DNA of 64,000 nt from Actinokineospora bangkokensis. Its GTDB lineage: Bacteria; Actinomycetota; Actinomycetes; Mycobacteriales; Pseudonocardiaceae. A program made the position numbers and the translations under genes. Below, one piece after another: positions 1 to 64,000 of this stretch (its first letter is position 1; each line of letters starts with the position of its first letter). A model generated the notes under the pieces. It worked only from the letters and a program-made list of their open reading frames with translations. It ran no database searches and was not told the DNA's origin. The stretch spans positions 67,623 through 131,622 of the forward strand of contig NZ_MKQR01000004.1 of assembly GCF_001940455.1 (NCBI RefSeq). The letters run 5' to 3'.

Positions 1-788
1 TTGCCGGTGACGTCGGAGTCGCCGTACATGCCCAGCAGGTCGTCGCGCAGCTGGAACGCCACGCCGATGTCGGTGCCGAACGCGCGCAGCCCGGCCACCA
101 GCGGCTCGGGCGCCCCGGCCAGCGCCGCGCCCAGGTGCAGCGGCCGCTCGACGGTGTAGGCGGCGGTCTTCATCCTGGCCACGCTCAGCGCCGCGGCGCC
201 GGACTCGTCGCCGGTGGCCTGCACCAGCACGTCGAGGTACTGCCCGGCCAGCATCTCCGCGCGCATCGCCTGCCACGGCGGCAGCGCGGCCACCTGCCGG
301 GCCGCGGGCAGCCCGGCGCCGGTGAACATGTCGTCGGCCCAGGCCAGCGCCAGGTCGCCGAGCAGGATCGCCGCGGCGGCGCCGAAGCGCTCCGGCTCGC
401 CCAGCCAGCCCCGCTCGCGGTGGCGGGCGGCGAACTCCACGTGCACGGTCGGCTTGCCCCGGCGCAGCGAGGACGCGTCCATCAGGTCGTCGTGCACCAG
501 CGCGCACGCCTGGATCAGCTCCAGCGCGCTCACCGCCCGCAGCACCGCCTCGGCGCCCGGCCCGGAGCCCTCGCCGCCCGCCCCGCGCCACCCCCACCAG
601 GCGAAGGTGGGCCGCAGCCGCTTGCCGCCGCCGAGCACGAACCCGGCCAGCGAGGCCACCGCGGTGCCGAACGAGGGCGCCTGGTCGGCCATCGCGGCGT
701 GCCGGATCGCCAGGTAGTCGGCCAGCGCCCGCTCGACGTGCGCGGGTAGCGCCTCGTCGATGGGCGCGTCGTGGGGTCCGTCGATCAC
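1..788 (-). CDS. Polyprenyl diphosphate synthase (3' end beyond window)
   Basis: This is a trans-isoprenyl diphosphate synthase, which condenses isopentenyl diphosphate onto an allylic primer. About 262 residues are visible. GGGKRLRP lies near residues 53-60, the first aspartate-rich motif DDLMD near 100-104, and the start of the second (FQLRDDLLG) is at the window edge. The product chain length cannot be read from sequence. The gene is divergent from metF. I placed the start at the GTG at 788; another in-frame GTG at 809 is possible. A prenyl synthase beside an MTHFR gene and an LppM gene recalls the Rv2171-Rv2173 region of M. tuberculosis (from memory). Confidence 0.88.
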   Translation of the reverse strand, partial: MIDGPHDAPIDEALPAHVERALADYLAIRHAAMADQAPSFGTAVASLAGFVLGGGKRLRPTFAWWGWRGAGGEGSGPGAEAVLRAVSALELIQACALVHDDLMDASSLRRGKPTVHVEFAARHRERGWLGEPERFGAAAAILLGDLALAWADDMFTGAGLPAARQVAALPPWQAMRAEMLAGQYLDVLVQATGDESGAAALSVARMKTAAYTVERPLHLGAALAGAPEPLVAGLRAFGTDIGVAFQLRDDLLGMYGDSDVTG

Positions 789-933
789 CGGGATGCCGCT
801 GGCTCGCACCCCCCCATCGTCCGCTGTGCGGCCGCGCGCCGCCGCCCCGGGGTGTCCGGATGTGACGCACCCGCCGGTGACCCCCGGTTGCGCCCGTCCG
901 GTGAGAGGGGTGTCCCGCCTTTCGGACCATCGG

Positions 934-939
934 TAACCT
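934..939 (+). promoter_or_regulatory. -10 element of a leaderless metF promoter
   Basis: TAACCT ends 6 nt before the metF ATG, and TGTCCC stands 17 nt upstream as a possible -35. Transcription would begin at or next to the start codon. Confidence 0.5.
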
Positions 940-945
940 TGGTCC

Positions 946-1830
946 ATGACGACAGTGGCGGACAGGCTGCGCACCGACCGGCCGGTGTTCTCGGTGGAGT
1001 TCATGCCCCCGCGCGACGAGGCCGACGAGGCCCTGCTCTGGCGGGCGGTCCGCGAGCTGGAGGGCATGGACCCGGCGTTCGTCTCCGTCACCTACGGCGC
1101 GGGCGGCTCCAGCCGCGACCGCACCATCCGCACCACCGGCCGGATGGCCACCGAGACCACCCTGGTGCCGATGGCGCACCTGACCGCCGTCGACCACTCC
1201 GTCGCCGAGCTGCGCAACGTCATCGGCTGGTACGCCGCGCACGGCATCCGCAACGTGCTGGCGCTGCGCGGCGACCCGCCCGGCGACCCCAACGGCCCGT
1301 GGGTGCAGCACCCGCAGGGGCTCAACTACGCCTACGAGCTCGTCGAGCTGCTCCGCTCGCTGGGCGACTTCTGCGTCGGCGTGGCCGCCTTCCCCTACGG
1401 CCACCCGGCTGCCGCCGACGCCGAGGCCGACATCGACAACCTGCTGCGCAAGTTCGACGCGGGCGCCGACTTCGCCATCTGCCAGCTGTTCTTCGAGCCC
1501 GAGGACTTCCTGCGCTTCCGCGACCGGGTGGCCGCCCGCGGCTGCGACAAGCTGCTCATCCCCGGGATCATGCCGCTGACCACGCCGAAGATGCTCGCCA
1601 AGACCGTCGAGCTGTCCGGCGCCCCGCTGCCCGACCGGCTCGCCGCCCGCTTGCAGCCGCTGGCCGAGGACGCGAAGGCCTTCCGCGCCGAGGGCATCGA
1701 CGTGATCACCGAGACGAGCAGGCGGCTGCTCGCCGAGGGCGTGACGGACCTGCACTTCTACACGTTCAACCGCTCCAAGGCGACCCGCGAGGTCGTCGGG
1801 CGCCTGGGCCTGGTGCCCGCCCGCGCCTGA
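946..1830 (+). CDS. metF: Methylenetetrahydrofolate reductase
   Basis: This enzyme reduces 5,10-methylene-THF to 5-methyl-THF and so supplies the methyl group for methionine synthesis. The 294-residue length is that of bacterial single-domain MTHFR. Family motifs are present: EFMPP (18-22), TYGAGGS (49-55), HLTAV (78-82), LRGDPP (107-112) and QLFF (180-183). The start is supported by a -10 element (TAACCT) 6 nt upstream and no Shine-Dalgarno, which implies a leaderless message. Some mycobacterial MTHFRs are reported to work without flavin; the sequence alone does not tell which type this is. The convergent neighbour is the LppM-like lipoprotein. Confidence 0.93.
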   Translation: MTTVADRLRTDRPVFSVEFMPPRDEADEALLWRAVRELEGMDPAFVSVTYGAGGSSRDRTIRTTGRMATETTLVPMAHLTAVDHSVAELRNVIGWYAAHGIRNVLALRGDPPGDPNGPWVQHPQGLNYAYELVELLRSLGDFCVGVAAFPYGHPAAADAEADIDNLLRKFDAGADFAICQLFFEPEDFLRFRDRVAARGCDKLLIPGIMPLTTPKMLAKTVELSGAPLPDRLAARLQPLAEDAKAFRAEGIDVITETSRRLLAEGVTDLHFYTFNRSKATREVVGRLGLVPARA

Positions 1831-1845
1831 GCCGCGGGGCCCGTT

Positions 1846-2565
1846 TCAGTACCGGGGTGCGGGCGGCGCGCCGAGCTGCCGCTCGGTGCGCCGGTGCGAG
1901 TACAGGGCCAGCGCCAGCACGATCAGGGCCACGCCCACCGCCGCGGCGCCCACCATGGCCACCCACCCGGTCCAGGAGACGCCCGAGGCGTCGCTGTACT
2001 GGGCGGTGGCGTTGAACTCCGACACCGCCCCCGGCTTGGGCTTCCAGCTGATCGTGCCGCCGTCGTTGACGCCGTTGGTGCGGCTCACCGTGCCCGGGAA
2101 GGCGATCTTGACCTGGATGTCGGCGCGGTCGGCGGGCAGCTCGGTGAGGTCGACCGAGCCCGCCATCGTCACCAGGTCGCCCGCCCGGCGGAAGGTCAGC
2201 CGGTACTGCTTGCCGACCGTGATGGACTCCCCGAGCAGGGTCACCTCGGGGAAGGTCAGGTCCTGGAAGGCCACCGTCTGCCCGACGTAGCCGTCCTGGT
2301 TGTAGACCTGGGTGCGCACCTTGCCGGTCAGCTCGGGCGGCACCGTCAGCGCCGGGCCCAGGTCGCCCTGCTTGCCCGCGACCGAGGCCACGACCAGCTG
2401 ACCGGAGACGGTGTCGTCCTCGGACACCGCGAGCGCGGCCTGCACGCGCAGGCAGCCGGACAGCGCCAGCGCGAGCACGGCCGCCAGCGGCGCGAGCGCC
2501 ACCCACCTGCGGGCGCGGGTCCTGGTCGGGGAGCTCGTCTGCGGCACCGGGCCATCCTGCCCCAT
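1846..2565 (-). CDS. lppM: LppM-like membrane-anchored lipoprotein
   Basis: This is a 239-residue exported protein. A basic N-terminus and hydrophobic segment end in a lipobox (LSGC, residues 35-38). An extracytoplasmic domain follows, then one C-terminal transmembrane helix of about 25 residues and a short basic tail (SHRRTER). The architecture and the run RVQAALAVSEDDTVSG match the LppM family; mycobacterial LppM is cell-envelope associated and linked to phagosome interaction. The nearby metF and prenyl synthase reproduce the mycobacterial neighbourhood. The role here is inferred as envelope or lipid related. The start is an ATG; a GTG six codons in is an alternative. The gene is convergent with metF. 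Confidence 0.75.
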   Translation of the reverse strand: MGQDGPVPQTSSPTRTRARRWVALAPLAAVLALALSGCLRVQAALAVSEDDTVSGQLVVASVAGKQGDLGPALTVPPELTGKVRTQVYNQDGYVGQTVAFQDLTFPEVTLLGESITVGKQYRLTFRRAGDLVTMAGSVDLTELPADRADIQVKIAFPGTVSRTNGVNDGGTISWKPKPGAVSEFNATAQYSDASGVSWTGWVAMVGAAAVGVALIVLALALYSHRRTERQLGAPPAPRY

Positions 2566-2630
2566 CCGCCCACCCCGGCGCGCCCCGGCACCGACCCCAT
2601 ATGCGATCGCCGCCCCCGCACCGGTTCGGC

Positions 2631-2636
2631 TACGTT
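2631..2636 (+). promoter_or_regulatory. -10 element of a leaderless promoter (DUF885 gene)
   Basis: TACGTT ends 7 nt before the ATG at 2644, and no Shine-Dalgarno is present, so the message is probably leaderless. Confidence 0.45.
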
Positions 2637-2643
2637 CGGCCCC

Positions 2644-4317
2644 ATGGCGCCTCCCACCCACGACGTGCACACCATCAGCGACGACTACGTCGACGCCGCG
2701 GCCGCGGCCGACCCCGTGATCGCCACCCTGTCCGGCATCCCGGGCTACGACCACCTGCTGCCCGACTACTCCCCGGAGGGCGTCGCGGCGCGCGCGGCGA
2801 TCAACGCGGGCGCGCTGGAGCGGATGGCGGCCACCGAGGCCACCGACGCGCTGAGCGCCAACGCCAAGGCCGTGTTCACCGAGCGCGTCGGGCTCGCCCG
2901 CGAGATCGACGAGGCCGGGCTCACCGACTGGACCATCAACGTCGTCACCGCCCCCGCGCTCGACCTGCGCTCGGCGTTCGACCTCATGCCCACCGGCACC
3001 GCCGAGGACTGGGACGCCATCGGCGCCCGGCTCGCCGCCGTGCCCGCCGCGCTGGCGGGCCACGTCGAGACGCTGCGCGCGGCCGCCGCGCGCGGGCAGG
3101 TCGCCGCGGTCCGGCAGGTCACCAAGGTGGCCGAGCAGTGCCGGGTCTACGCGGGCCAGTCGGGCACCCCCTCCTACTTCACCACCCTCGTCGCGGGCGC
3201 TGGCGAGCACTCCGGCGACCGGCTGGTCGCGAGCGCGCGGGCCGCCGACCAGGCCTACGCCGAGCTGGCCGACTTCCTGGAGAAGGACCTCGCGCCGATC
3301 GCCCCGACCAAGGACGCCGTCGGCGCGGAGCGGTACGCGCTGTTCTCCCGGCTCTACACCGGCGCCAAGCTCGACCTGGCCGAGGCCTACGCCTGGGGCT
3401 GGGAGGAGTTCACCCGGGTGGAGACCGAGATGCGCGAGGTCGCGGGCCGGGTCAAGCCGGGCGCCACCATCGCCGAGGCCGCCGCCCACCTCGACCAGGA
3501 CCCGCGCTACCAGGTCACCGGGCAGCGCGCGCTGCAGGAGTGGATGCAGCGGCTGTCCGACCAGGCGCTCGCGGACCTGCGCGGCGTGCACTTCGACATC
3601 CCGGACCGGCTGATGGCCCTGGAGTGCCGCATCGCCCCGCCCGGCGGCCCGGTCGGCGCCTACTACTCCGGCCCGTCCGACGACTGGTCGCGCCCGGGGC
3701 GGATGTGGTGGTCGGTGCCGGTCGACCGCGAGGGCTTCTCCACCTGGCGCGAGGTCACCACCGTCTACCACGAGGGCGTCCCCGGCCACCACCTGCAGAT
3801 CGCCACCGCAGTCAACCAGGCCGACTCGCTCAACCGGTTCCAGCGCCTGCTGTGCTGGGTCCCCGGGCACGGCGAGGGCTGGGCGCTCTACGCCGAGCGG
3901 CTGATGCGCGAGTTCGGCTACCTGTCCGACGACGGCGACCTCATGGGCATGCTCGACGCGCACCTGTTCCGCGCCGCCCGGGTGATCGTCGACATCGGCA
4001 TGCACCTGGAGCTGGAGATCCCGAAGGGCACCGGCTTCCACGAGGGCGAGCGGTGGACCCCCGAGCTGGGCCTGGAGTTCCTGCTCACCCGCACCATCAC
4101 CGACCCGGCGCACGTGCGCGACGAGATCGACCGCTACCTGGGCTGGGCCGGGCAGGCGCCCGCCTACAAGCTCGGCGAGCGCCTGTGGCTGCGCGCCCGC
4201 GACGAGGTCAAGGCCCGCCAGGGCGCCGACTTCGACCTCAAGCGCTTCCACCGCGACGTGCTGGAGATGGGCGCGATGGGCCTGGACACCCTCTCCGAGC
4301 GGCTGGCCGCGCTCTGA
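2644..4317 (+). CDS. DUF885 family zinc metallopeptidase-like protein
   Basis: This 557-residue protein belongs to the DUF885 family, related to gluzincin peptidases. The metal-binding signature HEGVPGHHLQ lies near residues 377-386. A second conserved stretch, GHGEGWALYAERL, follows about 30 residues later and would supply the third ligand glutamate. There is no signal peptide, so it is probably cytosolic. Its substrate is unknown; a few relatives have been described as peptidases. A -10-like TACGTT sits 7 nt before the ATG, which fixes the start. The gene is convergent with the GNAT gene. Confidence 0.88.
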   Translation: MAPPTHDVHTISDDYVDAAAAADPVIATLSGIPGYDHLLPDYSPEGVAARAAINAGALERMAATEATDALSANAKAVFTERVGLAREIDEAGLTDWTINVVTAPALDLRSAFDLMPTGTAEDWDAIGARLAAVPAALAGHVETLRAAAARGQVAAVRQVTKVAEQCRVYAGQSGTPSYFTTLVAGAGEHSGDRLVASARAADQAYAELADFLEKDLAPIAPTKDAVGAERYALFSRLYTGAKLDLAEAYAWGWEEFTRVETEMREVAGRVKPGATIAEAAAHLDQDPRYQVTGQRALQEWMQRLSDQALADLRGVHFDIPDRLMALECRIAPPGGPVGAYYSGPSDDWSRPGRMWWSVPVDREGFSTWREVTTVYHEGVPGHHLQIATAVNQADSLNRFQRLLCWVPGHGEGWALYAERLMREFGYLSDDGDLMGMLDAHLFRAARVIVDIGMHLELEIPKGTGFHEGERWTPELGLEFLLTRTITDPAHVRDEIDRYLGWAGQAPAYKLGERLWLRARDEVKARQGADFDLKRFHRDVLEMGAMGLDTLSERLAAL

Positions 4318-4323
4318 GCCCGA

Positions 4324-4360
4324 CCGGGAGCTCCCGGGTCAGGCCATCGGGAGCTCCCGG
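4324..4360. terminator. Inverted repeats between convergent genes
   Basis: The self-complementary CCGGGAGCTCCCGG lies 7 nt after the DUF885 stop, and a near-identical copy begins about 23 nt further on, inside the 3' end of the GNAT gene. Either copy could act as a terminator in either direction. Confidence 0.4.
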
Positions 4361-4908
4361 CCCAGCACGCCGAACGGGCGCGGGTCGCCGGTGAACTGGT
4401 AGTCGCGCAGCACGTCGACGAAGCCCAGCCGCCGGTAGAGCCGCCACGCCCGCGACGGACCCTCCGGTGTGGACAGCAGCACGTGCTTGCTGGTGGCCCC
4501 CGCCAGCAGCAGCCGCACCAGCTCCGCGCCGATCCCCCCGCCCTGCGCGTCCGGGCGCACGTGCAGCTCGGTCAGCTCGAAGTAGTCGCCCATCCACGCG
4601 TCGGCCACCTCGGCGCCGCGCCGCTCGGTGACCCCGCGGCGGACCTGCTCGTGCCACCACTGGCCGTGCGCGCCGAGGTAGCCGTAGCCGATGCCGACCA
4701 TGGCCCCGTCGCCGTCGAAGGCCGCCGCGCAGCGCCACCCGGCGCGCAGCATGTGCGCCAGCCACATCGGCGCCCGCTGCTCGGCGGTGCCGCGCGGGTA
4801 GTTCATGGCCGTGACGTAGAGGGCGAGCGCCTCGCGCAGCCGGGCGCGCAGCTCGTCGGCGCTCAGCTCGGCGAACCGGGTCGTGCTGGGTGGGGGAGCG
4901 GCGGTCAC
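4339..4908 (-). CDS. GNAT-family N-acetyltransferase
   Basis: This 189-residue protein has the GNAT acetyl-CoA core. ELHVRPDAQGGGIG (about 115-128) is motif A with the Q/RxxGxG/A pyrophosphate loop, and SRAWRLYRRLGFVD is motif B with the usual tyrosine region. The acceptor is unknown. The GTG start overlaps the stop of the upstream YbaK gene by 4 nt (GTGA), so the two are translationally coupled. One speculation is that both act in amino-acid or tRNA quality control. Confidence 0.85.
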   Translation of the reverse strand: MTAAPPPSTTRFAELSADELRARLREALALYVTAMNYPRGTAEQRAPMWLAHMLRAGWRCAAAFDGDGAMVGIGYGYLGAHGQWWHEQVRRGVTERRGAEVADAWMGDYFELTELHVRPDAQGGGIGAELVRLLLAGATSKHVLLSTPEGPSRAWRLYRRLGFVDVLRDYQFTGDPRPFGVLGRELPMA

Positions 4909-5426
4909 GACGACGGATCATCCTCCTCCCCGGAGACGTTGGCGAGCCGTCCCCCGGTGAGCGCCACCAGCTCGGCGCACGTGGTGGGGAAGACGGCCTT
5001 GTTGTGACCCGCGGCCGCCCACACGACCGGGTACCGGGCCAGGTGCTCGTCGACCAGGGTGACCAGCGGGCTCGGGTGGCCCACCGGGGCGACGCCGCCG
5101 ATGGCCTGCCCGGTGTGCTCGCGGACGAAGGCCGGGTCGGCCCTGCCCACCTCGCTGGCGCCGACCAGCTCGGCGAGCCTGGCGGTGTCGGCGCGGTGCG
5201 CGCCCGAGGTCAGGGCCAGCAGCGGCCGCCGCTCGCCGTCGATGGTGGCGGCGAAGACCAGGCTGTTGGCGATGGCCCCGACGGTGACGCCCAGGGCCTC
5301 GGCGGCCAGCGCCGCGGTGCGCGCGTCGGCGTCGAGGACCCGGATCCCGGCGGCGGCGGTGTCCATCCCGGCGGCGCGCAGGGCCGCCGCCACCGCGGCG
5401 ATGGCTGGGTGTTCGAGTGTGCTCAC
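4905..5426 (-). CDS. YbaK/ProX-type aminoacyl-tRNA deacylase
   Basis: This is a 173-residue YbaK/EbsC-family protein. Relatives hydrolyse mis-charged aminoacyl-tRNAs such as Cys- or Ala-tRNA(Pro). Family features seen are a conserved VGAIANSLVF stretch, the GAHRAD segment, and the C-terminal GHNKAVFPTT, which carries the conserved glycine-histidine/lysine loop. The start is the GTG at 5426 (VSTLEHP) because GGAG lies 5-6 nt upstream; the open frame runs further upstream without a signal. It is coupled to the GNAT gene by a 4-nt overlap. Confidence 0.87.
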   Translation of the reverse strand: MSTLEHPAIAAVAAALRAAGMDTAAAGIRVLDADARTAALAAEALGVTVGAIANSLVFAATIDGERRPLLALTSGAHRADTARLAELVGASEVGRADPAFVREHTGQAIGGVAPVGHPSPLVTLVDEHLARYPVVWAAAGHNKAVFPTTCAELVALTGGRLANVSGEEDDPSS

Positions 5427-5491
5427 CGCTCCATCCCACCACCAGCGGTGACCAGGCGGGCACCCGGTATTCACCGTCACCCCCGGTCGGC

Positions 5492-5544
5492 TTGAAGCGC
5501 CGGTCGCGGCGGGTTAGTCTGGTGGTGCTCGAACACGTGTTCGA
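5492..5544 (+). promoter_or_regulatory. SOS promoter with perfect LexA box (HEPN operon)
   Basis: TTGAAG (5492-5497), a 17-nt spacer and TAGTCT (5515-5520) form a good promoter. Starting 9 nt after the -10 is TCGAACACGTGTTCGA (5529-5544), a perfect match to the actinobacterial LexA consensus TCGAAC-N4-GTTCGA, extended to an 18-bp palindrome by flanking C and G. The box covers the expected transcription start, so LexA should block the promoter. The gene begins about 100 nt downstream. Confidence 0.88.
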
Positions 5545-5644
5545 GACGGTCCGGTGGTGGGGCGGGGGAAGCGCCTCACCACCGGACGCCGCTGGCTTCC
5601 CCCCGGCGCGCGTCAGCCGACGGCACGACCGCGAGGAGGTCTCG

Positions 5645-7027
5645 ATGACCAGCACGCTGGACTTCCCCGTCACCCCCGCCGACCCGGACCCCACCCGCCC
5701 CGCCGACCAGCCCGCCGACCAGGCGCCGCCCGCGCGGCAGCGGGCGCCGCGCCGCCCGGGCGGGTCCACGAGCGCGACCCGAGCCGCCCACGAGCAGGGC
5801 CCGAGCGGCCCGCGACCCCTGGACCCCGCCGCGTCCGCCGCGTCCGCCGCGCCCACCCGGCGCCGCCGGTCCACCCGCGACTGGGTGCAGCCCGAACTCC
5901 TGGACACCGAACCGGCGGACCCGACCGCCACCCCGATCCCGCCCCGGGCCTGCCCCCGCCCCGAACCGGTGGGCACCGCCTCCCGGCGCTCGTCGACCCG
6001 CACCCGGGTTCCCGCCCGCGCCAAGGGGTCCGGCACCGGGGACGGCGGTGCGGAGGTCCCCGCCGCCGACCAGCCGGAACTGCTCGCGATCACCGGGCAG
6101 CCCGCCGAGGGCGACCACCCGGCGCTGGTTGTCCCGCAGGCCAAGGGTTCCCGGGGCGCGGGCCGGCCCGAGCCCCGCGCCGGGGCCGGTAGCGGCGCCA
6201 AGCCCGCGCGGGCCGGGCGTGCGCGGGTCCTGCCGCACGCCAAGGGTTCCCGCGCCCAGCAGCCGGAGCTGATCGTGATCCCCGGGCAGTCCGCTGGGGA
6301 CGCCGATCGCGAGCCGGAACTGGTGGGCGCCCGGCCGGAGCGCGTCCGCGGCGAGCGGCGCCCCCGGGGTACCGCGCGGGCCAAGGCTTCCGCACAGCGG
6401 CAGGGGGAACTGCTCGCCATCGTGGAGCAGCCCGGTGAGCGCGAGGCCGTCGGTGCTCGCGCCGCGGGCAGCGCGGTCGCGGGCGATCGGCCCGCGCGGC
6501 CCGGGCAGCCGGTGCCGGACGCCGAGGTGCGGTTGCGCGGCTCCTCCCGGCACACGCCGCCGACGGGTTCCGCGCGGTCCGGCGCGCACGCGCCCTCCCC
6601 GGAGGTGGAGCAGCAGAGCCTGCCCGTGCAGACCCCGCCGCCCCCCGCCCCGGTGCCGCCGTCGGCGGTGCAGCTGTTGCACCAGGCCGAGCAGGGGTTG
6701 CTCGCGGTGGCGGCGGAGACCGACCCCGCGCACCGGTTCGCCGACTCCTACCTGTGCGCGCTGCGCGCGGCGGCGGCGCTGCTGGCCGTGCGCGGGCGGC
6801 CGCACCGGGGGCGGGCGAAGCCGACGAGCGTGTGGACGCTGATGTCCAGCGTCGCGCCGGAGTTCCGCGAGTGGGCGGCGTTCTTCGCCTCGTGCTCGTC
6901 GACCAGGGCGGCGGTGCAGGCCGGGATCAGCAACCGGGTGGGCCCGCGCGCCGCCGACGACCTGTACCGGCAGACCCGGCAGTTCACCGGCCTGGTCCAC
7001 CGCGCAGTGCACGGCACCGGCCGGTGA
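5645..7027 (+). CDS. SAV_6107-like HEPN protein with long repetitive N-terminal region, SOS-controlled
   Basis: This is a 460-residue protein. Residues about 338-455 form an all-helical domain that I assign to the SAV_6107-like HEPN family. Near its end an Arg-x6-His (RQFTGLVH) fits the HEPN Rx4-6H signature, which is usually RNase-active or RNA-binding. Residues 1-335 are low complexity, rich in Pro, Ala, Arg and Gly, with a recurring cassette AK(G/A)S ... Q(P/G)EL(L/I)xI seen at least three times, plus a first QPELL. The ATG is chosen because GAGGAGG lies 5 nt upstream; the frame is open before it. A perfect LexA box in the promoter makes it an SOS gene. It is coupled to the downstream MDMPI gene by a GTGA overlap. 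Confidence 0.75.
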   Translation: MTSTLDFPVTPADPDPTRPADQPADQAPPARQRAPRRPGGSTSATRAAHEQGPSGPRPLDPAASAASAAPTRRRRSTRDWVQPELLDTEPADPTATPIPPRACPRPEPVGTASRRSSTRTRVPARAKGSGTGDGGAEVPAADQPELLAITGQPAEGDHPALVVPQAKGSRGAGRPEPRAGAGSGAKPARAGRARVLPHAKGSRAQQPELIVIPGQSAGDADREPELVGARPERVRGERRPRGTARAKASAQRQGELLAIVEQPGEREAVGARAAGSAVAGDRPARPGQPVPDAEVRLRGSSRHTPPTGSARSGAHAPSPEVEQQSLPVQTPPPPAPVPPSAVQLLHQAEQGLLAVAAETDPAHRFADSYLCALRAAAALLAVRGRPHRGRAKPTSVWTLMSSVAPEFREWAAFFASCSSTRAAVQAGISNRVGPRAADDLYRQTRQFTGLVHRAVHGTGR

Positions 7028-7785
7028 CCCGGCCGATCGACGACGACCGGCTGCTGGACGTGCTCGAGGCGGAGACGCTGCTGCTCGCCGACGTGGCGGC
7101 CGCGGCCGACCAGGACCGCCCGGTGCCCGCCTGCCCCGGTCTGACCGCGGGGGAGACCGCGCGGCACGTGGGCAGCGTGCAGCGCATGGTGCTGTCCTGG
7201 ATCCGCACCGGCTCCCGGCCGCTGAACTGGGAGCGCGAGCCCGACGAGGGCGAGCCGGTGGCCGACTGGCTGCGCGACGGCCTGCGCGCGCTGCTGGGCG
7301 AACTGGCCGCGCACGCCCCCGACCGGGCGTGCCCCACCTGGCACCCGGGGCAGCGCACCTACCGGTTCTGGCGGCGGCGGATGGCGCACGAGGCCACCGT
7401 CCACCGCGTCGACGTGCAGAGCGCGGCCACCGCGGGCGGTCACGACCCCGTCGACCCCGCCGTCGCCCTCGACGGCATCGACGAGGTGCTGACCGCCTGG
7501 TTCACCCAGCGCCTGTCGGAGCTGGGCGTCGCGGGCACCCGGGAGGCCGCCGTGCTCGTCCGGGCGGGCGACCAGGCGTGGCTGGCCGAGATGTTCCTCG
7601 ACCGCACCTCCGCGCAGCGGGTCCCCGCGGGCACCGAGCACCCGACGGCCGTGATCGCCCCGCCCGAGGCGCTCTACCTGTGGCTGTGGGGCCGCTCGGC
7701 GGTCTTCGACCGGGACGTGGTCCGCACCGGCGACGAGGACGCCATCGCGCAGCTGTGGGCACTGCTCCGGCTGGCCACCCGCTGA
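7024..7785 (+). CDS. MDMPI/DinB-like (TIGR03083-type) metal-binding protein
   Basis: This 253-residue protein has the four-helix fold of the mycothiol-dependent maleylpyruvate isomerase N-terminal / DinB-like superfamily. The metal-binding histidines are visible in ARHVGS (near residue 45) and MAHEATVHRVD (near 120-130). A C-terminal part follows (WLWGRSAVFD), typical of TIGR03083 proteins. Relatives are thiol-S-transferases, often mycothiol-dependent. The GTG start overlaps the HEPN stop by 4 nt, so it should be co-induced by DNA damage. The specific substrate is unknown. Confidence 0.83.
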   Translation: MTRPIDDDRLLDVLEAETLLLADVAAAADQDRPVPACPGLTAGETARHVGSVQRMVLSWIRTGSRPLNWEREPDEGEPVADWLRDGLRALLGELAAHAPDRACPTWHPGQRTYRFWRRRMAHEATVHRVDVQSAATAGGHDPVDPAVALDGIDEVLTAWFTQRLSELGVAGTREAAVLVRAGDQAWLAEMFLDRTSAQRVPAGTEHPTAVIAPPEALYLWLWGRSAVFDRDVVRTGDEDAIAQLWALLRLATR

Positions 7786-7787
7786 CC

Positions 7788-7820
7788 CCCGACCGGCCGG
7801 GCCGCTCCCGGCCGGTCGGG
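7788..7820 (+). terminator. Terminator after the HEPN-MDMPI operon
   Basis: The 11-nt arm CCCGACCGGCC pairs perfectly with GGCCGGTCGGG across an 11-nt loop, 3 nt after the MDMPI stop. Confidence 0.75.
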
Positions 7821-7974
7821 TCCCGGCGGTCATCCCGGGCCGCGGGGCGTCCGGTTCCGGCCAATTCTCGCCACATCGCCGGACAGCCTCGCTGAGCTGC
7901 GACGACCCGACCGGGCGGGGACGGGGGTGGCCGCTCGGGGCGGTCGTGGTCGGCACGGGCGGCGCGAACGCGGT

Positions 7975-7980
7975 TACCGT
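7975..7980 (+). promoter_or_regulatory. -10 element of a leaderless promoter (first VOC gene)
   Basis: TACCGT ends 7 nt before the ATG at 7988. Confidence 0.45.
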
Positions 7981-7987
7981 GTCGACC

Positions 7988-8716
7988 ATGTCCACCCGGC
8001 TGGCGAGTCTCGTGATCGACGCGACCGACCCCGCCGCGGCCGCCCAGTTCTGGTACATCATGCTCGGCGGGACCGCGACCCCGGAGCCCGGCGGCGGCCA
8101 CCGGCTGCTCGCCCCGGACGTCGGCGGGTCCGGCATCGACCTGGTGTTCACCCCGGCCGCGGGCCGCAAGACCGGCAAGAACCGCATCCACCTCGACCTG
8201 GCCACCGAGAGCCCGCACGAGTACCAGGTGCTCACCTCGCTGGCCGAGGACGTCGGCGCCCGCGCCGCCGACGTCGGCCAGGGCCCGCAGGTGCCGTGGA
8301 CGGTCTTCCACGACCCCGAGGGCAACGAGTTCTGCATCCTCGAACCCGGCGACCTCTACCAGCGCACCGGCCCGCTGGCCGCCCTGGTGGTCGACTGCGC
8401 CGACCCGGCGGCGCTGGCGGGCTTCTGGTCCGCGGCGACCGGTTGGCCCCAGGTGCACGCCGAACCGGGCTCGGCGGCCCTGCGCTCCTCGGCCACCAGC
8501 GGCCCCTGGCTGGAGTTCCTCCGCGTCCCCGACCCCAAGCGCGGCCCCAACCGCCTGCGCTTCGACGTCACCGCCGACCGCTGCCCCACCGACCTGGCCC
8601 ACCTGCTCGACCTGGGCGCCAGCCCGGTCCCCGGCTCCGCCGACCACGGCGTCGCCTGGCTGGCCGACCCCGAGGGCAACGAGTTCCGCCTCGTGCCCGC
8701 GCACGTGCGCACCTGA
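7988..8716 (+). CDS. Two-domain VOC (glyoxalase-like) protein, copy 1
   Basis: This 242-residue protein consists of two tandem vicinal-oxygen-chelate modules, residues about 1-120 and 125-240. Each ends with the same signature DPEGNEF (then CILEP in the first, RLVPA in the second). The modules fit the glyoxalase_6 family of small metal-dependent isomerases, dioxygenases or drug-binding proteins; the substrate is unknown. The ATG is preferred over an upstream in-frame ATG because a -10 element (TACCGT) lies 7 nt before it. It is paralogous to the next gene, which has the same length. Confidence 0.85.
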   Translation: MSTRLASLVIDATDPAAAAQFWYIMLGGTATPEPGGGHRLLAPDVGGSGIDLVFTPAAGRKTGKNRIHLDLATESPHEYQVLTSLAEDVGARAADVGQGPQVPWTVFHDPEGNEFCILEPGDLYQRTGPLAALVVDCADPAALAGFWSAATGWPQVHAEPGSAALRSSATSGPWLEFLRVPDPKRGPNRLRFDVTADRCPTDLAHLLDLGASPVPGSADHGVAWLADPEGNEFRLVPAHVRT

Positions 8717-8776
8717 GCGGGCGATGCGCGTGCCGGGTGGATGCGGGTGAGGGTGGCGGGTTCGGGAGATACCGCC

Positions 8777-8782
8777 TAACGT
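8777..8782 (+). promoter_or_regulatory. -10 element of a leaderless promoter (second VOC gene)
   Basis: TAACGT ends 6 nt before the ATG at 8789. Both VOC genes therefore have their own leaderless promoter. Confidence 0.45.
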
Positions 8783-8788
8783 CCGGCC

Positions 8789-9517
8789 ATGCCCACCCGC
8801 ATGACCTCCCTCGTTGTCGACTCGGCCGACCCGGCGGCGCTCGCCCGCTTCTACGCCGACCTGCTGCGCTGGTCGATCACCCACGAGAGCGCCGATGAGG
8901 TCTGCGTCGCCCCGCAGGACGACGACGGCTTCCCCGGCGACCTCACGTTCGTGCCGGTCGACGACCCGAAGGTGGGCGTCAACCGCTACCACCTGGACCT
9001 GTCCAGCGTGTCGGCCGCCGACCAGGCCGCCATCGTCGACCGCGCCCTGTCCCTGGGCGCCACCCACACCGACGTCGGCCAGGGCGACGCCCCCTGGGTC
9101 GTGCTCGCCGACCCCGAGGGCAACGAGTTCTGCGTCCTGGAGCCCCGCCCCGAGAACGCCGACACCGGCGCGGTCGCCTGCATCGTCACCCTCGCCACCG
9201 ACCCCAGCGCCCAGGCCGACTTCTGGGCCGCCGCCACCGGCAACCCCATCGTCCGCGACACCCCCGCCTCCGCCGTCGTCCGCGGCGACCGCGGCCCCTG
9301 GCTGGAGTTCCTGGCCCACCCCGAACCCAAGCGCACCAAGAACCGCCTGCACATCGACGTCGCCGCCTACGAGGGCGAGGACCAGCGGGCCGAGGTCGAC
9401 CGCCTCCTCGCCCTCGGCGCCACCCACCTCGACCTCGGCCAGGGCGAGCGCTCCTGGGTCGTGCTGGCCGACCCGGAGGGCAACGAGTTCTGCATCCTCT
9501 CCTCCCGCCCCGACTAG
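8789..9517 (+). CDS. Two-domain VOC (glyoxalase-like) protein, copy 2
   Basis: This is a second 242-residue, two-module VOC protein with DPEGNEFCVLEP and DPEGNEFCILSS closing its two modules, and VGQGDAPW/LGQGERSW in matching places. Identity with the upstream copy over both modules, equal length and tandem placement indicate a local gene duplication on top of an older internal duplication. The divergent glycine-loop residues suggest different ligands. Its own -10 (TAACGT) 6 nt before the ATG argues for separate expression. The substrate is unknown. Confidence 0.85.
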   Translation: MPTRMTSLVVDSADPAALARFYADLLRWSITHESADEVCVAPQDDDGFPGDLTFVPVDDPKVGVNRYHLDLSSVSAADQAAIVDRALSLGATHTDVGQGDAPWVVLADPEGNEFCVLEPRPENADTGAVACIVTLATDPSAQADFWAAATGNPIVRDTPASAVVRGDRGPWLEFLAHPEPKRTKNRLHIDVAAYEGEDQRAEVDRLLALGATHLDLGQGERSWVVLADPEGNEFCILSSRPD

Positions 9518-9533
9518 GCCGTGTTCACCACAC

Positions 9534-9578
9534 CCGCCGCCCACCCCTCGTTCAACACATCCGCCGCCCACCCCTCGT
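9534..9578. repeat. 18-bp direct repeat in a short intergenic gap
   Basis: CCGCCGCCCACCCCTCGT occurs at 9534-9551 and again at 9561-9578, a 27-nt period with partly conserved flanks. It lies between the second VOC gene and the 3' end of lhr. I see no hairpin and no credible gene here. Confidence 0.7.
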
Positions 9579-9660
9579 CCCCCGAACCCGCCACCACGGC
9601 GCGTTCCCCTCACCGCCAGGAACTCCTCGACCAGGTCGCGCACAGCTGTTGCGGCCGGGG

Positions 9661-12600
9661 TCAGGCGCGGAGGCGGAGGCCCTTGGGGGTGGCGCGGAAG
9701 CCCGCTTCGCGCAGGACGTCGCCCAGGGTGGAGGTCAGGGCTGTTTCGCCGTCGGCCTTCTGGACGGACAGGGCGCCCAGCCAGCCTTCCTTGACGGCGC
9801 GGGAGAGGGCTTGGGCGGCGGTGTGGAGGGGGGCGGGGTCCTCGGTGAAGGAGAGCAGGGAGCGGCCGCCGCGTTCGACGTAGAGGGCGGGGGTGCCGTC
9901 GACGAGGACGGCGAGGGCTCCGGCCTTGCGGCCGGGGCGGTGCTTGCCGCCGCCGATGACGGGGGGCCACTGGAGGGCGGCGCCGTAGGGCTGGGCCGGG
10001 TCGGCGGCGGCGAGGACGACGGCGGTGCCCGGGCCCTGCTCACCCTCCGGTGTGGACAGCGCGCGCAGGCGGTCGACCGAGCCGCGGGCGGCGAACTGGG
10101 CGGCGCCCAGGCCCTCGACGACGTAGCCGCGGATGATCTGGCCGGACTCCTCCATGGCGCGCAGCACCTTGTAGATGCCGCTGAACCCGCCGGTGACGCG
10201 CTCGGTGTCGAGGGCGCCCCTGGTCAGGACGCCGTGGCGCTCCAGGAAGGCCTCCGCGCGGGCGTGCGCCCGGCGGGTGGGGTCCTCCTCGCGCGGGGTG
10301 ACCAGGCTCCACCGGCCGCCCGCGGTCGGGGGGCCCGAGCGCGACGGCATGGTGGGGCGGGCCGCGCGCATGCGGGCGTAGCGGCCGCGCGGGGCCGTCG
10401 CGCGGGTCTTGTGCGCCGCGCCCTTGCCGGACACCAGCGCCCGCAGCGGGGCGATGGTGTCGTTGGTGACCAGGCCGCCCCACACCAGGTCCCACAGTGC
10501 CGACACCACGTCGCCGTCGGTGGGCGCGTCGGCGCCGCCGTCGAGCAGGACGGCGCCGGTGCGGTCGGCCACCTGCCGGAAGAACAGCGCCCCGCCGTCC
10601 AATGAGGACAGCACCGCGCCGTGCAGCGGGGTGTCCGGCACCGCTTCCTCGACGTCGGGCAGCAGCAGGTCCGCCACGTCGGTCGGGGCCAGCGCCACCC
10701 ACCCGTCACCCCCGGCCAGCGCGCCCGTGCCGCACCAGGTCACCTCACCGGCCGCCGTCAGCTCGTCCAGCAGCGCCGGGGTGTACCCGGGCAGCCGCGA
10801 GGGCAGCACCAGCGACTCCAGGGCCGAGGCGGGCAGCGGGGCGCCCGCCAGCTGCTCGACCACCGACAGCACGTCGTCCACCGACGGCCGCGACCGGGTG
10901 CTGCGCCCGATCCCGTGCCACCCGGGCAGGAACCGGCCCAGCGCCGCCTGCTCGACCGGCTCCACCTCGGCGCGCAGCTTGGCCAGCGACCCGCGGCGGA
11001 TGCGCCGCAGCACGTCGGCGTCGCAGTACTCGACCTGGGTGCCGCCCGGGCGCAGCTCGCCGCGCACCAGCCGCCCGCTGCCCGCCAGGCGCTCCAGCAC
11101 CCCGGTCACCACCGACACGCCCAGGCCGAACCGCTGCGCCGCCTCGCCCGCCGGGAACGGGCCGTGCGTGCGGGCGTAGCGGGACAGCAGGTCGCCCAGC
11201 GGGTCGGCCACCGGCTCGGTGAACGCCTCGGGCACGCCGACCGGCAGCGCGGTGCCCAGGGCGTCGCGCACCCGGCCCGCGTCCTCGATGGCGATGAACC
11301 GCTCGTCCCCGGCGATGCGCACGCGCAGCACCCGCCGCGCCGACTCCAGCTCCGCCAGCCACTCCGGGTCGACCCCGCGCTCGGCGGCCTCGGCCACCGA
11401 CAGGTCACCGAGGAAGCGCAGCAGGTCGGCGGCGTCCTCGGCGTGCCGGGCGTGCCGGGACGGCTCCACCCGCTGCACCGACCGCTCGACCTCGGCCAGC
11501 ACGTCCGGGTCGAGCAGCTCGCGGATGGCCTCCGACCCCAGCAGCTCGGCCAGCAGGGCGCTGTCGAGCGAGAGCGCCGCCGCCCGCCGCTCGGCCAGGG
11601 GCACGTCGACGCCGTAGAGGAACATGCCCACGTAGCCGAAGAGCAGGCTGCGGGCGAACGGCGAGGGCTGGGTGGTCTGCACCTCCACCACGCGCACCTT
11701 GCGCCCGCGCACGTCGGCCATCAGCTCGCGCAGCCCGCCCAGGTCGTAGACGTCCTGCAGGCATTCCCGCATCGCCTCCAGCGCCACGGGGAACTGCTCG
11801 TACTTCGCCGCCACCGACAGCAGCTGCGCCGACCGCTGCCGCTGCTGCCACAGCGGGGAGCGCTTGCGCGGGTCGCGCTTGGGCAGCAGCAGCGACCGGG
11901 CCGCGCACTCGCGGAAGCGGGAGGCGAACAGCGCCGAGCCGCCCACCTCGGCCACCACGACCTGCTCGACCTCCTCGGGGTCGAGCAGCACGTCCTCGGC
12001 GCCCGCCACCACCTCCTGCCCGGTGTCGTCGACGGCGTCGGGCAGCCGCAGCACGATCCCGTCGTCGGCGTGGGCGATCTGCGCCTCCACCCCGCGCCGC
12101 TCGCGCAGCCGGGCCGCGATCGCCAGCGCCCACGGGGCGTTGACCTGCGCGCCGAACGGTGAGTGCACCACCAGCCGCCAGTCGCCCAGCTCGTCGCGGA
12201 ACCGCTCCACCAGCAGCGTCCGGTCGTCGGGCACGTGCCGGGTGGACTCCCGCTGCTCGGCCAGGTACGCCAGCAGGTTGTCCGCGGCCCACGCGTCCAA
12301 CCCGGCCGCGGCGGTGCGCTCGCGGGCCTTGGCGTCGTCCACCGAGGACAGCTCGCGCACGAACTTCCCCAGCGCCCGCCCCAGTTCCAGCGGCCTGCCC
12401 GGGGAATCGCCCTTCCAGAACGGCATCCGCGCGGGCTCACCGGGCGCCGGTGTGACGATCACGCGGTCGTGGGTGATGTCCTCCACCCGCCACGACGACG
12501 TGCCGAGCAGGAACGTGTCCCCGACCCGCGACTCGTAGACCATCTCCTCGTCCAGCTCGCCCACCCGCGACCCGGACCCGCGCTCGTCCGGCGGGGTCAT

Positions 12601-14292
12601 CACGGTGAACAGGCCCCGGTCGGGGATGGTGCCCCCGGAGGTGACCGCCAGCCGCTGCGCCCCCGGGCGCCCGCCCAGCTCCCCGGTGACCCGGTCCCAG
12701 GTGATCCGCGGCCGCAGCTCGCCGAACTCCTCGCTGGGGTAGCGCCCGGAGAGCATGTCCAGCACCGAGTGCAGCGCCGAGTCCGGCAGCGAGGCGTAGG
12801 GGGCGGCCCGGCGCACCACCGCGGCCAGGTCGTCGAGGTTCCACGGCTCCAGCGCCACCATCGCCACGACCTGCTGGGCCAGCACGTCCAGGGCGTTGCG
12901 CGGGTAGCGCACGGCCTCGATCGCCCCGCCCGCCATCCGCTCGGCCACCACCGCGCAGGACACCAGGTCGCCGCGGAACTTCGGGAACATCACCCCGCGC
13001 GAGACCGCGCCGACCTGGTGCCCGGCGCGGCCGACGCGCTGCAACCCGGCCGCGACCGTCGGCGGCGCCTCCACCTGCACCACCAGGTCGACCGCGCCCA
13101 TGTCGATGCCCAGCTCCAGCGAGGAGGTGGCCACCACGCACGGCAGCCGCCCGGACTTGAGGTCCTCCTCCACCAGCGTCCGCTGCTCGCGCGACATCGA
13201 CCCGTGGTGCGCCCGCGCGACCACCGGCGCCGCGCCGGTGGTGAGCCCGGACTGCCCGATGGCCTCCGCGGGGAAGCGGGCGAGCACCCGCTCCGGGTCC
13301 CGCGGCCCCCCGCCCGGCGCCTCGTGCCCCTGCTGCTCCAGCCGGGCCTGCTCGTCCTGCTCGGCGGCCAGCTCGTTGAGCCGGGCGGTCATCCGCTCGG
13401 CGAGCCTGCGGGAGTTGGCGAACACGATGGTGGAGCGGTGCGCGCGCACCAGCTCCAGCACCCGCCGCTCCACCATCGGCCAGATCGAGGCCTGCTGCGG
13501 CGCCTCGGGGGAGTCCGGGTCCTCCGGCACCGCGCGCGGCTGCTCGGTGAGGGAGGACATGTCCTCCACCGGCACCTCCACCCGCACCTCGACCGTCTTG
13601 GGCAGCTTCGGCTGCACCAGGGTCACCGGCCTGCCGCCGCCGAGGAACGCGCTGACCTCCTCCACCGGGCGCACGGTCGCGGACAGGCCCACGCGCTGCG
13701 CGGGCCGGTCGAGCAGCGCGTCCAGCCGCTCCAGCGACAGCGCCAGGTGCGAGCCGCGCTTGGTGCCCGCCACCGCGTGCACCTCGTCGACGATCACCGT
13801 GCGCACGCCGCGCAGCGACTCCCTGGCCGCGGAGGTGAGGATCAGGAACAGCGACTCAGGCGTGGTGACCAGGACGTCCGGCGGCGTCCTGGCGAACGCG
13901 CGGCGCTCCTCGGCCGGGGTGTCCCCGGTCCGCGTCCCGACCGAGATGTCCGGCTCCGGCAGCCCCAGCCGGTGCGCGGCCTGGCGGATCCCCGCCAGCG
14001 GGGCGCGCAGGTTGCGCTGGACGTCGACGGCCAGCGCCTTCAGCGGTGAGACATACACCACACGGCAGCGGTGCTTGGCCTCCTCCGGGGGGCCCTCGTG
14101 GGCGAGCCGGTCGAGCGCCCAGAGGAACGCCGCCAGCGTCTTGCCGGAACCGGTCGGCGCGACCACCAGCGCGTGCTCGCCCGCCGCCGCCGCCTTCCAC
14201 GCCCCTGCCTGCGCTTCCGTGGGTGCGGCGAAGGCGCCCGCGAACCACTGGCGGGTCGCCGGGGCGAACAGGTCGAGCGCGTTCTCGGGCAT
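9661..14292 (-). CDS. lhr: Lhr family ATP-dependent DNA helicase
   Basis: This 1543-residue superfamily 2 helicase has the length of full Lhr. In order: the Walker A loop APTGSGKT near residue 40, the DEVH box (VDEVHAVAG), SATVRP (motif III), SSLELGIDMGAVD and QRVGRAGH (motifs V/VI), then the winged-helix and Lhr core, then a long C-terminal domain. Mycobacterial Lhr is a 3'-to-5' single-strand translocase that unwinds RNA:DNA hybrids and is DNA-damage inducible. The ATG is chosen because a damage-type promoter (TTGTCGGTG-N8-GACGAT) ends 6 nt before it. The frame is open further upstream without a signal. Confidence 0.95.
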   Translation of the reverse strand: MPENALDLFAPATRQWFAGAFAAPTEAQAGAWKAAAAGEHALVVAPTGSGKTLAAFLWALDRLAHEGPPEEAKHRCRVVYVSPLKALAVDVQRNLRAPLAGIRQAAHRLGLPEPDISVGTRTGDTPAEERRAFARTPPDVLVTTPESLFLILTSAARESLRGVRTVIVDEVHAVAGTKRGSHLALSLERLDALLDRPAQRVGLSATVRPVEEVSAFLGGGRPVTLVQPKLPKTVEVRVEVPVEDMSSLTEQPRAVPEDPDSPEAPQQASIWPMVERRVLELVRAHRSTIVFANSRRLAERMTARLNELAAEQDEQARLEQQGHEAPGGGPRDPERVLARFPAEAIGQSGLTTGAAPVVARAHHGSMSREQRTLVEEDLKSGRLPCVVATSSLELGIDMGAVDLVVQVEAPPTVAAGLQRVGRAGHQVGAVSRGVMFPKFRGDLVSCAVVAERMAGGAIEAVRYPRNALDVLAQQVVAMVALEPWNLDDLAAVVRRAAPYASLPDSALHSVLDMLSGRYPSEEFGELRPRITWDRVTGELGGRPGAQRLAVTSGGTIPDRGLFTVMTPPDERGSGSRVGELDEEMVYESRVGDTFLLGTSSWRVEDITHDRVIVTPAPGEPARMPFWKGDSPGRPLELGRALGKFVRELSSVDDAKARERTAAAGLDAWAADNLLAYLAEQRESTRHVPDDRTLLVERFRDELGDWRLVVHSPFGAQVNAPWALAIAARLRERRGVEAQIAHADDGIVLRLPDAVDDTGQEVVAGAEDVLLDPEEVEQVVVAEVGGSALFASRFRECAARSLLLPKRDPRKRSPLWQQRQRSAQLLSVAAKYEQFPVALEAMRECLQDVYDLGGLRELMADVRGRKVRVVEVQTTQPSPFARSLLFGYVGMFLYGVDVPLAERRAAALSLDSALLAELLGSEAIRELLDPDVLAEVERSVQRVEPSRHARHAEDAADLLRFLGDLSVAEAAERGVDPEWLAELESARRVLRVRIAGDERFIAIEDAGRVRDALGTALPVGVPEAFTEPVADPLGDLLSRYARTHGPFPAGEAAQRFGLGVSVVTGVLERLAGSGRLVRGELRPGGTQVEYCDADVLRRIRRGSLAKLRAEVEPVEQAALGRFLPGWHGIGRSTRSRPSVDDVLSVVEQLAGAPLPASALESLVLPSRLPGYTPALLDELTAAGEVTWCGTGALAGGDGWVALAPTDVADLLLPDVEEAVPDTPLHGAVLSSLDGGALFFRQVADRTGAVLLDGGADAPTDGDVVSALWDLVWGGLVTNDTIAPLRALVSGKGAAHKTRATAPRGRYARMRAARPTMPSRSGPPTAGGRWSLVTPREEDPTRRAHARAEAFLERHGVLTRGALDTERVTGGFSGIYKVLRAMEESGQIIRGYVVEGLGAAQFAARGSVDRLRALSTPEGEQGPGTAVVLAAADPAQPYGAALQWPPVIGGGKHRPGRKAGALAVLVDGTPALYVERGGRSLLSFTEDPAPLHTAAQALSRAVKEGWLGALSVQKADGETALTSTLGDVLREAGFRATPKGLRLRA

Positions 14293-14298
14293 GGTGAC

Positions 14299-14321
14299 AT
14301 CGTCGCTGAACCCACCGACAA
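14299..14321 (-). promoter_or_regulatory. RecA-NDp-type (PafBC-class) promoter of lhr
   Basis: Read on the minus strand, TTGTCGGTG is a 9/9 match to the -35 part of the RecA-NDp motif (TTGTCRGTG). It is followed by exactly 8 nt and GACGAT (one mismatch to TANNNT), then 6 nt to the lhr ATG. This motif marks LexA-independent, PafBC-controlled damage genes in mycobacteria. Confidence 0.72.
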
Positions 14322-14455
14322 ACGCGCGGTTTGACCGGTTGACCCGGGGGTACCCGTGTTTCGCGCTGTGTGGACAGTCGCTTGCCCGTAACGCCGGTTT
14401 AGGGAATGTTGCTTTCCCACGAACTGTCCGCCCGAGTCGAGAGAGGAGGCGGTCG

Positions 14456-15103
14456 GTGAACCTGTGGGACTTCATCGTCCAGCGATGGGATCGACTCCTG
14501 CCCGAAGCGGCCCTGCACGCGAGCGCCGTCATCCAGTGCACCGCCATCGCCGCGGTCGCGGGGGTCGCGCTGGGCGTCGCGGTCTACCGCAGCCCCGCGG
14601 GCTCGGCCATCGCCACCGCCCTGACCAGCGCCATCCTGACCGTGCCGTCGTTCGCGCTGCTCGGCCTGCTGATCCCGGTCCTGGGGCTGGGGGTCGCGCC
14701 GACCGTGGTGGCCCTGGTGCTCTACGCGCTGCTGCCCATCGTCCGCAACACCATCGTCGGCCTGTCCGGGGTGGACAGTGCCATCACCGACGCGGCCAGG
14801 GGCATCGGGATGAACCGGCTGCGGGTGCTCACCAGGATCGAGCTGCGGCTGGCCTGGCCCGCCATCCTCACCGGCATCCGGGTGAGCACGCAGCTGCTGA
14901 TGGGCATCGCCGCGATCGCCGCCTACGCCAAGGGGCCCGGCCTGGGCACGGAGATCTTCTCCGGGCTGACCAGGGCGGGCAGCGCCAACGCCACCAACCA
15001 GGCGCTCGCCGGGACGCTGGGCATCGTCGTGCTGGCGCTGCTGGTCGACGGCGTGTTCGTGCTGGTGGGCCGACTGACCGTCTCCAGGGGGATCCGTGAC
15101 TGA
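14456..15103 (+). CDS. Osmoprotectant-type ABC transporter permease 1
   Basis: This 215-residue inner-membrane permease has about five to six hydrophobic segments and the EAA-type loop that docks the ATPase (ARGIGMNRLRVLTRIELRLAWP). It belongs to the OpuC/ProW/YehW class that imports betaine, choline or carnitine; some members import other quaternary amines or ergothioneine. The GTG start has GGAGG 6 nt upstream. It is the first gene of a four-gene operon (permease, ATPase, permease, binding lipoprotein), divergent from lhr, and ends 8 nt inside the ATPase gene. Confidence 0.88.
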   Translation: MNLWDFIVQRWDRLLPEAALHASAVIQCTAIAAVAGVALGVAVYRSPAGSAIATALTSAILTVPSFALLGLLIPVLGLGVAPTVVALVLYALLPIVRNTIVGLSGVDSAITDAARGIGMNRLRVLTRIELRLAWPAILTGIRVSTQLLMGIAAIAAYAKGPGLGTEIFSGLTRAGSANATNQALAGTLGIVVLALLVDGVFVLVGRLTVSRGIRD

Positions 15104-16310
15104 GCACAACGACACCGGCCGGGACGCCGCGGCGGGGGAGCGGGCGGGGGTCGAGATCACCCTCGACCACGTCACGAAGAAGTACGCCGGGCAGCGCGCG
15201 CCCGCCGTCGACGACGTGAGCATGGTGCTGCCCGCCGGGCAGGTCACCGTCTTCGTCGGACCGTCCGGCTGCGGCAAGACGACCACCATGAAGATGATCA
15301 ACCGGCTGATCGAGCCCAGCTCCGGGCGGATCACGATGGGCGGCGAGGACGTGCTGCGCATCGACCCCGACCAGCTGCGCCGCCGGATCGGCTACGCCAT
15401 CCAGCAGGCCGGGCTGTTCCCGCACCTGACCGTGGCGCAGAACATCGCGATGGTGCCGGGGTTGCTGGGCTGGGACAAGAAGCGGGCGGCGTCCCGGGTC
15501 GAGGAGATGCTCGACCTCGTCGGCCTGGACCAGGAGTTCGCCACCCGGTTCCCCCGTCAGCTCTCCGGCGGCCAGCAGCAGCGCGTCGGCGTGGCCCGCG
15601 CGCTCGCGGCCGACCCGCCGGTGCTGCTCATGGACGAGCCGTTCGGCGCCGTCGACCCGATCACCCGCGGCAACCTGCAGGACGAGCTGCTGAACCTGCA
15701 GGGCGAGCTGGGCAAGACCATCGTCTTCGTCACCCACGACTTCGACGAGGCGGTCAAGCTCGGGGACCGCATCGCCGTGCTCGGCCCGCAGTCGCGCGTG
15801 CTCCAGTTCGACACCCCCGAGGCCATCCTGGCCAACCCCGCGGACGACACCGTCGCGGGCTTCGTCGGCGCGGGCGCCTCGCTCAAGCAGCTCACCCTGC
15901 TGCGCGTGCGCGACGTCGAGTTCGACCGCACCGCCGCGGTCACCGCGGGCGTGGACGACCCGGTCGACGAGCTGCGCGCCAAGCTCACCGCCAGCCGGGT
16001 CAACTACGCGCTGATCCTCGACCGCCGCAAGCGCCCCGCCCGCTGGGCGCACGTGCGCGACCTCAACTCGGTGTCCAGCCTGGCCGAGGTGGGCAAGCCC
16101 ATCGGCGACTCGGTCACCGTGCAGTCCACCCTCCAGGACGCCCTGGAGGCGATCCTCACCGAGGGCGGCAACGCGGTGGTCACCGGCTCCCGGGGCGAGT
16201 TCGTCGGCACCATCGGCCTGCAGACGGTCACCGACGCGATCACCGCGCTGCGCGAGGAGCACGCCGACGACCACAACCCCGGCACCCACGGCGCGGGGGT
16301 GCCCGCGTGA
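15096..16310 (+). CDS. Osmoprotectant-type ABC transporter ATPase
   Basis: This 404-residue ATPase has Walker A GPSGCGKTT near residue 57, the Q-loop in AIQQAGLFPHLT, the signature LSGGQQQR, Walker B VLLMDEPFG and the switch histidine in FVTHD. After the ATPase core, a C-terminal region of about 130 residues (from roughly residue 260) is a pair of degenerate CBS modules; in OpuA-like systems these sense ionic strength or nucleotide. It overlaps both neighbours (8 nt and 4 nt), so the operon is tightly coupled. Its likely job is energising betaine/carnitine-class uptake. Confidence 0.9.
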   Translation: MTEHNDTGRDAAAGERAGVEITLDHVTKKYAGQRAPAVDDVSMVLPAGQVTVFVGPSGCGKTTTMKMINRLIEPSSGRITMGGEDVLRIDPDQLRRRIGYAIQQAGLFPHLTVAQNIAMVPGLLGWDKKRAASRVEEMLDLVGLDQEFATRFPRQLSGGQQQRVGVARALAADPPVLLMDEPFGAVDPITRGNLQDELLNLQGELGKTIVFVTHDFDEAVKLGDRIAVLGPQSRVLQFDTPEAILANPADDTVAGFVGAGASLKQLTLLRVRDVEFDRTAAVTAGVDDPVDELRAKLTASRVNYALILDRRKRPARWAHVRDLNSVSSLAEVGKPIGDSVTVQSTLQDALEAILTEGGNAVVTGSRGEFVGTIGLQTVTDAITALREEHADDHNPGTHGAGVPA

Positions 16311-17065
16311 CAGCCGCCGTCGACGTCCGCGCCCGCCGCGCGGAGCGCATCCGGCTGCTCGGCCAGCCGATCGCGGTCGTGGTGCTGGTGGGCGGCATCC
16401 TGGCCTACGCCTTCACCCGCGACCTGGACCCCATCGAGGCCGCCAACATCAACGCCGCCAAGCTGCTCCGCGACACCTGGGACCACCTGGTGCTCTCGGT
16501 GGTGGTGACCGCGCTGGTGCTCGCCGTGGCGGTCCCGCTCGGGGTGGCCGTCACCCGCGCCTGGGCCCGGTGGGCCGCGCCGGTGGTGCTGGGGATCGCC
16601 ACCGTCGGGCAGGCCGCGCCCGCGGTCGGCGTGCTGGTGCTGTTCTTCCTGTGGACCGAGTGGGAGGGGCTGTGGGCCGCCGCGCTGCCCATCGCGCTCT
16701 ACTCGCTGCTGCCGGTGCTGCGCAACACCGTCGTGGGCATCCAGTCCGTCGACCCCGCCCTGGTGGAGGCGGGCCGGGGCATCGGCATGTCCGGCGGCGC
16801 CGTGCTGCGCCGCATCGAGCTGCCGCTGGCCGTCCCGCTGATCCTGGCGGGCCTGCGCACCTCGCTGGTGCTCGCCGTGGGCACCGCCACCCTGGGCGCG
16901 TTCGTCAACGGCGGCGGCCTCGGCCTGCTCATCGACACCGGCTACAAGCTCAACCGCCCGCTCGTGCTGGTCACCGGCGCGGTGCTCGCGGTGGGGCTGG
17001 CGCTGTTGGTGGACTGGCTCGGCGCGCTCGCCGAGCGCGAGCTCGGACCGAAGGGGCTGCGCTGA
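16307..17065 (+). CDS. Osmoprotectant-type ABC transporter permease 2
   Basis: This is the 252-residue second permease of the operon. Its hydrophobic core (TIGQAAPAVGVLVL-like segments) and docking loop GRGIGMSGGAVLRRIELPLAVP match the family. A basic N-terminus precedes an extra first helix, which makes it longer than permease 1. The GTG start overlaps the ATPase stop by 4 nt, and the gene ends on the first base of the next ATG. Confidence 0.9.
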   Translation: MTAAVDVRARRAERIRLLGQPIAVVVLVGGILAYAFTRDLDPIEAANINAAKLLRDTWDHLVLSVVVTALVLAVAVPLGVAVTRAWARWAAPVVLGIATVGQAAPAVGVLVLFFLWTEWEGLWAAALPIALYSLLPVLRNTVVGIQSVDPALVEAGRGIGMSGGAVLRRIELPLAVPLILAGLRTSLVLAVGTATLGAFVNGGGLGLLIDTGYKLNRPLVLVTGAVLAVGLALLVDWLGALAERELGPKGLR

Positions 17066-18048
17066 TGACGGGGCTGATGACGGGGCTCAAGACCAGGCTC
17101 GCCGCCCTCGCCGCGAGCTGCCTGCTGCTGTCCGGGTGCGGCCTGTCGAGCAGCTTCGCGCTGCCGCTGGACGTCCTCGCCGGACCCAACGCCGCCAAGG
17201 CCGACCTCACCGGCACCCGGATCATCGTGGGGTCGAAGGACTTCACCGAGCAGATCATCGTCGGGCACCTCACCGAGTTCATGCTCGCCGCCGCGGGCGC
17301 CGACGTGGTCGACCTGACCAACATCCAGGGCTCCAACAGCTCCCGGCAGGCACTGGTGTCCGGCGACATCGACGTGCAGTGGGAGTACACCGGCACCGCG
17401 TGGGTCAGCTACCTCGCCCAGACCGACCCGATCCCGGACGAGGCCAAGCAGTTCGAGGCGGTGAAGGCGGCCGACAAGGAGAACGGCCTGGAGTGGCTCG
17501 ACTACGCGGCGCTGAACAACACCTACGCCTTCGCCATGCGCAAGCAGGACGCCCAGGCGCTCGGCATCTCCACCACCAGCCAGATCGCGGAGCTGGTCAA
17601 GCGCGACCCCAGCCAGGGCGTGTTCTGCCTGGAGACCGAGTTCGTCAGCCGCTCCGACGGGTTCCCGGGGGTGCAGAAGGCCTACGGGTTCACCGTCCCG
17701 CCGGGCAACGTCAAGATCTTCGGCTCGGGCGCGGTGTACGCCGCCCTCGGCAACGGCGCCTGCAAGTTCGGCGAGGTGTACACCACCGACGGCCGGATCC
17801 TGGCGCTGGACCTGACCCTGGTCGAGGACGACAAGAAGTTCTTCCCGCAGTACAACATCGCCCCGGTCGTGCGCACCGACTTCCTGCGCGAGCACCCGCA
17901 GGTCAAGGACGTCCTGGACCCGCTGGTGGAGCGGCTGGACAACCGCACCATGCAGGAGCTCAGCGCCAAGGTGGACGTCGAGGGCGCCGACCCGGTCGAG
18001 GTCGCCAGGGACTACCTCGTCGAGGAGGGCATCATCGCCCTCCCCTGA
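17065..18048 (+). CDS. Osmoprotectant-type ABC transporter substrate-binding lipoprotein
   Basis: This is a 327-residue lipoprotein with a lipobox LSGC (22-25). The mature part is an OpuAC-type binding domain: GSKDFTEQIIVGHL opens the first lobe, and QWEYTGTAW carries the aromatic/acidic residues that usually form the quaternary-amine cage. It captures the ligand outside the membrane for the preceding permeases. The ATG overlaps the previous stop by 1 nt; a second ATG four codons in (after an exact repeat of ATGACGGGGCTG) is an equal alternative. A very strong terminator follows. Confidence 0.9.
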   Translation: MTGLMTGLKTRLAALAASCLLLSGCGLSSSFALPLDVLAGPNAAKADLTGTRIIVGSKDFTEQIIVGHLTEFMLAAAGADVVDLTNIQGSNSSRQALVSGDIDVQWEYTGTAWVSYLAQTDPIPDEAKQFEAVKAADKENGLEWLDYAALNNTYAFAMRKQDAQALGISTTSQIAELVKRDPSQGVFCLETEFVSRSDGFPGVQKAYGFTVPPGNVKIFGSGAVYAALGNGACKFGEVYTTDGRILALDLTLVEDDKKFFPQYNIAPVVRTDFLREHPQVKDVLDPLVERLDNRTMQELSAKVDVEGADPVEVARDYLVEEGIIALP

Positions 18049-18062
18049 CCGGCAGGACCACC

Positions 18063-18105
18063 GCGCGGGGGCGGCCGGGGCGACGCGCCCCGGCCGCCCC
18101 CGCGC
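18063..18105 (+). terminator. Strong terminator of the ABC transporter operon
   Basis: A perfect 20-bp GC-only stem (arms 18063-18082 and 18086-18105) closes on the 3-nt loop ACG, 14 nt after the stop codon. There is no T-run, as is usual in actinobacteria. Confidence 0.92.
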
Positions 18106-18247
18106 GTCACCCCGGTGACCTGCGGCGATCCCCCCGCGGCCGAGCAGATCCGCAGACCCCGACCAGGACCGGTATCGCTCGTGGGAGCATCAGCGACACA
18201 ACCCGCGGGGGGCAGTGTTCGCCGGGTTGGGTGATGAGGGGAGAGCA

Positions 18248-20269
18248 GTGAACGTCCTGTCGGTGGATCTCGGCACGTCGAACACCGTCGCCGTGCTGTC
18301 CGCGCACGGGCGGCCACCGCGCGTGGTCGACGTCGACGGTGCGTCGATGATGCCGTCCGCGGTCTTCGCGGGGGAGGACGGGGCGCTGGTGGTGGGCCGC
18401 GACGCCGAGCGCCGCGCCCGGCTCGACCCCTCCCGCTTCGAGCCCAACCCCAAGCGCCGCGTCGACGAGGGCACCCTGCTGCTGGGCGACCAGGTCGTCT
18501 CCGTCACCGAGGCGCTGGCGGGCGTGCTGCGCCGGGTCGTCGACGAGACCACCCGCCAGCTCGGCGGCGCCAAGCCCGACGAGGTCCGGCTCACCCACCC
18601 CGCCCAGTGGGGCCCGGTGCGGCGCAACGTGCTGCTCTCCGCGGCCCGGCAGGCGGGCGCGGGCTCCACCCTCGCCCTGGTGCCCGAGCCGGTGGCCGCC
18701 GCGGCCCACTTCGCCTCCTTCCCCGGGCAGACCCTGGCCCCCAACCAGGCGCTCGCCGTCTACGACCTGGGCGCGGGCACCTTCGACGTGGCCATCGTCG
18801 GCGCCACCCAGACCGGGTTCTCGGTGCTGGCCGAGGCGGGCCTGCCCGACCTCGGCGGCCTCGACGTCGACCAGGCGCTGCTGGAGCACGTCGGCCGCCA
18901 GGTCTCCCACCGCGACCCCGCCGGGTGGCAGCGGCTGCTGCGCCCCACCTCCACCGCCGACCGCCGCGACCAGCGCGCCCTGCGCGAGGACGTCAAGGCC
19001 GCGAAGGAGGCGCTGTCGCGGCACCCGCAGACCGAGGTGCCGCTGCCCGCGCCGTTCGACGACGTGCTGGTCACCCGCACCGAGCTGGAGGCGCTGATCC
19101 GCCCCGGCATGCTGCGCAGCGTCGAGCTGCTGGCCGCCACCATCCGCTCCACCGGCATGTCGCCCGCCAACCTCGTCGGCATCTACCTCGTCGGCGGGTC
19201 CAGCCGCATCCCGCTGGTGGCCACGCTGATCGCCGAGCAGCTGCACGTCGTGCCGACCAGCCTGGACCAGCCGGAGACCGCCGTCGCCCTCGGCGCGCAC
19301 CACGTGCCCCAGGAGGGCATCACCATGCGCACCGGCGACATGTCCGGCGCGCTCGACCAGGCCCGCACCCGGGCGGTGATCCCCACCCGCGGCACCGGCT
19401 TCTCCGACGGCGCCACCGTGCAGCAGCCCAAGCTGCCCACCCCGCAGCAGCAGCGCGCCCCGCAGAACCCGCCCTCGCGGCCCACACCCGCGCAGAACCC
19501 CGCCTCCGGCCCCAACCCGGTGGTGGCCCAGCAGCAGCCGCGCTCGGGCCCGATCCCGGTGCAGCAGCCCGGCCCGCCGCGCCCGCAGCAGCCCGCGCTC
19601 CAGCAGCACGCCCCCCAACAGCACACCCCGCAGCAGCAGCAGCACAACCCCCAGCAGCTCCCGCCCGGTCCCCAGTTCCCCCGGCAGCGCCAGGGCGGGG
19701 GCAGCGGCAAGCTGTGGGCGATCCTCGGCTCGGTCGGCGCCGTCGTGCTGGTGGCCATCGTGGTCATCGTGATCGCCACCTCCGGCGGCACCACCGGTCC
19801 CGGTGGGACGGACCTGGCCGACTGCGCCGCCAGCACCACCACCGACGCCCAGGGCTTCACCCCCTGCATGCGCAGCATCGCGGGCTCGGTCGCGAGCTCC
19901 GGCGACTGCGAGTCCGGCATGACCCTCAGCGGCGAGGCCTTCGACACCCCCGGCGCCACCGCCGCCACCTGCACCCTCGGCAGCGGCTACTCCGCCATCT
20001 ACTACCAGTTCCCCAACCAGGCCGCGGTGTCGAGCAACATCGACCAGGCGTTCAGCGGGATGGGCGTGTCCAAGTCCAGTGCGGACACCGCCACCTGGAG
20101 CGGCGCGGGCCTGTCCGGGCGCTACTACGCCGTCGAGGTCAGCGGGCAGGGGCTGCTGCTGTTCACCGTGGACGACACCCCGCTGCTCGGGGCCGTGGTG
20201 AACCTCTCCGGCGGCTCGGACACCACCCTGGTCGACTACTTCAACAGCAAGGTCAAGCCGGGCAGCTGA
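18248..20269 (+). CDS. Membrane-anchored Hsp70-like receptor, copy 1
   Basis: This 673-residue protein has an Hsp70/actin-type ATPase domain, residues about 1-355: DLGTSNTVAVL (phosphate 1), YDLGAGTFDVA (phosphate 2) and LVGGSSRIP near 314-322 (adenosine). Instead of the peptide-binding domain there is a Pro/Gln-rich linker (about 360-485) with many QQ and PQ pairs. One transmembrane helix (about 489-513) and an outer domain of about 150 residues with four cysteines follow. The topology puts the ATPase inside and the cysteine domain outside. The GTG start has GGGGAGAG upstream. Function is unknown; the architecture suggests transmembrane signalling. Confidence 0.85.
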   Translation: MNVLSVDLGTSNTVAVLSAHGRPPRVVDVDGASMMPSAVFAGEDGALVVGRDAERRARLDPSRFEPNPKRRVDEGTLLLGDQVVSVTEALAGVLRRVVDETTRQLGGAKPDEVRLTHPAQWGPVRRNVLLSAARQAGAGSTLALVPEPVAAAAHFASFPGQTLAPNQALAVYDLGAGTFDVAIVGATQTGFSVLAEAGLPDLGGLDVDQALLEHVGRQVSHRDPAGWQRLLRPTSTADRRDQRALREDVKAAKEALSRHPQTEVPLPAPFDDVLVTRTELEALIRPGMLRSVELLAATIRSTGMSPANLVGIYLVGGSSRIPLVATLIAEQLHVVPTSLDQPETAVALGAHHVPQEGITMRTGDMSGALDQARTRAVIPTRGTGFSDGATVQQPKLPTPQQQRAPQNPPSRPTPAQNPASGPNPVVAQQQPRSGPIPVQQPGPPRPQQPALQQHAPQQHTPQQQQHNPQQLPPGPQFPRQRQGGGSGKLWAILGSVGAVVLVAIVVIVIATSGGTTGPGGTDLADCAASTTTDAQGFTPCMRSIAGSVASSGDCESGMTLSGEAFDTPGATAATCTLGSGYSAIYYQFPNQAAVSSNIDQAFSGMGVSKSSADTATWSGAGLSGRYYAVEVSGQGLLLFTVDDTPLLGAVVNLSGGSDTTLVDYFNSKVKPGS

Positions 20270-20324
20270 ACCGCGCGGCCCGGGTCTGCCAGACTTGGGC
20301 CGTCCCCGACCCGGAGGTCAGAAC

Positions 20325-22145
20325 ATGCGGGTGCTGTCGGTCGACCTGGGCACGTCGAACACCGTCGCGGTGCTCTCCGCGCACGGGCGGCCACCCCGGG
20401 TGGTCGAAGTGGACGGTTCGGCGACGATGCCCTCGGCGGTCTACGCCGAGGAGGACGGCACCCTGGTCGTGGGCCGCGACGCCGAGCGCCGCGCCCGGCT
20501 CGACCCCTCCCGCTTCGAGCCCAACCCCAAGCGCCGCGTCGACGACGGCACGCTGCTGCTCGGCGACACCGTCGTCCCGGTCGCGGAGACGCTGGCCGCG
20601 GTGCTCAAGCGGGTGCACGAGGAGACCACCCGCCAGCTCGGCGGGGCCGCCCCCGACGAGGTGCGGCTGACCCACCCCGCCCAGTGGGGCCCGGTACGGC
20701 GCAACGTGCTGCTCACCGCCGCCCGGCTGGCGGGCATGGGCTCGGCGCTGGTGCTGGTGCCCGAGCCGGTCGCGGCCGCGGCGCACTTCGCCTCGCTCGG
20801 CCACACCCTGCTGCCCGGGCAGGCGCTGGCCGTCTACGACCTGGGCGCGGGCACCTTCGACGTGGCCGTGGTGGCCGCCACCCAGTCCGGCTTCGCGGTG
20901 CTGGCCGAGGACGGCCTGCCCGACCTCGGCGGCCTCGACGTCGACCAGACCCTGCTCGAGCACGTCGGCCGCCAAGTCTCCCACCGCGACCCGCGCGGCT
21001 GGCAGCACCTGCTGCGCCCGGAGTCCACAGCGGACCGGCGGGCCCGGCGGGCGCTGCAGGAGGACGTGCGGGCGGCCAAGGAGGCGCTGTCGCGGCACCC
21101 GCAGACCGAGGTGCCCATGCCCGAGCCGTTCGACGACGTGCTGGTCACCCGCGGCGAGCTGGAGGCGCTGGTCCGGCCGAACCTGCTGCGCAGCGCCGAC
21201 CTGCTCGCCGCAACGATCCGCGCCACCGGCACCACCCCCGACCGGCTCGGCGGGGTCTACCTGGTCGGCGGGTCCAGCCGCATCCCGCTGGTGGCGACCC
21301 TCATCGCCGAGCAGCTGCGGATCGTGCCCACCAGCCTCGACCAGCCGGAGACGGCCGTGGCCCTCGGCGCGCACCAGGTGACCCAGGAGGGCATCAGCAT
21401 GCGCACCAGCGGGGTCACCCCCGGCGCGCAGGCCGCCCCCGCGCCGCAGAACCCGCCCACCCCCACCGCCACCCCCGCCCCGACCGCGCAGCAGCCGCAG
21501 TTCGGCGGCCAGTACCCGCCCACCGCCGGCTACCCCGCCCAGGGCCTCCAGACGAACTTCCCGACGCCGCTGCGGCAGGACTTCCCGACCCCGCCGCGCC
21601 CCGGCCGCCGCACCCGGTCGAAGGTCATCGCCGCCGCGGCCGCCGCGGTGGTGCTCGCGCTGGGCACCGTGGGCGGGTTCCTGCTGTTCGGCGGCGACGA
21701 CCTGCCCAGCGCCGAGTCCTGCCGGTCGGCGGGCGCGCGCGACGCGCAGGGCTTCACCGAGTGCCTGCGCCAGCTCGCCGGGGCGGTGGCCGACGGCGGC
21801 ACCTGCAAGGCCGCCCCCGCCGACGCCCTGGCCGACGTCACCTGCGGCCTCAGCGACGACTACACCGTCAGCTACGCCCAGGTCGGCACCCAGGACGAGG
21901 TGCAGGGGGTGCTGCGCGAGGAGCTGGGCTCGATGTCCGAGGGCGACCACGTCCTCGCGGACTGGCGCGGCAACGGCCTCGACGGCAGCTTCCGGGCGGG
22001 GGTGAGCGGCGGCACGGGGGTGCTGGTGTTCACCGTCAAGGACCGGCCGCTGGTGGGGTGGATCTCGCGCACGGCCGAGGGCGACGACCTGACCCCCGAC
22101 GCGCTCGCGGACTACTTCACCCAGCGCGTGCAGCCGGGCACCTGA
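20325..22145 (+). CDS. Membrane-anchored Hsp70-like receptor, copy 2
   Basis: This 606-residue tandem paralogue of the preceding gene has a nearly identical ATPase domain (same DLGTSNTVAVL, YDLGAGTFDVA and LVGGSSRIP motifs, residues 1-350). The linker is shorter and Pro/Thr-rich rather than Gln-rich. There is one transmembrane helix (about 433-455) and an outer domain that keeps four cysteines and the motif DAQGFT-x-C-x-R but is otherwise strongly diverged. GGAGG precedes the ATG. The 55-nt gap suggests co-transcription. As in copy 1, the Hsp70 substrate-binding domain is missing. Confidence 0.85.
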   Translation: MRVLSVDLGTSNTVAVLSAHGRPPRVVEVDGSATMPSAVYAEEDGTLVVGRDAERRARLDPSRFEPNPKRRVDDGTLLLGDTVVPVAETLAAVLKRVHEETTRQLGGAAPDEVRLTHPAQWGPVRRNVLLTAARLAGMGSALVLVPEPVAAAAHFASLGHTLLPGQALAVYDLGAGTFDVAVVAATQSGFAVLAEDGLPDLGGLDVDQTLLEHVGRQVSHRDPRGWQHLLRPESTADRRARRALQEDVRAAKEALSRHPQTEVPMPEPFDDVLVTRGELEALVRPNLLRSADLLAATIRATGTTPDRLGGVYLVGGSSRIPLVATLIAEQLRIVPTSLDQPETAVALGAHQVTQEGISMRTSGVTPGAQAAPAPQNPPTPTATPAPTAQQPQFGGQYPPTAGYPAQGLQTNFPTPLRQDFPTPPRPGRRTRSKVIAAAAAAVVLALGTVGGFLLFGGDDLPSAESCRSAGARDAQGFTECLRQLAGAVADGGTCKAAPADALADVTCGLSDDYTVSYAQVGTQDEVQGVLREELGSMSEGDHVLADWRGNGLDGSFRAGVSGGTGVLVFTVKDRPLVGWISRTAEGDDLTPDALADYFTQRVQPGT

Positions 22146-22176
22146 GCGCGGTCGCCCAGGGCGGGGTCGTCGGCGA

Positions 22177-22232
22177 CAGGTGTGTCAGCGTAGGAGTGCC
22201 AGCGCAGGTGTGTCAGCGGCAGGGTGTCAGCG
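22177..22232. repeat. Four tandem copies of a 14-bp unit
   Basis: The units are CAGGTGTGTCAGCG (22177), TAGGAGTGCCAGCG (22191), CAGGTGTGTCAGCG (22205) and GCAGGGTGTCAGCG (22219). The first and third are identical. The last unit contains the stop codon of the small membrane protein on the opposite strand. The array fills the convergent gap after the second Hsp70-like gene. Confidence 0.85.
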
Positions 22233-22379
22233 GCGGCGGTTGCGCACGAAGTAGACGATGCCGAACACCAGCACCGCCACGCAGCTCGCCGCCACGCCCA
22301 GGTCCAGCAGCAGGCTCTCGGTCGGGCTGGGCGGCTCGACGGCCACCAGCACGTCCAGCAGCGGGTCGTTGAGGGGCAT
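22227..22379 (-). CDS. Small single-pass membrane protein (50 aa)
   Basis: This predicted protein has an acidic N-terminus ([19 protein letters not shown]), one hydrophobic segment of about 22 residues ([13 protein letters not shown]) and a basic tail RNRRR, consistent with a single-pass protein with its N-terminus outside. I do not recognise a family. Codon choice is normal for this genome and the ATG is the only sensible start. The 14-bp repeat array ends in its stop codon, so the C-terminus may vary between strains. It is convergent with the second Hsp70-like gene. Confidence 0.6.
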
Positions 22380-22435
22380 GCCCCGATTGTGCCTGACGCC
22401 GCGCCTGCCCACCCCGGGCGGCGGCGCGCCAGGAC

Positions 22436-22441
22436 TAGACT
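22436..22441 (+). promoter_or_regulatory. -10 element before DUF3046
   Basis: TAGACT ends 8 nt before the ATG at 22450, consistent with a leaderless or near-leaderless message. Confidence 0.4.
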
Positions 22442-22449
22442 GGTCACCG

Positions 22450-22644
22450 ATGCGCATCACCGCCTTCCGGGCCCGCCTCGCCGACGAGTTCGGCGCGCAG
22501 CGGGCCGACACCATCGCCCACGACCACGTCTTCGCCGCCCTCGGCGGGCGCACCGTCGACGAGGCGCTCGACGCGGGCCTGCCGACCAAGGACATCTGGC
22601 AGGCCGTGTGCGAGGCGTTCGAGGTGCCCGACGAGCGGCGCTGA
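22450..22644 (+). CDS. DUF3046 family protein
   Basis: This 64-residue protein matches the DUF3046 family found directly upstream of recA in most actinobacteria (Rv2738c in M. tuberculosis, from memory). It is all-alpha and soluble, with the conserved core [33 protein letters not shown]. No function is established; the conserved position suggests a link to recA, although here recA has its own promoters. A -10 (TAGACT) lies 8 nt before the ATG. Confidence 0.87.
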
Positions 22645-22739
22645 CCGGGCCGGGTGGCGCGCGCCGGTGCGCCGGGGCACCACCGCTGAGCAGTGCCGAC
22701 ACGCGGGTACCCGGCATCCGGGCGTGTCGGTGCGCGCGA

Positions 22740-22755
22740 TCGAACACGTGTTCGT
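22740..22755 (+). promoter_or_regulatory. LexA box upstream of recA
   Basis: TCGAACACGTGTTCGT matches the LexA palindrome except at its last base. It shares its central ACACGTGT with the box of the HEPN operon. TACCCT follows directly and may be the -10 of the LexA-controlled recA promoter. Confidence 0.87.
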
Positions 22756-22802
22756 TACCCTGTTCGCCTGGCCGTGGACGACCCCACGGCCGCGGGTCCG
22801 AG

Positions 22803-22811
22803 TTATCCACA
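22803..22811 (+). promoter_or_regulatory. DnaA-box sequence in the recA upstream region
   Basis: TTATCCACA is the canonical DnaA nonamer. It lies between the LexA box and the proximal recA promoter. A single site can occur by chance. Confidence 0.35.
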
Positions 22812-22832
22812 GGGACGCGTGCCTGTCGGAAA

Positions 22833-22855
22833 TCGTCGGTCCCTGCCCGTAGCGT
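22833..22855 (+). promoter_or_regulatory. RecA-NDp-type (PafBC-class) proximal promoter of recA
   Basis: TCGTCGGTC matches TTGTCRGTG at 7 of 9 positions. Exactly 8 nt later comes TAGCGT (TANNNT). Seven nt after that is an in-frame GTG (22863), eleven codons before the annotated ATG. The layout repeats the LexA-independent recA promoter known from mycobacteria. Confidence 0.65.
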
Positions 22856-22895
22856 CACCGGCGTGAGCACGAAACAGACTCGAGGTGGATCGAAG

Positions 22896-23945
22896 ATGGC
22901 ACCAGCAGCACCGGACCGGGAAAAGGCGCTCGAGCTCGCCCTGGCCCAGATCGACAAGAACTTCGGCAAGGGCTCGGTGATGCGGCTGGGCGAGGAGGGC
23001 CGGGCACCCGTCCAGGTCATCCCGACCGGCTCCATCGCCCTGGACGTCGCCCTCGGCATCGGCGGCCTGCCGCGCGGCCGGGTGATCGAGGTCTACGGCC
23101 CGGAGTCCTCCGGAAAGACGACCGTCGCCCTGCACGCGGTGGCCAACGCCCAGCGCGCGGGCGGCATCGCGGCGTTCATCGACGCCGAGCACGCGCTCGA
23201 CCCGGAGTACGCCAAGGCCCTGGGCGTCGACACCGACGCCCTGCTGGTCTCCCAGCCCGACACCGGTGAGCAGGCGCTGGAGATCGCGGACATGCTGGTC
23301 CGCTCCGGCGCCCTGGACATCATCGTGATCGACTCCGTGGCGGCCCTGGTGCCCCGCGCCGAGATCGAGGGCGAGATGGGCGACAACCACGTCGGCCTGC
23401 AGGCCCGGCTGATGAGCCAGGCGCTGCGCAAGATGACCGGCGCGATGAACAACTCCGGCACCACCGCGATCTTCATCAACCAGCTGCGCGAGAAGATCGG
23501 CGTGATGTTCGGCTCCCCGGAGACCACGACCGGTGGCAAGGCGCTGAAGTTCTACGCCTCGGTGCGCCTGGACGTGCGCCGCATCGAGACCCTCAAGGAC
23601 GGCGGCGAGCCGGTCGGCAACCGCACCCGGGTCAAGGTCGTCAAGAACAAGGTCGCCCCGCCGTTCAAGCAGGCCGAGTTCGACATCCTCTACGGCAAGG
23701 GCGTCAGCCGCGAGGGCTCGCTGATCGACATGGGTGTCGACCAGGGGATCCTGCGCAAGTCCGGTGCCTGGTACACCTACGAGGGCGACCAGCTGGGGCA
23801 GGGCAAGGAGAACGCCCGCAAGTTCCTCATGGAGAACCCGGACGTGGCCAACGAGGTCGAGAAGCGGATCAAGGACAAGCTCGGCATCGGCGCCAAGCTC
23901 GACGCCGACGAGACCGCCGCGGCCGCCGCCCCCGTCGAGTTCTGA
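22896..23945 (+). CDS. recA: Recombinase RecA
   Basis: RecA forms filaments on single-stranded DNA, exchanges strands and triggers LexA self-cleavage. The 349 residues include Walker A GPESSGKT (68-75), [10 protein letters not shown] (Walker B), the L1 region [22 protein letters not shown] and the L2 region around [14 protein letters not shown]. There is no intein, unlike in M. tuberculosis. The ATG fits the family start and has GGTGG upstream. An in-frame GTG at 22863, 7 nt after a -10, could give an 11-residue longer leaderless form. Upstream are a LexA box and a RecA-NDp-type promoter; recX follows after 11 nt. Confidence 0.98.
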
Positions 23946-23956
23946 GCGGACCGGCC

Positions 23957-25165
23957 ATGACCGGCGGCACCCCACCCCCGGGTTCCGGGGCTCCCGAGCA
24001 GGGACCCCCGGAGCCCGAGGGGGACAGCGGCGCGGACTGGTACACCCCGTCCCCGCCGCCGCCCACCGCCGCACCGGCCGCCGACCCCGAGTGGTACGCC
24101 GAACCCGCCCCGGGGCAGGCGCCCACCGCTCCCGCCGCGGCGGAGGCCTGGTTCGTCGACCAGGCCCCGCCCGCTGCACCCTCCCCACCCCCACCGGCCG
24201 CCGACGACCCCCCGTGGTTCGCCGACGACCCGGCACCGGCACCACCCCCGCCGGTCGACGCCGAGCCCGCGTGGTTCACCGGCGGCGACGCACCCGCCCC
24301 ACCCCCGGAGACGGCCTGGTTCGACGCTGAACCAGCCCGTCGGGGTGCTCGACGCGCAGGCCCGCGCAAGGCCCGCAAGCCCGTGACCCGCGGCGAACCC
24401 CAGACCGAGCCGAGCGGCGCGGACCCGAGCGGCGCGGACCCGCGCGGTGCTGATTCGCGCGGTGCCGCACCGGAGCCTGCTGAGCAGCGGCCTGCCGCGT
24501 CGGACCCGTCCGCGGGCCCCGCCGACCCGCCCCAGAGCCCTCCTGGCGCTGCGGAGCCGGGGGAGCCCGGGGGCAGGCGGTTCCGCAGGCGCACCGCCCA
24601 GGCCGCCGAGCAGCCCACCGCACCGCGCTCGGCCAAGGGCGAGCAGGACCCGGCCGCTCGGGCCAGGGACATCTGCTACCGGCTGCTGACCATGCGCGAC
24701 CACACGCGCCTGGAGCTGGAGCAGGCGCTGCGCAAGCGCGAGGTGCCCGAGGAGGTCATCCACGCGACGCTGGCCAAGTTCGACAAGGCGGGCCTGATCA
24801 ACGACGAGGCGTTCGCGGAGTCGTGGGTGCGCGCCCGCCACGAGCACAAGGGCCTCGGTCGCCGCGCCATCGCCCAGGAACTGCGCCGCAAGGGCGTGGA
24901 CCAGGTGGTCGTCGAGGAGGCCCTTTCCGACCTCGACGCCGACGCCGAGCAGGCCAGGGCCGCTGAGCTGGTGCGCCGCAAGCTCGGCTCCACCCGCGGC
25001 CTCGACCGGCAGAAGCGCATCCGCAGGCTGGTCGCCATGCTCGCCCGCCGCGGCTACGCCGAGGGCATGGCCTACGGGGTCGTCCGCGCCGCCCTCGACG
25101 CCGAGGACGCCGACACCGACACCGACACCGACGAGCGCATCGAGTGGGACCTCCTGCCCGACTGA
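23957..25165 (+). CDS. recX: RecX with a long aromatic-repeat N-terminal extension
   Basis: RecX binds RecA filaments and restrains their activity. The RecX helical repeats occupy only residues about 234-385 (ARDICYRLLTMRDHTRLELEQAL onward); typical RecX is 150-200 residues. The first ~230 residues are disordered and Pro/Ala-rich. Residues 27-130 carry six tryptophan-aromatic dipeptides at roughly even spacing (WY, WY, WF, WF, WF, WF), each next to acidic residues. A short repeat (SGADP, RGADS) follows, then a basic patch before the RecX domain. The C-terminus is acidic (DTDTDTDERIEWD). The ATG lies 11 nt after recA, so recA and recX are co-transcribed. Confidence 0.9.
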   Translation: MTGGTPPPGSGAPEQGPPEPEGDSGADWYTPSPPPPTAAPAADPEWYAEPAPGQAPTAPAAAEAWFVDQAPPAAPSPPPPAADDPPWFADDPAPAPPPPVDAEPAWFTGGDAPAPPPETAWFDAEPARRGARRAGPRKARKPVTRGEPQTEPSGADPSGADPRGADSRGAAPEPAEQRPAASDPSAGPADPPQSPPGAAEPGEPGGRRFRRRTAQAAEQPTAPRSAKGEQDPAARARDICYRLLTMRDHTRLELEQALRKREVPEEVIHATLAKFDKAGLINDEAFAESWVRARHEHKGLGRRAIAQELRRKGVDQVVVEEALSDLDADAEQARAAELVRRKLGSTRGLDRQKRIRRLVAMLARRGYAEGMAYGVVRAALDAEDADTDTDTDERIEWDLLPD

Positions 25166-25228
25166 GGTCGGTCCCGCCGCACCCGCGCAGGCACCCCAGC
25201 GATCCCCTACCCGCCTCGAAGCGGGCTC

Positions 25229-25260
25229 GGTGCCGTCTCGAATCGCGGGACGGCGGCACC
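25229..25260 (+). terminator. Possible recA-recX terminator
   Basis: GGTGCCGTC pairs with GACGGC-GGCACC, leaving a 3-nt bulge, about 65 nt after the recX stop. It is imperfect but GC-rich. Confidence 0.4.
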
Positions 25261-25469
25261 CCAGTTTTCGATCACCCGGAAGTGGCTGGGAGCACCCCTG
25301 CGGCGACTCCCGCGCGTGCCCGGTATCACATCCGGTTCGGTTGCTCGTTTTCGGCCGCTGAGCTGCGGAGATCGCTGATCGGCGATGCGGGTGGGTGGCG
25401 GCTGTGTGGCACACGTCATACGCGCTTTTGAGCCACCCCAGGACTTCGGCTGGCTGCGGCTCGCCCCCC
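25261..25469. other. Intergenic region upstream of the sdh operon
   Basis: This gap of about 420 nt (25166-25585) holds no convincing gene. Apart from the weak hairpin at its left end and the CRP-like site at its right, I see nothing distinctive. Its base composition is slightly less GC-rich than its surroundings, as expected for a promoter region. Confidence 0.5.
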
Positions 25470-25485
25470 TGTGGTACTTGTCACA
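25470..25485 (+). promoter_or_regulatory. CRP/GlxR-like site upstream of the sdh operon
   Basis: TGTGGTACTTGTCACA matches the TGTGA-N6-TCACA consensus of actinobacterial CRP/GlxR proteins at all but one half-site base. It lies about 100 nt before the first gene of the succinate dehydrogenase operon. Confidence 0.6.
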
Positions 25486-25585
25486 TCTGCTCACAGCGGG
25501 CACAGTCGGCGGTGAGCGGTCCCGGTACGACGGCGTATCGACCAACCCGGCCGCGAACGGACCCACGGTCAGCACGGAGGTCGAC

Positions 25586-25867
25586 ATGACGAGCACTGAG
25601 GTGAGCGAACTGCAGCGGACGATCGGGCAGCTTCGCCTGTGCGTGGCGTCCCTGCGCTCCCGCTACGGCGACACCCCCGCGGTGCGCAGGCTGGACAACG
25701 ACGTGGAGCGCATCGGCATTGACGCCTGCGACCTGAGCGCCGCCCCGGTGGCGCCCGCCCCGCGCGGGCCGGTGGAGCTCGACGTCGTGCACATCCCCGA
25801 CACCCCGTACGACCCGGCGCTCTGGCACGGCGCCGACGACGAGGGGGTCGGCGGCTACCAGCGGTAG
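25586..25867 (+). CDS. Small conserved protein heading the Sdh1 operon
   Basis: This 93-residue soluble protein has an N-terminal helical part (EVSELQRTIGQLRLCVASLRSRYGD) and an acidic C-terminal half with DTPYDPALWHGADDEG. In mycobacteria a protein of similar size (Rv0250c) heads the sdh1 operon, and I take this to be its counterpart; that rests on position and size. The ATG has GGAGG 6 nt upstream. It may be an assembly or accessory subunit. No enzymatic motif is seen. Confidence 0.75.
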   Translation: MTSTEVSELQRTIGQLRLCVASLRSRYGDTPAVRRLDNDVERIGIDACDLSAAPVAPAPRGPVELDVVHIPDTPYDPALWHGADDEGVGGYQR

Positions 25868-25915
25868 CACCACCGCCGCTCGCCGACCCGGAGCTCTCAA
25901 GGACGAGAGGACCAC

Positions 25916-26698
25916 ATGACGTCAGGCGTAGGCGCCCCCGGCCGGGCGACGATCACCGCGCGCACGCTGCGGACCGACCGGTGGTGGGTTCCCCCGCTGC
26001 TGACGAACCTGGGGCTGCTGGCCTTCGTCGCCTACGCGACGGTCCGCTCCTTCATGGGCAAGTGGTACTGGGTCGGCGAGCACGGCTACCTCACGCCGTT
26101 CTACTCGCCGTGCCTCAGTGAGTCGTGCCTGCCGGGCTCGGCGCACTTCGGCACCCCGCTGCCGGAGCTGCCCGGCTGGATCCCGCTGGGCTTCGTGGCC
26201 CTGCCGTTCCTGCTGGGCTTCCGCCTGACCTGCTACTACTACCGCAAGGCCTACTACCGCTCGGTGTGGCAGTCCCCGCCCGCCTGCGCGGTCGCCGAGC
26301 CGCACGGCTCCTACTCCGGTGAGACCCGGCTGCCCCTGGTGGTGCAGAACGCCCACCGGTACTTCTTCTACGTCGCGGTTCTGGTGAGCCTGGTCAACAC
26401 CTACGACGCGGTCGTCGCGCTCACCTACGGCGTGGGGCTCGGCAACGTCGTCCTGCTGGTCAACGTGGTGATGCTCTGGGCGTACACGCTGTCGTGCCAC
26501 TCCTGCAGGCACATCACCGGCGGCAGGCTCAAGCACTTCTCCCGCCACCCGGTGCGCTACCGGCTGTGGACGTTCGTGTCCCGGCTCAACGCCCGGCACA
26601 TGCAGTTGGCGTGGACGACGCTGGGCACGCTCGTGCTCACCGACCTCTACGTGATGCTCGTGGCCAGCGGCGCCATCGACGACCTGCGGATCACCTGA
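25916..26698 (+). CDS. Succinate dehydrogenase (Sdh1-type) membrane anchor
   Basis: This 260-residue protein has about five transmembrane helices and anchors the SdhAB head, passing electrons towards menaquinone. It resembles the Sdh1 anchor of mycobacteria (Rv0249c position) rather than a two-subunit SdhCD. Cysteines and histidines cluster in SPCLSESC (about 61-68) and SCHSCRHI (about 195-202). The mycobacterial Sdh1 anchor has been reported to hold a Rieske-like [2Fe-2S] cluster, and these residues are the obvious candidate ligands here. SdhA starts 13 nt downstream. Confidence 0.85.
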   Translation: MTSGVGAPGRATITARTLRTDRWWVPPLLTNLGLLAFVAYATVRSFMGKWYWVGEHGYLTPFYSPCLSESCLPGSAHFGTPLPELPGWIPLGFVALPFLLGFRLTCYYYRKAYYRSVWQSPPACAVAEPHGSYSGETRLPLVVQNAHRYFFYVAVLVSLVNTYDAVVALTYGVGLGNVVLLVNVVMLWAYTLSCHSCRHITGGRLKHFSRHPVRYRLWTFVSRLNARHMQLAWTTLGTLVLTDLYVMLVASGAIDDLRIT

Positions 26699-26711
26699 GC
26701 GAGGGGACGAC

Positions 26712-28610
26712 ATGACCGAGGTCGAGCGGCACCGGTACGACGTGGTGGTCATCGGGGCGGGCGGCGCGGGCCTGCGCGCGGTCATCGAGGCCCGCGAGCG
26801 GGGCCTGCGGGTGGCGGTGGTGTGCAAGTCGCTGTTCGGCAAGGCGCACACCGTCATGGCCGAGGGCGGGTGCGCGGCGTCGATGGGCAACGCCAACCCC
26901 AACGACAACTGGCAGGTGCACTTCCGCGACACCATGCGCGGCGGCAAGTTCCTCAACAACTGGCGGATGGCCGAGCTGCACGCCAAGGAGGCCCCGGACC
27001 GGGTCTGGGAGCTGGAGACCTACGGCGCCCTGTTCGACCGCACCGCCGACGGCCGCATCAGCCAGCGCAACTTCGGCGGCCACACCTACCCCCGGCTGGC
27101 GCACGTCGGTGACCGCACCGGCCTGGAGCTGATCCGCACGATGCAGCAGAAGATCGTGTCGTTGCAGCAGGAGGACTTCGCCGCGAGCGGCGACCACGAG
27201 GCGCGCATCAAGGTCTTCGCCGAGTGCACCGTCACCGAACTGCTCAAGGACGGCGACCGGATCGCGGGCGCCTTCGGCTACCACCGCGAGACCGGCCGCT
27301 TCGCGCTGTTCGAGGCCCCCGCGGTGGTGCTGGCCACCGGCGGCATCGGCAAGTCGTTCAAGGTCACCTCGAACTCCTGGGAGTACACCGGCGACGGGCA
27401 CGCGCTGGCCCTGCGCGCGGGCGCCCGCCTGGTCAACATGGAGTTCGTCCAGTTCCACCCCACCGGCATGGTCTGGCCGCCGAGCGTGAAGGGCATCCTG
27501 GTCACCGAGGGCGTGCGCGGCGACGGCGGGGTGCTCAAGAACAGCGACGGCGAGCGGTTCATGTTCGGCTACGTCCCCGACGTGTTCAAGGGCCAGTACG
27601 CCGAGAGCACCGAGGAGGCCGACCGCTGGTACACCGACCAGGAGGCCAACCGGCGCACCCCGGACCTGCTGCCCCGCGACGAGGTGGCCCGCGCGATCAA
27701 CACCGAGGTCAAGGAGGGCCGGGGGTCCCCGCACGGCGGGGTGTTCCTCGACATCGCCAGCAGGCTGCCCGCCGAGGAGGTCCGGCGCAGGCTGCCGTCG
27801 ATGTACCACCAGTTCAAGGAGCTGGCCGACGTCGACATCACCGCCGAGCCGATGGAGGTCGGCCCGACCTGCCACTACGTGATGGGCGGCATCGAGGTCG
27901 ACCCGGACACCGCCGCGGCCTCCGTGCCCGGCCTGTTCGCCGCGGGGGAGTGCTCCGGGGGCATGCACGGCTCCAACCGCCTGGGCGGCAACTCGCTGTC
28001 GGACCTGCTGGTGTTCGGCAGGCGCGCGGGCCTGGGCGCGGCCGACTACGTCGAGGGCCTCACCGACCGCCCCACCGCGGCGCAGGCGGCCGTGGACGCC
28101 GCCGCCGCGACGGCGCTGGCCCCGTTCGACCCGGAGGTGGGCGGGGCGCCGGAGAACCCGTACGCGATCCAGAACGAGCTGCAGCAGGCCATGAACGACC
28201 TGGTGGGCATCATCCGCAGGGCCGAGGAGATGCAGCAGGCGCTCGACACCCTCGACCGGCTCAAGGCCCGCCTGCCGAACCTGGTGGTGGAGGGCCACCG
28301 GCAGTTCAACCCCGGCTGGCACCTCGCCCTCGACCTGCGCAACATGCTGCTGGTCAGCGAGTGCGTGGCGCGCGCGGCGCTCACCCGCACCGAGAGCCGC
28401 GGCGGCCACACCCGCGACGACCACCCGGTGATGGACAGCCAGTGGCGCAACACCCTGCTCGTGTGCACTGCCACCGACGGCGGCGTGTCGGTCGAGCGCG
28501 CCGAGCAGGTGCCGATGCGGCCCGACCTGCTGGAGCTGTTCGAGCTGCCCGAGCTGGAGAAGTACTACACCGACGGCGAACTGACCGGACACCCCGGAAG
28601 GGCGGAGTAG
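26712..28610 (+). CDS. sdhA: Succinate dehydrogenase / fumarate reductase flavoprotein subunit
   Basis: This 632-residue subunit oxidises succinate to fumarate on a covalently bound FAD. It has the dinucleotide loop GAGGAG (15-20), the flavin-linking histidine in AHTVMAEGG (His46), the substrate-site region RTESRGGHTRDDHP and the ECSGGMHGSNRLGGNSL segment. The length and the internal insertion fit the Sdh1 class. The ATG has GAGGGGAC upstream. It lies between the membrane anchor and SdhB in one operon. Confidence 0.96.
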   Translation: MTEVERHRYDVVVIGAGGAGLRAVIEARERGLRVAVVCKSLFGKAHTVMAEGGCAASMGNANPNDNWQVHFRDTMRGGKFLNNWRMAELHAKEAPDRVWELETYGALFDRTADGRISQRNFGGHTYPRLAHVGDRTGLELIRTMQQKIVSLQQEDFAASGDHEARIKVFAECTVTELLKDGDRIAGAFGYHRETGRFALFEAPAVVLATGGIGKSFKVTSNSWEYTGDGHALALRAGARLVNMEFVQFHPTGMVWPPSVKGILVTEGVRGDGGVLKNSDGERFMFGYVPDVFKGQYAESTEEADRWYTDQEANRRTPDLLPRDEVARAINTEVKEGRGSPHGGVFLDIASRLPAEEVRRRLPSMYHQFKELADVDITAEPMEVGPTCHYVMGGIEVDPDTAAASVPGLFAAGECSGGMHGSNRLGGNSLSDLLVFGRRAGLGAADYVEGLTDRPTAAQAAVDAAAATALAPFDPEVGGAPENPYAIQNELQQAMNDLVGIIRRAEEMQQALDTLDRLKARLPNLVVEGHRQFNPGWHLALDLRNMLLVSECVARAALTRTESRGGHTRDDHPVMDSQWRNTLLVCTATDGGVSVERAEQVPMRPDLLELFELPELEKYYTDGELTGHPGRAE

Positions 28611-28612
28611 CG

Positions 28613-29368
28613 GTGGCCTACCAGGCGAGCTTCCGGGTCTGGCGCGGCGACGCCGAGGGCGGCGACCTGCGCGACTACACCGTCGAGGTCAACGACGGCG
28701 AGGTCGTGCTCGACATCATCCACCGCCTGCAGGCCACCCAGGTCCCGGACCTGGCGGTGCGCTGGAACTGCAAGGCGGGCAAGTGCGGCTCCTGCTCGGC
28801 GGAGGTCAACGGCAGGCCCCGGCTGCTGTGCATGACCCGGATGTCCACCTTCGCCGAGGACGAGGTCGTCACCGTCACCCCGATGCGCACCTTCCCGGTG
28901 GTGCGCGACCTGGTGACCGACGTGTCGTTCAACTACGCCAAGGCGCGCGAGGTGCCCGCCTTCGCCCCGCCCCCGGGCGTGGCCCCCGGCGAGTACCGGA
29001 TGCGCCAGGTCGACGTGGAGCGCTCGCAGGAGTTCCGCAAGTGCATCGAGTGCTTCTTGTGCCAGGACACCTGCCACGTGCTGCGCGACCACGAGGACAA
29101 CAAGCAGCGCTTCGCCGGTCCGCGCCACCTCATGCGCATCGCGGAGCTGGAGATGCACCCGCTCGACTCCGCCGACCGCGTCCCGGCCGCCCAGGACGAG
29201 CACGGGCTGGGCTACTGCAACATCACCAAGTGCTGCACCGAGGTCTGCCCCGAGCACATCGGCATCACCGACAACGCGCTCATCCCGCTCAAGGAGCGCG
29301 TCGCGGACCGCAGGTACGACCCGATCGTGTGGCTCGGCAACAAGCTCTTCCGCCGCCGCACCCCCTGA
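28613..29368 (+). CDS. sdhB: Succinate dehydrogenase iron-sulfur subunit
   Basis: This 251-residue subunit carries electrons from the flavin through three Fe-S clusters. The plant-ferredoxin-type [2Fe-2S] ligands are in CKAGKCGSC plus a later Cys (RLLC). Two C-terminal clusters are held by CIECFLCQDTC and CCTEVCP. The GTG start is 2 nt after the sdhA stop and has GGCGGAG upstream. It is the last gene of the operon and a strong terminator follows. Confidence 0.96.
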   Translation: MAYQASFRVWRGDAEGGDLRDYTVEVNDGEVVLDIIHRLQATQVPDLAVRWNCKAGKCGSCSAEVNGRPRLLCMTRMSTFAEDEVVTVTPMRTFPVVRDLVTDVSFNYAKAREVPAFAPPPGVAPGEYRMRQVDVERSQEFRKCIECFLCQDTCHVLRDHEDNKQRFAGPRHLMRIAELEMHPLDSADRVPAAQDEHGLGYCNITKCCTEVCPEHIGITDNALIPLKERVADRRYDPIVWLGNKLFRRRTP

Positions 29369-29393
29369 GCCGCGCGGCGCCCCCGCAACGCGA

Positions 29394-29426
29394 AGAGGCG
29401 GTACCCCGGACCGGGGTACCGCCTCT
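29394..29426. terminator. Bidirectional terminator between sdhB and gluD
   Basis: This is a perfect 33-nt palindrome: AGAGGCGGTACCCCGG, a central A, and its complement. It sits between two converging operons. Confidence 0.9.
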
Positions 29427-29438
29427 GAGCTGCGCGGA

Positions 29439-30296
29439 TCAGGCGTTGGCCTTCACCAGCTCCTCGTCGCCGATCGTGGCGTCCGGCGTCTTGCGGCTGC
29501 GCTGCGAGCGCTTCTGCAGGTAGTTGGCCAGCAGGGTCAGCAGCAGGCACAGCGCGATGTAGATGGCGCCGATCACGATGGTCGTCGGCACGATCGGCCG
29601 GGCGAACGACCCCTGCGAGCCGATGTAGCGGGCGTAGTTCAGCAGCTCCTCGTAGGTGATGAGGAAGCCGAGCGCGGTGTCCTTGAGCAGCACGACGAGC
29701 TGGCTGATGATCGTCGGCAGCATCGACCGCAGCGCCTGCGGCAGCAGCACCTGGACCATCACCTGCGTCTTGCGCATGCCCAGCGCGTACGCCGCCTCCG
29801 ACTGGCCCTTGGGCAGGGCCAGCACGCCCGCGCGGAACACCTCCGCCAGCACCGAGCCGTTGTAGAGCGTCAGGCCCAGCACGACCGCCGCGTACGGGGT
29901 CATCTTCACGCCCGCGACCGGCAGGCCGTAGTAGAACAGGAACATCAGGATCAGCAGCGGGATGGCCCGGAAGAACTCCACCACCACCGAGGAGATCGCG
30001 CGCACCCAGGCGTGCTCGGAGAGCCTGCCCGCGGCGAACACGGCGCCGAACACGATCGCCAGCACCGCGCCCAGCGCGAAGGCCTTGAGGGTGTTGCCGA
30101 CCGCGGCCAGCAGGTCCTCCTGGACCTTCTGGTACTGCAACCACTCCCACTTCTCGCCGGTGAACTGCCCGCTGTCGTAGAAGCGGTAGACCACGTAGGC
30201 GATGACCCCGAGCAGCGCCAGCACGCCGACGACGCCGAGGGCGCGGTGGCGCACCCGGGCCTTGGGGCCGGGCAGGTCGAACAGGACGTTGCTCAT
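29439..30296 (-). CDS. gluD: Glutamate ABC transporter permease GluD
   Basis: This 285-residue permease of the polar amino-acid (PAAT) family has an N-terminal soluble stretch and about five membrane helices. The ATPase-docking loop is EAAYALGMRKTQVMVQVLLPQAL. It works with GluC, GluB and GluA to import glutamate. The start is the ATG at 30296, which overlaps the gluC stop by 4 nt (ATGA); an ATG five codons upstream is less likely. The C-terminus is longer than that of GluC. Confidence 0.92.
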   Translation of the reverse strand: MSNVLFDLPGPKARVRHRALGVVGVLALLGVIAYVVYRFYDSGQFTGEKWEWLQYQKVQEDLLAAVGNTLKAFALGAVLAIVFGAVFAAGRLSEHAWVRAISSVVVEFFRAIPLLILMFLFYYGLPVAGVKMTPYAAVVLGLTLYNGSVLAEVFRAGVLALPKGQSEAAYALGMRKTQVMVQVLLPQALRSMLPTIISQLVVLLKDTALGFLITYEELLNYARYIGSQGSFARPIVPTTIVIGAIYIALCLLLTLLANYLQKRSQRSRKTPDATIGDEELVKANA

Positions 30297-30940
30297 CGGG
30301 CGCGGCTCCAACGCTTCTCGAGGGCACGCTGGACCAGGGTGAGCACCAGGACCAGGACGATGAAGCCCAGGGCGACGAAGGTCAGCACGAGCAGCTGGTT
30401 CTCGCCCCTCTCGGACAGGATCTGGCGGATCGCGCCCGCCTCGGCGACGGAGAAGCCCGCCGCGATGGTCGTGTTCTTCAGCAGCGCGATCAGCGTCGAG
30501 ATCATCGGCGGGGCCACCGCGCGCACCGCCTGCGGCAGGATCACCAGGCCCAGCGACTGGCTGAAGCCCAGCCCGAGCGCGCGCGCCGCCTCGGCCTGCC
30601 CGACCGGCACGGTGTTGATGCCCGAGCGCACGACCTCGCAGATGAACGCCGAGGTGTACACCGACAGCGCCACGACCGCCGCCGCGAAGTACGACAGCTC
30701 GACGATCTCCAGCAGCGGGTAGGCGAAGACGAAGAACAGGAAGACCAGCGTGAGCGGGGTGTTGCGGACCACCGTCACGTACAGCGTGCCCGCCGCCCGG
30801 AACACCGGGACCGGGCTGACCCGCATCATCGCCAGCACGGTGCCGCCGACCAGCGACGCGACCGCGGACAGCAGGAACAGCAGGACGGTGACGCGGAAGC
30901 CGTCCACGAAGTAGTGCAGGTTGTCGAACAGCACGCGCAT
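30293..30940 (-). CDS. gluC: Glutamate ABC transporter permease GluC
   Basis: This 215-residue PAAT-family permease has about five transmembrane helices and the docking loop EAARALGLGFSQSLGLVILPQAV. It pairs with GluD as a heterodimer. gluD overlaps its stop codon, and gluB lies about 77 nt upstream in the same operon. Confidence 0.92.
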   Translation of the reverse strand: MRVLFDNLHYFVDGFRVTVLLFLLSAVASLVGGTVLAMMRVSPVPVFRAAGTLYVTVVRNTPLTLVFLFFVFAYPLLEIVELSYFAAAVVALSVYTSAFICEVVRSGINTVPVGQAEAARALGLGFSQSLGLVILPQAVRAVAPPMISTLIALLKNTTIAAGFSVAEAGAIRQILSERGENQLLVLTFVALGFIVLVLVLTLVQRALEKRWSRAR

Positions 30941-31017
30941 GTTGGCTTCTCCAGCGCCGTGTTAGGGGAGCGGGCCGGTGACCGGTCGGTCACCGGCCCG
31001 CTCGGGGGACTGCCGGA

Positions 31018-31908
31018 TCAGTAGCGGTCGACCGACGGCGGGCTGACCTTGGTGCCCGACTTGCCCAGGGTGGCGTCGTAGATGGCCTGCCAGGTGCCGT
31101 CCTTGAACGAGGCCTCCAGGATGTCGTTCACCTTGTCGCGCAGGGCCTTGTCGTCCTTGGGCAGGCCGATGCCGTAGGGCTCCTTGGAGAAGGGCTCGCC
31201 GACGACCTTGAGCTTGTCGCTGTCCTGGGAGGCGAAGCCGAGCAGGATCGCGTCGTCGGTGGTGACGGCGTCGACCTCCTTGGCCAGCAGCTTGTCGACG
31301 CACTGGGCGTAGCCCTGGAACTCGACGATGTTGCCCGGCTCGGTCAGGCCCTGGTCGCGCACCCGCTGGATCGGGGTGGACCCGGTCACCGAGCAGACCT
31401 TCTTGCCCTTGAGGGTGTCCTTGCCGGTGATGGTGCTCTCGTCCGAGCGCACCAGCAGGCTCTGCCCGGCCACGAAGTACGGGCCCGCGAAGGAGATCTG
31501 CTGCTTGCGCTTGTCGTTGATGGTGTAGGTGCCGACGTAGTAGTCGACGTCGCCGTTGACGATGGCCTGCTCGCGGCCCGCGGACTGGACGACCTTGTAC
31601 TCGATCTTGCTCTCGTCGAAGCCGAGCTTGGCCGCGACCAGCTTGGCGATCTCGATGTCGAAGCCGGAGAACTTGCCGGTCGTCGGGTCCTTGAAGCCCA
31701 GGCCCGGCTGGTCCTCCTTGACGCCGATGCGGACCTTGCCCGCGGCCTTGATCTTGGCGAAGGTCGGCGAGCCCGCGACGTCGACGTTGGCCTCGACGGC
31801 CGCGGTGGTGGACGGGGCGGACGCGGTGTCCGGCGAGCCCTCCTTGCCGCACGCGCTCAGCACGAGCCCGGTGGCGAGCAGCCCGGTGACCAGGGTACGA
31901 ACCCTCAT
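31018..31908 (-). CDS. gluB: Glutamate-binding lipoprotein GluB
   Basis: This 296-residue lipoprotein has the lipobox LSAC (17-20). The mature protein is a type II periplasmic-binding fold of the amino-acid class (RIGVKEDQPGLGF opening, GFDIEIAKLVAAKLG, YYVGTYTINDKRK). It captures glutamate outside the cell. It stands between gluA and gluC, the same order as gluABCD of Corynebacterium, where this operon also neighbours recA-recX (from memory). Confidence 0.93.
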   Translation of the reverse strand: MRVRTLVTGLLATGLVLSACGKEGSPDTASAPSTTAAVEANVDVAGSPTFAKIKAAGKVRIGVKEDQPGLGFKDPTTGKFSGFDIEIAKLVAAKLGFDESKIEYKVVQSAGREQAIVNGDVDYYVGTYTINDKRKQQISFAGPYFVAGQSLLVRSDESTITGKDTLKGKKVCSVTGSTPIQRVRDQGLTEPGNIVEFQGYAQCVDKLLAKEVDAVTTDDAILLGFASQDSDKLKVVGEPFSKEPYGIGLPKDDKALRDKVNDILEASFKDGTWQAIYDATLGKSGTKVSPPSVDRY

Positions 31909-31963
31909 CGTTGTCTGTCTCCAGAATCTGTCCAGCGGCGAGTCGGTCGACTCCCCGGCTCCA

Positions 31964-32731
31964 CTAGTGGGTCAGGATCTTGCCGAGGAAGTCCCGGGCG
32001 CGCACGGACTTGGGCGCGGTGAAGAACTCCTCCGGGGTCGTGTCCTCCACGACCTCCCCGTCGGCCATGAACACGACCCGGTTGGCCGCCTTGCGGGCGA
32101 AGCCCATCTCGTGGGTGACCACGACCATGGTCATGCCCTCGGCGGCCAGGCCGGTCATCACGTCGAGCACCTCCTGGACCATCTCCGGGTCCAGCGCCGA
32201 GGTCGGCTCGTCGAACAGCATCACCTTCGGCCGCATGGCCAGCGCCCTGGCGATGGCCGCGCGCTGCTGCTGGCCACCGGAGAGCTGGGCCGGGTACTTC
32301 TCGGCCTGCGCGGCGATGCCCACCCGCTCCAGCAGCTCCATCGCCGTCTTGCGGGCCTCGGCGGCGGGGGTCTTGCGCACCTTGACCGGGGCCAGGGTGA
32401 CGTTCTCCAGGATCGTCTTGTGCGCGAAGAGGTTGAACGACTGGAACACCATGCCCACGTCCGCGCGCAGCCTGGCCAGGTCCTTGCCCTCGGCGGGCAG
32501 CGGCTTGCCGTCGATGGCGATGCGCCCGGAGTCGATGGGCTCCAGCCGGTTGATGGCCCGGCACAGCGTCGACTTGCCCGAGCCCGACGGGCCGAGCACG
32601 ACGACGACCTGCCCCCTCGGGACCTCCAGGGTGATGTCCTTGAGCACGTGCAGCGGGCCGAAGTGCTTGTCGACCGACTGCACGCTGATCATCGAAGTTC
32701 CGGACGTCGACTCGGGGTCCGGGGCGGTCAT
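31964..32731 (-). CDS. gluA: Glutamate ABC transporter ATPase GluA
   Basis: This 255-residue ATPase has Walker [10 protein letters not shown], signature LSGGQQQR, Walker [15 protein letters not shown] and the switch histidine in VVTHEMGFA. The ATG at 32731 is taken because GGGAGG lies 4 nt upstream; an internal ATG (MISVQSV) begins the conserved domain. It is the first gene of gluABCD and divergent from a response-regulator gene, with about 157 nt between. Confidence 0.94.
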
Positions 32732-32793
32732 GGGTCCTCCCACGAGGGCTTGCGTGAACGTTGGGCGACGTCTGTCTGGCTCGCGATGGGCAG

Positions 32794-32821
32794 AAGCTAC
32801 CCCCGCTGGTGCCGATGTCCA
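32794..32821 (-). promoter_or_regulatory. Probable gluABCD promoter
   Basis: On the minus strand TGGACA, a 16-nt spacer and TAGCTT form a sigma70-like promoter about 65 nt before gluA. Just upstream, TTGAG and CTCAA flank a 12-nt spacer, a possible operator shared with the divergent response-regulator gene. Confidence 0.5.
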
Positions 32822-32888
32822 TGTCGCTTGAGCAACACTTAGGGTCTCAACTCTGTCACACCCGCCGCTCGGGAACCGGAGGACACGC

Positions 32889-33557
32889 GTGCGAGTGCTG
32901 CTCGTGGAGGACGACGACCCCGTCGCCGAGGCCCTGGTGCCCGCCCTGGCCAGGCACGGGCTGGCCGTGCGCAGGCTGCCCTCGGCCGCGGGCGCCCTGG
33001 AGCTGGTCGGCGAGGTCGACGTCGTGCTGCTCGACCTGCGCCTGCCCGATGTGGACGGGGTGGTGCTGTGCAGGCGCATGCGGGAGGTCTCCGGCGACGT
33101 CGCCATCATCATGGTGACCGCCCTGGGCGAGGTGCACGACAAGGTGGTGGGCCTGCAGGCCGGGGCAGACGACTACGTCGTCAAGCCCTACGACGTCGAC
33201 GAGCTGGTGGCGCGCATCCACGCCGTGCACCGCAGGCGCACCGGGGCCAACCCGGTGGCCGAGCTCGACGGCGCCCGGGTCGACTTCGACCGCCGGGAGG
33301 TCACTGTGGACGGAGTGCCGGTGCTGCTGTCCCGCAAGGAGTTCCAGGTGCTCGCGCTCATCTTCAACGCCCGCGGCGCGGTCTGCGAGCGGGAGACGAT
33401 CCTCGACCAGGTGTGGCAGCACGCGGGCGCGGCGGAGAACCGCTCGCTGGACGTGCACATCGCCAACCTGCGCACCAAGCTGGGCCGCAGCGGGCTGATC
33501 GAGACCGTGCGCGGCGTGGGCTACCGGCTCAGCGGCCAGCCGCGGTTCGCGGGCTGA
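32889..33557 (+). CDS. OmpR-family response regulator
   Basis: This 222-residue regulator has a receiver domain with the acidic pair EDD (7-9), phospho-acceptor Asp49 in [11 protein letters not shown], the threonine in MVTALG and the lysine in VVKPYD. A winged-helix DNA-binding domain follows ([13 protein letters not shown] ... [13 protein letters not shown] ... GVGYRL). It is transcribed away from gluABCD and is followed by its kinase after 25 nt. Plausible targets are gluABCD and the TAXI receptor gene. Confidence 0.92.
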
Positions 33558-33582
33558 GACCGCCGGGCGGGGGAGGAGCGGG

Positions 33583-35004
33583 GTGCGCACGCGGCTGCTG
33601 GGCATGGTCTGGTTCCTGATCGCCCTGGTGGTGTTCGGCCTCGGCGTGCCGCTGGCGCGCTCGGTGGCCGGGGCCGAGCAGCAGGACCTCTACCTGCGGC
33701 GGCTCACCGCCCTCAACCGCTTCTCCTCCCTGGCCCAGCAACCGCTCACCGACGCCCAGCCCCGGCTGCTGCGCGGCAGCCTCGACCGCTACGCCGAGGT
33801 CTACGGGGTGTCGGTGGTGGTCGTCGACGCCGACGGCGAGCGCGCCGTCAGCTCCGCCGACGGCTCCGGTCGTCCCATGATCGACCTGGCGGACCCGGCG
33901 GTGCGCGACGCCATCGGGCTCGCCCTGGCGGGCAGGCGGCCGGGGCCGGGGCCCCTGCTGGTGCCCTGGGACACCGACCCGCTGGTGCTCGCCGCGCCGG
34001 TGCTGGCCGACGGCGAGGTGCGCGGCGCGGTCGTGGTCGTCTCCCCGACCGCCGCCACCCGCACCACGATCCTGTGGTGGTGGGTGGGCATCGCGGGCGG
34101 CGGGCTGCTGGCGTTCGCGCTGGCACTGTCGGTGGCGGTGCCGGTGGTGCGCTGGATCCTGCGCCCGGTGCGCAGGCTCGACCAGGCCACCGGCGAGCTC
34201 GTCGCCGCGGTGGTCAGCGGCCGCGACGCCGACCCGGTCGGCGCCGAGCAGGGGCCGCCGGAGCTGCGCGAGCTGGGCCGCTCGTTCGACCGGATGGCCG
34301 CCAGCGTCAGCGGCACCCTGGCCGCCCAGCGCGCGTTCGTCGCCGACGCCTCGCACCAGCTGCGCAACCCGCTCACCGCGCTCAAGCTGCGCCTGGTCAA
34401 CCTCGACGGGCACGTCGACGCCACCGCCGAGGCGCACCGGGTGGCCGCGGTGGCCGAGGCCGACCGGCTCAACCGCATCCTCGACGAGCTGCTGTCCATG
34501 GCCCGCGCCGAGGCCGACCGCGACGACCTCGTCCCGGTCGACGTCGACGCCGCGGTCGCCGACCGCACCGCCGACTGGCGGGTGGTGGCCGAGGCCAAGG
34601 GGGTGCCGCTGCACGTCGACGCCTCCGTCGGCGCCACCCGGGTGCTCATGCCGCCGCGCTCGGTGGAGGCGGTGCTCGACGCGCTGCTGGACAACGCGCT
34701 GAAGTTCACCCCGCCGGGGGCCGCGGTGGAGGTGGCCGCCGACGTCGACGACGACCTCGTCCGGCTCACCGTCCGCGACCACGGCCCCGGCCTGCGCGAG
34801 GACGAGCTGCCCAGGGCCACCGACCGGTTCTGGCGCAGCAACGCCCACCAGAACGTCCCCGGCTCCGGGCTGGGCCTGTCGATCGTGTCCCGGCTGGTGC
34901 AGCGGGTGGGCGGGCAGCTGGTGCTGAGCCTGCCCGACGGCGGCGGGCTGGCGGTCACCGCCGAGGTGCCCGCCGCGGGGCCTCAGCCGTCGGCCGAGCG
35001 GTAG
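33583..35004 (+). CDS. Two-component sensor histidine kinase
   Basis: This 473-residue membrane kinase has helix 1 near residues 5-27, an outer sensor region of about 140 residues, helix 2 near 165-190, and a HAMP linker. The H-box ASHQLRNPLTALK follows with His near 257, then the N box (LLDNALKFT) and G boxes (DHGPGL, GSGLGLSIV). It phosphorylates the regulator encoded just upstream. The GTG has GGAG upstream. Its 3' end overlaps the convergent TAXI receptor gene by 22 nt. Confidence 0.92.
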   Translation: MRTRLLGMVWFLIALVVFGLGVPLARSVAGAEQQDLYLRRLTALNRFSSLAQQPLTDAQPRLLRGSLDRYAEVYGVSVVVVDADGERAVSSADGSGRPMIDLADPAVRDAIGLALAGRRPGPGPLLVPWDTDPLVLAAPVLADGEVRGAVVVVSPTAATRTTILWWWVGIAGGGLLAFALALSVAVPVVRWILRPVRRLDQATGELVAAVVSGRDADPVGAEQGPPELRELGRSFDRMAASVSGTLAAQRAFVADASHQLRNPLTALKLRLVNLDGHVDATAEAHRVAAVAEADRLNRILDELLSMARAEADRDDLVPVDVDAAVADRTADWRVVAEAKGVPLHVDASVGATRVLMPPRSVEAVLDALLDNALKFTPPGAAVEVAADVDDDLVRLTVRDHGPGLREDELPRATDRFWRSNAHQNVPGSGLGLSIVSRLVQRVGGQLVLSLPDGGGLAVTAEVPAAGPQPSAER

Positions 35005-35957
35005 TAGGCCAGCGCCCCCGGGTGCAGCGGCACCGGGTCGGTCTCGATGCCCGGCAGCACGTCGATCGCCCGCGCCGCGGCCACCGCGTTCTGCTGCCCG
35101 ACGGCCTGGTTCGACCCGATGATCCGGTCGCGGGCGTCGAACAGGCCCCTGGTCAGCTGCTCGGCCAGCTCGTCGGGCACCGCCCGGGTGGTCAGCAGGA
35201 AGTTCGGCACCGCCAGCGTCGCCACCGCCACGCCGGTGCCGTAGGTCGAGGCGGGGATGCTCGAAGCGTTGTACACCGGGTCCGACCGGCGGATCTGCGG
35301 CAGCAGGTCGCCCAGGTCCAGCAGCCGGACCGGGGTGTCCCTGGCCAGCGCCTCCACGTCGTTGGTGGGCAGGCCGCCGGACCAGAAGAAGGCGTCGACC
35401 TCGCCCGAGCGCAGCTTGAGCACCGAGGACTTGAGGTTGTCCTCGACCTCGCGCACCTGGAGCTGGGCCACCGCCAGCACCCGGTCGGCGATCACCCGGG
35501 TGCCCGAGTCCCGGGTGCCCACCGCGACCCGCTTGCCCGCCAGCGCGGCCAGGGTCTCGATGCCGGAGTCCCGGCGCACCACCACGTGCAGGTAGTCGTC
35601 GTAGATGCGGGCCAGGGCCACCAGCGCGCGGGGGTCGTCGGAGCGCTGCGCGGAGGCCGCCCGGCTGGCCACGTCCGCCGCGCTGATCGCCACGTCGGCC
35701 TTGTCCGACTGCAACCGCAGCACGTTGTCGCCGGACCCGTTGGTCTCCTGCACGTCGGTCCCGGCCAGCCCCAGCTGCTCCTCCCACGCCGCCGACAACC
35801 CCCTGGCCAGCGCGTTGTACACCCCGCCAGGACCGCCCGAGGCGAACCGCAGCCGGGTCCCGGGGAAGGTGGTGTCGCAGGCGCTGGTCAGCGCGGCCAC
35901 CGCGAGCAGGGCGGCGAGCAGCGCGCCGAGCCGGGTCCGCGGGCGCCTGGGCAGCAT
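34983..35957 (-). CDS. Orphan TAXI-family solute-binding lipoprotein
   Basis: This 324-residue lipoprotein (lipobox TSAC, 24-27) has a TAXI-type TRAP receptor fold: [17 protein letters not shown] opens the mature domain and [12 protein letters not shown] the second lobe. TAXI receptors usually feed a TRAP permease, but no DctQ/DctM gene is present here. Its 3' end overlaps the histidine kinase gene. A role as ligand-binding partner of that kinase, perhaps for glutamate or a related acid given gluABCD nearby, is inference. Confidence 0.87.
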
Positions 35958-36012
35958 TGGCCGATGGTGCCAGAACCCCCGCCGACCGGCCCGCGTACCC
36001 TCGGACAGCGAG

Positions 36013-37509
36013 ATGAGCGCGCGCACCTACCAAGTCCGCACCTACGGGTGCCAGATGAACGTCCACGACTCCGAGCGGCTGTCGGGCCTGCTGGAGGACG
36101 CGGGCTACACCGCCGCGCCCGAGGGCGCCACCGCCGACGTGGTCGTGTTCAACACCTGCGCCGTGCGCGAGAACGCCGACAACAAGCTCTACGGCAACCT
36201 GGGCCACCTGGCCCCGGCCAAGTCGGCGAACCCGGACATGCAGATCGCCGTCGGCGGCTGCCTGGCGCAGAAGGACCGCGGCGAGATCGTCCGCCGCGCC
36301 CCCTGGGTCGACGTCGTGTTCGGCACGCACAACATCGGCTCGCTGCCCACCCTGCTCGAGCGCGCCCGGCACAACCGGAGCGCCGAGGTGGAGATCCTGG
36401 AGTCGCTGGAGGTCTTCCCCTCCACGCTGCCCGCCCGCCGCGACTCCGCGCACTCGGGCTGGGTGTCGATCTCGGTGGGCTGCAACAACACGTGCACCTT
36501 CTGCATCGTGCCCTCGCTGCGCGGCCGCGAGCGCGACCGGCGCCCCGGCGAGGTGCTGGCCGAGGTCGAGGCGCTGGTGGCCGAGGGCGTGCTGGAGGTG
36601 ACCCTGCTCGGGCAGAACGTCAACTCCTACGGCGTGGAGTTCGGCGACCGGCTCGCCTTCGGCAAGCTGCTGCGCGCCTGCGGCGGGGTCGAGGGCCTGG
36701 AGCGGGTCCGGTTCACCTCCCCGCACCCGAAGGACTTCACCGACGACGTCATCGCCGCGATGGCCGAGACGCCCAACGCCTGCCACCAGCTGCACATGCC
36801 GCTGCAATCCGGTTCGGACCGGGTGCTGCGCGAGATGCGCCGCTCCTACCGCTCGGCCCGCTACCTCTCGATCATCGAGAAGGTCCGCGCCGCCATGCCC
36901 GACGCGGCCATCACCACCGACATCATCGTCGGCTTCCCCGGGGAGACCGAGGAGGACTTCCAGGCCACCCTGGACGTGGTCCGCGAGTCCCGGTTCGCCA
37001 GCGCCTTCACCTTCCAGTACTCCAAGCGCCCCGGCACCCCCGCCGCGGACATGCCCGGCCAGCTGCCCAAGCAGGTCGTCCAGGAGCGCTACGACCGGCT
37101 GGTGCAGCTGCAGAACGACATCTCCTGGCAGCTCAACAAGGAGCAGGTCGGCCGCACCGTCGAGGTCGTCGCCGCGGTCGGCGAGGGCCGCAAGGACGCC
37201 GACACCCACCGCCTCAGCGGCCGCGCCAGGGACAACCGCCTGGTCCACTTCACCCCCGGCACCACCCACGTGCGCCCCGGCGACGTCGTCGAGGCGGTCA
37301 TCACCTACGCCGCCCCGCACCACCTGGTCGCCGACGGCCCCCTCGTCTCCCACCGCCGCACCCGCGCGGGCGACAACCACGAGGCGGGCATCCGCCCCAA
37401 GACCGGCGGCGTCGGCCTGGGCCTGCCCTCCTTCGGCGCCCCCGCGCCCCTGCCCCCCGCCCAGGCCTGCGCGGCGGAGGTCCCCGCACTCGACGGAGGA
37501 GTCCGATGA
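36013..37509 (+). CDS. miaB: tRNA-2-methylthio-N6-dimethylallyladenosine synthase MiaB
   Basis: MiaB is a radical-SAM enzyme that adds a methylthio group to i6A37 of tRNAs reading UNN codons; the i6A comes from MiaA, encoded about 3.3 kb away. The 498 residues show the N-terminal cluster cysteines ([19 protein letters not shown]), the radical-SAM triad CNNTCTFC and a TRAM domain near the end. The last ~45 residues are an extra basic, Pro-rich tail ([15 protein letters not shown]). The ATG follows GGACAGCGAG. It is coupled by ATGA to the next gene. Confidence 0.95.
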
Positions 37510-38051
37510 CCGACCCGGGCAAGGCCTACGAGCAGCTGCGCGCCGACGTGGAGGCCCGCGGCACCGCCACCGTGCGCACCGTCGACCTGGGCGTGCGCGC
37601 GCTGGTCATCGCCGTCGCGGTGTTCGCCCTCATCGTCGGCCTCGTGCTGCCCTGGGTGCACACCCCCGGCGGCGACGCCCTCGGCTTCGAGATCCTCTTC
37701 GGCTTCGGCCCGGCCGAGCAGCTCGGCGTGCTCTCGGTCCCGCGCCTGTTCGCCTTCACCAGCACCCTCTTCGGCATCCTCGCCTCGGCGCTGGCCCTCA
37801 ACACCCGCCGCTGGGGCATGACCTGGATCGCCGCCATCGGCGGCTGGTTCGCCGCCGTCGACGGCCTGCTCGCCATCTGGACCGAGCAGTCCCTCGTCCG
37901 CGGCACCACCCCCGGCCCCGGTGCGGGCCTCGGCATGGTCATCGCCGAGGCCGCCATGGTCGTCCTGGCGATCCTGTGGTTCCGCACCGCGTGGTCCCGG
38001 GACCCCTCCAAGCCCGAACCCACCCACCCCGACCCCGACGACCCGGCCTGA
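37506..38051 (+). CDS. Conserved four-helix membrane protein (miaB-coupled)
   Basis: This 181-residue protein has a short N-terminal cytoplasmic stretch ([14 protein letters not shown]), four hydrophobic helices and a Pro/Asp-rich tail. It corresponds by position and size to Rv2732c beside miaB in mycobacteria (from memory); no function is known. Its ATG overlaps the miaB stop by 4 nt, so they are translated together. A strong bidirectional terminator follows. Confidence 0.82.
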
Positions 38052-38085
38052 CCCGCCTCGTCCTGCTCCTGCCAGGGGCGACCAC

Positions 38086-38128
38086 GCGCGAAGGGGCTCA
38101 CCTCCACCGGAGGTGAGCCCCTTCGCGC
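38086..38128. terminator. Bidirectional terminator between converging operons
   Basis: Two perfect 20-nt arms (38086-38105 and 38109-38128) are separated by ACC. It terminates the miaB operon on one strand and the DUF349 gene on the other. Confidence 0.93.
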
Positions 38129-38135
38129 TGGTGCG

Positions 38136-39806
38136 TCAGCGGGAGGCGACGGCCTGCTCGGCGGCGGCCAGCCACTCGCGCCACTGGGCGGCCTGGGCCT
38201 CGGCCTGCTCGGCGCGGCGCTTGTCGCCCGCGGCGCGCGCCTTGGCGGCCTGGGCCTCGAACTGCTCCACGCGCTCGCGGAACTGGGCGGCGCGGGCCTC
38301 GGCCTCGGGGTCGGTGCGGCGCCACTGGGCCTCGCCCGCCTGGCGCACCCGCTCCTCGACCGCGCGCAGACGGCCCTCCAGCTCGCGGATGCGCTCGCGC
38401 GGGACCTTGCCGATCTCCTCCCAGCGCTCCTGCACCCGGTGCAGGGCGCTGCGGGCGGCGTCCAGGCCGGTGCTCGGGTCGATCTTCTCCGCCTCGACCA
38501 GCAGCTCCTCCTTGGCCTTGGCGTTGGTCGCGAACTCGGCGTCGCGCTCGTCGAAGACCGCGGAGCGGCGGGCGAAGAACTTGTCCTGCGCGGCCCGGAA
38601 CCGCTGCCACAGCTGGTCGTCGGCGTCCTTGGGCGCGCGGCCCGCGGCCTTCCACTCGACCATCAGGTCCTTGTAGCGGCCCGCGGTCGGGCCCCAGTCG
38701 TCGGACTCCGACAGCTCCTCGGCCAGCTCCACCAGCTCCTGCTTGCGGGTCTTGGCCTGCGCGCGCTGGCGGTCGAGGTCGGCGAAGTGCGACCCCCGGC
38801 GGCGGTTGAAGGTGTCGCGGGCCTTGGAGAACCGGCGCCACAGCTGCTCGTCGGTCTTGCGGTCGACGCCCTTGACCGTCTTCCACTCGTCCAGGATCGC
38901 CCGCAGCCGGTCGCCCGCCACCTTCCACTGGGTGGACTCGTCGGCCAGCTTCTCGGCCTCCTCGACCAGCGCCTGCTTGCGCGCCACCGCGGCCGCCCTG
39001 GCCTGGTCGCGGGCCGCCTTGGCCTTGTCCACGGCCTTCGAGGCGTGCCCCAGGACGAAGTCGATCCGGGCGGCGAGCCCGTCGAGGTCACCGACCACGG
39101 TGGCCTCGGCCAGCCCGTCGCGGATCTGCTTGGCGCTGGCCGCGGCCTGCTTCGGGTCGCCGGACCCGGAGGTCAGCCGGGCCTCCAGCAGCTCGACCTC
39201 GGTGCGCAGGTCGTCGAACTTGCGGGCGTAGTGCGCCAGGCCCTCGGTGGGCTCGCCCGCCTGCCACGACCCCACGGCCCGCTCGCCGTCGGCGGTCTTG
39301 ACGTAGACGGTGCCGTCCTCGTCGACCCGGCCCCACTTGCCCGGGTCCGCCGAGGCCACGGCGACCACGGGCGCGGCGCCGGCGCCACCGGGGGTGACCG
39401 AGGCGGGGCTGGGCGCGGCGGCGGGGGCGGCGTCGGCAGGGGGCGCGGGCGCGACCGGTGCGGCGGGCGGTGCGGGGGCGGCCTCGACCGGCGCGGGCAC
39501 GGCGGCCGCGGGCGCGGAGTAGGTCGGGGCGGACTCGACGACCCCAGCAGGCGCATCGTCAGCAGGCGCGCTGTCGGAGGGGGCGCTGTCTGAGGGGGCG
39601 CTGTCGGCAGCGGGGGCCGGGGCGTCCGCCTGGTCGTCGGCGACCTCGCCGGTCGCGGTCCCGGCCGGTGCCGCGCTCGCGGTGGCGCCCTCGACCGGCG
39701 TCGGGGCCGAGTACGTGGGCGTCGACTCGACCGGGTCACCGGTGGTGCCCTCGGCCGTGCCCGGCCCGGTGCCCGCGTCCGCGGTGCCCTCGTTGTTGTC
39801 GGTCAT
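38136..39806 (-). CDS. DUF349 family protein
   Basis: This 556-residue protein has a disordered N-terminus (about 1-140) rich in Ala, Pro, Ser and Thr with repeats such as TPTYSAPTPVE and PSDSA. At least four DUF349 helical repeats follow (pattern W-K-x-G..., DDQLWQRFRAAQDKFFARR, EQLWRRFSKARDTFNRRRG). The C-terminus is coiled-coil (RERVEQFEAQAAKARAAG). It is the counterpart of Rv2731 in the same block (from memory). Function is unknown; the helical array suggests RNA or protein scaffolding. GGGAGG precedes the ATG, and two hairpins stand in the leader. Confidence 0.88.
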   Translation of the reverse strand: MTDNNEGTADAGTGPGTAEGTTGDPVESTPTYSAPTPVEGATASAAPAGTATGEVADDQADAPAPAADSAPSDSAPSDSAPADDAPAGVVESAPTYSAPAAAVPAPVEAAPAPPAAPVAPAPPADAAPAAAPSPASVTPGGAGAAPVVAVASADPGKWGRVDEDGTVYVKTADGERAVGSWQAGEPTEGLAHYARKFDDLRTEVELLEARLTSGSGDPKQAAASAKQIRDGLAEATVVGDLDGLAARIDFVLGHASKAVDKAKAARDQARAAAVARKQALVEEAEKLADESTQWKVAGDRLRAILDEWKTVKGVDRKTDEQLWRRFSKARDTFNRRRGSHFADLDRQRAQAKTRKQELVELAEELSESDDWGPTAGRYKDLMVEWKAAGRAPKDADDQLWQRFRAAQDKFFARRSAVFDERDAEFATNAKAKEELLVEAEKIDPSTGLDAARSALHRVQERWEEIGKVPRERIRELEGRLRAVEERVRQAGEAQWRRTDPEAEARAAQFRERVEQFEAQAAKARAAGDKRRAEQAEAQAAQWREWLAAAEQAVASR

Positions 39807-39830
39807 GACCGGCTCCCTCCCGCCTGCGTT

Positions 39831-39865
39831 GCCCGCGTCCCGCGGGCGCCCCGCTCGCGCGGGGC
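39831..39865 (-). promoter_or_regulatory. Two adjacent hairpins in the DUF349 leader
   Basis: GCCCGCG-TCC-CGCGGGC and GCCCCGC-TCGC-GCGGGGC stand back to back, ending about 25 nt before the ATG and just before its Shine-Dalgarno. They may tune translation or be a processed leader. Confidence 0.5.
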
Positions 39866-40028
39866 CCAGCACTGTGCGTACGGCCTCGGCGGCCGTGCGG
39901 CCCGGGCGTACCGCGCGCATTCAAACAGGTCAGCACGCGCACGGGTACTCGGCAGGCCGCTCTGCACATCATGGTGCCGCAAATCGTCCGGCCGTGGGCT
40001 GCGGCGGCCAAGATAGTTCGACGGACAG

Positions 40029-40034
40029 TAACCT
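40029..40034 (+). promoter_or_regulatory. -10 element of a leaderless promoter
   Basis: TAACCT ends 7 nt before the GTG at 40042 and supports that start over upstream possibilities. Confidence 0.45.
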
Positions 40035-40041
40035 CGCCACC

Positions 40042-40773
40042 GTGATCTCCCGAGTCGCGGTGGTGCCCCAGCCGCCCCTGCTGGTCCCCGAGCTGGTCGG
40101 CGGACCGGACGAGGACGCCGAGCGGCTGCGCGCGGCCTGCCGGGACGCGGCGGCGGCCCTGCTGGCGAGCAGCGACCACTGGGTCGCGGTCGGCGCGCAC
40201 ACCCGCCCGGCGCACCACCCGCCCGCGACCACCGGCACCTTCGCCCCCTACGGCGCCGACGTGCCCGTCTCACTCCAGCGGGTGAACCCCGCCCAGGACC
40301 GGCGGCCCCCAGCCGCCGACCTGCCGCTGCCCGTGCTGGTCGCGGGCTGGCTGCGCGGCCAGGTCGACGCCGCCGACGTCCCCGTGCACCTGGTCGCCCA
40401 GGACGCCACCCCGGCCGACTGCGCCAGGGACGGCGCCCGGTTGGCCGCCGAGCTGTCCGGCCCGGACCCGGTCGCCCTGCTGGTGGTGGGTGATGGCTCA
40501 CACCGGCACGGCGAGCACGCCGTCGGCAGGCCGGACGAGCGCGCCCCCGCCTTCGACGACGCCGTCGCCCGCGCCCTGGCCACCGCCGACCTGGCCGCGC
40601 TCGCGGGCCTCGACCCCGCCGTGGCCGCCGACCTGGGCGCCGCAGGCCGCGCACCCTGGCAGGTTCTCGCCGCCGCCCTGCGCGCCGACGGGCGGACCTG
40701 GCGCGGCACCCGGTCCACCGCGCTGGTGCCCTTCGGCGTGGCCTACCACGTGGCCGTCTGGGACCCGGCGTGA
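40042..40773 (+). CDS. Class III extradiol dioxygenase-like protein upstream of miaA
   Basis: This 243-residue soluble protein is of the type encoded just before miaA in actinobacteria (Rv2728c position, from memory), with a fold related to LigB/class III extradiol dioxygenases. Candidate residues are the early [14 protein letters not shown] stretch and [13 protein letters not shown], the latter with three histidines and a glutamate. The reaction is unknown. The GTG is 7 nt after a -10, so the mRNA is probably leaderless. Its stop overlaps the miaA GTG by 4 nt, which ties it to tRNA modification. Confidence 0.8.
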
Positions 40774-41669
40774 CCGCGCTCGCCCTCGTCGGCCCCACCG
40801 CCACCGGCAAGTCCGACCTCGGCCTGGCCCTGGCCGAGCGGCTGGGCGGCGAGGTGGTCAACGCCGACGCCATGCAGCTCTACCGCGGCATGGACATCGG
40901 CACCGCCAAGCTGACCCCGGCCGAGCGGCGCGGCGTCCCGCACCACCAGCTCGACGTCCTCGACGTCACCGAGACCGCCTCGGTCGCCGCCTACCAGCGC
41001 CACGCCCGCGCCGCCGTCGAGGACGTCCTCGCCCGCGGCCGGGTGCCCATCCTGGTCGGCGGCTCCGGCCTCTACGTCCAGGCCGTCCTCGACGACCTGC
41101 GCTTCCCCGGCACCGACCCGGGCATCCGCGCCCGCCTGGAGGACGAGCTGGCGGTGGTCGGCGCCCCCGCCCTGCACCACCGGCTGAGCGGGCTGGACCC
41201 GGTGGCCGCCGAGTCCATCCTGCCCAGCAACGGCAGGCGCCTGGTCCGCGCGCTGGAGGTCATCGAGCTGACCGGGCAGCCGTTCTCCGCCACCCTGCCC
41301 ACCCCCGGCCCACCCCGCTACGGCGCGGTCCTGGTCGGCGTCGACCGCGACCCCGCCGAGCTGGACGCCCGGGTCGACCTGCGGGTCGAGCGGATGTTCG
41401 CCGCCGGGCTGGTCGAGGAGGTCCACGCGCTCTGCGAGGTCGGGCTGCGCGCGGGCCGCACCGCCCCGCGCGCCCTGGGCTACCAGCAGGTGCTCGCCGT
41501 CCTCGACGGGACGTCCACGGTGGACGAGGCCGCCGCCGAGACCGCCAGGGCCACCCGCCGGTTCGTGCGCAGGCAGCGCTCCTGGTTCCGCCGCGACCGC
41601 CGCACCACCTGGTTCGACGCCGCCGACCCCGGCCTGGTCGAGGCGGTCCTCGCCCTGCTGCCGCGCTGA
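40770..41669 (+). CDS. miaA: tRNA dimethylallyltransferase MiaA
   Basis: MiaA transfers the dimethylallyl group from DMAPP to A37 of tRNAs reading UNN codons, making the substrate for MiaB. The 299 residues have the P-loop [14 protein letters not shown] near residue 8, the catalytic [15 protein letters not shown] (Asp/Gln), GGSGLYVQA and [13 protein letters not shown] near the C-terminus. The GTG overlaps the upstream stop by 4 nt. dapF follows after 34 nt with its own promoter. Confidence 0.95.
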
Positions 41670-41691
41670 GGGCCCGCCGGGCGCCGCCGCG

Positions 41692-41697
41692 TAGCCT
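41692..41697 (+). promoter_or_regulatory. -10 element of a leaderless dapF promoter
   Basis: TAGCCT ends 6 nt before the dapF GTG. Confidence 0.45.
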
Positions 41698-41703
41698 GGT
41701 GGC

Positions 41704-42534
41704 GTGGCGATCGCGTTCAGCAAGGGGCACGGCACGGAGAACGACTTCGTGCTGCTGCCCGACCCCGACGGCGACCTCGACCTGACCCCGCACCGGGTCC
41801 GGGCCCTGTGCGACCGGCGCCGCGGCCTCGGCGCCGACGGGGTGCTGCGCGTGGTGCGCACCAAGGCCCTGCCGGACGCCCCCGGCGGCATCGACGGCGA
41901 CGTCTGGTTCATGGACTACCGCAACGCCGACGGCTCGATCGCCGAGATGTGCGGCAACGGCGTTCGGGTGTTCGCCCGCTACCTCACCGACACCGGCCTC
42001 GCCGCGGGCCCGGAGGTGCCGGTGGGCACCCGGGCGGGCCTGCGCCCGGCCACGGTCAACCAGGACGGCACGGTCACCGTCGACATGGGACCGGTCCGCA
42101 GGCTGGGCCGCTCCACCGCCCGGCTCGCGGGCCGCGAGCTGGACGGCCTGGGCATCGACGTCGGCAACCCGCACCTGGCCTGCGTGGTCGACGCGGTCGC
42201 TGATCTCGACCTGGCCACCCAGCCCGGCTTCGACCCCGCCACCTTCCCCCAGGGCGTCAACCTGGAGTTCGTCGAACCGGTGACCGACGACGAGGTGCGC
42301 ATGCGCGTCCACGAGCGCGGGGTGGGGGAGACCCGCTCCTGCGGCACCGGGACCGTCGCCGCCGCGGCCGCCGCCCTGGACGCCCAGGGCCGCACCACCG
42401 GCGTGGTGACCGTGCACATCCCGGGTGGCACGGTCACCGTCGAGGTCACCGACACCGGCAGCACCCTCACCGGCCCGGCCGAGTTCGTGGCCGAGGGCGA
42501 GCTCGCGCAGTCCTGGTGGGACGCCCTGGCCTGA
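41704..42534 (+). CDS. dapF: Diaminopimelate epimerase
   Basis: DapF converts LL- to meso-diaminopimelate for lysine and peptidoglycan. The 276 residues contain both catalytic cysteines in their usual settings: EMCGNGVRVFARY and RSCGTGTVAAAAAA. The substrate loops (ENDFVLLPD, ADGSIAEM, GNPHLACVVD) are also present. The GTG is fixed by a -10 element 6 nt upstream and implies leaderless translation. It is convergent with the MFS gene. Confidence 0.96.
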   Translation: MAIAFSKGHGTENDFVLLPDPDGDLDLTPHRVRALCDRRRGLGADGVLRVVRTKALPDAPGGIDGDVWFMDYRNADGSIAEMCGNGVRVFARYLTDTGLAAGPEVPVGTRAGLRPATVNQDGTVTVDMGPVRRLGRSTARLAGRELDGLGIDVGNPHLACVVDAVADLDLATQPGFDPATFPQGVNLEFVEPVTDDEVRMRVHERGVGETRSCGTGTVAAAAAALDAQGRTTGVVTVHIPGGTVTVEVTDTGSTLTGPAEFVAEGELAQSWWDALA

Positions 42535-42575
42535 CCTGTTCCACTGTGGAGTTGTGGGGCATCGGAGTTGGGGCA

Positions 42576-43859
42576 TCACCCAGCCGCCACCACCTCCTCG
42601 GGGGCGTTCGGCACGTCGCGCATCCGCCGCAGCGGTGAGCACACGACCCACAGCGCGCTGAGCACCGTGCCGCCGACGCCCACCCACAGCGCGGTCCGCA
42701 CCCCGGCCCACTCACCGATCAGCCCGCCCGCGAGCGACCCCAGCGGGAGCGTGCCCCACACCACGAACCGGATGCTGGCGTTCATCCGGCCCAGCAGCGC
42801 GTCCGGGCACACCGCCTGCCGGAAGCTCACCTGCGCGACGTTGTAGACGACCACGCCGATGCCGGTGACGACGAACCCGAACGTCGACAGCACCAGCGGC
42901 CACCCGGGCGCGGCCAGCGGCACGAGCAGGCCGAACGGCGAGGTGACCAGCGTGCTCACCCAGATCGCCCGCGCCCCGCCCAACCAGTCGCCCACCCGCC
43001 CGGCGACCAGCGCGCCCAGCACGCCGCCGAGGGCCTGCACCCCGATCACCAGGCCGATCTGGCCGGGGGACAGGCCGACGACGCCGCTGAGGAAGAGCAC
43101 GAAGCTGGCGTTGACGACGCCGCCGAAGAAGTTGGCCGTGCTCGTGCACGCGGTGATCGCCACCAGCAACCGGTTGCCGAACACGAACCGCAGGCCCTCG
43201 GCCACCTCCGCGCGCAGGTTCGGCGTCTGCTTGCGCTCGGGCGCCTGCTCCCCGGTGCGGATCCGCGAGAGCGACAACGCCGACGACAGGTACCCGACCG
43301 TCGTCGCCACCAGCGCCGAAGCAGCCGACAGGGCCTGGGTGAGCCCTCCGCCGAGCGCCGGACCCGCCAGCGCGGCGACGGTCTGGCTGGCCTGCAACTT
43401 GGCGTTGCCCTCCACCAGGTGCTCCCGGCCCACCAGCCCCGGCAGGTAGGACTGGTACCCGACGTCGAAGAACACCGTGCAGACCCCGATCGCCAGGGCC
43501 ACCACCAGCAGGTGCGCCAGCGTCAGCGCGCCCAGCCAGGCCACGACCGGCACGGTCAGCAGCAGCACCGCCCTGGTCAGGTCCATGGCGATCATCAGCG
43601 GCCGCTTGCGCATCCGGTCCACCCACGCGCCCGCGGGCAGCCCCACCAGCAGGAACGCCGCGTTCTCCGCCGCGCCGAGCAGCCCCATCTGCCCCGGTGA
43701 GACCTGGAGGGCGGAGATCGCCAGCAGCGGCAGCACCACCTGCCCGACCTGGTAGCCGAACTGCGCGATGGTGTCGCCCACCCACAGCTGCCGGAAGTCG
43801 CGGTGCCGCCACAGCGCGGCTCGGCGCCGAGCGGTGGGAGGGGTTCCCGGAGAAGTCAT
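42576..43859 (-). CDS. Major facilitator superfamily transporter (MFS_3/EntS-like)
   Basis: This 427-residue, 12-helix transporter has the loop 2-3 signature GAWVDRMRKRP and the second-half equivalent AGRVGDWLGGARA. It is of the enterobactin-exporter-like class often involved in macrolide or other drug efflux. The ATG at 43859 is chosen (MTSPGTPP). It is divergent from an ArsR-type regulator, with an inverted-repeat operator over its -35, so it is probably induced when that regulator binds a ligand. The exported compound is unknown. Confidence 0.88.
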   Translation of the reverse strand: MTSPGTPPTARRRAALWRHRDFRQLWVGDTIAQFGYQVGQVVLPLLAISALQVSPGQMGLLGAAENAAFLLVGLPAGAWVDRMRKRPLMIAMDLTRAVLLLTVPVVAWLGALTLAHLLVVALAIGVCTVFFDVGYQSYLPGLVGREHLVEGNAKLQASQTVAALAGPALGGGLTQALSAASALVATTVGYLSSALSLSRIRTGEQAPERKQTPNLRAEVAEGLRFVFGNRLLVAITACTSTANFFGGVVNASFVLFLSGVVGLSPGQIGLVIGVQALGGVLGALVAGRVGDWLGGARAIWVSTLVTSPFGLLVPLAAPGWPLVLSTFGFVVTGIGVVVYNVAQVSFRQAVCPDALLGRMNASIRFVVWGTLPLGSLAGGLIGEWAGVRTALWVGVGGTVLSALWVVCSPLRRMRDVPNAPEEVVAAG

Positions 43860-43875
43860 GGCGCACAGGGTCGAC

Positions 43876-43901
43876 GACTGATTGGAACTTGTCAATCAGT
43901 C
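43876..43901. promoter_or_regulatory. Operator overlapping the MFS promoter
   Basis: GACTGATTG and CAATCAGTC are perfect 9-nt arms around 8 nt. On the minus strand TTGACA lies inside the repeat, followed 17 nt later by GACCCT, so a bound dimer would cover the -35. It is the likely site of the ArsR-type protein. Confidence 0.75.
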
Positions 43902-44004
43902 ATCCACACCCCACCCGGCACGGTCCCGCACCCGCCGGTCCCGCTCCAGGCGACCCGGCACAACGACGGACGAGCTGAGGCCGCCCCCCGTGGGAGGTAC
44001 GCCC

Positions 44005-44010
44005 TAGTCT
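44005..44010 (+). promoter_or_regulatory. -10 element of a leaderless promoter (ArsR-type gene)
   Basis: TAGTCT ends 6 nt before the GTG at 44017. Confidence 0.45.
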
Positions 44011-44016
44011 CCAGGG

Positions 44017-44523
44017 GTGACTGAGGTGCCCGAGCGCAGGGCGGCCACGCCGGAGGAGCTGCAGGTCCTCGGCTCGGCCGTGCGGCTGCGCATCATCCGC
44101 CTGACCCACCACCGGCCGCTGACGAACAAGGAGATCGCCGAGAAGGTCGGCAAGGACCCGGCCACGACCCTGCACCACGTGCGCAAGCTGCACGCCGCGG
44201 GCTTCCTGGAGGCCCTCCCCGAGCGCCGGGGCACCCGGGGCGCCAAGGAGATCCCCTACCGGTCCACCGGGCTGTCCTGGCGGCTGAGCCTGGGCCACAC
44301 CCCGACCGTCTCCGAGGCCATGTTGCAGGCCTACCTGGGGGAGGTGGCCGCGGCGGGGGTCGGCGCAGTCGAGCAGACCCGCCTCGTCGTGCAGGTGGAC
44401 GAGGCCTCCCGGGCGGAACTGCAGGTGCGCATCGGTGAGCTGCTGGAGGAATTCGCAGGTAGGGAGCCCCTGGAGGGCGCCGAGCGCACGGCGGTGTACC
44501 TCGCGATCTACCCGAGCGGGTAA
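44017..44523 (+). CDS. ArsR-family winged-helix regulator
   Basis: This 168-residue protein has an N-terminal winged helix (VLGSAVRLRIIRLTHHRPLTNKEIAEKVGKDPATTLHHVRKLHAAGFLE) of the ArsR/HTH_20 type. A C-terminal effector or dimer region of about 85 residues (QVDEASRAELQVRIGELLEEF) follows. No metal-binding cysteine pair is seen, so it is not a classical metal sensor. It is divergent from the MFS exporter with a clear inverted repeat between them and probably represses that gene. A -10 lies 6 nt before the GTG. Confidence 0.88.
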   Translation: MTEVPERRAATPEELQVLGSAVRLRIIRLTHHRPLTNKEIAEKVGKDPATTLHHVRKLHAAGFLEALPERRGTRGAKEIPYRSTGLSWRLSLGHTPTVSEAMLQAYLGEVAAAGVGAVEQTRLVVQVDEASRAELQVRIGELLEEFAGREPLEGAERTAVYLAIYPSG

Positions 44524-44611
44524 ATCCTGCTCGAATCGGGAACGCGGACGTGGGACCATGGCGTTGTAGCAGTGCAGACACCATCGTCGACACGAAGGAC
44601 GGGTTCACCAC

Positions 44612-46063
44612 GTGACTGAGGAAAGCTTCCAGCACGACACCCACGGCGACGGGACCGGTCCGGCTGAGCTCTCCCTCGGTGAACTCGAACTGGAGGAGCG
44701 CTCGTCGCTGCGCCGGATCACCGGCCTGTCGACCGAGCTCGAGGACATCACCGAGGTCGAGTACCGGCAGCTCCGCCTGGAGCGCGTGGTGCTCGTCGGG
44801 GTGTGGACCGAGGGCACCGCGCTCGAGTCGGAGTCCAGCCTGGCCGAGCTGGCCCGGCTGGCCGAGACCGCGGGCTCGGAGGTGCTCGACGGCCTCATCC
44901 AGCGCCGCGACAAGCCCGACCCGGCGACCTACGTCGGCTCCGGCAAGGTCGGTGAGCTGGCCGAGGTCGTGCGCGCGTCCGGCGCCGACACCGTCATCTG
45001 CGACGGTGAGCTGTCCCCGTCGCAGCTGCAGCAGCTGGAGGCGCGGCTCAAGGTCAAGGTCATCGACCGCACCGCGCTCATCCTGGACATCTTCGCCCAG
45101 CACGCCCGCTCGCGGGAGGGCAAGGCGCAGGTGGAGCTGGCCCAGTTGCAGTACCTGCTCCCGCGCCTGCGCGGGTGGGGCGCCACGCTGTCCCGGCAGG
45201 CCGGTGGTCGCGCCGGTGGCGGCAACGGCGGCGTGGGTCTGCGCGGCCCCGGTGAGACCAAGATCGAGACCGACCGGCGGCGGATTCGCGCCAAGATCTC
45301 CAAGCTGCGCCGCGACATCAAGGACATGTCCACCATCCGCGACACCAAGCGCGGGCGGCGGGTGGCCAACGACGTGCCGAGCGTGGCCATCGCCGGCTAC
45401 ACCAACGCGGGCAAGTCCAGTCTGCTCAACGCGCTGACCGGCGCGGGCGTGCTGGTGGAGGACGCGCTGTTCGCCACCCTGGACGCCACCACCCGGCGCA
45501 CCCAGACCCCCGAGGGCACCGGCTTCACCCTGACCGACACCGTCGGGTTCGTCCGGCACCTGCCGCACCAGCTGGTCGAGGCATTCCGCTCCACGCTGGA
45601 CGAGGTGGCCGACGCCGACCTCATCCTGCACGTGGTGGACGGCTCCGACCCGATGCCGGAGTGGCAGGTCCAGGCGGTGCGCGAGGTCCTCAACGACATC
45701 GGTGAGCGCCGCGAGCAGGCCATGCCCGCGGAGCTGATCGTGGTCAACAAGGTGGACGCGGCCGGTGAGCTGGCGCTGGCCAGGCTGCGCCACCTGCTGC
45801 CCGGGGCGGTGTTCGTCTCCGCGCACACCGGCCAGGGGATCGAGCAGCTGCGCGAGCGCGTGGCCGAGCTGATCCCGCGGCCGGACGTCGAGGTCGACGT
45901 GCTCATCCCCTACGACCGGGGTGAGCTGGTGGCCCGCGTGCACCGCGACGGCGAGGTGCTCTCCGAGGAGCACACCGAGTCCGGCACCGCGCTGCACGCC
46001 AAGGTCAAGGCCGACCTCGCGGGCGCCCTGGAGCAGTTCGCCGTCCACCGCACCCGCGCCTGA
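44612..46063 (+). CDS. hflX: GTPase HflX
   Basis: HflX binds the large ribosomal subunit and rescues or splits stalled ribosomes under stress. The 483 residues comprise the N-terminal HflX domain (VGSGKVGELAEVVRASGADTVICDGELSPSQ-type region), a glycine-rich coiled-coil linker (AGGRAGGGNGGVGLRGPGETK) and the G domain with GYTNAGKSSL (G1), DTVGFV (G3) and VVNKVD (G4). It is longer than E. coli HflX because of an acidic N-terminal extension. The GTG start lies about 88 nt after the regulator stop. Confidence 0.95.
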   Translation: MTEESFQHDTHGDGTGPAELSLGELELEERSSLRRITGLSTELEDITEVEYRQLRLERVVLVGVWTEGTALESESSLAELARLAETAGSEVLDGLIQRRDKPDPATYVGSGKVGELAEVVRASGADTVICDGELSPSQLQQLEARLKVKVIDRTALILDIFAQHARSREGKAQVELAQLQYLLPRLRGWGATLSRQAGGRAGGGNGGVGLRGPGETKIETDRRRIRAKISKLRRDIKDMSTIRDTKRGRRVANDVPSVAIAGYTNAGKSSLLNALTGAGVLVEDALFATLDATTRRTQTPEGTGFTLTDTVGFVRHLPHQLVEAFRSTLDEVADADLILHVVDGSDPMPEWQVQAVREVLNDIGERREQAMPAELIVVNKVDAAGELALARLRHLLPGAVFVSAHTGQGIEQLRERVAELIPRPDVEVDVLIPYDRGELVARVHRDGEVLSEEHTESGTALHAKVKADLAGALEQFAVHRTRA

Positions 46064-46071
46064 CCGGCCCG

Positions 46072-47142
46072 GTGCCGCTCGTCCGGACACCGGTGCGGGC
46101 GCTCCTCGCCGCCGCGGCGGTGGCACTCGCCGTGCCACTGCCCGCGGCCGCGCAGGGGCAGCCCGCGCCGGTGGACGCCTGCACGACCTCGGACAAGAGG
46201 CTCGGTGAGCTGTCCGGCCTCGTCTCCGATGGCGAGCGCTGGTTCGCCGTCAACGACGGCGGCACCCGGTCGCAGGTGTTCGTGCTCGACCCGCGGACGT
46301 GCGCGGTCGAGCGGGTGATCTCCGGTCCCGTCGACCCCTACGACGTGGAGGACCTGGCGCGCGGGGCGGACGGCACCTTCTGGCTGTCCGACACGGGGGA
46401 CAACAACCGCAAGCGCGAGACAGTGGCGCTCATCGCCCTCACCCCCGCCGGGAAGACGACCCTGCACCGCCTGACCTACCCGGACGGTCCACACGACACC
46501 GAGGCGCTGCTGCTCGCCAAGGACGGCACGCCCTACCTCGTGGCCAAGAGCCCGTTCGGCGTGTCCGACGTCTACCGCCCGGCCGGTCCACTGGCGACGC
46601 CCGGGCCCACCGCGCTCGAACACCTCGGCGCGCTCACCGTCGACAGCACCACCACCCAAGGCGGCCCCGTCGCGCCCTCGATCGGGTCGATGGCCGTGAC
46701 CGGGGGATCTGTCAGCGCCGATGGGACGGTCGTCGCGCTGCGCACCTACACCGACGCCTACCTGTTCGCCGCACCGGACGGGGACGTCGGCGCCGCGCTG
46801 CTCCAGGGCGAGCCGGTGCGCATCCCGCTGCCCGGGGAGAAGCAGGGCGAGGCCATCGCGCTGCAACCGGACGGGTCGCTGGTCTCGGCCTCGGAGGGCG
46901 TGGGCGAGCCGGTGAAGGTCGTCGCGGGCGCCACGGCACTGCTGGCGGGCGACAAGCCGGAGGACGACCAGCAGCGCGCCGGGGCGACCCCCGGGACGGC
47001 CGCGCCCGCGAGCGACCAGCCCCGGGCGGCCGCGAACGGCAGCAGCGGGTTGTCCACGATCCCGGCGCTCGGCGTGACCGGGGTGGTCGTGGCCGGGATC
47101 CTCTACCTCATGCACCGCCGGGCCGCGCGCAAGCGCGGCTGA
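46072..47142 (+). CDS. Secreted, C-terminally membrane-anchored beta-propeller-like protein
   Basis: This 356-residue exported protein has a signal peptide at 1-27 (hydrophobic core ALLAAAAVALAVPLP, cleavage after AAA). A repetitive all-beta domain (about 30-290) follows, with blades such as RWFAVNDGG, TFWLSDTGDNN and TPYLVAKSPF, then a Pro/Ala/Gln linker, one transmembrane helix (about 323-345) and a basic tail RRAARKRG. I do not recognise a named family; the fold is inferred. It follows hflX by 8 nt and ends 11 nt from the convergent lexA stop. A large membrane protein gene occupies this place in mycobacteria (from memory). Confidence 0.75.
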   Translation: MPLVRTPVRALLAAAAVALAVPLPAAAQGQPAPVDACTTSDKRLGELSGLVSDGERWFAVNDGGTRSQVFVLDPRTCAVERVISGPVDPYDVEDLARGADGTFWLSDTGDNNRKRETVALIALTPAGKTTLHRLTYPDGPHDTEALLLAKDGTPYLVAKSPFGVSDVYRPAGPLATPGPTALEHLGALTVDSTTTQGGPVAPSIGSMAVTGGSVSADGTVVALRTYTDAYLFAAPDGDVGAALLQGEPVRIPLPGEKQGEAIALQPDGSLVSASEGVGEPVKVVAGATALLAGDKPEDDQQRAGATPGTAAPASDQPRAAANGSSGLSTIPALGVTGVVVAGILYLMHRRAARKRG

Positions 47143-47153
47143 CGGCGCCGGTC

Positions 47154-47999
47154 TCAGAGCCTGCGCAGGACCGCGACGACCTTGCCGAGGATGGTCGCCT
47201 CGTCGCCGGGGATCGGCTCGTAGGCGTCGTTGTGCGGCATCAGCCACACGTGCCCGTCGCGCCGCTTGAACGTCTTCACCGTGGCCTCGCCGTCGATCAT
47301 CGCGGCCACGATGTCGCCGTTGTCCGCGGTCGGCTGCTGGCGCACCACGACCCAGTCGTCGTTGGCGATGGCGGCGTCGATCATGGAGTCACCGGCCACC
47401 TTGAGCATGAACAGCGACCCCTCGCCGACCAGCTCCTTCGGCAGCGGGAAGACGTCCTCCACCGCCTGCTCGGCCAGGATCGGGCCACCGGCGGCGATCC
47501 GGCCCACCACCGGCACGTAGGTGGGCCTGGGGCCCTGGTCGCCCTGCTCGATGAGCACCGGCGACACCTGCTCGCCGCGCAGCTGGGCGGGCGTGGCGTC
47601 GGCGGGCAGCACGCCGATGGCGCGCGGCCGGTTGGGGTCGCGGCGCAGGTAGCCCTTCTCCTCCAGCGCCCGCAGCTGGTAGGCCACCGAGGAGGTGGAG
47701 GTCAGGCCCACGGCCTCACCGATCTCGCGCACGCTGGGCGGGTAGCCGAAGCGCTGCACCCAGGAGCGGATGACCTCCAGCACCTGGCGCTGGCGCAGCG
47801 GCAGCTCCGCGCCGTCGGACGTCTGGTCGAGCTCGGGGAAGCTGCGCACGTTGCCCCCCGTCAACGGCTTCCTCTTCGGCGCCCCCGAGGGCTTCCGACC
47901 TCCTGTGCCTGCCACTGCTGTGCCTCCCTGCGCGCCGGCGCCCGCCTGCGGCGCCGGTGGAGCCTGAGCCGATCGCGGGTCGATCGCCTTCTCGATCAT
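47154..47999 (-). CDS. lexA: SOS repressor LexA
   Basis: LexA represses DNA-damage genes until RecA filaments provoke its self-cleavage. This 281-residue form has a disordered N-terminus, a winged-helix domain ([33 protein letters not shown]), the cleavage bond Ala170-Gly171 in GRIAAGGPI, and the catalytic Ser205 (GDSM) and Lys242 (TVKTFK). The ATG at 47999 lies 11 nt after a -10 (TACCGT), giving an almost leaderless mRNA. A GTG at 47915 has GGGAGG 7 nt upstream and would give 253 residues, closer to family length; both are credible. A LexA box covers its -35. Confidence 0.96.
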
Positions 48000-48010
48000 C
48001 TCCGGGGTCG

Positions 48011-48051
48011 ACGGTAGCCCGCCGACCTGCGCAGATCAAACACCTGTTCGA
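48011..48051 (-). promoter_or_regulatory. lexA promoter with LexA box
   Basis: On the minus strand TCGAACAGGTGTTTGA (48036-48051) overlaps the -35 TTGATC; a 17-nt spacer and TACCGT (-10) follow. One base differs from the perfect palindrome. This gives LexA autoregulation. Confidence 0.85.
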
Positions 48052-48111
48052 GCGACACGCCGGGGCGGTCTGGAATTCCCGCCGCGTTCGGTGGTACACA
48101 TTCGCACGGAC

Positions 48112-48133
48112 GTTCGATCGAACGGTAGTTCGA
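48112..48133 (+). promoter_or_regulatory. LexA box overlapping the LysM-gene leader
   Basis: TCGAACGGTAGTTCGA (48118-48133) is a perfect LexA box. A second palindrome, GTTCGATCGAAC (48112-48123), overlaps its left half. The box ends 10 nt before the ATG and runs into the Shine-Dalgarno (GAGGAGG). Confidence 0.9.
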
Positions 48134-48143
48134 GGAGGCAGCG

Positions 48144-48641
48144 ATGGCAGCACCGCTGACGTCGGAGATCGCGGGCGCGGGCACCCCGGTGGAGACCGCG
48201 GGCCCGCCGCCGCGACCCGCCCTGCGCGCGGTCACCGCCACGCGGGAGCAGGCACCGGCGCGCCCGGGTCGCCGGGTCGGCCGGGGCAGGCTCCGCCCGC
48301 CGACCCGCCGCGCCCCGGTCGGCGCCCAGCACCTGCTCGGCGCCTCCCGCTGCGCCCGGCGCAGGCCGGTCCCGGTCGCGGCCCTGGTCGGGCTCGCGGG
48401 CGTGGTGGCCGCCGCCGTCGTGGGCCTCGGCGCGTTCGCCGGGTCGGTCGCGGGCGCCGACGTGCCGCGCACGACCACGGTGGTCCGGGTGCAGCCCGGC
48501 GAGACGCTGTCCGGGCTCGCCGAGCGGATGGCGCCGGGCAGCGACACCGCCGCGGTGGTCGACCGGATCCGCGAGCTGAACGCGCTGCCGGACGGGTCGA
48601 TCCGCTCGGGCCAGCCGCTCACCGTCCCCTTCTCCGGCTGA
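48144..48641 (+). CDS. SOS-controlled LysM membrane protein
   Basis: This 165-residue protein has a basic, Pro-rich cytoplasmic N-terminus (about 1-75), one transmembrane helix (VAALVGLAGVVAAAVVGLGAFAG) and an outer LysM domain (VVRVQPGETLSGLAERM ... SGQPLTVPF) that binds peptidoglycan. It is divergent from lexA with a perfect LexA box, the layout of M. tuberculosis Rv2719c (ChiZ), a damage-induced protein that delays division. By analogy it is a candidate SOS division inhibitor. The ATG follows GAGGAGG. Confidence 0.88.
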   Translation: MAAPLTSEIAGAGTPVETAGPPPRPALRAVTATREQAPARPGRRVGRGRLRPPTRRAPVGAQHLLGASRCARRRPVPVAALVGLAGVVAAAVVGLGAFAGSVAGADVPRTTTVVRVQPGETLSGLAERMAPGSDTAAVVDRIRELNALPDGSIRSGQPLTVPFSG

Positions 48642-48651
48642 CGGCCTGCCC

Positions 48652-48696
48652 GGGGCGCCAAGGACTACCGGGCGCACCACCGCCCTCGGGCGCCCC
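48652..48696 (+). terminator. Possible terminator after the LysM gene
   Basis: GGGGCGCC pairs with GGCGCCCC, and an inner GGGCG/CGCCC pair shortens the loop. It begins 10 nt after the stop. Confidence 0.5.
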
Positions 48697-48699
48697 AGC

Positions 48700-49028
48700 G
48701 TTCCCGCGCGTACCACGCGCACCACCGCTCACGGGCGGCGCTACCTGCGGATCCGTCCTGTTCGGACGGTGCACCGCCACGCTCCGCATGATCGACATCA
48801 CCCCGCGCGCCCGGGTGGCGCGTGTCACTCCGTCGGGCGATTCACCGTGCGTGGTCGGCCGCCGTCGACAGTCCGTTGTCGACCCGTGACGCCTTCTCGC
48901 GTGTGGGCAGGTCGATGACGGGTACGCCGCCGTCGACCTACCGCCGCACCCTGTTCACCCAGGTCACGTACGCGCAACGGTGCTCACGCAGGGTGAGTTC
49001 CGGCGCCAAGTCGATGCCTACCCCGGGT
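48700..49028. other. Long non-coding stretch between the LysM gene and nrdR
   Basis: The gap runs from 48642 to 49216. Its first two thirds hold no credible gene. A small hairpin CCGTCC-TGTTC-GGACGG lies near 48755, and CACCACCG-type words recur. I looked for a cobalamin riboswitch, because nrdJ is B12-dependent, and did not find its core. The last third is the nrdR control region. Confidence 0.5.
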
Positions 49029-49057
49029 TTGCCCCCACTGGTGTCTACCCCTAGGGT
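49029..49057 (+). promoter_or_regulatory. nrdR-nrdJ promoter
   Basis: TTGCCC (49029-49034), a 17-nt spacer and TAGGGT (49052-49057) form a clear sigma70-type promoter. It leaves a leader of about 150 nt. Confidence 0.6.
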
Positions 49058-49060
49058 TCA

Positions 49061-49076
49061 CCACAACATCTGGTAG
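49061..49076 (+). promoter_or_regulatory. Candidate NrdR box at the transcription start
   Basis: CCACAACATCTGGTAG resembles actinobacterial NrdR boxes (core ACATCTAGT) and lies on the expected +1. NrdR sites normally come in pairs about 31 nt apart. I see only a poor second copy (ending CAGGTAG) 29 nt downstream. Confidence 0.4.
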
Positions 49077-49091
49077 TTACACCCGTGTAAG

Positions 49092-49143
49092 TAGTCCACA
49101 GGTAGGGGCAGTTGCCCACACCCTGTGCACAGGGTTGTCCACA
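49092..49143 (+). promoter_or_regulatory. Cluster of DnaA boxes in the nrdR leader
   Basis: TAGTCCACA (49092), TTGCCCACA (49112) and TTGTCCACA (49135) are all on the same strand. The third is a perfect actinobacterial DnaA box and the others are 8/9. A weaker CTGTGCACA lies between the last two. They stand 75-125 nt before nrdR. Confidence 0.7.
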
Positions 49144-49216
49144 GGTTGATCACCAAGCGTGGTCGATGAGCGGGTACCAGGTGGGGGCCAGGACGTGAGG
49201 AAGAGGGGTGGGGCCG

Positions 49217-49693
49217 GTGCGGTGTCCGTTCTGCCGGCACGCCGACTCGCGGGTCGTGGACTCGCGCGAGGTCGACGACGGCCAGGCCATCCGGCGCAGG
49301 AGGTCCTGCCCGGAGTGCGGCCGCCGGTTCACCACCGTCGAGGAGGCCGTGCTCGCGGTCGTGAAGCGGTCCGGGGTCACCGAGCCGTTCAGCCGGGACA
49401 AGGTCATCCGCGGGGTCGCGCGCGCCTGCCAGGGGCGCCCGGTCAACGAGGACCAGCTGCAGCAGCTCGCGCAGCGGGTCGAGGAGGCCATCCGCTCGCA
49501 GGGCAGCGCCGAGATCCCCAGCCACGAGGTCGGGCTGGCGATCCTCGGACCGCTGCGCGAGCTCGACGGGGTGGCGTACCTGCGGTTCGCGAGCGTGTAC
49601 CGGTCCTTCTCCTCCGTCGACGACTTCGAGAAGGAGATCGCCGACCTGCGCGCCGCCATGGCGCAGCGGGCGGCAGGGCCGGATGAGCGGTAA
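49217..49693 (+). CDS. nrdR: Ribonucleotide reductase repressor NrdR
   Basis: NrdR senses the ATP/dATP ratio and represses ribonucleotide reductase genes. The 158 residues begin with the zinc ribbon (CPFC ... [10 protein letters not shown]), followed by the ATP-cone ([24 protein letters not shown]). The GTG at 49217 (VRCPFC) is preferred because the family starts right before CPFC; a GTG three codons upstream has slightly better Shine-Dalgarno spacing. It shares its promoter with nrdJ, which it should control. Confidence 0.95.
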
Positions 49694-49841
49694 GCGCGGC
49701 AAGTGGCGGCGCAGCGGTGCGCCGGGCCGCCCCGGTGGGGGCGCGAGCAGGGGCAAGGACAGCACGGGGGCGACGCGGACGGCGGGGACGGCGGCCGTGG
49801 CCACAGCACAGCAGCGGACTGACGAACGAGAGGGACCGGTC

Positions 49842-52652
49842 ATGACCGAGACCGTCGAGACCACGGCCGAGCGCGGCGGGGCACCGCGCCAGCGGCTGCG
49901 GGTGGAGCGCGTGCACACGACCGAGGGGGTGCACCCCTACGACGAGGTCACCTGGGAGCTGCGCGACGTCGTGATGACCAACTGGCGCGACGGGTCGGTG
50001 AACTTCGAGCAGCGCGGCGTGGAGTTCCCCTCGACCTGGTCGGTCAACGCGACCAACATCGTGACCAGCAAGTACTTCCGCGGCGCCGTGGGCTCGGACA
50101 AGCGGGAGAAGTCGCTGCGCCAGCTCATCGACCGGGTGGTGGGCAAGTACGTCGCCGCCGGTGTCGAGCACGGCTACTTCGGCTCGCCGCAGGACGCCGA
50201 GGTGTTCGAGCACGAGCTGACCTACATGCTGCTGCACCAGGTGTTCAGCTTCAACTCCCCGGTCTGGTTCAACGTCGGCACCGCCTCCCCGCAGCAGGTC
50301 AGCGCGTGCTTCATCCTGTCGGTCGACGACACGATGGACTCGATCCTCAACTGGTACAAGGAAGAGGGCCTGATCTTCAAGGGCGGGTCGGGCGCGGGCC
50401 TGAACCTGTCCCGCATCCGGTCGTCGAAGGAGCTGCTGTCCTCCGGCGGCACCGCCTCCGGCCCGGTCTCGTTCATGCGCGGCGCCGACGCCTCCGCGGG
50501 CACCATCAAGTCCGGTGGCGCCACCCGGCGCGCGGCGAAGATGGTCGTCCTCGACGTGGACCACCCCGACGTCGAGGAGTTCATCGAGACCAAGGCCAAG
50601 GAGGAGAAGAAGATCCGCGTGCTGCGCGACGCGGGCTTCGACATGGACCTCGGCGGCGCCGACATCACCTCGGTGCAGTACCAGAACGCCAACAACTCCA
50701 TCCGGGTCTCCGACGAGTTCATGCACGCGGTGCAGACCGGCGGCGAGTTCGGCCTGCGCTCGCGCACCACGCACGAGGTCATCGAGCGCGTCGACGCCAA
50801 GCAGCTGTTCCGCAAGCTGTCCCAGGCCGCCTGGGAGTGCGCCGACCCCGGCATCCAGTACGACGACACGATCAACGCCTGGCACACCTGCCCCGAGTCG
50901 GGCCGGATCACCGCGTCGAACCCGTGCAGCGAGTACATGCACCTGGACAACTCCAGCTGCAACCTGGCGTCGCTGAACCTGCTCAAGTTCCTGCGCGAGG
51001 ACGGCACCTTCGACGCCGAGCGGTTCGCCAAGGCCGTCGAGCTGATCATCACCGCGATGGACATCTCGATCTGCTTCGCCGACTTCCCGACCGAGCCGAT
51101 CGCCGACACCACCCGCCGCTTCCGCCAGCTGGGCATCGGCTACGCCAACCTCGGCGCGCTGCTCATGGCCACCGGCCACGCCTACGACTCCGAGGGCGGC
51201 CGGGCGCTGGCCGCGGCGATCTCCTCGCTGATGACCGGCACCGCCTACCGCCGCTCCGCCGAGCTGGCGGGTGCGGTCGGCCCGTACGAGGGCTACGCGC
51301 GCAACGCCGACGCCCACCAGCGCGTCATGCGCAAGCACGCCGCGGCCAACGACCTGGTCCGCACCTACGACCACATCGACTCGCACGTGCAGCGGGTGGC
51401 CACCCGGGAGTGGCAGGAGGCGCTGCGCGTGGGCGCGGCGAACGGCTGGCGCAACGCGCAGGCCTCGGTGATCGCCCCCACCGGCACCATCGGCCTGATG
51501 ATGGACTGCGACACCACCGGCATCGAGCCGGACCTGGCGCTGGTCAAGTTCAAGAAGCTGGTCGGCGGCGGCTCCATGCAGATCGTCAACCAGACCGTGC
51601 CGCGCGCGCTGACCGCCCTGGGCTACCAGGACGAGCAGGTCGAGGCCATCGTCGAGCACATCTCCGAGCACGGCCACGTCGTCGACGCCCCCGGCCTGCG
51701 CCCGGAGCACTACGAGGTGTTCGACTGCGCCATGGGCGAGCGGTCCATCGCGCCGATGGGCCACGTGAAGATGATGGCCGCGGTGCAGCCGTTCGTCTCC
51801 GGCGCCATCTCCAAGACGGTCAACATGCCGGAGTCGGCGACCGTGGAGGACGTCGAGGAGATCTACTACGAGGGCTGGAAGCTGGGCATCAAGGCCCTGG
51901 CGATCTACCGCGACAACTGCAAGGTCGGCCAGCCACTGTCGGCGGGCAAGGGCGGCGCGGCCAAGGCCGAGGCCGAGCCGGAGAAGGTCGTCGAGTACAA
52001 GCCGGTCCGCAAGCGCCTGCCCAAGAAGCGCCCCAGCCAGACCGTGTCGTTCACCGTCGGCGGCGCCGAGGGCTACCTGCACGCGGGCTCCTACCCCGAC
52101 GACGGCCTGGGCGAGATCTTCGTCAAGCTGGGCAAGCAGGGCTCGACCCTGGCCGGGGTGATGGACGCGTTCTCCATGTCGATCTCGGTCGGCCTGCAGT
52201 ACGGCATCCCGCTGGAGTTCTACGTCTCGAAGTTCCAGAACCTGCGCTTCGAGCCCGCGGGCATGACCGACGACCCGGACGTGCGCATCGCCACCAGCGT
52301 CCTGGACTACCTGTTCCGCAGGCTGGCCCTGGACTACCTGCCCTACGACACCCGCGCCCAGCTCGGCATCTTCACCGCCGACGAGCGCTCGGCCCAGGTC
52401 GCCGCCGACTACGGCACCGACGTGGACCTCGAAGCCCTGCGCACCTCGGTCGACGCCACCCCCAGCACCGAGATCGAGCAGGCCGTGGCCGACAAGCCGC
52501 TCAGCGCCGCCCACAGCTCCACCGAGCTGCTGGAGCTGCACCTGGGCAAGGCCGCCGACGCCCCGCTGTGCATGACCTGCGGCACCAAGATGCGCCCCGC
52601 GGGCTCCTGCTACGTCTGCGAGGGCTGCGGCTCCACCTCCGGTTGCAGCTGA
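49842..52652 (+). CDS. nrdJ: Vitamin B12-dependent ribonucleotide reductase (class II)
   Basis: NrdJ makes deoxyribonucleotides using adenosylcobalamin and needs no oxygen. The 936 residues include SACFILSVDDTMDSIL, the active-site NPCSEYMHLDNSSCNLAS with substrate cysteines, the finger loop around APTGTIGLMMDCDTTG, and a C-terminal zinc/redox tail (CMTCGTKMRPAGSCYVCEGCGSTSGCS in parts). The ATG (MTETVETT) follows GAGAGGGA; the frame is open upstream into the end of nrdR but lacks signals. It lies downstream of nrdR in one operon. Confidence 0.96.
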   Translation: MTETVETTAERGGAPRQRLRVERVHTTEGVHPYDEVTWELRDVVMTNWRDGSVNFEQRGVEFPSTWSVNATNIVTSKYFRGAVGSDKREKSLRQLIDRVVGKYVAAGVEHGYFGSPQDAEVFEHELTYMLLHQVFSFNSPVWFNVGTASPQQVSACFILSVDDTMDSILNWYKEEGLIFKGGSGAGLNLSRIRSSKELLSSGGTASGPVSFMRGADASAGTIKSGGATRRAAKMVVLDVDHPDVEEFIETKAKEEKKIRVLRDAGFDMDLGGADITSVQYQNANNSIRVSDEFMHAVQTGGEFGLRSRTTHEVIERVDAKQLFRKLSQAAWECADPGIQYDDTINAWHTCPESGRITASNPCSEYMHLDNSSCNLASLNLLKFLREDGTFDAERFAKAVELIITAMDISICFADFPTEPIADTTRRFRQLGIGYANLGALLMATGHAYDSEGGRALAAAISSLMTGTAYRRSAELAGAVGPYEGYARNADAHQRVMRKHAAANDLVRTYDHIDSHVQRVATREWQEALRVGAANGWRNAQASVIAPTGTIGLMMDCDTTGIEPDLALVKFKKLVGGGSMQIVNQTVPRALTALGYQDEQVEAIVEHISEHGHVVDAPGLRPEHYEVFDCAMGERSIAPMGHVKMMAAVQPFVSGAISKTVNMPESATVEDVEEIYYEGWKLGIKALAIYRDNCKVGQPLSAGKGGAAKAEAEPEKVVEYKPVRKRLPKKRPSQTVSFTVGGAEGYLHAGSYPDDGLGEIFVKLGKQGSTLAGVMDAFSMSISVGLQYGIPLEFYVSKFQNLRFEPAGMTDDPDVRIATSVLDYLFRRLALDYLPYDTRAQLGIFTADERSAQVAADYGTDVDLEALRTSVDATPSTEIEQAVADKPLSAAHSSTELLELHLGKAADAPLCMTCGTKMRPAGSCYVCEGCGSTSGCS

Positions 52653-52664
52653 CCGCAGGACCAC

Positions 52665-52702
52665 GGGAAGGGCGGGGACCGGGAACGGTTCCCGCCCTTC
52701 CC
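52665..52702 (+). terminator. Terminator of nrdR-nrdJ
   Basis: GGGAAGGGCGGG pairs perfectly with CCCGCCCTTCCC over a 14-nt loop, 12 nt after the stop. Confidence 0.88.
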
Positions 52703-52740
52703 CGTCGCGTTGTGTGGTACCGGGAAGTGCTGTCGGTTGG

Positions 52741-52793
52741 TGCATTGCCGGCGGTTCACCGGATGGGCTGAACCGGGATGTGCATTCCCGGCG
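52741..52793. repeat. Direct and inverted repeats upstream of a VOC gene
   Basis: TGCATTGCCGGCG (52741) and TGCATTCCCGGCG (52781) are 13-nt direct repeats exactly 40 nt apart. Between them CGGTTCA and TGAACCG form an inverted repeat with a 10-nt spacer (52752-52775). The layout suggests a regulator-binding region. Confidence 0.6.
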
Positions 52794-52877
52794 AATTCGC
52801 ACCGAGTTGAGCACGGGGTGTGGGGGGTGGGTGCCATCATGTTCACCTCACAGACGACTGGTGTGGAGGTGGTGGCC

Positions 52878-53243
52878 GTGACCGCGAGCTTGGCCATGGT
52901 GAGCTTGGACTGCCCGGACCCGCAGGCGCTGGCGGCCTTCTACGCCGAGCTGCTCGGCTGGAAGGTCGCGGCCAGCGAGCACGAGTACGCGATGATCACC
53001 GACGAGGGGTCCGCGCCGATCGGGTTCGGCCGGGTGGAGGGGTACACCGCCCCGGAGTGGTCGCCGGACAGCGCCGACGCCAAGCGCTACCACCTGGACT
53101 TCTACGTCGACGACCTGGACGGCGGGGAGGCCAGGGCGCTGGAGCTGGGGGCGACCAAGCCGGAGTTCCAGCCCGACCCGGGTTGGCGGGTGCTGCTCGA
53201 CCCGGCGGGGCACCCGTTCTGCCTCTGCGTGCGACGCGGCTGA
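52878..53243 (+). CDS. Single-domain VOC (glyoxalase-like) protein
   Basis: This 121-residue single-module VOC protein has the pattern LDCPDPQALAAFYAELLGW, the mid-domain RYHLDFYVDDLDG and the end motif LLDPAGHPFCLCV. Unlike the two tandem VOC genes near 8 kb it has one module, so it probably works as a dimer. The GTG at 52878 has GGAGG 8 nt upstream; an ATG at 52839 is the alternative. The upstream repeats suggest specific regulation. The ligand is unknown. Confidence 0.82.
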   Translation: MTASLAMVSLDCPDPQALAAFYAELLGWKVAASEHEYAMITDEGSAPIGFGRVEGYTAPEWSPDSADAKRYHLDFYVDDLDGGEARALELGATKPEFQPDPGWRVLLDPAGHPFCLCVRRG

Positions 53244-53255
53244 GACCGCTCGACC

Positions 53256-53296
53256 AACGCCGGTGCCCGCCCCTGCCGGGGGTGGGCACCGGCGTT
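53256..53296. terminator. Bidirectional terminator
   Basis: AACGCCGGTGCCCGCCCC pairs with its complement (one G-T wobble) around a short loop, between the VOC gene and the convergent DUF2293 gene. Confidence 0.88.
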
Positions 53297-53306
53297 CTGC
53301 ATGTGT

Positions 53307-54347
53307 CTACTCAGGACTGGTCGAGCGCCACCGCGCGAGCACGCGATCGATGTCGTCGCGGATGCGGTCGCGGGCCTCGGCGCGGGGCACGCCCGCCATC
53401 AGCATGACGTCGTAGTCGGTCTCCTCGTGCCGGATCGCCGCGACGACGGCGAGGGTGACCGCGTGCTCGTCGAGGGCGCGACCCGCCGCCGACCGGCCCA
53501 CCCGGCCGCTGCTGCGGGTGCCCGCGTGCTCCGCGATCGCCTGGGCGCGGGCCGCGGCCAGCGCCGGGAACAGCTCACCGATGCGCCGGGCGAACGCGGC
53601 CTGGAACTCCACGTCCTGCTCCGCCCGCCGCTCCCGGTCGCGGACCCGCCTGCGCTCGCGCACCTCCTCGTCGGCCAGGCACGCCGCCTCGGCCTCCTCC
53701 AGCGCGGCGCGCTCCACCAGCAGGCCGCGCCGCTCGTACCGCTTGCGCGAGCGGTTCCACGTCGCGACGACGGCGGCCAGCCCGCTGGCCTTGCGCGCCC
53801 GCCGGGTCATGGCCGCGTTGCCGGAGGGCAGTAGCACCAGGTGCCCGAAGTCGGCGCAGTCCAGGCACAGGGGCTTGTCGTCCTCGACGAACTGGTGCTC
53901 GCCCGTCTCCCCGCACTGCGCGCAGTACCAGGGCTTGTCGGCGATGAGCACCATCAGCTCGGGCGCCTTGGCCGCGGTCACCTTGGCGCGCCGCGCCTCG
54001 GTGAGCGCCGGGTCTGTCCACTGAGCACCGAAGGGCCGCTCGTCGCCCTCGGCGGTGAAGCGCAGCGGCCTGCGGTCGCGGGTCGCGGACACGTACTCCA
54101 CTTCGGACTGGACCAGGTTGCGCCCGCGCGCCCACCGGTGCAGGCACGCCACGGCCTCGGTCAGCCGCTCCGCCGGCACCGCCGCCACGCCCTCCAGCGC
54201 GGGCACCTTGCCCAGCTCCCAGGACTGCACCACCCGCCCGCTGACCCACCCCAACCCGGTCAGCACGTCCAGCGGGGCCACGACCTTCTTGCGCCGCAGC
54301 AGCTCCTCCGCGACCTCGCTGACCCGCCGCTCCAACCGCGCGCTCAC
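53307..54347 (-). CDS. Zinc-ribbon and DUF2293 protein of the HelZ operon
   Basis: This 346-residue protein has an N-terminal helical region and a zinc ribbon with two CxxC pairs (Cys143/146 and Cys161/164, in YCAQCGETGE and PLCLDCADFG). A strongly basic helical stretch follows (RRARKASG, RKRYERRG, REQ-type repeats), and the C-terminal DUF2293 domain (about 265-335) contains HEETDYDVMLMAGVPRAEARDRIR. The parts suggest nucleic-acid binding; no activity is known. Its GTG overlaps the SWIM gene stop by 4 nt, so the three genes form one coupled operon. Confidence 0.82.
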   Translation of the reverse strand: MSARLERRVSEVAEELLRRKKVVAPLDVLTGLGWVSGRVVQSWELGKVPALEGVAAVPAERLTEAVACLHRWARGRNLVQSEVEYVSATRDRRPLRFTAEGDERPFGAQWTDPALTEARRAKVTAAKAPELMVLIADKPWYCAQCGETGEHQFVEDDKPLCLDCADFGHLVLLPSGNAAMTRRARKASGLAAVVATWNRSRKRYERRGLLVERAALEEAEAACLADEEVRERRRVRDRERRAEQDVEFQAAFARRIGELFPALAAARAQAIAEHAGTRSSGRVGRSAAGRALDEHAVTLAVVAAIRHEETDYDVMLMAGVPRAEARDRIRDDIDRVLARWRSTSPE

Positions 54348-55168
54348 CTCTGCTCCTCCACCATCGCCCGGTACGCGGGCCGCAGCAGGTCCACCAGGGG
54401 GCGCCCGCGCACGACCACCGGCAGGGCGTCGAGCTGGTCGAGGATGGCGTCCGGGGCGCCCGCCACGAGCGGCCCAGCCGGGGCCGGGGGAGTGGCGGGC
54501 GAACCCCAGAACCCCTCCAGCAGCTCGGTCAGCGGCGCCTCCCGCTCCTCCGGCCGCTGCGATTCCGCACCGCCGCGCAGCTCGCGCAGGTTGTCCAGCA
54601 GCTGTTGGCGCGAGCGCCCGCGCCAGGCCAGGATCTCGAACGGGTCGGCGTCGAAGGACTCCGCGAGCAGGTAGCAAGCGGCGGCCAGGTGCTTGCACGG
54701 CACCTGCCAGTCCGGGCAGCTGCAATCCATGGACAGGTCGTGCGCGTCGTCGGGGAACAGGTGCAGCCCGACCGACTCGAAGGCGTCCTCGATGTCCTCC
54801 GGCATGTCGCCCGCGAGCAGCTTGGCCAGGAACAGCGCCTGGCCCGCAAGCGCTTGCTCCACCGCCGTCCACTGCTCGTCGGTGAACGCCCGCACCCCGA
54901 TGCGCACCCGGTAGGGCTCCGGTCTGCTGCCCTGCACCTGCCCGACGACGATGCTCGTCGACAGCGACAGGCTCAGCACCTGCCCCTGCCGGGCGTAGCG
55001 CCTGCCCCGGTCGAGCCGCCCGCCCAGCCCCAGCGACTCCAGCACCGACAGGAACCGCCGCGACCACCACGACCGGGCGATCTCCCCGCGCTGGCTGCGC
55101 GCCCGCAGGCCGTCCGCGACCCGGATGGGCCCGGCCGGGGCGTCGCGCCACCACTGGTCGTCAGCCAC
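54344..55168 (-). CDS. SWIM zinc-finger protein
   Basis: This 274-residue protein has the SWIM motif CxCx(n)CxH in CSCPDWQVPCKH (about 149-160). SWIM domains bind DNA or protein and often accompany SNF2-type ATPases and recombination factors. The N-terminal part contains the conserved WWSRRFLSVLE and YARQGQV segments of SNF2-linked SWIM proteins. The GTG overlaps the helZ stop by 8 nt and its own stop overlaps the DUF2293 gene by 4 nt. It probably acts as partner of the HelZ ATPase. Confidence 0.88.
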   Translation of the reverse strand: MADDQWWRDAPAGPIRVADGLRARSQRGEIARSWWSRRFLSVLESLGLGGRLDRGRRYARQGQVLSLSLSTSIVVGQVQGSRPEPYRVRIGVRAFTDEQWTAVEQALAGQALFLAKLLAGDMPEDIEDAFESVGLHLFPDDAHDLSMDCSCPDWQVPCKHLAAACYLLAESFDADPFEILAWRGRSRQQLLDNLRELRGGAESQRPEEREAPLTELLEGFWGSPATPPAPAGPLVAGAPDAILDQLDALPVVVRGRPLVDLLRPAYRAMVEEQR

Positions 55169-58100
55169 CGACGGCCTCCTCCGACAGCGAGACCAGCTCG
55201 CGCAGCTCGTCGGTCGACAGCGCGCCCAGCCAGCCCTCGCCCGCGCCCACCACCAGCTGCGCCAGCGCCTTCTTCTGCTCGATCATCTCCTCGATCCGCT
55301 CCTCCAGCGTGCCGACGCAGACGAACTTGCGCACCTGCACCGCCCGCCGCTGCCCGATGCGGAACGCCCGGTCGGTGGCCTGGTCCTCCACCGCCGGGTT
55401 CCACCAGCGGTCCAGGTGCACGACGTGGTTGGCGGCGGTGAGCGTCAACCCCGTGCCGCCCGCCTTGAGCGACAGCAGCAGCACCGGGGGACCGTCGCCC
55501 GCCTGGAAGCGCTCGACGATGCGGTCGCGCTGCTTCTTGGGCGTGCCGCCGTGCAGGAAGCCCACCTCGGTGTCGAACCGGGCGGCCAGGTGCGGCACCA
55601 GCATCCCGCCGAACGCGGCGAACTGGGTGAAGCACAGCGCCCGGTCGCCGTCGGCGAGCACCTGCTCCAGGACCTCCTCCAGCCGGGCGAGCTTGCCCGA
55701 GCGGCCCGCCACCCGCGAGCCGTCCCCGAGGAACTGCGCCGGGTGGTTGCACACCTGCTTGAGCTTGGTCATCGTCGCCAGCACCAGGCCCTTGCGCTGG
55801 ATGCCCTCGCTGTCGTCGACCTTGGCCAGCATGTCGTCGACGACGGCCCGGTAGAGCGAGGCCTGCTCCGCGGTGAGCGTGCAGAGCTGCTTCATCTCCA
55901 GCTTGTCCGGCAGGTCGTCGATGACGGTGGGGTCGGTCTTGACCCGGCGCAGGATGAACGGGCGGGTGATCCGGCGCAGCCGGGCGGCGGCGTCCTCGTC
56001 GCCGTGCCGCTCGACCGGCACGGCGAAGCGGGCGCGGAACCGGGCCAGCGGGCCGAGCAGGCCGGGGTTGGCGAAGTCCATCACCGACCACAGCTCGGCC
56101 AGCCGGTTCTCCACCGGTGTCCCGGTGAGGGCGATCCGGTGCCGGGCGGGCAGGCCGCGCACCGCCTGCGACTGCCGGGCCGCGCTGTTCTTGATGTTCT
56201 GCGCCTCGTCGAGCACCACCCGGTCCCAGGTCAGCTCGGCCAGCGCGGCGGCGTCCCTGGTCGCGGTGGCGTAGGTGGTGATGACGAGGTCGTGGCCCGC
56301 CACGGCGGCCGCCAGTTCGTCCGCGCCCGCCCGCTCGGCGCCGTGGTGGACGTGCGCGCGCAGCCCCGGGGTGAACCGCTGCGCCTCGCGCAACCACGTG
56401 CCCACCAGCGACATCGGGCAGATGAGCAGCGTCGGCGGCCGCTGCCGCCCGTGCCGGTTGTGCGCCTCCAGGGCGAGCAGCTGCACCGTCTTGCCCAGGC
56501 CCATGTCGTCGGCCAGGCAGGCGCCCAGGCCCAGCCCGTCGAGGAACGCCAGCCAGGCCAGCCCGCGCCGCTGGTAGGGGCGCAGCACGGCGCCGAAGCC
56601 CGCGGGCGGGTCCATCGGCTCCAGGGTGCTGTCGACCCGCCCGGCGAGCAGGTCGGCCACCCAGCCCGTGCCGCCGATGCCGACGACGGGGATGCCGCGC
56701 TCGTCGTCCTCGGCGGGCAGCCCGGCGATCTCCAGCACCTCGCCCACGGCCATCCGCCCGGTGCCCGCCCGCTCCAGGTAGGCCAGCCCGGCGGCGATCC
56801 GGCGCTGGTCGACGTGCACCCACCGGCCGCGCACCCGCACGAGCGGCACCTTGGCCGCGGCCAGCTCGCGCAGCTCCTCCTCGGTGAGGGTCAGCTCGCC
56901 CAGCGCCACGTCCCAGCGGTAGTCGACCAGCTCGTCGCGGCCCAGCACGCTGGTGCGGCTGACCGTGCCCGCGGTGCCCCGGCTGGTGGTGGTCAGCCGC
57001 AGCCCCACCTCGTTCGAGGCCTTCCACCACGACGGCAGCAGCACCCCGAACCCCGCCTGGTCGAGCGCGGCGGCCCGGACCAGCACGTCGTGCGCGCCCG
57101 CGGTGTCCAGCTCCAGCCCGACCGGGTGCCGCTCGCGCAGGGCGGTGTCCAGCGCGGGCAGGACGCGCGCCGCGCGGCCCAGGTCGGCCAGCAGCACCTC
57201 CTGCGGGCGGGCCACCCACCGACGCAGCACCTCGCCGCGGTCGCCCGACCACACCTGCTGCGCGGGGACGAGCACGCTCGGGTCGTCGGCGGCTTGGAGC
57301 AGGAACTCCAACCGCCACGGCTCGTCCGGTTCCTCCGCGGGGCGCAGGCGGAAGCAGGCCCGCACCGGGCCCTCGTGCGCCGCGCCCGCCGCCCACGACG
57401 CCAGCTGCCTCGACAGCGTGCGGACGCGTTCGGGGCCTGCGTGCACCGCGGGGTCGTCGACCAGCGCGCGCAGCAACGCGCCCGCGGCCGCGTCCGCGGC
57501 GGCGAACCGGCCGGGCGGGGCCAGCGCGGTGCCCGACACCCTGGCCCGCACCAGCGCGTCGACGGCGGCGTCGAGCAGCCCGCGCAGCACGTCCTCCCCG
57601 ACGCGGCCCTCCAGCAGCGCCGGGTCGACCTGCTCGGCGCGCAGCACCGGGGGCAGCGCGTCGCGCAAGCGCGCGTAGCGGGCCGAGTCCGCGCCGGTCA
57701 GGGCCGGGCGCCAGCGCGCGGCGTGCCCGTCCCCCTCGGCCACCAGCGCGGGCAGCACCCGACCGCGTGCCACCAGGTCCTCCGCGAGCGCCACCACCCG
57801 CACGACGAACCGGACCGCGGCCCCGGGCCGGATGTCCTCGGCGTCGGCGCCGCCCACCGCCTCCGGCAGCGAGTGCGCCCGCACCAGCAGCGCGGGGACC
57901 AGCCAGGGCTGCAACCGCACCGACCCGCGCGGCGGCGGCCCCGCGGTCAGCGGGTCGCGCACCAGCTCCGGGGACGCCACCGGCGCGGACGGGTAGGAGG
58001 GCAGCAGGACGCGCACCCGCGTCGGCGTGCCCGCCACCCCGAGCCGCCGCGCCAGTTCCTCGGCGGGCGCGGCGTAGGGGTGGTCGGTCGCCGACCTGCC

Positions 58101-58199
58101 CGCCCGGCCCGGGCGCCGGGCGGGCAGGTCGGAGTCCTCCGCCCACAGCGCGAGTTCCCCGGGGGCCGAGTCCGCGGCGAGGCAGTGCAGCGCCAACAC
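55161..58199 (-). CDS. helZ: SNF2-family ATPase HelZ
   Basis: This 1012-residue protein matches the size of mycobacterial HelZ (Rv2101). The first ~520 residues are the poorly characterised N-terminal region of bacterial SNF2 proteins. The ATPase follows: DDMGLGKTVQ (Walker A), VLDEAQNIKN (DEAQ box), LTGTPVENR (motif III), and the second lobe with SLKAGGTGLTL and DRAFRIGQRR. It probably remodels DNA-protein complexes using ATP. The GTG is 7 nt after a -10 (TAGCCT) within a RecA-NDp-like promoter. It is the first gene of the operon with the SWIM and DUF2293 genes. Confidence 0.9.
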   Translation of the reverse strand: MLALHCLAADSAPGELALWAEDSDLPARRPGRAGRSATDHPYAAPAEELARRLGVAGTPTRVRVLLPSYPSAPVASPELVRDPLTAGPPPRGSVRLQPWLVPALLVRAHSLPEAVGGADAEDIRPGAAVRFVVRVVALAEDLVARGRVLPALVAEGDGHAARWRPALTGADSARYARLRDALPPVLRAEQVDPALLEGRVGEDVLRGLLDAAVDALVRARVSGTALAPPGRFAAADAAAGALLRALVDDPAVHAGPERVRTLSRQLASWAAGAAHEGPVRACFRLRPAEEPDEPWRLEFLLQAADDPSVLVPAQQVWSGDRGEVLRRWVARPQEVLLADLGRAARVLPALDTALRERHPVGLELDTAGAHDVLVRAAALDQAGFGVLLPSWWKASNEVGLRLTTTSRGTAGTVSRTSVLGRDELVDYRWDVALGELTLTEEELRELAAAKVPLVRVRGRWVHVDQRRIAAGLAYLERAGTGRMAVGEVLEIAGLPAEDDERGIPVVGIGGTGWVADLLAGRVDSTLEPMDPPAGFGAVLRPYQRRGLAWLAFLDGLGLGACLADDMGLGKTVQLLALEAHNRHGRQRPPTLLICPMSLVGTWLREAQRFTPGLRAHVHHGAERAGADELAAAVAGHDLVITTYATATRDAAALAELTWDRVVLDEAQNIKNSAARQSQAVRGLPARHRIALTGTPVENRLAELWSVMDFANPGLLGPLARFRARFAVPVERHGDEDAAARLRRITRPFILRRVKTDPTVIDDLPDKLEMKQLCTLTAEQASLYRAVVDDMLAKVDDSEGIQRKGLVLATMTKLKQVCNHPAQFLGDGSRVAGRSGKLARLEEVLEQVLADGDRALCFTQFAAFGGMLVPHLAARFDTEVGFLHGGTPKKQRDRIVERFQAGDGPPVLLLSLKAGGTGLTLTAANHVVHLDRWWNPAVEDQATDRAFRIGQRRAVQVRKFVCVGTLEERIEEMIEQKKALAQLVVGAGEGWLGALSTDELRELVSLSEEAVGG

Positions 58200-58206
58200 G
58201 GTTCAG

Positions 58207-58229
58207 AGGCTACCGACCCCCCACGACAA
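58207..58229 (-). promoter_or_regulatory. RecA-NDp-like promoter of the helZ operon
   Basis: On the minus strand TTGTCGTGG (7/9 to TTGTCRGTG), exactly 8 nt, TAGCCT (TANNNT), then 7 nt to the helZ GTG. The spacing equals that of the recA and lhr promoters in this window. Confidence 0.5.
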
Positions 58230-58242
58230 CCCGGGACGCCCG

Positions 58243-60285
58243 CTACCGCTCTGTGGATGAACCCGGGTCGAGGGTGCGCAGCAGGAACTCGTAGACGATC
58301 GCGGACATGAACGCCCGCTGCTCGTTGTCGGCCGCCGCGCCGTGCCCGCCCTCGATGTTCTCGTAGTACAGCGGGGTGTGGCCCTGCTCCAGCATCCGCG
58401 CCATCATCTTGCGCGCGTGCCCTGGGTGCACCCGGTCGTCGCGGGTCGAGGTGACGAAGAAGGCGGGCGGGTACGTACGTCCACTGTGGACGTTGTGGTA
58501 CGGCGAGTACTCCTTGATGAACTCCCAGTCCGCCGCGTCGTCCGGGTCGCCCCACTCCGCCATCCACGACGCACCCGCCAGCAGCAGGTGGTAGCGGCGC
58601 ATGTCCAGCAGCGGCACCTGCACGACCACCGCGCCGAACAGCTCCGGGTAGCGGGTGAGCATCACCCCGGTGAGCAGTCCGCCGTTGCTGCCGCCCTGCA
58701 CGCCCAGCCGTTCGGGCGTGGTGATCCCGCGCGCGACCAGGTCCTTGGCGACCGAGGCCATGTCCTCGTAGGCGCGCAGCCGGTTCTCCCGCATCGCCGC
58801 GCGGTGCCACCGCGGCCCGTACTCACCACCGCCGCGGATGTTGGCCACCACGTAGGTGCCCCCGCGCGCCAACCACGACCGGCCCAGCCCGCCGGAGTAG
58901 CCCGGGGTGAGCGAGACCTCGAAGCCGCCGTAGCCGTAGAGCAGCGTGGGGCCGTCCGTGCTCTCCCCGCGCACGACGAAGTAGGGCACCCGCGTGCCGT
59001 CGTCGGAGGTCGCGAAGTGCTGCTCCACCCGCAGGCCGTCGGCGTCGAAGAACGCGGGCGCGCGGCGCAGCACCTCCACCTCGCCGCCGACCTCGCCGCG
59101 CAGCAGCGTCGAGGGCTGGAGGTAGCCGGTCACGTTGAGCAGGTACTCGTCGGAGTTGTCCGGGTCGGTGTCGGTGATGCTCGCCGACCCCAGCTCCGGG
59201 GCGCCCGGCAGCTCCTCGCGCGCCCAGCCGTCCGGCCCGGGGGTCAGCACCTCCAGCCGGGTGGTCACGTCGGAGAGCTCGTTGAGGATCAGGTGGTTGC
59301 GCGTCCACGCCCAGCCGCTGAGCGAGGTGCGCTCGTCGGGCAGGAACAGCGGGGTCAGCTCGCGCGACCCGGCCAGGTACGCCTCGAAGTCGGTCACCAG
59401 CAGCGCCCCGGCCGGGAAGGTCCGCCCGCCGACCGTCCACTCCGACCGCAGCGACACCAGCATCCACTCCCGGTGCACGTCCGGGGACGCGTCGTCCGGC
59501 AGGTCGATCTTCACCAGCGACCCGTCCGCGCCGCGCACGTGGTCGGTGCTGCTGTAGAAGTCCGGGTGCGAGCCGACGAAGTCGCGCTGGAAGCCGGGGG
59601 TGTGGTCGCGGAAGGCGTAGGCGCTGACGTCGTCGGGCTTGCCCTCGAACACCACCTCCGCCTCGGCCAGCGGCGTGCCCCGCCGCCAGGCCTTGATCAC
59701 CCGCGGGTAGCCGCTGGTGGTCATCGACCCCTCGCCGAAGTCGGTGCCGACGTAGATGGTGTCGTCGTCGATCCAGCTCACCCGGGACTTGGCCTCGGGC
59801 AGCTCGAACCCGCCCTCGACGAAGGTCCGCGTGCCCAGGTCGAACTCGCGCACCACCGTGGCGTCCGCGCCGCCCCGCGACAGCTCCACCAGCGCGCGGT
59901 CGTAGTGCGGCCTGCGCACGGCGGCACCGGCCCACACCCAGTTCTCCCCGTCCGCGGCCGCGAGCGCGTCCACGTCCAGCAGCACGTCCCACCGCGGGTC
60001 ACCGCCGCGGTACTCCTCCAGGGTGGTGCGCCGCCACAGCCCCTTGGGGTTGGCCGCGTCCTGCCAGAAGTTGTAGAGGAACTCGCCGCGCCTGCGCGGG
60101 TAGGGGATGCGGTCGTCGGCGTCGAGCACCTCCCGCACGCCCGCGCGGATCGCCTCGAACCGCGCGCCCCCGGTCAGCGCGGCGACGGACCCGGCGTTGC
60201 GCTCGCGGACCCAGGCCAGCGCGTCGTCTCCGGTGACGTCCTCGAGCCAGAGGTGGGGGTCGGTGGGGATGTCGGGGTCGGTCAT
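58243..60285 (-). CDS. Prolyl oligopeptidase family serine peptidase (S9A)
   Basis: This 680-residue cytosolic peptidase has an N-terminal seven-bladed propeller that gates the active site, and an alpha/beta hydrolase domain (about residue 415 onward). The nucleophile is the serine in GVQGGSNGGLL, with the aspartate and histidine in TSTRDDRVHPGHARKM. It cleaves short peptides after proline. There is no signal peptide. CAGACT lies 6 nt before the ATG as a weak -10. It is followed by helZ on the same strand with a 43-nt gap. Confidence 0.93.
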   Translation of the reverse strand: MTDPDIPTDPHLWLEDVTGDDALAWVRERNAGSVAALTGGARFEAIRAGVREVLDADDRIPYPRRRGEFLYNFWQDAANPKGLWRRTTLEEYRGGDPRWDVLLDVDALAAADGENWVWAGAAVRRPHYDRALVELSRGGADATVVREFDLGTRTFVEGGFELPEAKSRVSWIDDDTIYVGTDFGEGSMTTSGYPRVIKAWRRGTPLAEAEVVFEGKPDDVSAYAFRDHTPGFQRDFVGSHPDFYSSTDHVRGADGSLVKIDLPDDASPDVHREWMLVSLRSEWTVGGRTFPAGALLVTDFEAYLAGSRELTPLFLPDERTSLSGWAWTRNHLILNELSDVTTRLEVLTPGPDGWAREELPGAPELGSASITDTDPDNSDEYLLNVTGYLQPSTLLRGEVGGEVEVLRRAPAFFDADGLRVEQHFATSDDGTRVPYFVVRGESTDGPTLLYGYGGFEVSLTPGYSGGLGRSWLARGGTYVVANIRGGGEYGPRWHRAAMRENRLRAYEDMASVAKDLVARGITTPERLGVQGGSNGGLLTGVMLTRYPELFGAVVVQVPLLDMRRYHLLLAGASWMAEWGDPDDAADWEFIKEYSPYHNVHSGRTYPPAFFVTSTRDDRVHPGHARKMMARMLEQGHTPLYYENIEGGHGAAADNEQRAFMSAIVYEFLLRTLDPGSSTER

Positions 60286-60319
60286 GCCGCCAGTCTGCCA
60301 CCGCCCGCGGGCCCGCCGG

Positions 60320-61885
60320 TCAGTCCCGCAGGCCGCGCACCGCCACCCCCTTGGCGAAGTCGACCCGGAAGCTGAAGGTGATCTCCCAGGTCTGGCCGGG
60401 TTGCAGCTCGGCGCGCCAGGTCAGCTCGCCCAGCTCGGTCGACTCGGCGGGCTGCGGCTGCACCACCACGTCGCGCACGACGGCGGACTCCGTGCGCGAG
60501 ACGGGCAGCTGGTCGACCACGGCGATGCGCGCCGGGCGCGGGCCGTGGTTGCCCACGGTGATCCGGTAGGAGACCTCCTGCCTGCGCGTGCCGCCCATCA
60601 CCGCCTTGCCCGCCGCGCGCCTGGTCAGCTCCCGCTCGACCCGCACCCGGTCGTCGATGCCCAGGGTCAGCTCGACCTCCTCGCCGGGCGCCCAGGTCGC
60701 CAGGTCGGTGACGCCGACGAACTCGCTGTCGTGGAACAGCGCCGCCCGCCCCGGGCGCAGCGTGTGCGGGGAGTTGTTGACCGCGGTCGCCCGCAGGTAC
60801 ACCTCCGGTCCGCGCAGCGGCACCGCCACGTGGTCCAGGGCGGCGGGCAGGTCGACCTGGGCCACCGTGGTCCGGTGCGAGCTGCCGTCGGCGGGCACGG
60901 CCACCGGCCTGGTCGGCCGGTAGGTCGTCGACGCCTCGGCGTGCTCGACCTGGGCGACGGCCTCGAACACCGGCTTGGCGGCGGCACCCGCGGGCGCGGC
61001 CGCCATGGGCGCGGCCGCCCCGAAGCTGCTGTCGGCCATCGCCCGCACCATCGGCGCGGGCGGCGGCAGCGGCCGCTCGACGTCGAGGAACCAGGGCGAC
61101 AGCTCCGGCACGTCGATGCTCGCCGCTGGCCGCGCGGTCGACAGCCGCAGCTCGCACTCCGGCCAGTCCTCGCCGCTGTGCTGGGTCACCAGCCCGTACC
61201 AGGTCAGCCGCAGGGCGCCCCCGGAGAGCCGCACGTCGTAGCGGGACTCCCAGCCCGCGGCGTCGACCAGGTAGGAGACCTCCAGCTCGACCTCGCCCGC
61301 CTGGGACACGCCCAGCTCGACCGCCACCACCCGGCGGTCCGGCGCGCGCACCCGGCCGCGGTCGGCCAGCCGCCGCTGCGCCTCCTCGAACTCGGCCTGC
61401 GCGCGCTGCCGGGTCTCCGACAGCGCCCGCCGCTCGGCCAGCACCGCGGTGAGCTGCCCGGCCAGCGCGTCGCCCACCTCGGCCACCCTGGCGGGCTCGG
61501 CCTCGCCCCTGGCCAGCGCCTGGGCGAAGCTGCTGCCCGCCCGGGTGGCCAGCGCCGCCAGCAGGTCGGCCCGGCCGCTGAGCACCTGGTCCTGGTCGGT
61601 GAGTTCCTGCAACCGCAGGCGCAGGGCGTCGCGGCGCTCCTCCAGCCCCGCCACGGCCTCGTCCGGGGTGCTGGCGTGCCGCTCCTGGCCCACGTCGACC
61701 CCCAGCACGGTCGCCGGGCCCCGCCCGCTGACCCGCACCGAGTCCGGGTGCAGGCCCAGCGGCAGCCCGCCGACCAGCACGCGCTGCTCCCCCGGCGCCA
61801 GCGCCGCGGTGCCGCGCCTGGTCACCCTGGCCTGTCCCGGGTAGACGGTGACAGCGACGATCGGGGCGTCCACGCGAGTCTCCAC
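60320..61885 (-). CDS. DUF4139/DUF4140 (mucoidy inhibitor MuiA-like) protein
   Basis: This 521-residue protein has an N-terminal DUF4140 domain (VTVYPGQARVTRRG ... GLPLGLHPDSVRV), a central coiled coil (EERRDALRLRLQEL), and DUF4139 (SYLVDAAGWESRYDVRLSGG, YGLVTQHSGEDW onward) to the C-terminus. The family was named for MuiA of Rhizobium but has no known biochemical function. The start is the GTG at 61885 because TAGCCT lies 6 nt upstream (leaderless); a GTG four codons in has GGAG 6 nt upstream and is the alternative. Confidence 0.87.
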   Translation of the reverse strand: METRVDAPIVAVTVYPGQARVTRRGTAALAPGEQRVLVGGLPLGLHPDSVRVSGRGPATVLGVDVGQERHASTPDEAVAGLEERRDALRLRLQELTDQDQVLSGRADLLAALATRAGSSFAQALARGEAEPARVAEVGDALAGQLTAVLAERRALSETRQRAQAEFEEAQRRLADRGRVRAPDRRVVAVELGVSQAGEVELEVSYLVDAAGWESRYDVRLSGGALRLTWYGLVTQHSGEDWPECELRLSTARPAASIDVPELSPWFLDVERPLPPPAPMVRAMADSSFGAAAPMAAAPAGAAAKPVFEAVAQVEHAEASTTYRPTRPVAVPADGSSHRTTVAQVDLPAALDHVAVPLRGPEVYLRATAVNNSPHTLRPGRAALFHDSEFVGVTDLATWAPGEEVELTLGIDDRVRVERELTRRAAGKAVMGGTRRQEVSYRITVGNHGPRPARIAVVDQLPVSRTESAVVRDVVVQPQPAESTELGELTWRAELQPGQTWEITFSFRVDFAKGVAVRGLRD

Positions 61886-61891
61886 GCGCGC

Positions 61892-61897
61892 AGGCTA
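61892..61897 (-). promoter_or_regulatory. -10 element of a leaderless promoter (DUF4139 gene)
   Basis: On the minus strand TAGCCT ends 6 nt before the GTG at 61885. Confidence 0.45.
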
Positions 61898-62058
61898 CCC
61901 ACCCACCCCGACACCCGTCGCGGGTTCGGTGGAGCCCGCCGCTGCCCCGGACATCCCCCTCATCGGCCCCCGACCACCCCCTAAACCTGGCGGAAACCCG
62001 TCGAACCGGGCACGCAGCGTGCTTGGTTGGTCGCCAACCGATGTGTCCGGAGGTGGAG

Positions 62059-62913
62059 ATGGGCAAGTTGCGGACCCTCGCGGTGCTGGTGGGCACCGCC
62101 GCGGTGACCGCGGGCGCGCTCGTGGTGGGGGCCGGGGTGGCCTCGGCCGCACCCGCGTTCCAGCTGCCGTTCCCGTGCAACCAGGTGTGGTCGGGGCAGA
62201 CCAGGACCAACCACAGCCCGGCCAACGCGATCGACTTCAACCGCGACGGCGACGACGGCGACCCGGTGGTCGCCACCGCGGGCGGCACCGTCACCCGCGT
62301 CGCCAACGAGGGCTCGACCAGCTACGGCCGGTGGATCGAGATCGACCACGGCGGCGGGTGGCGCTCCCGGTACGCCCACCTGTCGGTGCAGCGGGTGTCG
62401 GTGGGGCAGAGCGTGTCCCAGGGCGCCACGATCGGCAACGTGGGCAACACCGGCGGGTCGACCGGCGCGCACCTGCACTTCGAGCAGCTGCTCAACGGCG
62501 TGCCGCAGAAGGTCGTGTTCAACGGCGCGCAGGCGCTGTACTGGGGCACGAAGAGCTACACCAGCAAGAACCGCTGCTCGGGCAGCACCAACCCGTACAC
62601 CCCGCAGGAGGTCTGCGGCAGCGGGTTCAGCCAGATCGACTCGGCGGCGCTGGGCACCGCGGGCCGCGTGTACCTGCTGTACAACGCGAGCACCGGCTAC
62701 AACTGCGTGGCCACGATGAAGCTGACCTCGCTGGGCAGCGCGTCGTCGGTGTCGGCGTTCCTGGAGGTCCAGGGCGGCACGCGGAGCACGGACTCGGGCT
62801 CGTTCTCCTACTACGCCGGGCCGGTGAAGAAGGCCGCGGCGGGCAAGTGCGTGAAGTGGGGCGGGTCCGCGGGCTCGGCCACGTACACGAGCGCGTTCGA
62901 GCACTGCGGCTGA
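62059..62913 (+). CDS. Secreted M23-like peptidase with cysteine-containing C-terminal domain
   Basis: This 284-residue exported protein has a signal peptide of about 32 residues ending ASAAPA. The LytM/M23 domain (about 40-160) has metal ligands in TNHSPANAIDFNRDG (His, Asp) and GAHLHFE (His). A ~115-residue C-terminal domain, rich in Ser, Gly, Thr and Tyr with four cysteines (RCSGS, EVCGS, NCVAT, KCVKW), resembles wall- or carbohydrate-associated modules. It probably cleaves peptidoglycan cross-bridges or foreign walls. The ATG has GGAGG closely upstream, and a terminator follows. Confidence 0.88.
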   Translation: MGKLRTLAVLVGTAAVTAGALVVGAGVASAAPAFQLPFPCNQVWSGQTRTNHSPANAIDFNRDGDDGDPVVATAGGTVTRVANEGSTSYGRWIEIDHGGGWRSRYAHLSVQRVSVGQSVSQGATIGNVGNTGGSTGAHLHFEQLLNGVPQKVVFNGAQALYWGTKSYTSKNRCSGSTNPYTPQEVCGSGFSQIDSAALGTAGRVYLLYNASTGYNCVATMKLTSLGSASSVSAFLEVQGGTRSTDSGSFSYYAGPVKKAAAGKCVKWGGSAGSATYTSAFEHCG

Positions 62914-62929
62914 CGCCGCGCCTACCACG

Positions 62930-62972
62930 CAGGCCCGACAGTTCCGCCCCCTGGGCGGTCCTGTCGGGCCTG
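62930..62972 (+). terminator. Terminator after the M23 peptidase gene
   Basis: CAGGCCCGACAG pairs with CTGTCGGGCCTG, and inside the loop CCGCCC pairs with GGGCGG. It starts 17 nt after the stop. Confidence 0.88.
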
Positions 62973-63051
62973 TTCGTCCACAGGGGTCCGAACCATCCAC
63001 AGGCGCGCCGTCCCGCTTGGACGCGGCGGCGCCGCGCCGCACGCTGGGTGC

Positions 63052-64000
63052 ATGACAACTCCGCTGCGCACCAACCTGACCATCCACGACGGCGGCGACC
63101 TCGTGGCCGCCATCCCGAACCTGCTGGGGTTCCACCCGGTCGACTCGGTCGTGCTCATCACCGTCGACCAGGGCGAGGACGAAGCCTCGGTCGGGTCGGT
63201 GGTCCGGGCGAACCTGCCCGGGCCGCCGCACGAGCGCGACCTGGCCGACCACCTCGTCGACATCGCCGTCGAGTCCGGGGCCACCGCCGCCCTCGTCGTC
63301 CTCCTGCACCCCGAGGAGCTGTCGCACGCCGGTTTCGTGCGGACACTGGCCGACGGGCTGCACGCCGCCGGTGTCACCGTGCCGCACGTGCTGTGGTCCA
63401 CCGCCACCGCCGCGGGGGCGCCGTGGCGGTGCTACTCCGACTGCGGGTGCTCCGGCGCGGTGCGAGACCCGTGCTCGTCCCCGCTGGCCGCGGCGATGGC
63501 GGTCTCGGGGGCGGTCACCTACCCGGACCGGCAGTCCATGGTGGACACGCTCGCGCCCGACCCCGAGGACGTGCTCTCCCGCCGCGCCCGGATGGTGGTG
63601 GCGGTCGGTGCGCTAGCACCACCGGACGCCGCCGTCCTGGACGCCACCCTCGCCCGCTTCGCCGAGGCGGCGACCGCGGACCCGCCCGGCCCGGAGCCCG
63701 AACTGGGCGACCGGCTGCTGGCCACCATCGCGCACGCCCTGACCGACCCCGACATCCGCGGGCACTGCCTCGGCCTCGCCCTGGGGGACGGGGCCAGGGT
63801 CGCGGAACGGCTGTGGACGCGGCTGACGCGCGCGCTGCCCGCCCCGCACCGCGCGGCGCCCGCGTCCTTCCTCGCCGTGCACGCCTACCTGCGCGGCGAC
63901 GGGGCCCTCGCCCGGATGGCGCTCGACCGGGCCAGGGCGGCCGACCCGGGGCAGCAGCTGCCGGAGATCCTGCTCGCCTGCCTCGACCGGGCTCTGCCAC
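63052..64000 (+). CDS. DUF4192 family protein (cut by window end)
   Basis: This DUF4192 protein runs 316 residues to the window edge without a stop. The family opening is clear: GGDLVAAIPNLLGFHPVDSVVLITV, with the later RARMVVAVGALAPP segment and the C-terminal helical part LAVHAYLRGDGALARMALDRA. DUF4192 proteins are common in actinobacteria and have no known function; some annotators relate them to DNA or replication control, which I cannot support here. The ATG is the only start near the family N-terminus. Two DnaA-like boxes stand just upstream. Confidence 0.85.
   Translation, partial: MTTPLRTNLTIHDGGDLVAAIPNLLGFHPVDSVVLITVDQGEDEASVGSVVRANLPGPPHERDLADHLVDIAVESGATAALVVLLHPEELSHAGFVRTLADGLHAAGVTVPHVLWSTATAAGAPWRCYSDCGCSGAVRDPCSSPLAAAMAVSGAVTYPDRQSMVDTLAPDPEDVLSRRARMVVAVGALAPPDAAVLDATLARFAEAATADPPGPEPELGDRLLATIAHALTDPDIRGHCLGLALGDGARVAERLWTRLTRALPAPHRAAPASFLAVHAYLRGDGALARMALDRARAADPGQQLPEILLACLDRALP

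Follow-up and report, generated by a model that had tools for sequence, protein, structure and literature searches.

The present analysis points to a two-gene SOS operon in the window, by which we mean the whole stretch of 64,000 nucleotides of Actinokineospora bangkokensis DNA that was analysed, and we consider it fairly probable that this operon is repressed by LexA and encodes a HEPN-domain accessory factor of translesion synthesis together with an enzyme of the MDMPI type, behind a leader RNA that would act as a translational switch. The LexA box, the operon, its gene context and a conserved RNA hairpin in the leader are supported by comparison with related genomes, and LexA (SOS) control of the HEPN-MDMPI operon is very likely on this evidence. 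More tentatively, and as a serious possibility only, the arrangement may represent a class-wide actinobacterial SOS module in which LexA control is combined with an undescribed leader RNA switch and a non-catalytic HEPN protein that would be an unrecognised partner of DnaE2-type mutasomes.

Promoter, LexA box and the two genes

With reference to the locus itself, a promoter was recognised on the plus strand at 5492-5520, with the -35 element TTGAAG (5492-5497), the -10 element TAGTCT (5515-5520) and a spacer of 17 nt. It is followed by the 16-nt LexA site TCGAACACGTGTTCGA at 5529-5544, lying within an 18-bp perfect palindrome (5528-5545, no strand assigned) that was identified by motif search and family comparison and is expected to overlap the transcription start. 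The perfect box claimed in the initial annotation is confirmed, and boxes of this type exceed chance in the window, where ten LexA-type sites with at most two mismatches were counted vs 1.42 expected, a number reached by none of 100 shuffles. Genome-wide (7.45 Mb), ten perfect sites were recorded, and none when the pattern was read backwards. Internal positive controls for the box search are provided by two other genes of the window, namely lexA (TIGR00498 E 1.1e-72), which lies on the minus strand at 47157-47999 and has boxes at 48036, 48102 and 48118, and recA (PF00154 E 4.9e-143), whose box at 22740 has one mismatch and precedes the RecA domain by about 180 nt. It was also observed that lexA and a divergent LysM-domain gene (47157-48641) have a common control region with three LexA-type sites.

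As for the promoter, which the annotation had described as good, its layout is kept in all four genus relatives compared (a TTGA-type -35, a spacer of 17 nt and a TA...T -10, with the box following after 7-8 nt); a mechanical sigma-70 scan called no promoter at its threshold. No PafBC-type element was seen in the window promoter, and no intrinsic terminator was found.

Behind a leader of 99 nt with the Shine-Dalgarno sequence GAGGAGG (5633-5639, plus strand, read from the sequence), the HEPN gene (PF18726; 5645-7027, plus strand) begins with ATG at 5645 and ends with the stop codon at 7025-7027, its conserved core being encoded at 6713-6997. The gene of the MDMPI or DinB/YfiT superfamily (7024-7785, plus strand) starts with GTG and shares its first 4 nt with the end of the HEPN gene. 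The two overlapping genes proposed earlier are borne out by this overlap and by Pfam matches for both products, namely PF18726 at residues 357-451 of the first (E 6e-33, 113.7 bits vs a cut-off of 27.2) and, in the second, MDMPI_N (E 1.4e-14) and MDMPI_C (E 1.2e-6, its score of 29.6 lying barely above the cut-off of 29.5).

Conservation of SOS control

PF18726 was searched in 120 genomes of the family to which the window belongs (f1) and was present in 108, exactly one copy in each. Boxes were counted at 106 of these 108 loci, the window included and G117 and G030 left out. The proposal that an operon outside the classical SOS set is under SOS control gains clear support from this comparison, as the LexA consensus expected upstream of HEPN genes in relatives was found at all 106 loci, at most 2 kb upstream of the HEPN domain, 102 of the boxes being perfect and four having one mismatch. 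Class-wide, PF18726 was detected in 198 of 296 genomes and in 35 families besides f1, of which 23 were examined for context and box, mostly with one or two loci each. A LexA box with at most one mismatch lies within 1.5 kb in 20 of these 23 families, the exceptions being f2, f18 and f34; in f2, a box with two mismatches is present together with the motif TTGTCGGTG-N8-TATATT. HEPN is among the most constant LexA-box genes seen in these actinobacteria.

Judging from its named loci, f18 is Streptomyces. The Streptomyces set comprised 80 named loci, 74 of them assigned to Streptomyces or Streptomycetaceae, and 73 were counted after one with a short upstream region had been dropped. Within 600 nt, a perfect LexA box was found at none of the 73, a box with one mismatch at three and one with two mismatches at 36. 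At 70 of the 73 loci we observed TTGTCAGTG with a -10 element carrying A and T at two expected places, the first -10 base being mostly C and not T, and on these grounds damage-type control seems to be kept in Streptomyces under what would be a different regulator. We call TTGTCAGTG PafBC-like on the basis of the PafBC/RecA-NDp promoter consensus. Its presence in Streptomyces (L172-L251), where other families have the LexA box, is an apparent swap of regulator at one conserved damage gene.

In Corynebacterium glutamicum, the consulted portion of PMC5055667 describes cg2381 as a LexA-regulon gene of unknown function that ciprofloxacin induces as strongly as recA (M 3.86), and identifies mraZ, which goes down, as cg2378. 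PF18726 was found in C. glutamicum, and this, with mraZ being cg2378, fits the order HEPN-DUF3040-MraZ seen in f2. The selected regulon members in Table 1 of an S. venezuelae LexA study (PMC9380542) include no HEPN gene. A perfect LexA box was also noticed, by eye, before a radical-SAM-like gene with an apparent intein start in frame (L003, 1500-3016).

Gene context and translesion polymerases

The gene context was examined by tblastn with 15 neighbour proteins. The usual order in f1 is GNAT and often YbaK (divergent), then the box, HEPN and MDMPI, the last of these lying downstream of HEPN at 96 of 106 loci; outside f1, no MDMPI match beside HEPN was obtained in the 23 other families. Overlaps of 4 nt were recorded at 58 of the MDMPI loci and of 1 nt at 23, and the HEPN stop overlaps a polymerase start by 4 nt at five loci in f8, f26 and f36, where it should be considered that a script assigned both MDMPI and polymerase starts, taking whichever start codon was closest to the preceding stop or to the beginning of the match, a rule that favours short gaps.

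HEPN has a translesion polymerase gene immediately downstream, or one gene further on, in 17 of the 23 other families. A DnaE2-like C-family polymerase follows it in f8, f10, f11, f15, f22, f26, f28, f31, f32, f34, f36 and f37, ImuA-ImuB-DnaE2 in f3 and f17, and a DinB polymerase in f4 and, with a methyltransferase between, in f12 and f24. The row HEPN, DnaE2, methyltransferase, DinB polymerase and DUF3040 was observed on one MAG contig (L230), and a DUF6504 gene lies upstream of HEPN in f10, f22, f26, f31 and f37 (PF20114 E 1e-14 for L166). No adjacent translesion polymerase was found in the remaining six families (f2, f14, f16, f18, f19 and f20, the last covered with flanks of 1.5 kb only), nor at the window HEPN. 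With 623 bits, the DnaE2-like polymerase of L164 scores below the canonical DnaE2 cut-off of 939 and may therefore belong to the DnaE2B type; according to the accessible part of a 2026 survey (PMC12926913), DnaE2B is accompanied in some genomes by ImuB-C only, or by no partner.

In the window genome, DnaE2 and ImuA' are located on another contig, near two perfect LexA boxes, and the gene between them was provisionally assigned as ImuB from weak polymerase IV matches and its position. Only over-cut-off matches of the profiles NF004225 and NF058630 were used; profile matching of this kind is of limited use because low-score matches occur in most genomes without an over-cut-off match. All 19 genomes of genus g45 lack HEPN and all have DnaE2 and ImuA' over the cut-offs, and 12 of the 120 family genomes are also without HEPN, so translesion synthesis can dispense with it. 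The occurrence of the HEPN gene in polymerase operons of most other Actinomycetes families examined leads us to infer that its product is an accessory (adaptor) factor of translesion synthesis, a role suggested by gene context. Neither this link nor the structured leader RNA figures in the initial annotation. The main texts of PMC12926913, PMC6511836 and PMC3765255 do not contain the term HEPN, and the open-access literature, as far as its text was accessible, yielded no description of a link between HEPN, SOS control and polymerases, or of the leader RNA.

The HEPN and MDMPI proteins

The HEPN protein of the window has 460 residues vs 135-140 predicted in the four genus relatives, which lack its low-complexity N-terminal extension of about 320 amino acids (5678-6634). 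By eye, this extension is rich in Pro, Ala and Arg and carries repeated QPELL-like units; a reading of these repeats as clamp-binding motifs was dropped, the extension being without counterpart in the four relatives and the N-termini being unconserved across families. The predicted structure of the core (130 residues modelled) had a mean pLDDT of 90. Its best two Foldseek neighbours in the PDB were the HEPN proteins 2hsb and 1wol (probability 1.00, TM about 0.6, E 0.09 and 0.22) and the sacsin HEPN 3o10 came ninth, with unrelated helical bundles in between and no match at E <=0.001. On this model, the core is taken to have the HEPN fold. Invariant residues in an alignment of 24 HEPN sequences include R20, W43, P51, W56, R67, G73 and D84. 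Many homologues, in and outside the family, display R10-x4-H15 in helix 2, where the window protein has R-x4-Y, and the R-x6-H near its C-terminus is a formal match kept in one of the four genus relatives; no conserved R-X4-6-H was found when helix 2 and the C-terminus were inspected in this comparison. The HEPN product is a single-copy, probably non-nuclease protein.

In the MDMPI proteins, H122 and H127 are present in 96 of 96 sequences, E123 in 83 and H48 in 84, and these conserved histidine and glutamate residues are presumably ligands of a metal site. The protein is predicted to be a metal-dependent and probably mycothiol-dependent enzyme of the DinB/YfiT superfamily, in which damage-inducible members are known from the accessible parts of PMC10693628 and PMC4338110.

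The leader RNA

The leader hairpin H1 (5549-5587, plus strand), recognised by stem-pair tests and a match to model R1, consists of a 16-bp stem and the loop GGGGAAG (5565-5571). Of 106 family leaders, 94 contain this loop string no more than 220 nt downstream of the box, and as sites were selected by it, the invariance of the loop is given by construction. At 79 of the 94 first leader sites, 12 or more of the 14 flanking pairs could form, vs one of the 222 GGGGAAG sites found elsewhere in these loci, a count that took the first site per leader and applied no energy or pair filter. Among 73 distinct stems, standard pairs filled 933 of 1022 cells, vs a mean of 731 and a maximum of 769 when the 3' arms were redealt. 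A MAFFT alignment of 65 sequences (A4) blurred the stem and was replaced by two others. The first (A5), comprising 30 of the 51 family members in A4 picked by eye for clean alignment, was 97.5% paired, with both bases exchanged in 11 of 16 pairs. The second (A7) held 27 hairpins across families with at least 13 of 15 pairs and gave a covariation of 0.780 vs 0.227 shuffled (none of 500 as high) and 99 cells changed on both sides vs 25.6 shuffled; on a weaker measure, the number of pairs with changes in both arms (13 of 15), 20 of 500 shuffles attained the observed value, and on the other four measures none did. Paired percentages are inflated in A7, which was picked by pairing, and in a set of 108 hairpins that was also picked by energy. 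Judged by these comparisons, the conserved leader hairpin element is real.

A string search recovered the same type of hairpin ahead of HEPN in eight of the 23 other families (f3, f8, f11, f12, f15, f16, f26 and f36), in two Pseudonocardia contigs and in MAG L230, and later also in f21; two far GGGGAAG hairpins (L154 at -1070 and L157 at -1126) were left out. Model R1, which has the window among its 30 members, matched its own genome at one place at E <=1, with 150 of 33749 candidates scored. When 41 loci outside its training set were searched, the leader hairpins of both Pseudonocardia contigs and of f8 were matched (E 2e-7 to 6e-5), those of f3, L230, f11, f12 and f26 weakly (E 0.003 to 0.18), and those of f15, f16 and f36 were missed, with one match elsewhere (L161, E 0.44). 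Under strict filters, the mixed model R2 gave matches in 18 of 118 class genomes. In 13 of them (six genomes of the training set and seven others) the match lies upstream of HEPN, at a distance of up to about 1.1 kb; in two it lies at the equivalent f16 locus, for which PF18726 was not detected, and in three elsewhere, probably by chance. The window leader folds with a z of -2.79, three of 200 shuffles being at least as stable. As to known RNA families, none was matched, Rfam giving for 5450-5750 of the window only a miRNA match of E 0.69, far below the gathering score, and for ten related loci no match at the gathering score.

The element GGCTTCCCC (5594-5602, plus strand) is complementary to both the H1 loop and the Shine-Dalgarno sequence. 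CUUCCCC or CUCCCC follows within 75 nt of the hairpin in 51 of 94 family leaders, vs 2.9% of random 82-nt stretches, and is missing there in the other 43; in the second set of leaders it was present in nine of 14. In a survey of minimum-energy folds, which covered 82 leaders, 71 with a recognisable Shine-Dalgarno sequence, and had no shuffled control, the element pairs with the Shine-Dalgarno sequence in 28 of the 42 leaders having both. Complementarity and folding suggest that the leader may be a translational switch.

Among the 12 HEPN-less family genomes, seven keep the box, the hairpin and MDMPI. Autoregulation of the leader by HEPN itself is weakened as an idea by this persistence of hairpin and MDMPI where HEPN has been lost. 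At one locus (L273, 1500-1790), an apparent internal deletion of the HEPN gene was seen by eye, with box, hairpin and MDMPI remaining. Two f16 loci (L262 and L266) show box and hairpin without a HEPN gene before a convergent gene that looks bldD-like by eye, where a possible SOS small RNA may be considered.

Interpretation and alternatives

According to the explanation we prefer, DNA damage in A. bangkokensis would lead to LexA cleavage and free the promoter region at 5492-5545. The first product, HEPN, would serve as an accessory factor of translesion synthesis, and the second, MDMPI, as a metal- and probably mycothiol-dependent enzyme. In the leader, the GGGGAAG loop of the covarying hairpin would pair with the downstream CUUCCCC element, which alternatively would mask the ribosome-binding site, and a translational switch would thereby add a second layer of control.

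RNA cleavage, which the initial annotation had envisaged for the HEPN protein, would make it an RNase or toxin, induced in the SOS response, whose attack on RNA halts growth. The available part of PMC3710099 states that most HEPN domains have RNase-type motifs, and the R-x4-H of many homologues and the C-terminal R-x6-H of the window protein could be read in the same way; yet the SAV_6107 family is tabulated in that source without a conserved catalytic motif, the window protein has Y for H in helix 2, and its R-x6-H recurs in one of four genus relatives. As the gene is also kept like a core gene, in one copy in every one of the 108 family genomes that have it, and many homologues adjoin polymerases, cleavage finds no support here and we regard it as improbable. 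A checkpoint on cell division or the cell wall, suggested by a position beside the dcw genes and leaving shared SOS control as the only reason for the closeness to polymerases, is a somewhat better candidate, though still an unlikely one. It would account for HEPN-DUF3040-MraZ-MraW in f2, for MraZ/MraW downstream in four family members (G115, G096, G073 and G040) and for the rise of cg2381 with the fall of mraZ after ciprofloxacin (PMC5055667, consulted in part), but not readily for the nearby translesion polymerases in 17 of 23 families, or for DUF3040 lying beyond the polymerases wherever both were seen (f4, f12, f22, f24, L230, L233 and L234).

We give about the same low probability to the leader hairpin being the conserved functional part, as an SOS small RNA or an operon-independent RNA element with the proteins as exchangeable cargo. 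The seven HEPN-less genomes and the two f16 genomes without a PF18726 match, which keep the hairpin, are what such an RNA would predict; against it, 12 of 106 family leaders have box and HEPN and lack the hairpin, and no R1 match at E <=1 was obtained in the seven Streptomyces-type loci searched. The preferred explanation, with HEPN as a translesion accessory factor, would link an uncharacterised gene to mutagenic polymerases for which the set of partners is incomplete, and if the SOS operon indeed carries a structured leader RNA, control of damage-response factors would extend to the post-transcriptional level.

Comparison with known systems

The TTGTCAGTG element upstream of the Streptomyces HEPN homologues resembles PafBC/RecA-NDp promoters, from which the Streptomyces loci differ in a -10 that begins mostly with C rather than T. 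The gene cg2381 of C. glutamicum is likewise LexA-regulated and damage-induced and stands three locus tags from mraZ (PMC5055667, as far as accessible); its equivalence to HEPN is suggested by synteny and family presence, not by sequence comparison. With HEPN_SAV_6107 (PF18726) of the HEPN-M clade the window protein shares the sequence family (E 6e-33) and, as modelled, the fold, and that family is described in the available part of PMC3710099 only as an actinobacterial one without a conserved motif, in an account that does not mention SOS control, polymerase operons or a leader RNA. The ImuA'-ImuB-DnaE2 mutasome and the DnaE2B/ImuB-C systems (PMC12926913, in its accessible part) are similar in their LexA control and in having HEPN in such operons in most other families examined, whereas the window HEPN lies apart from their genes. 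Finally, the DinB/YfiT superfamily (B. subtilis DinB, DR0053 and the SiwR targets) likewise has damage-inducible members and a histidine metal site, according to the consulted sections of PMC10693628 and PMC4338110, while the window protein differs in being of the MDMPI/TIGR03083 type and translationally coupled to the HEPN gene.
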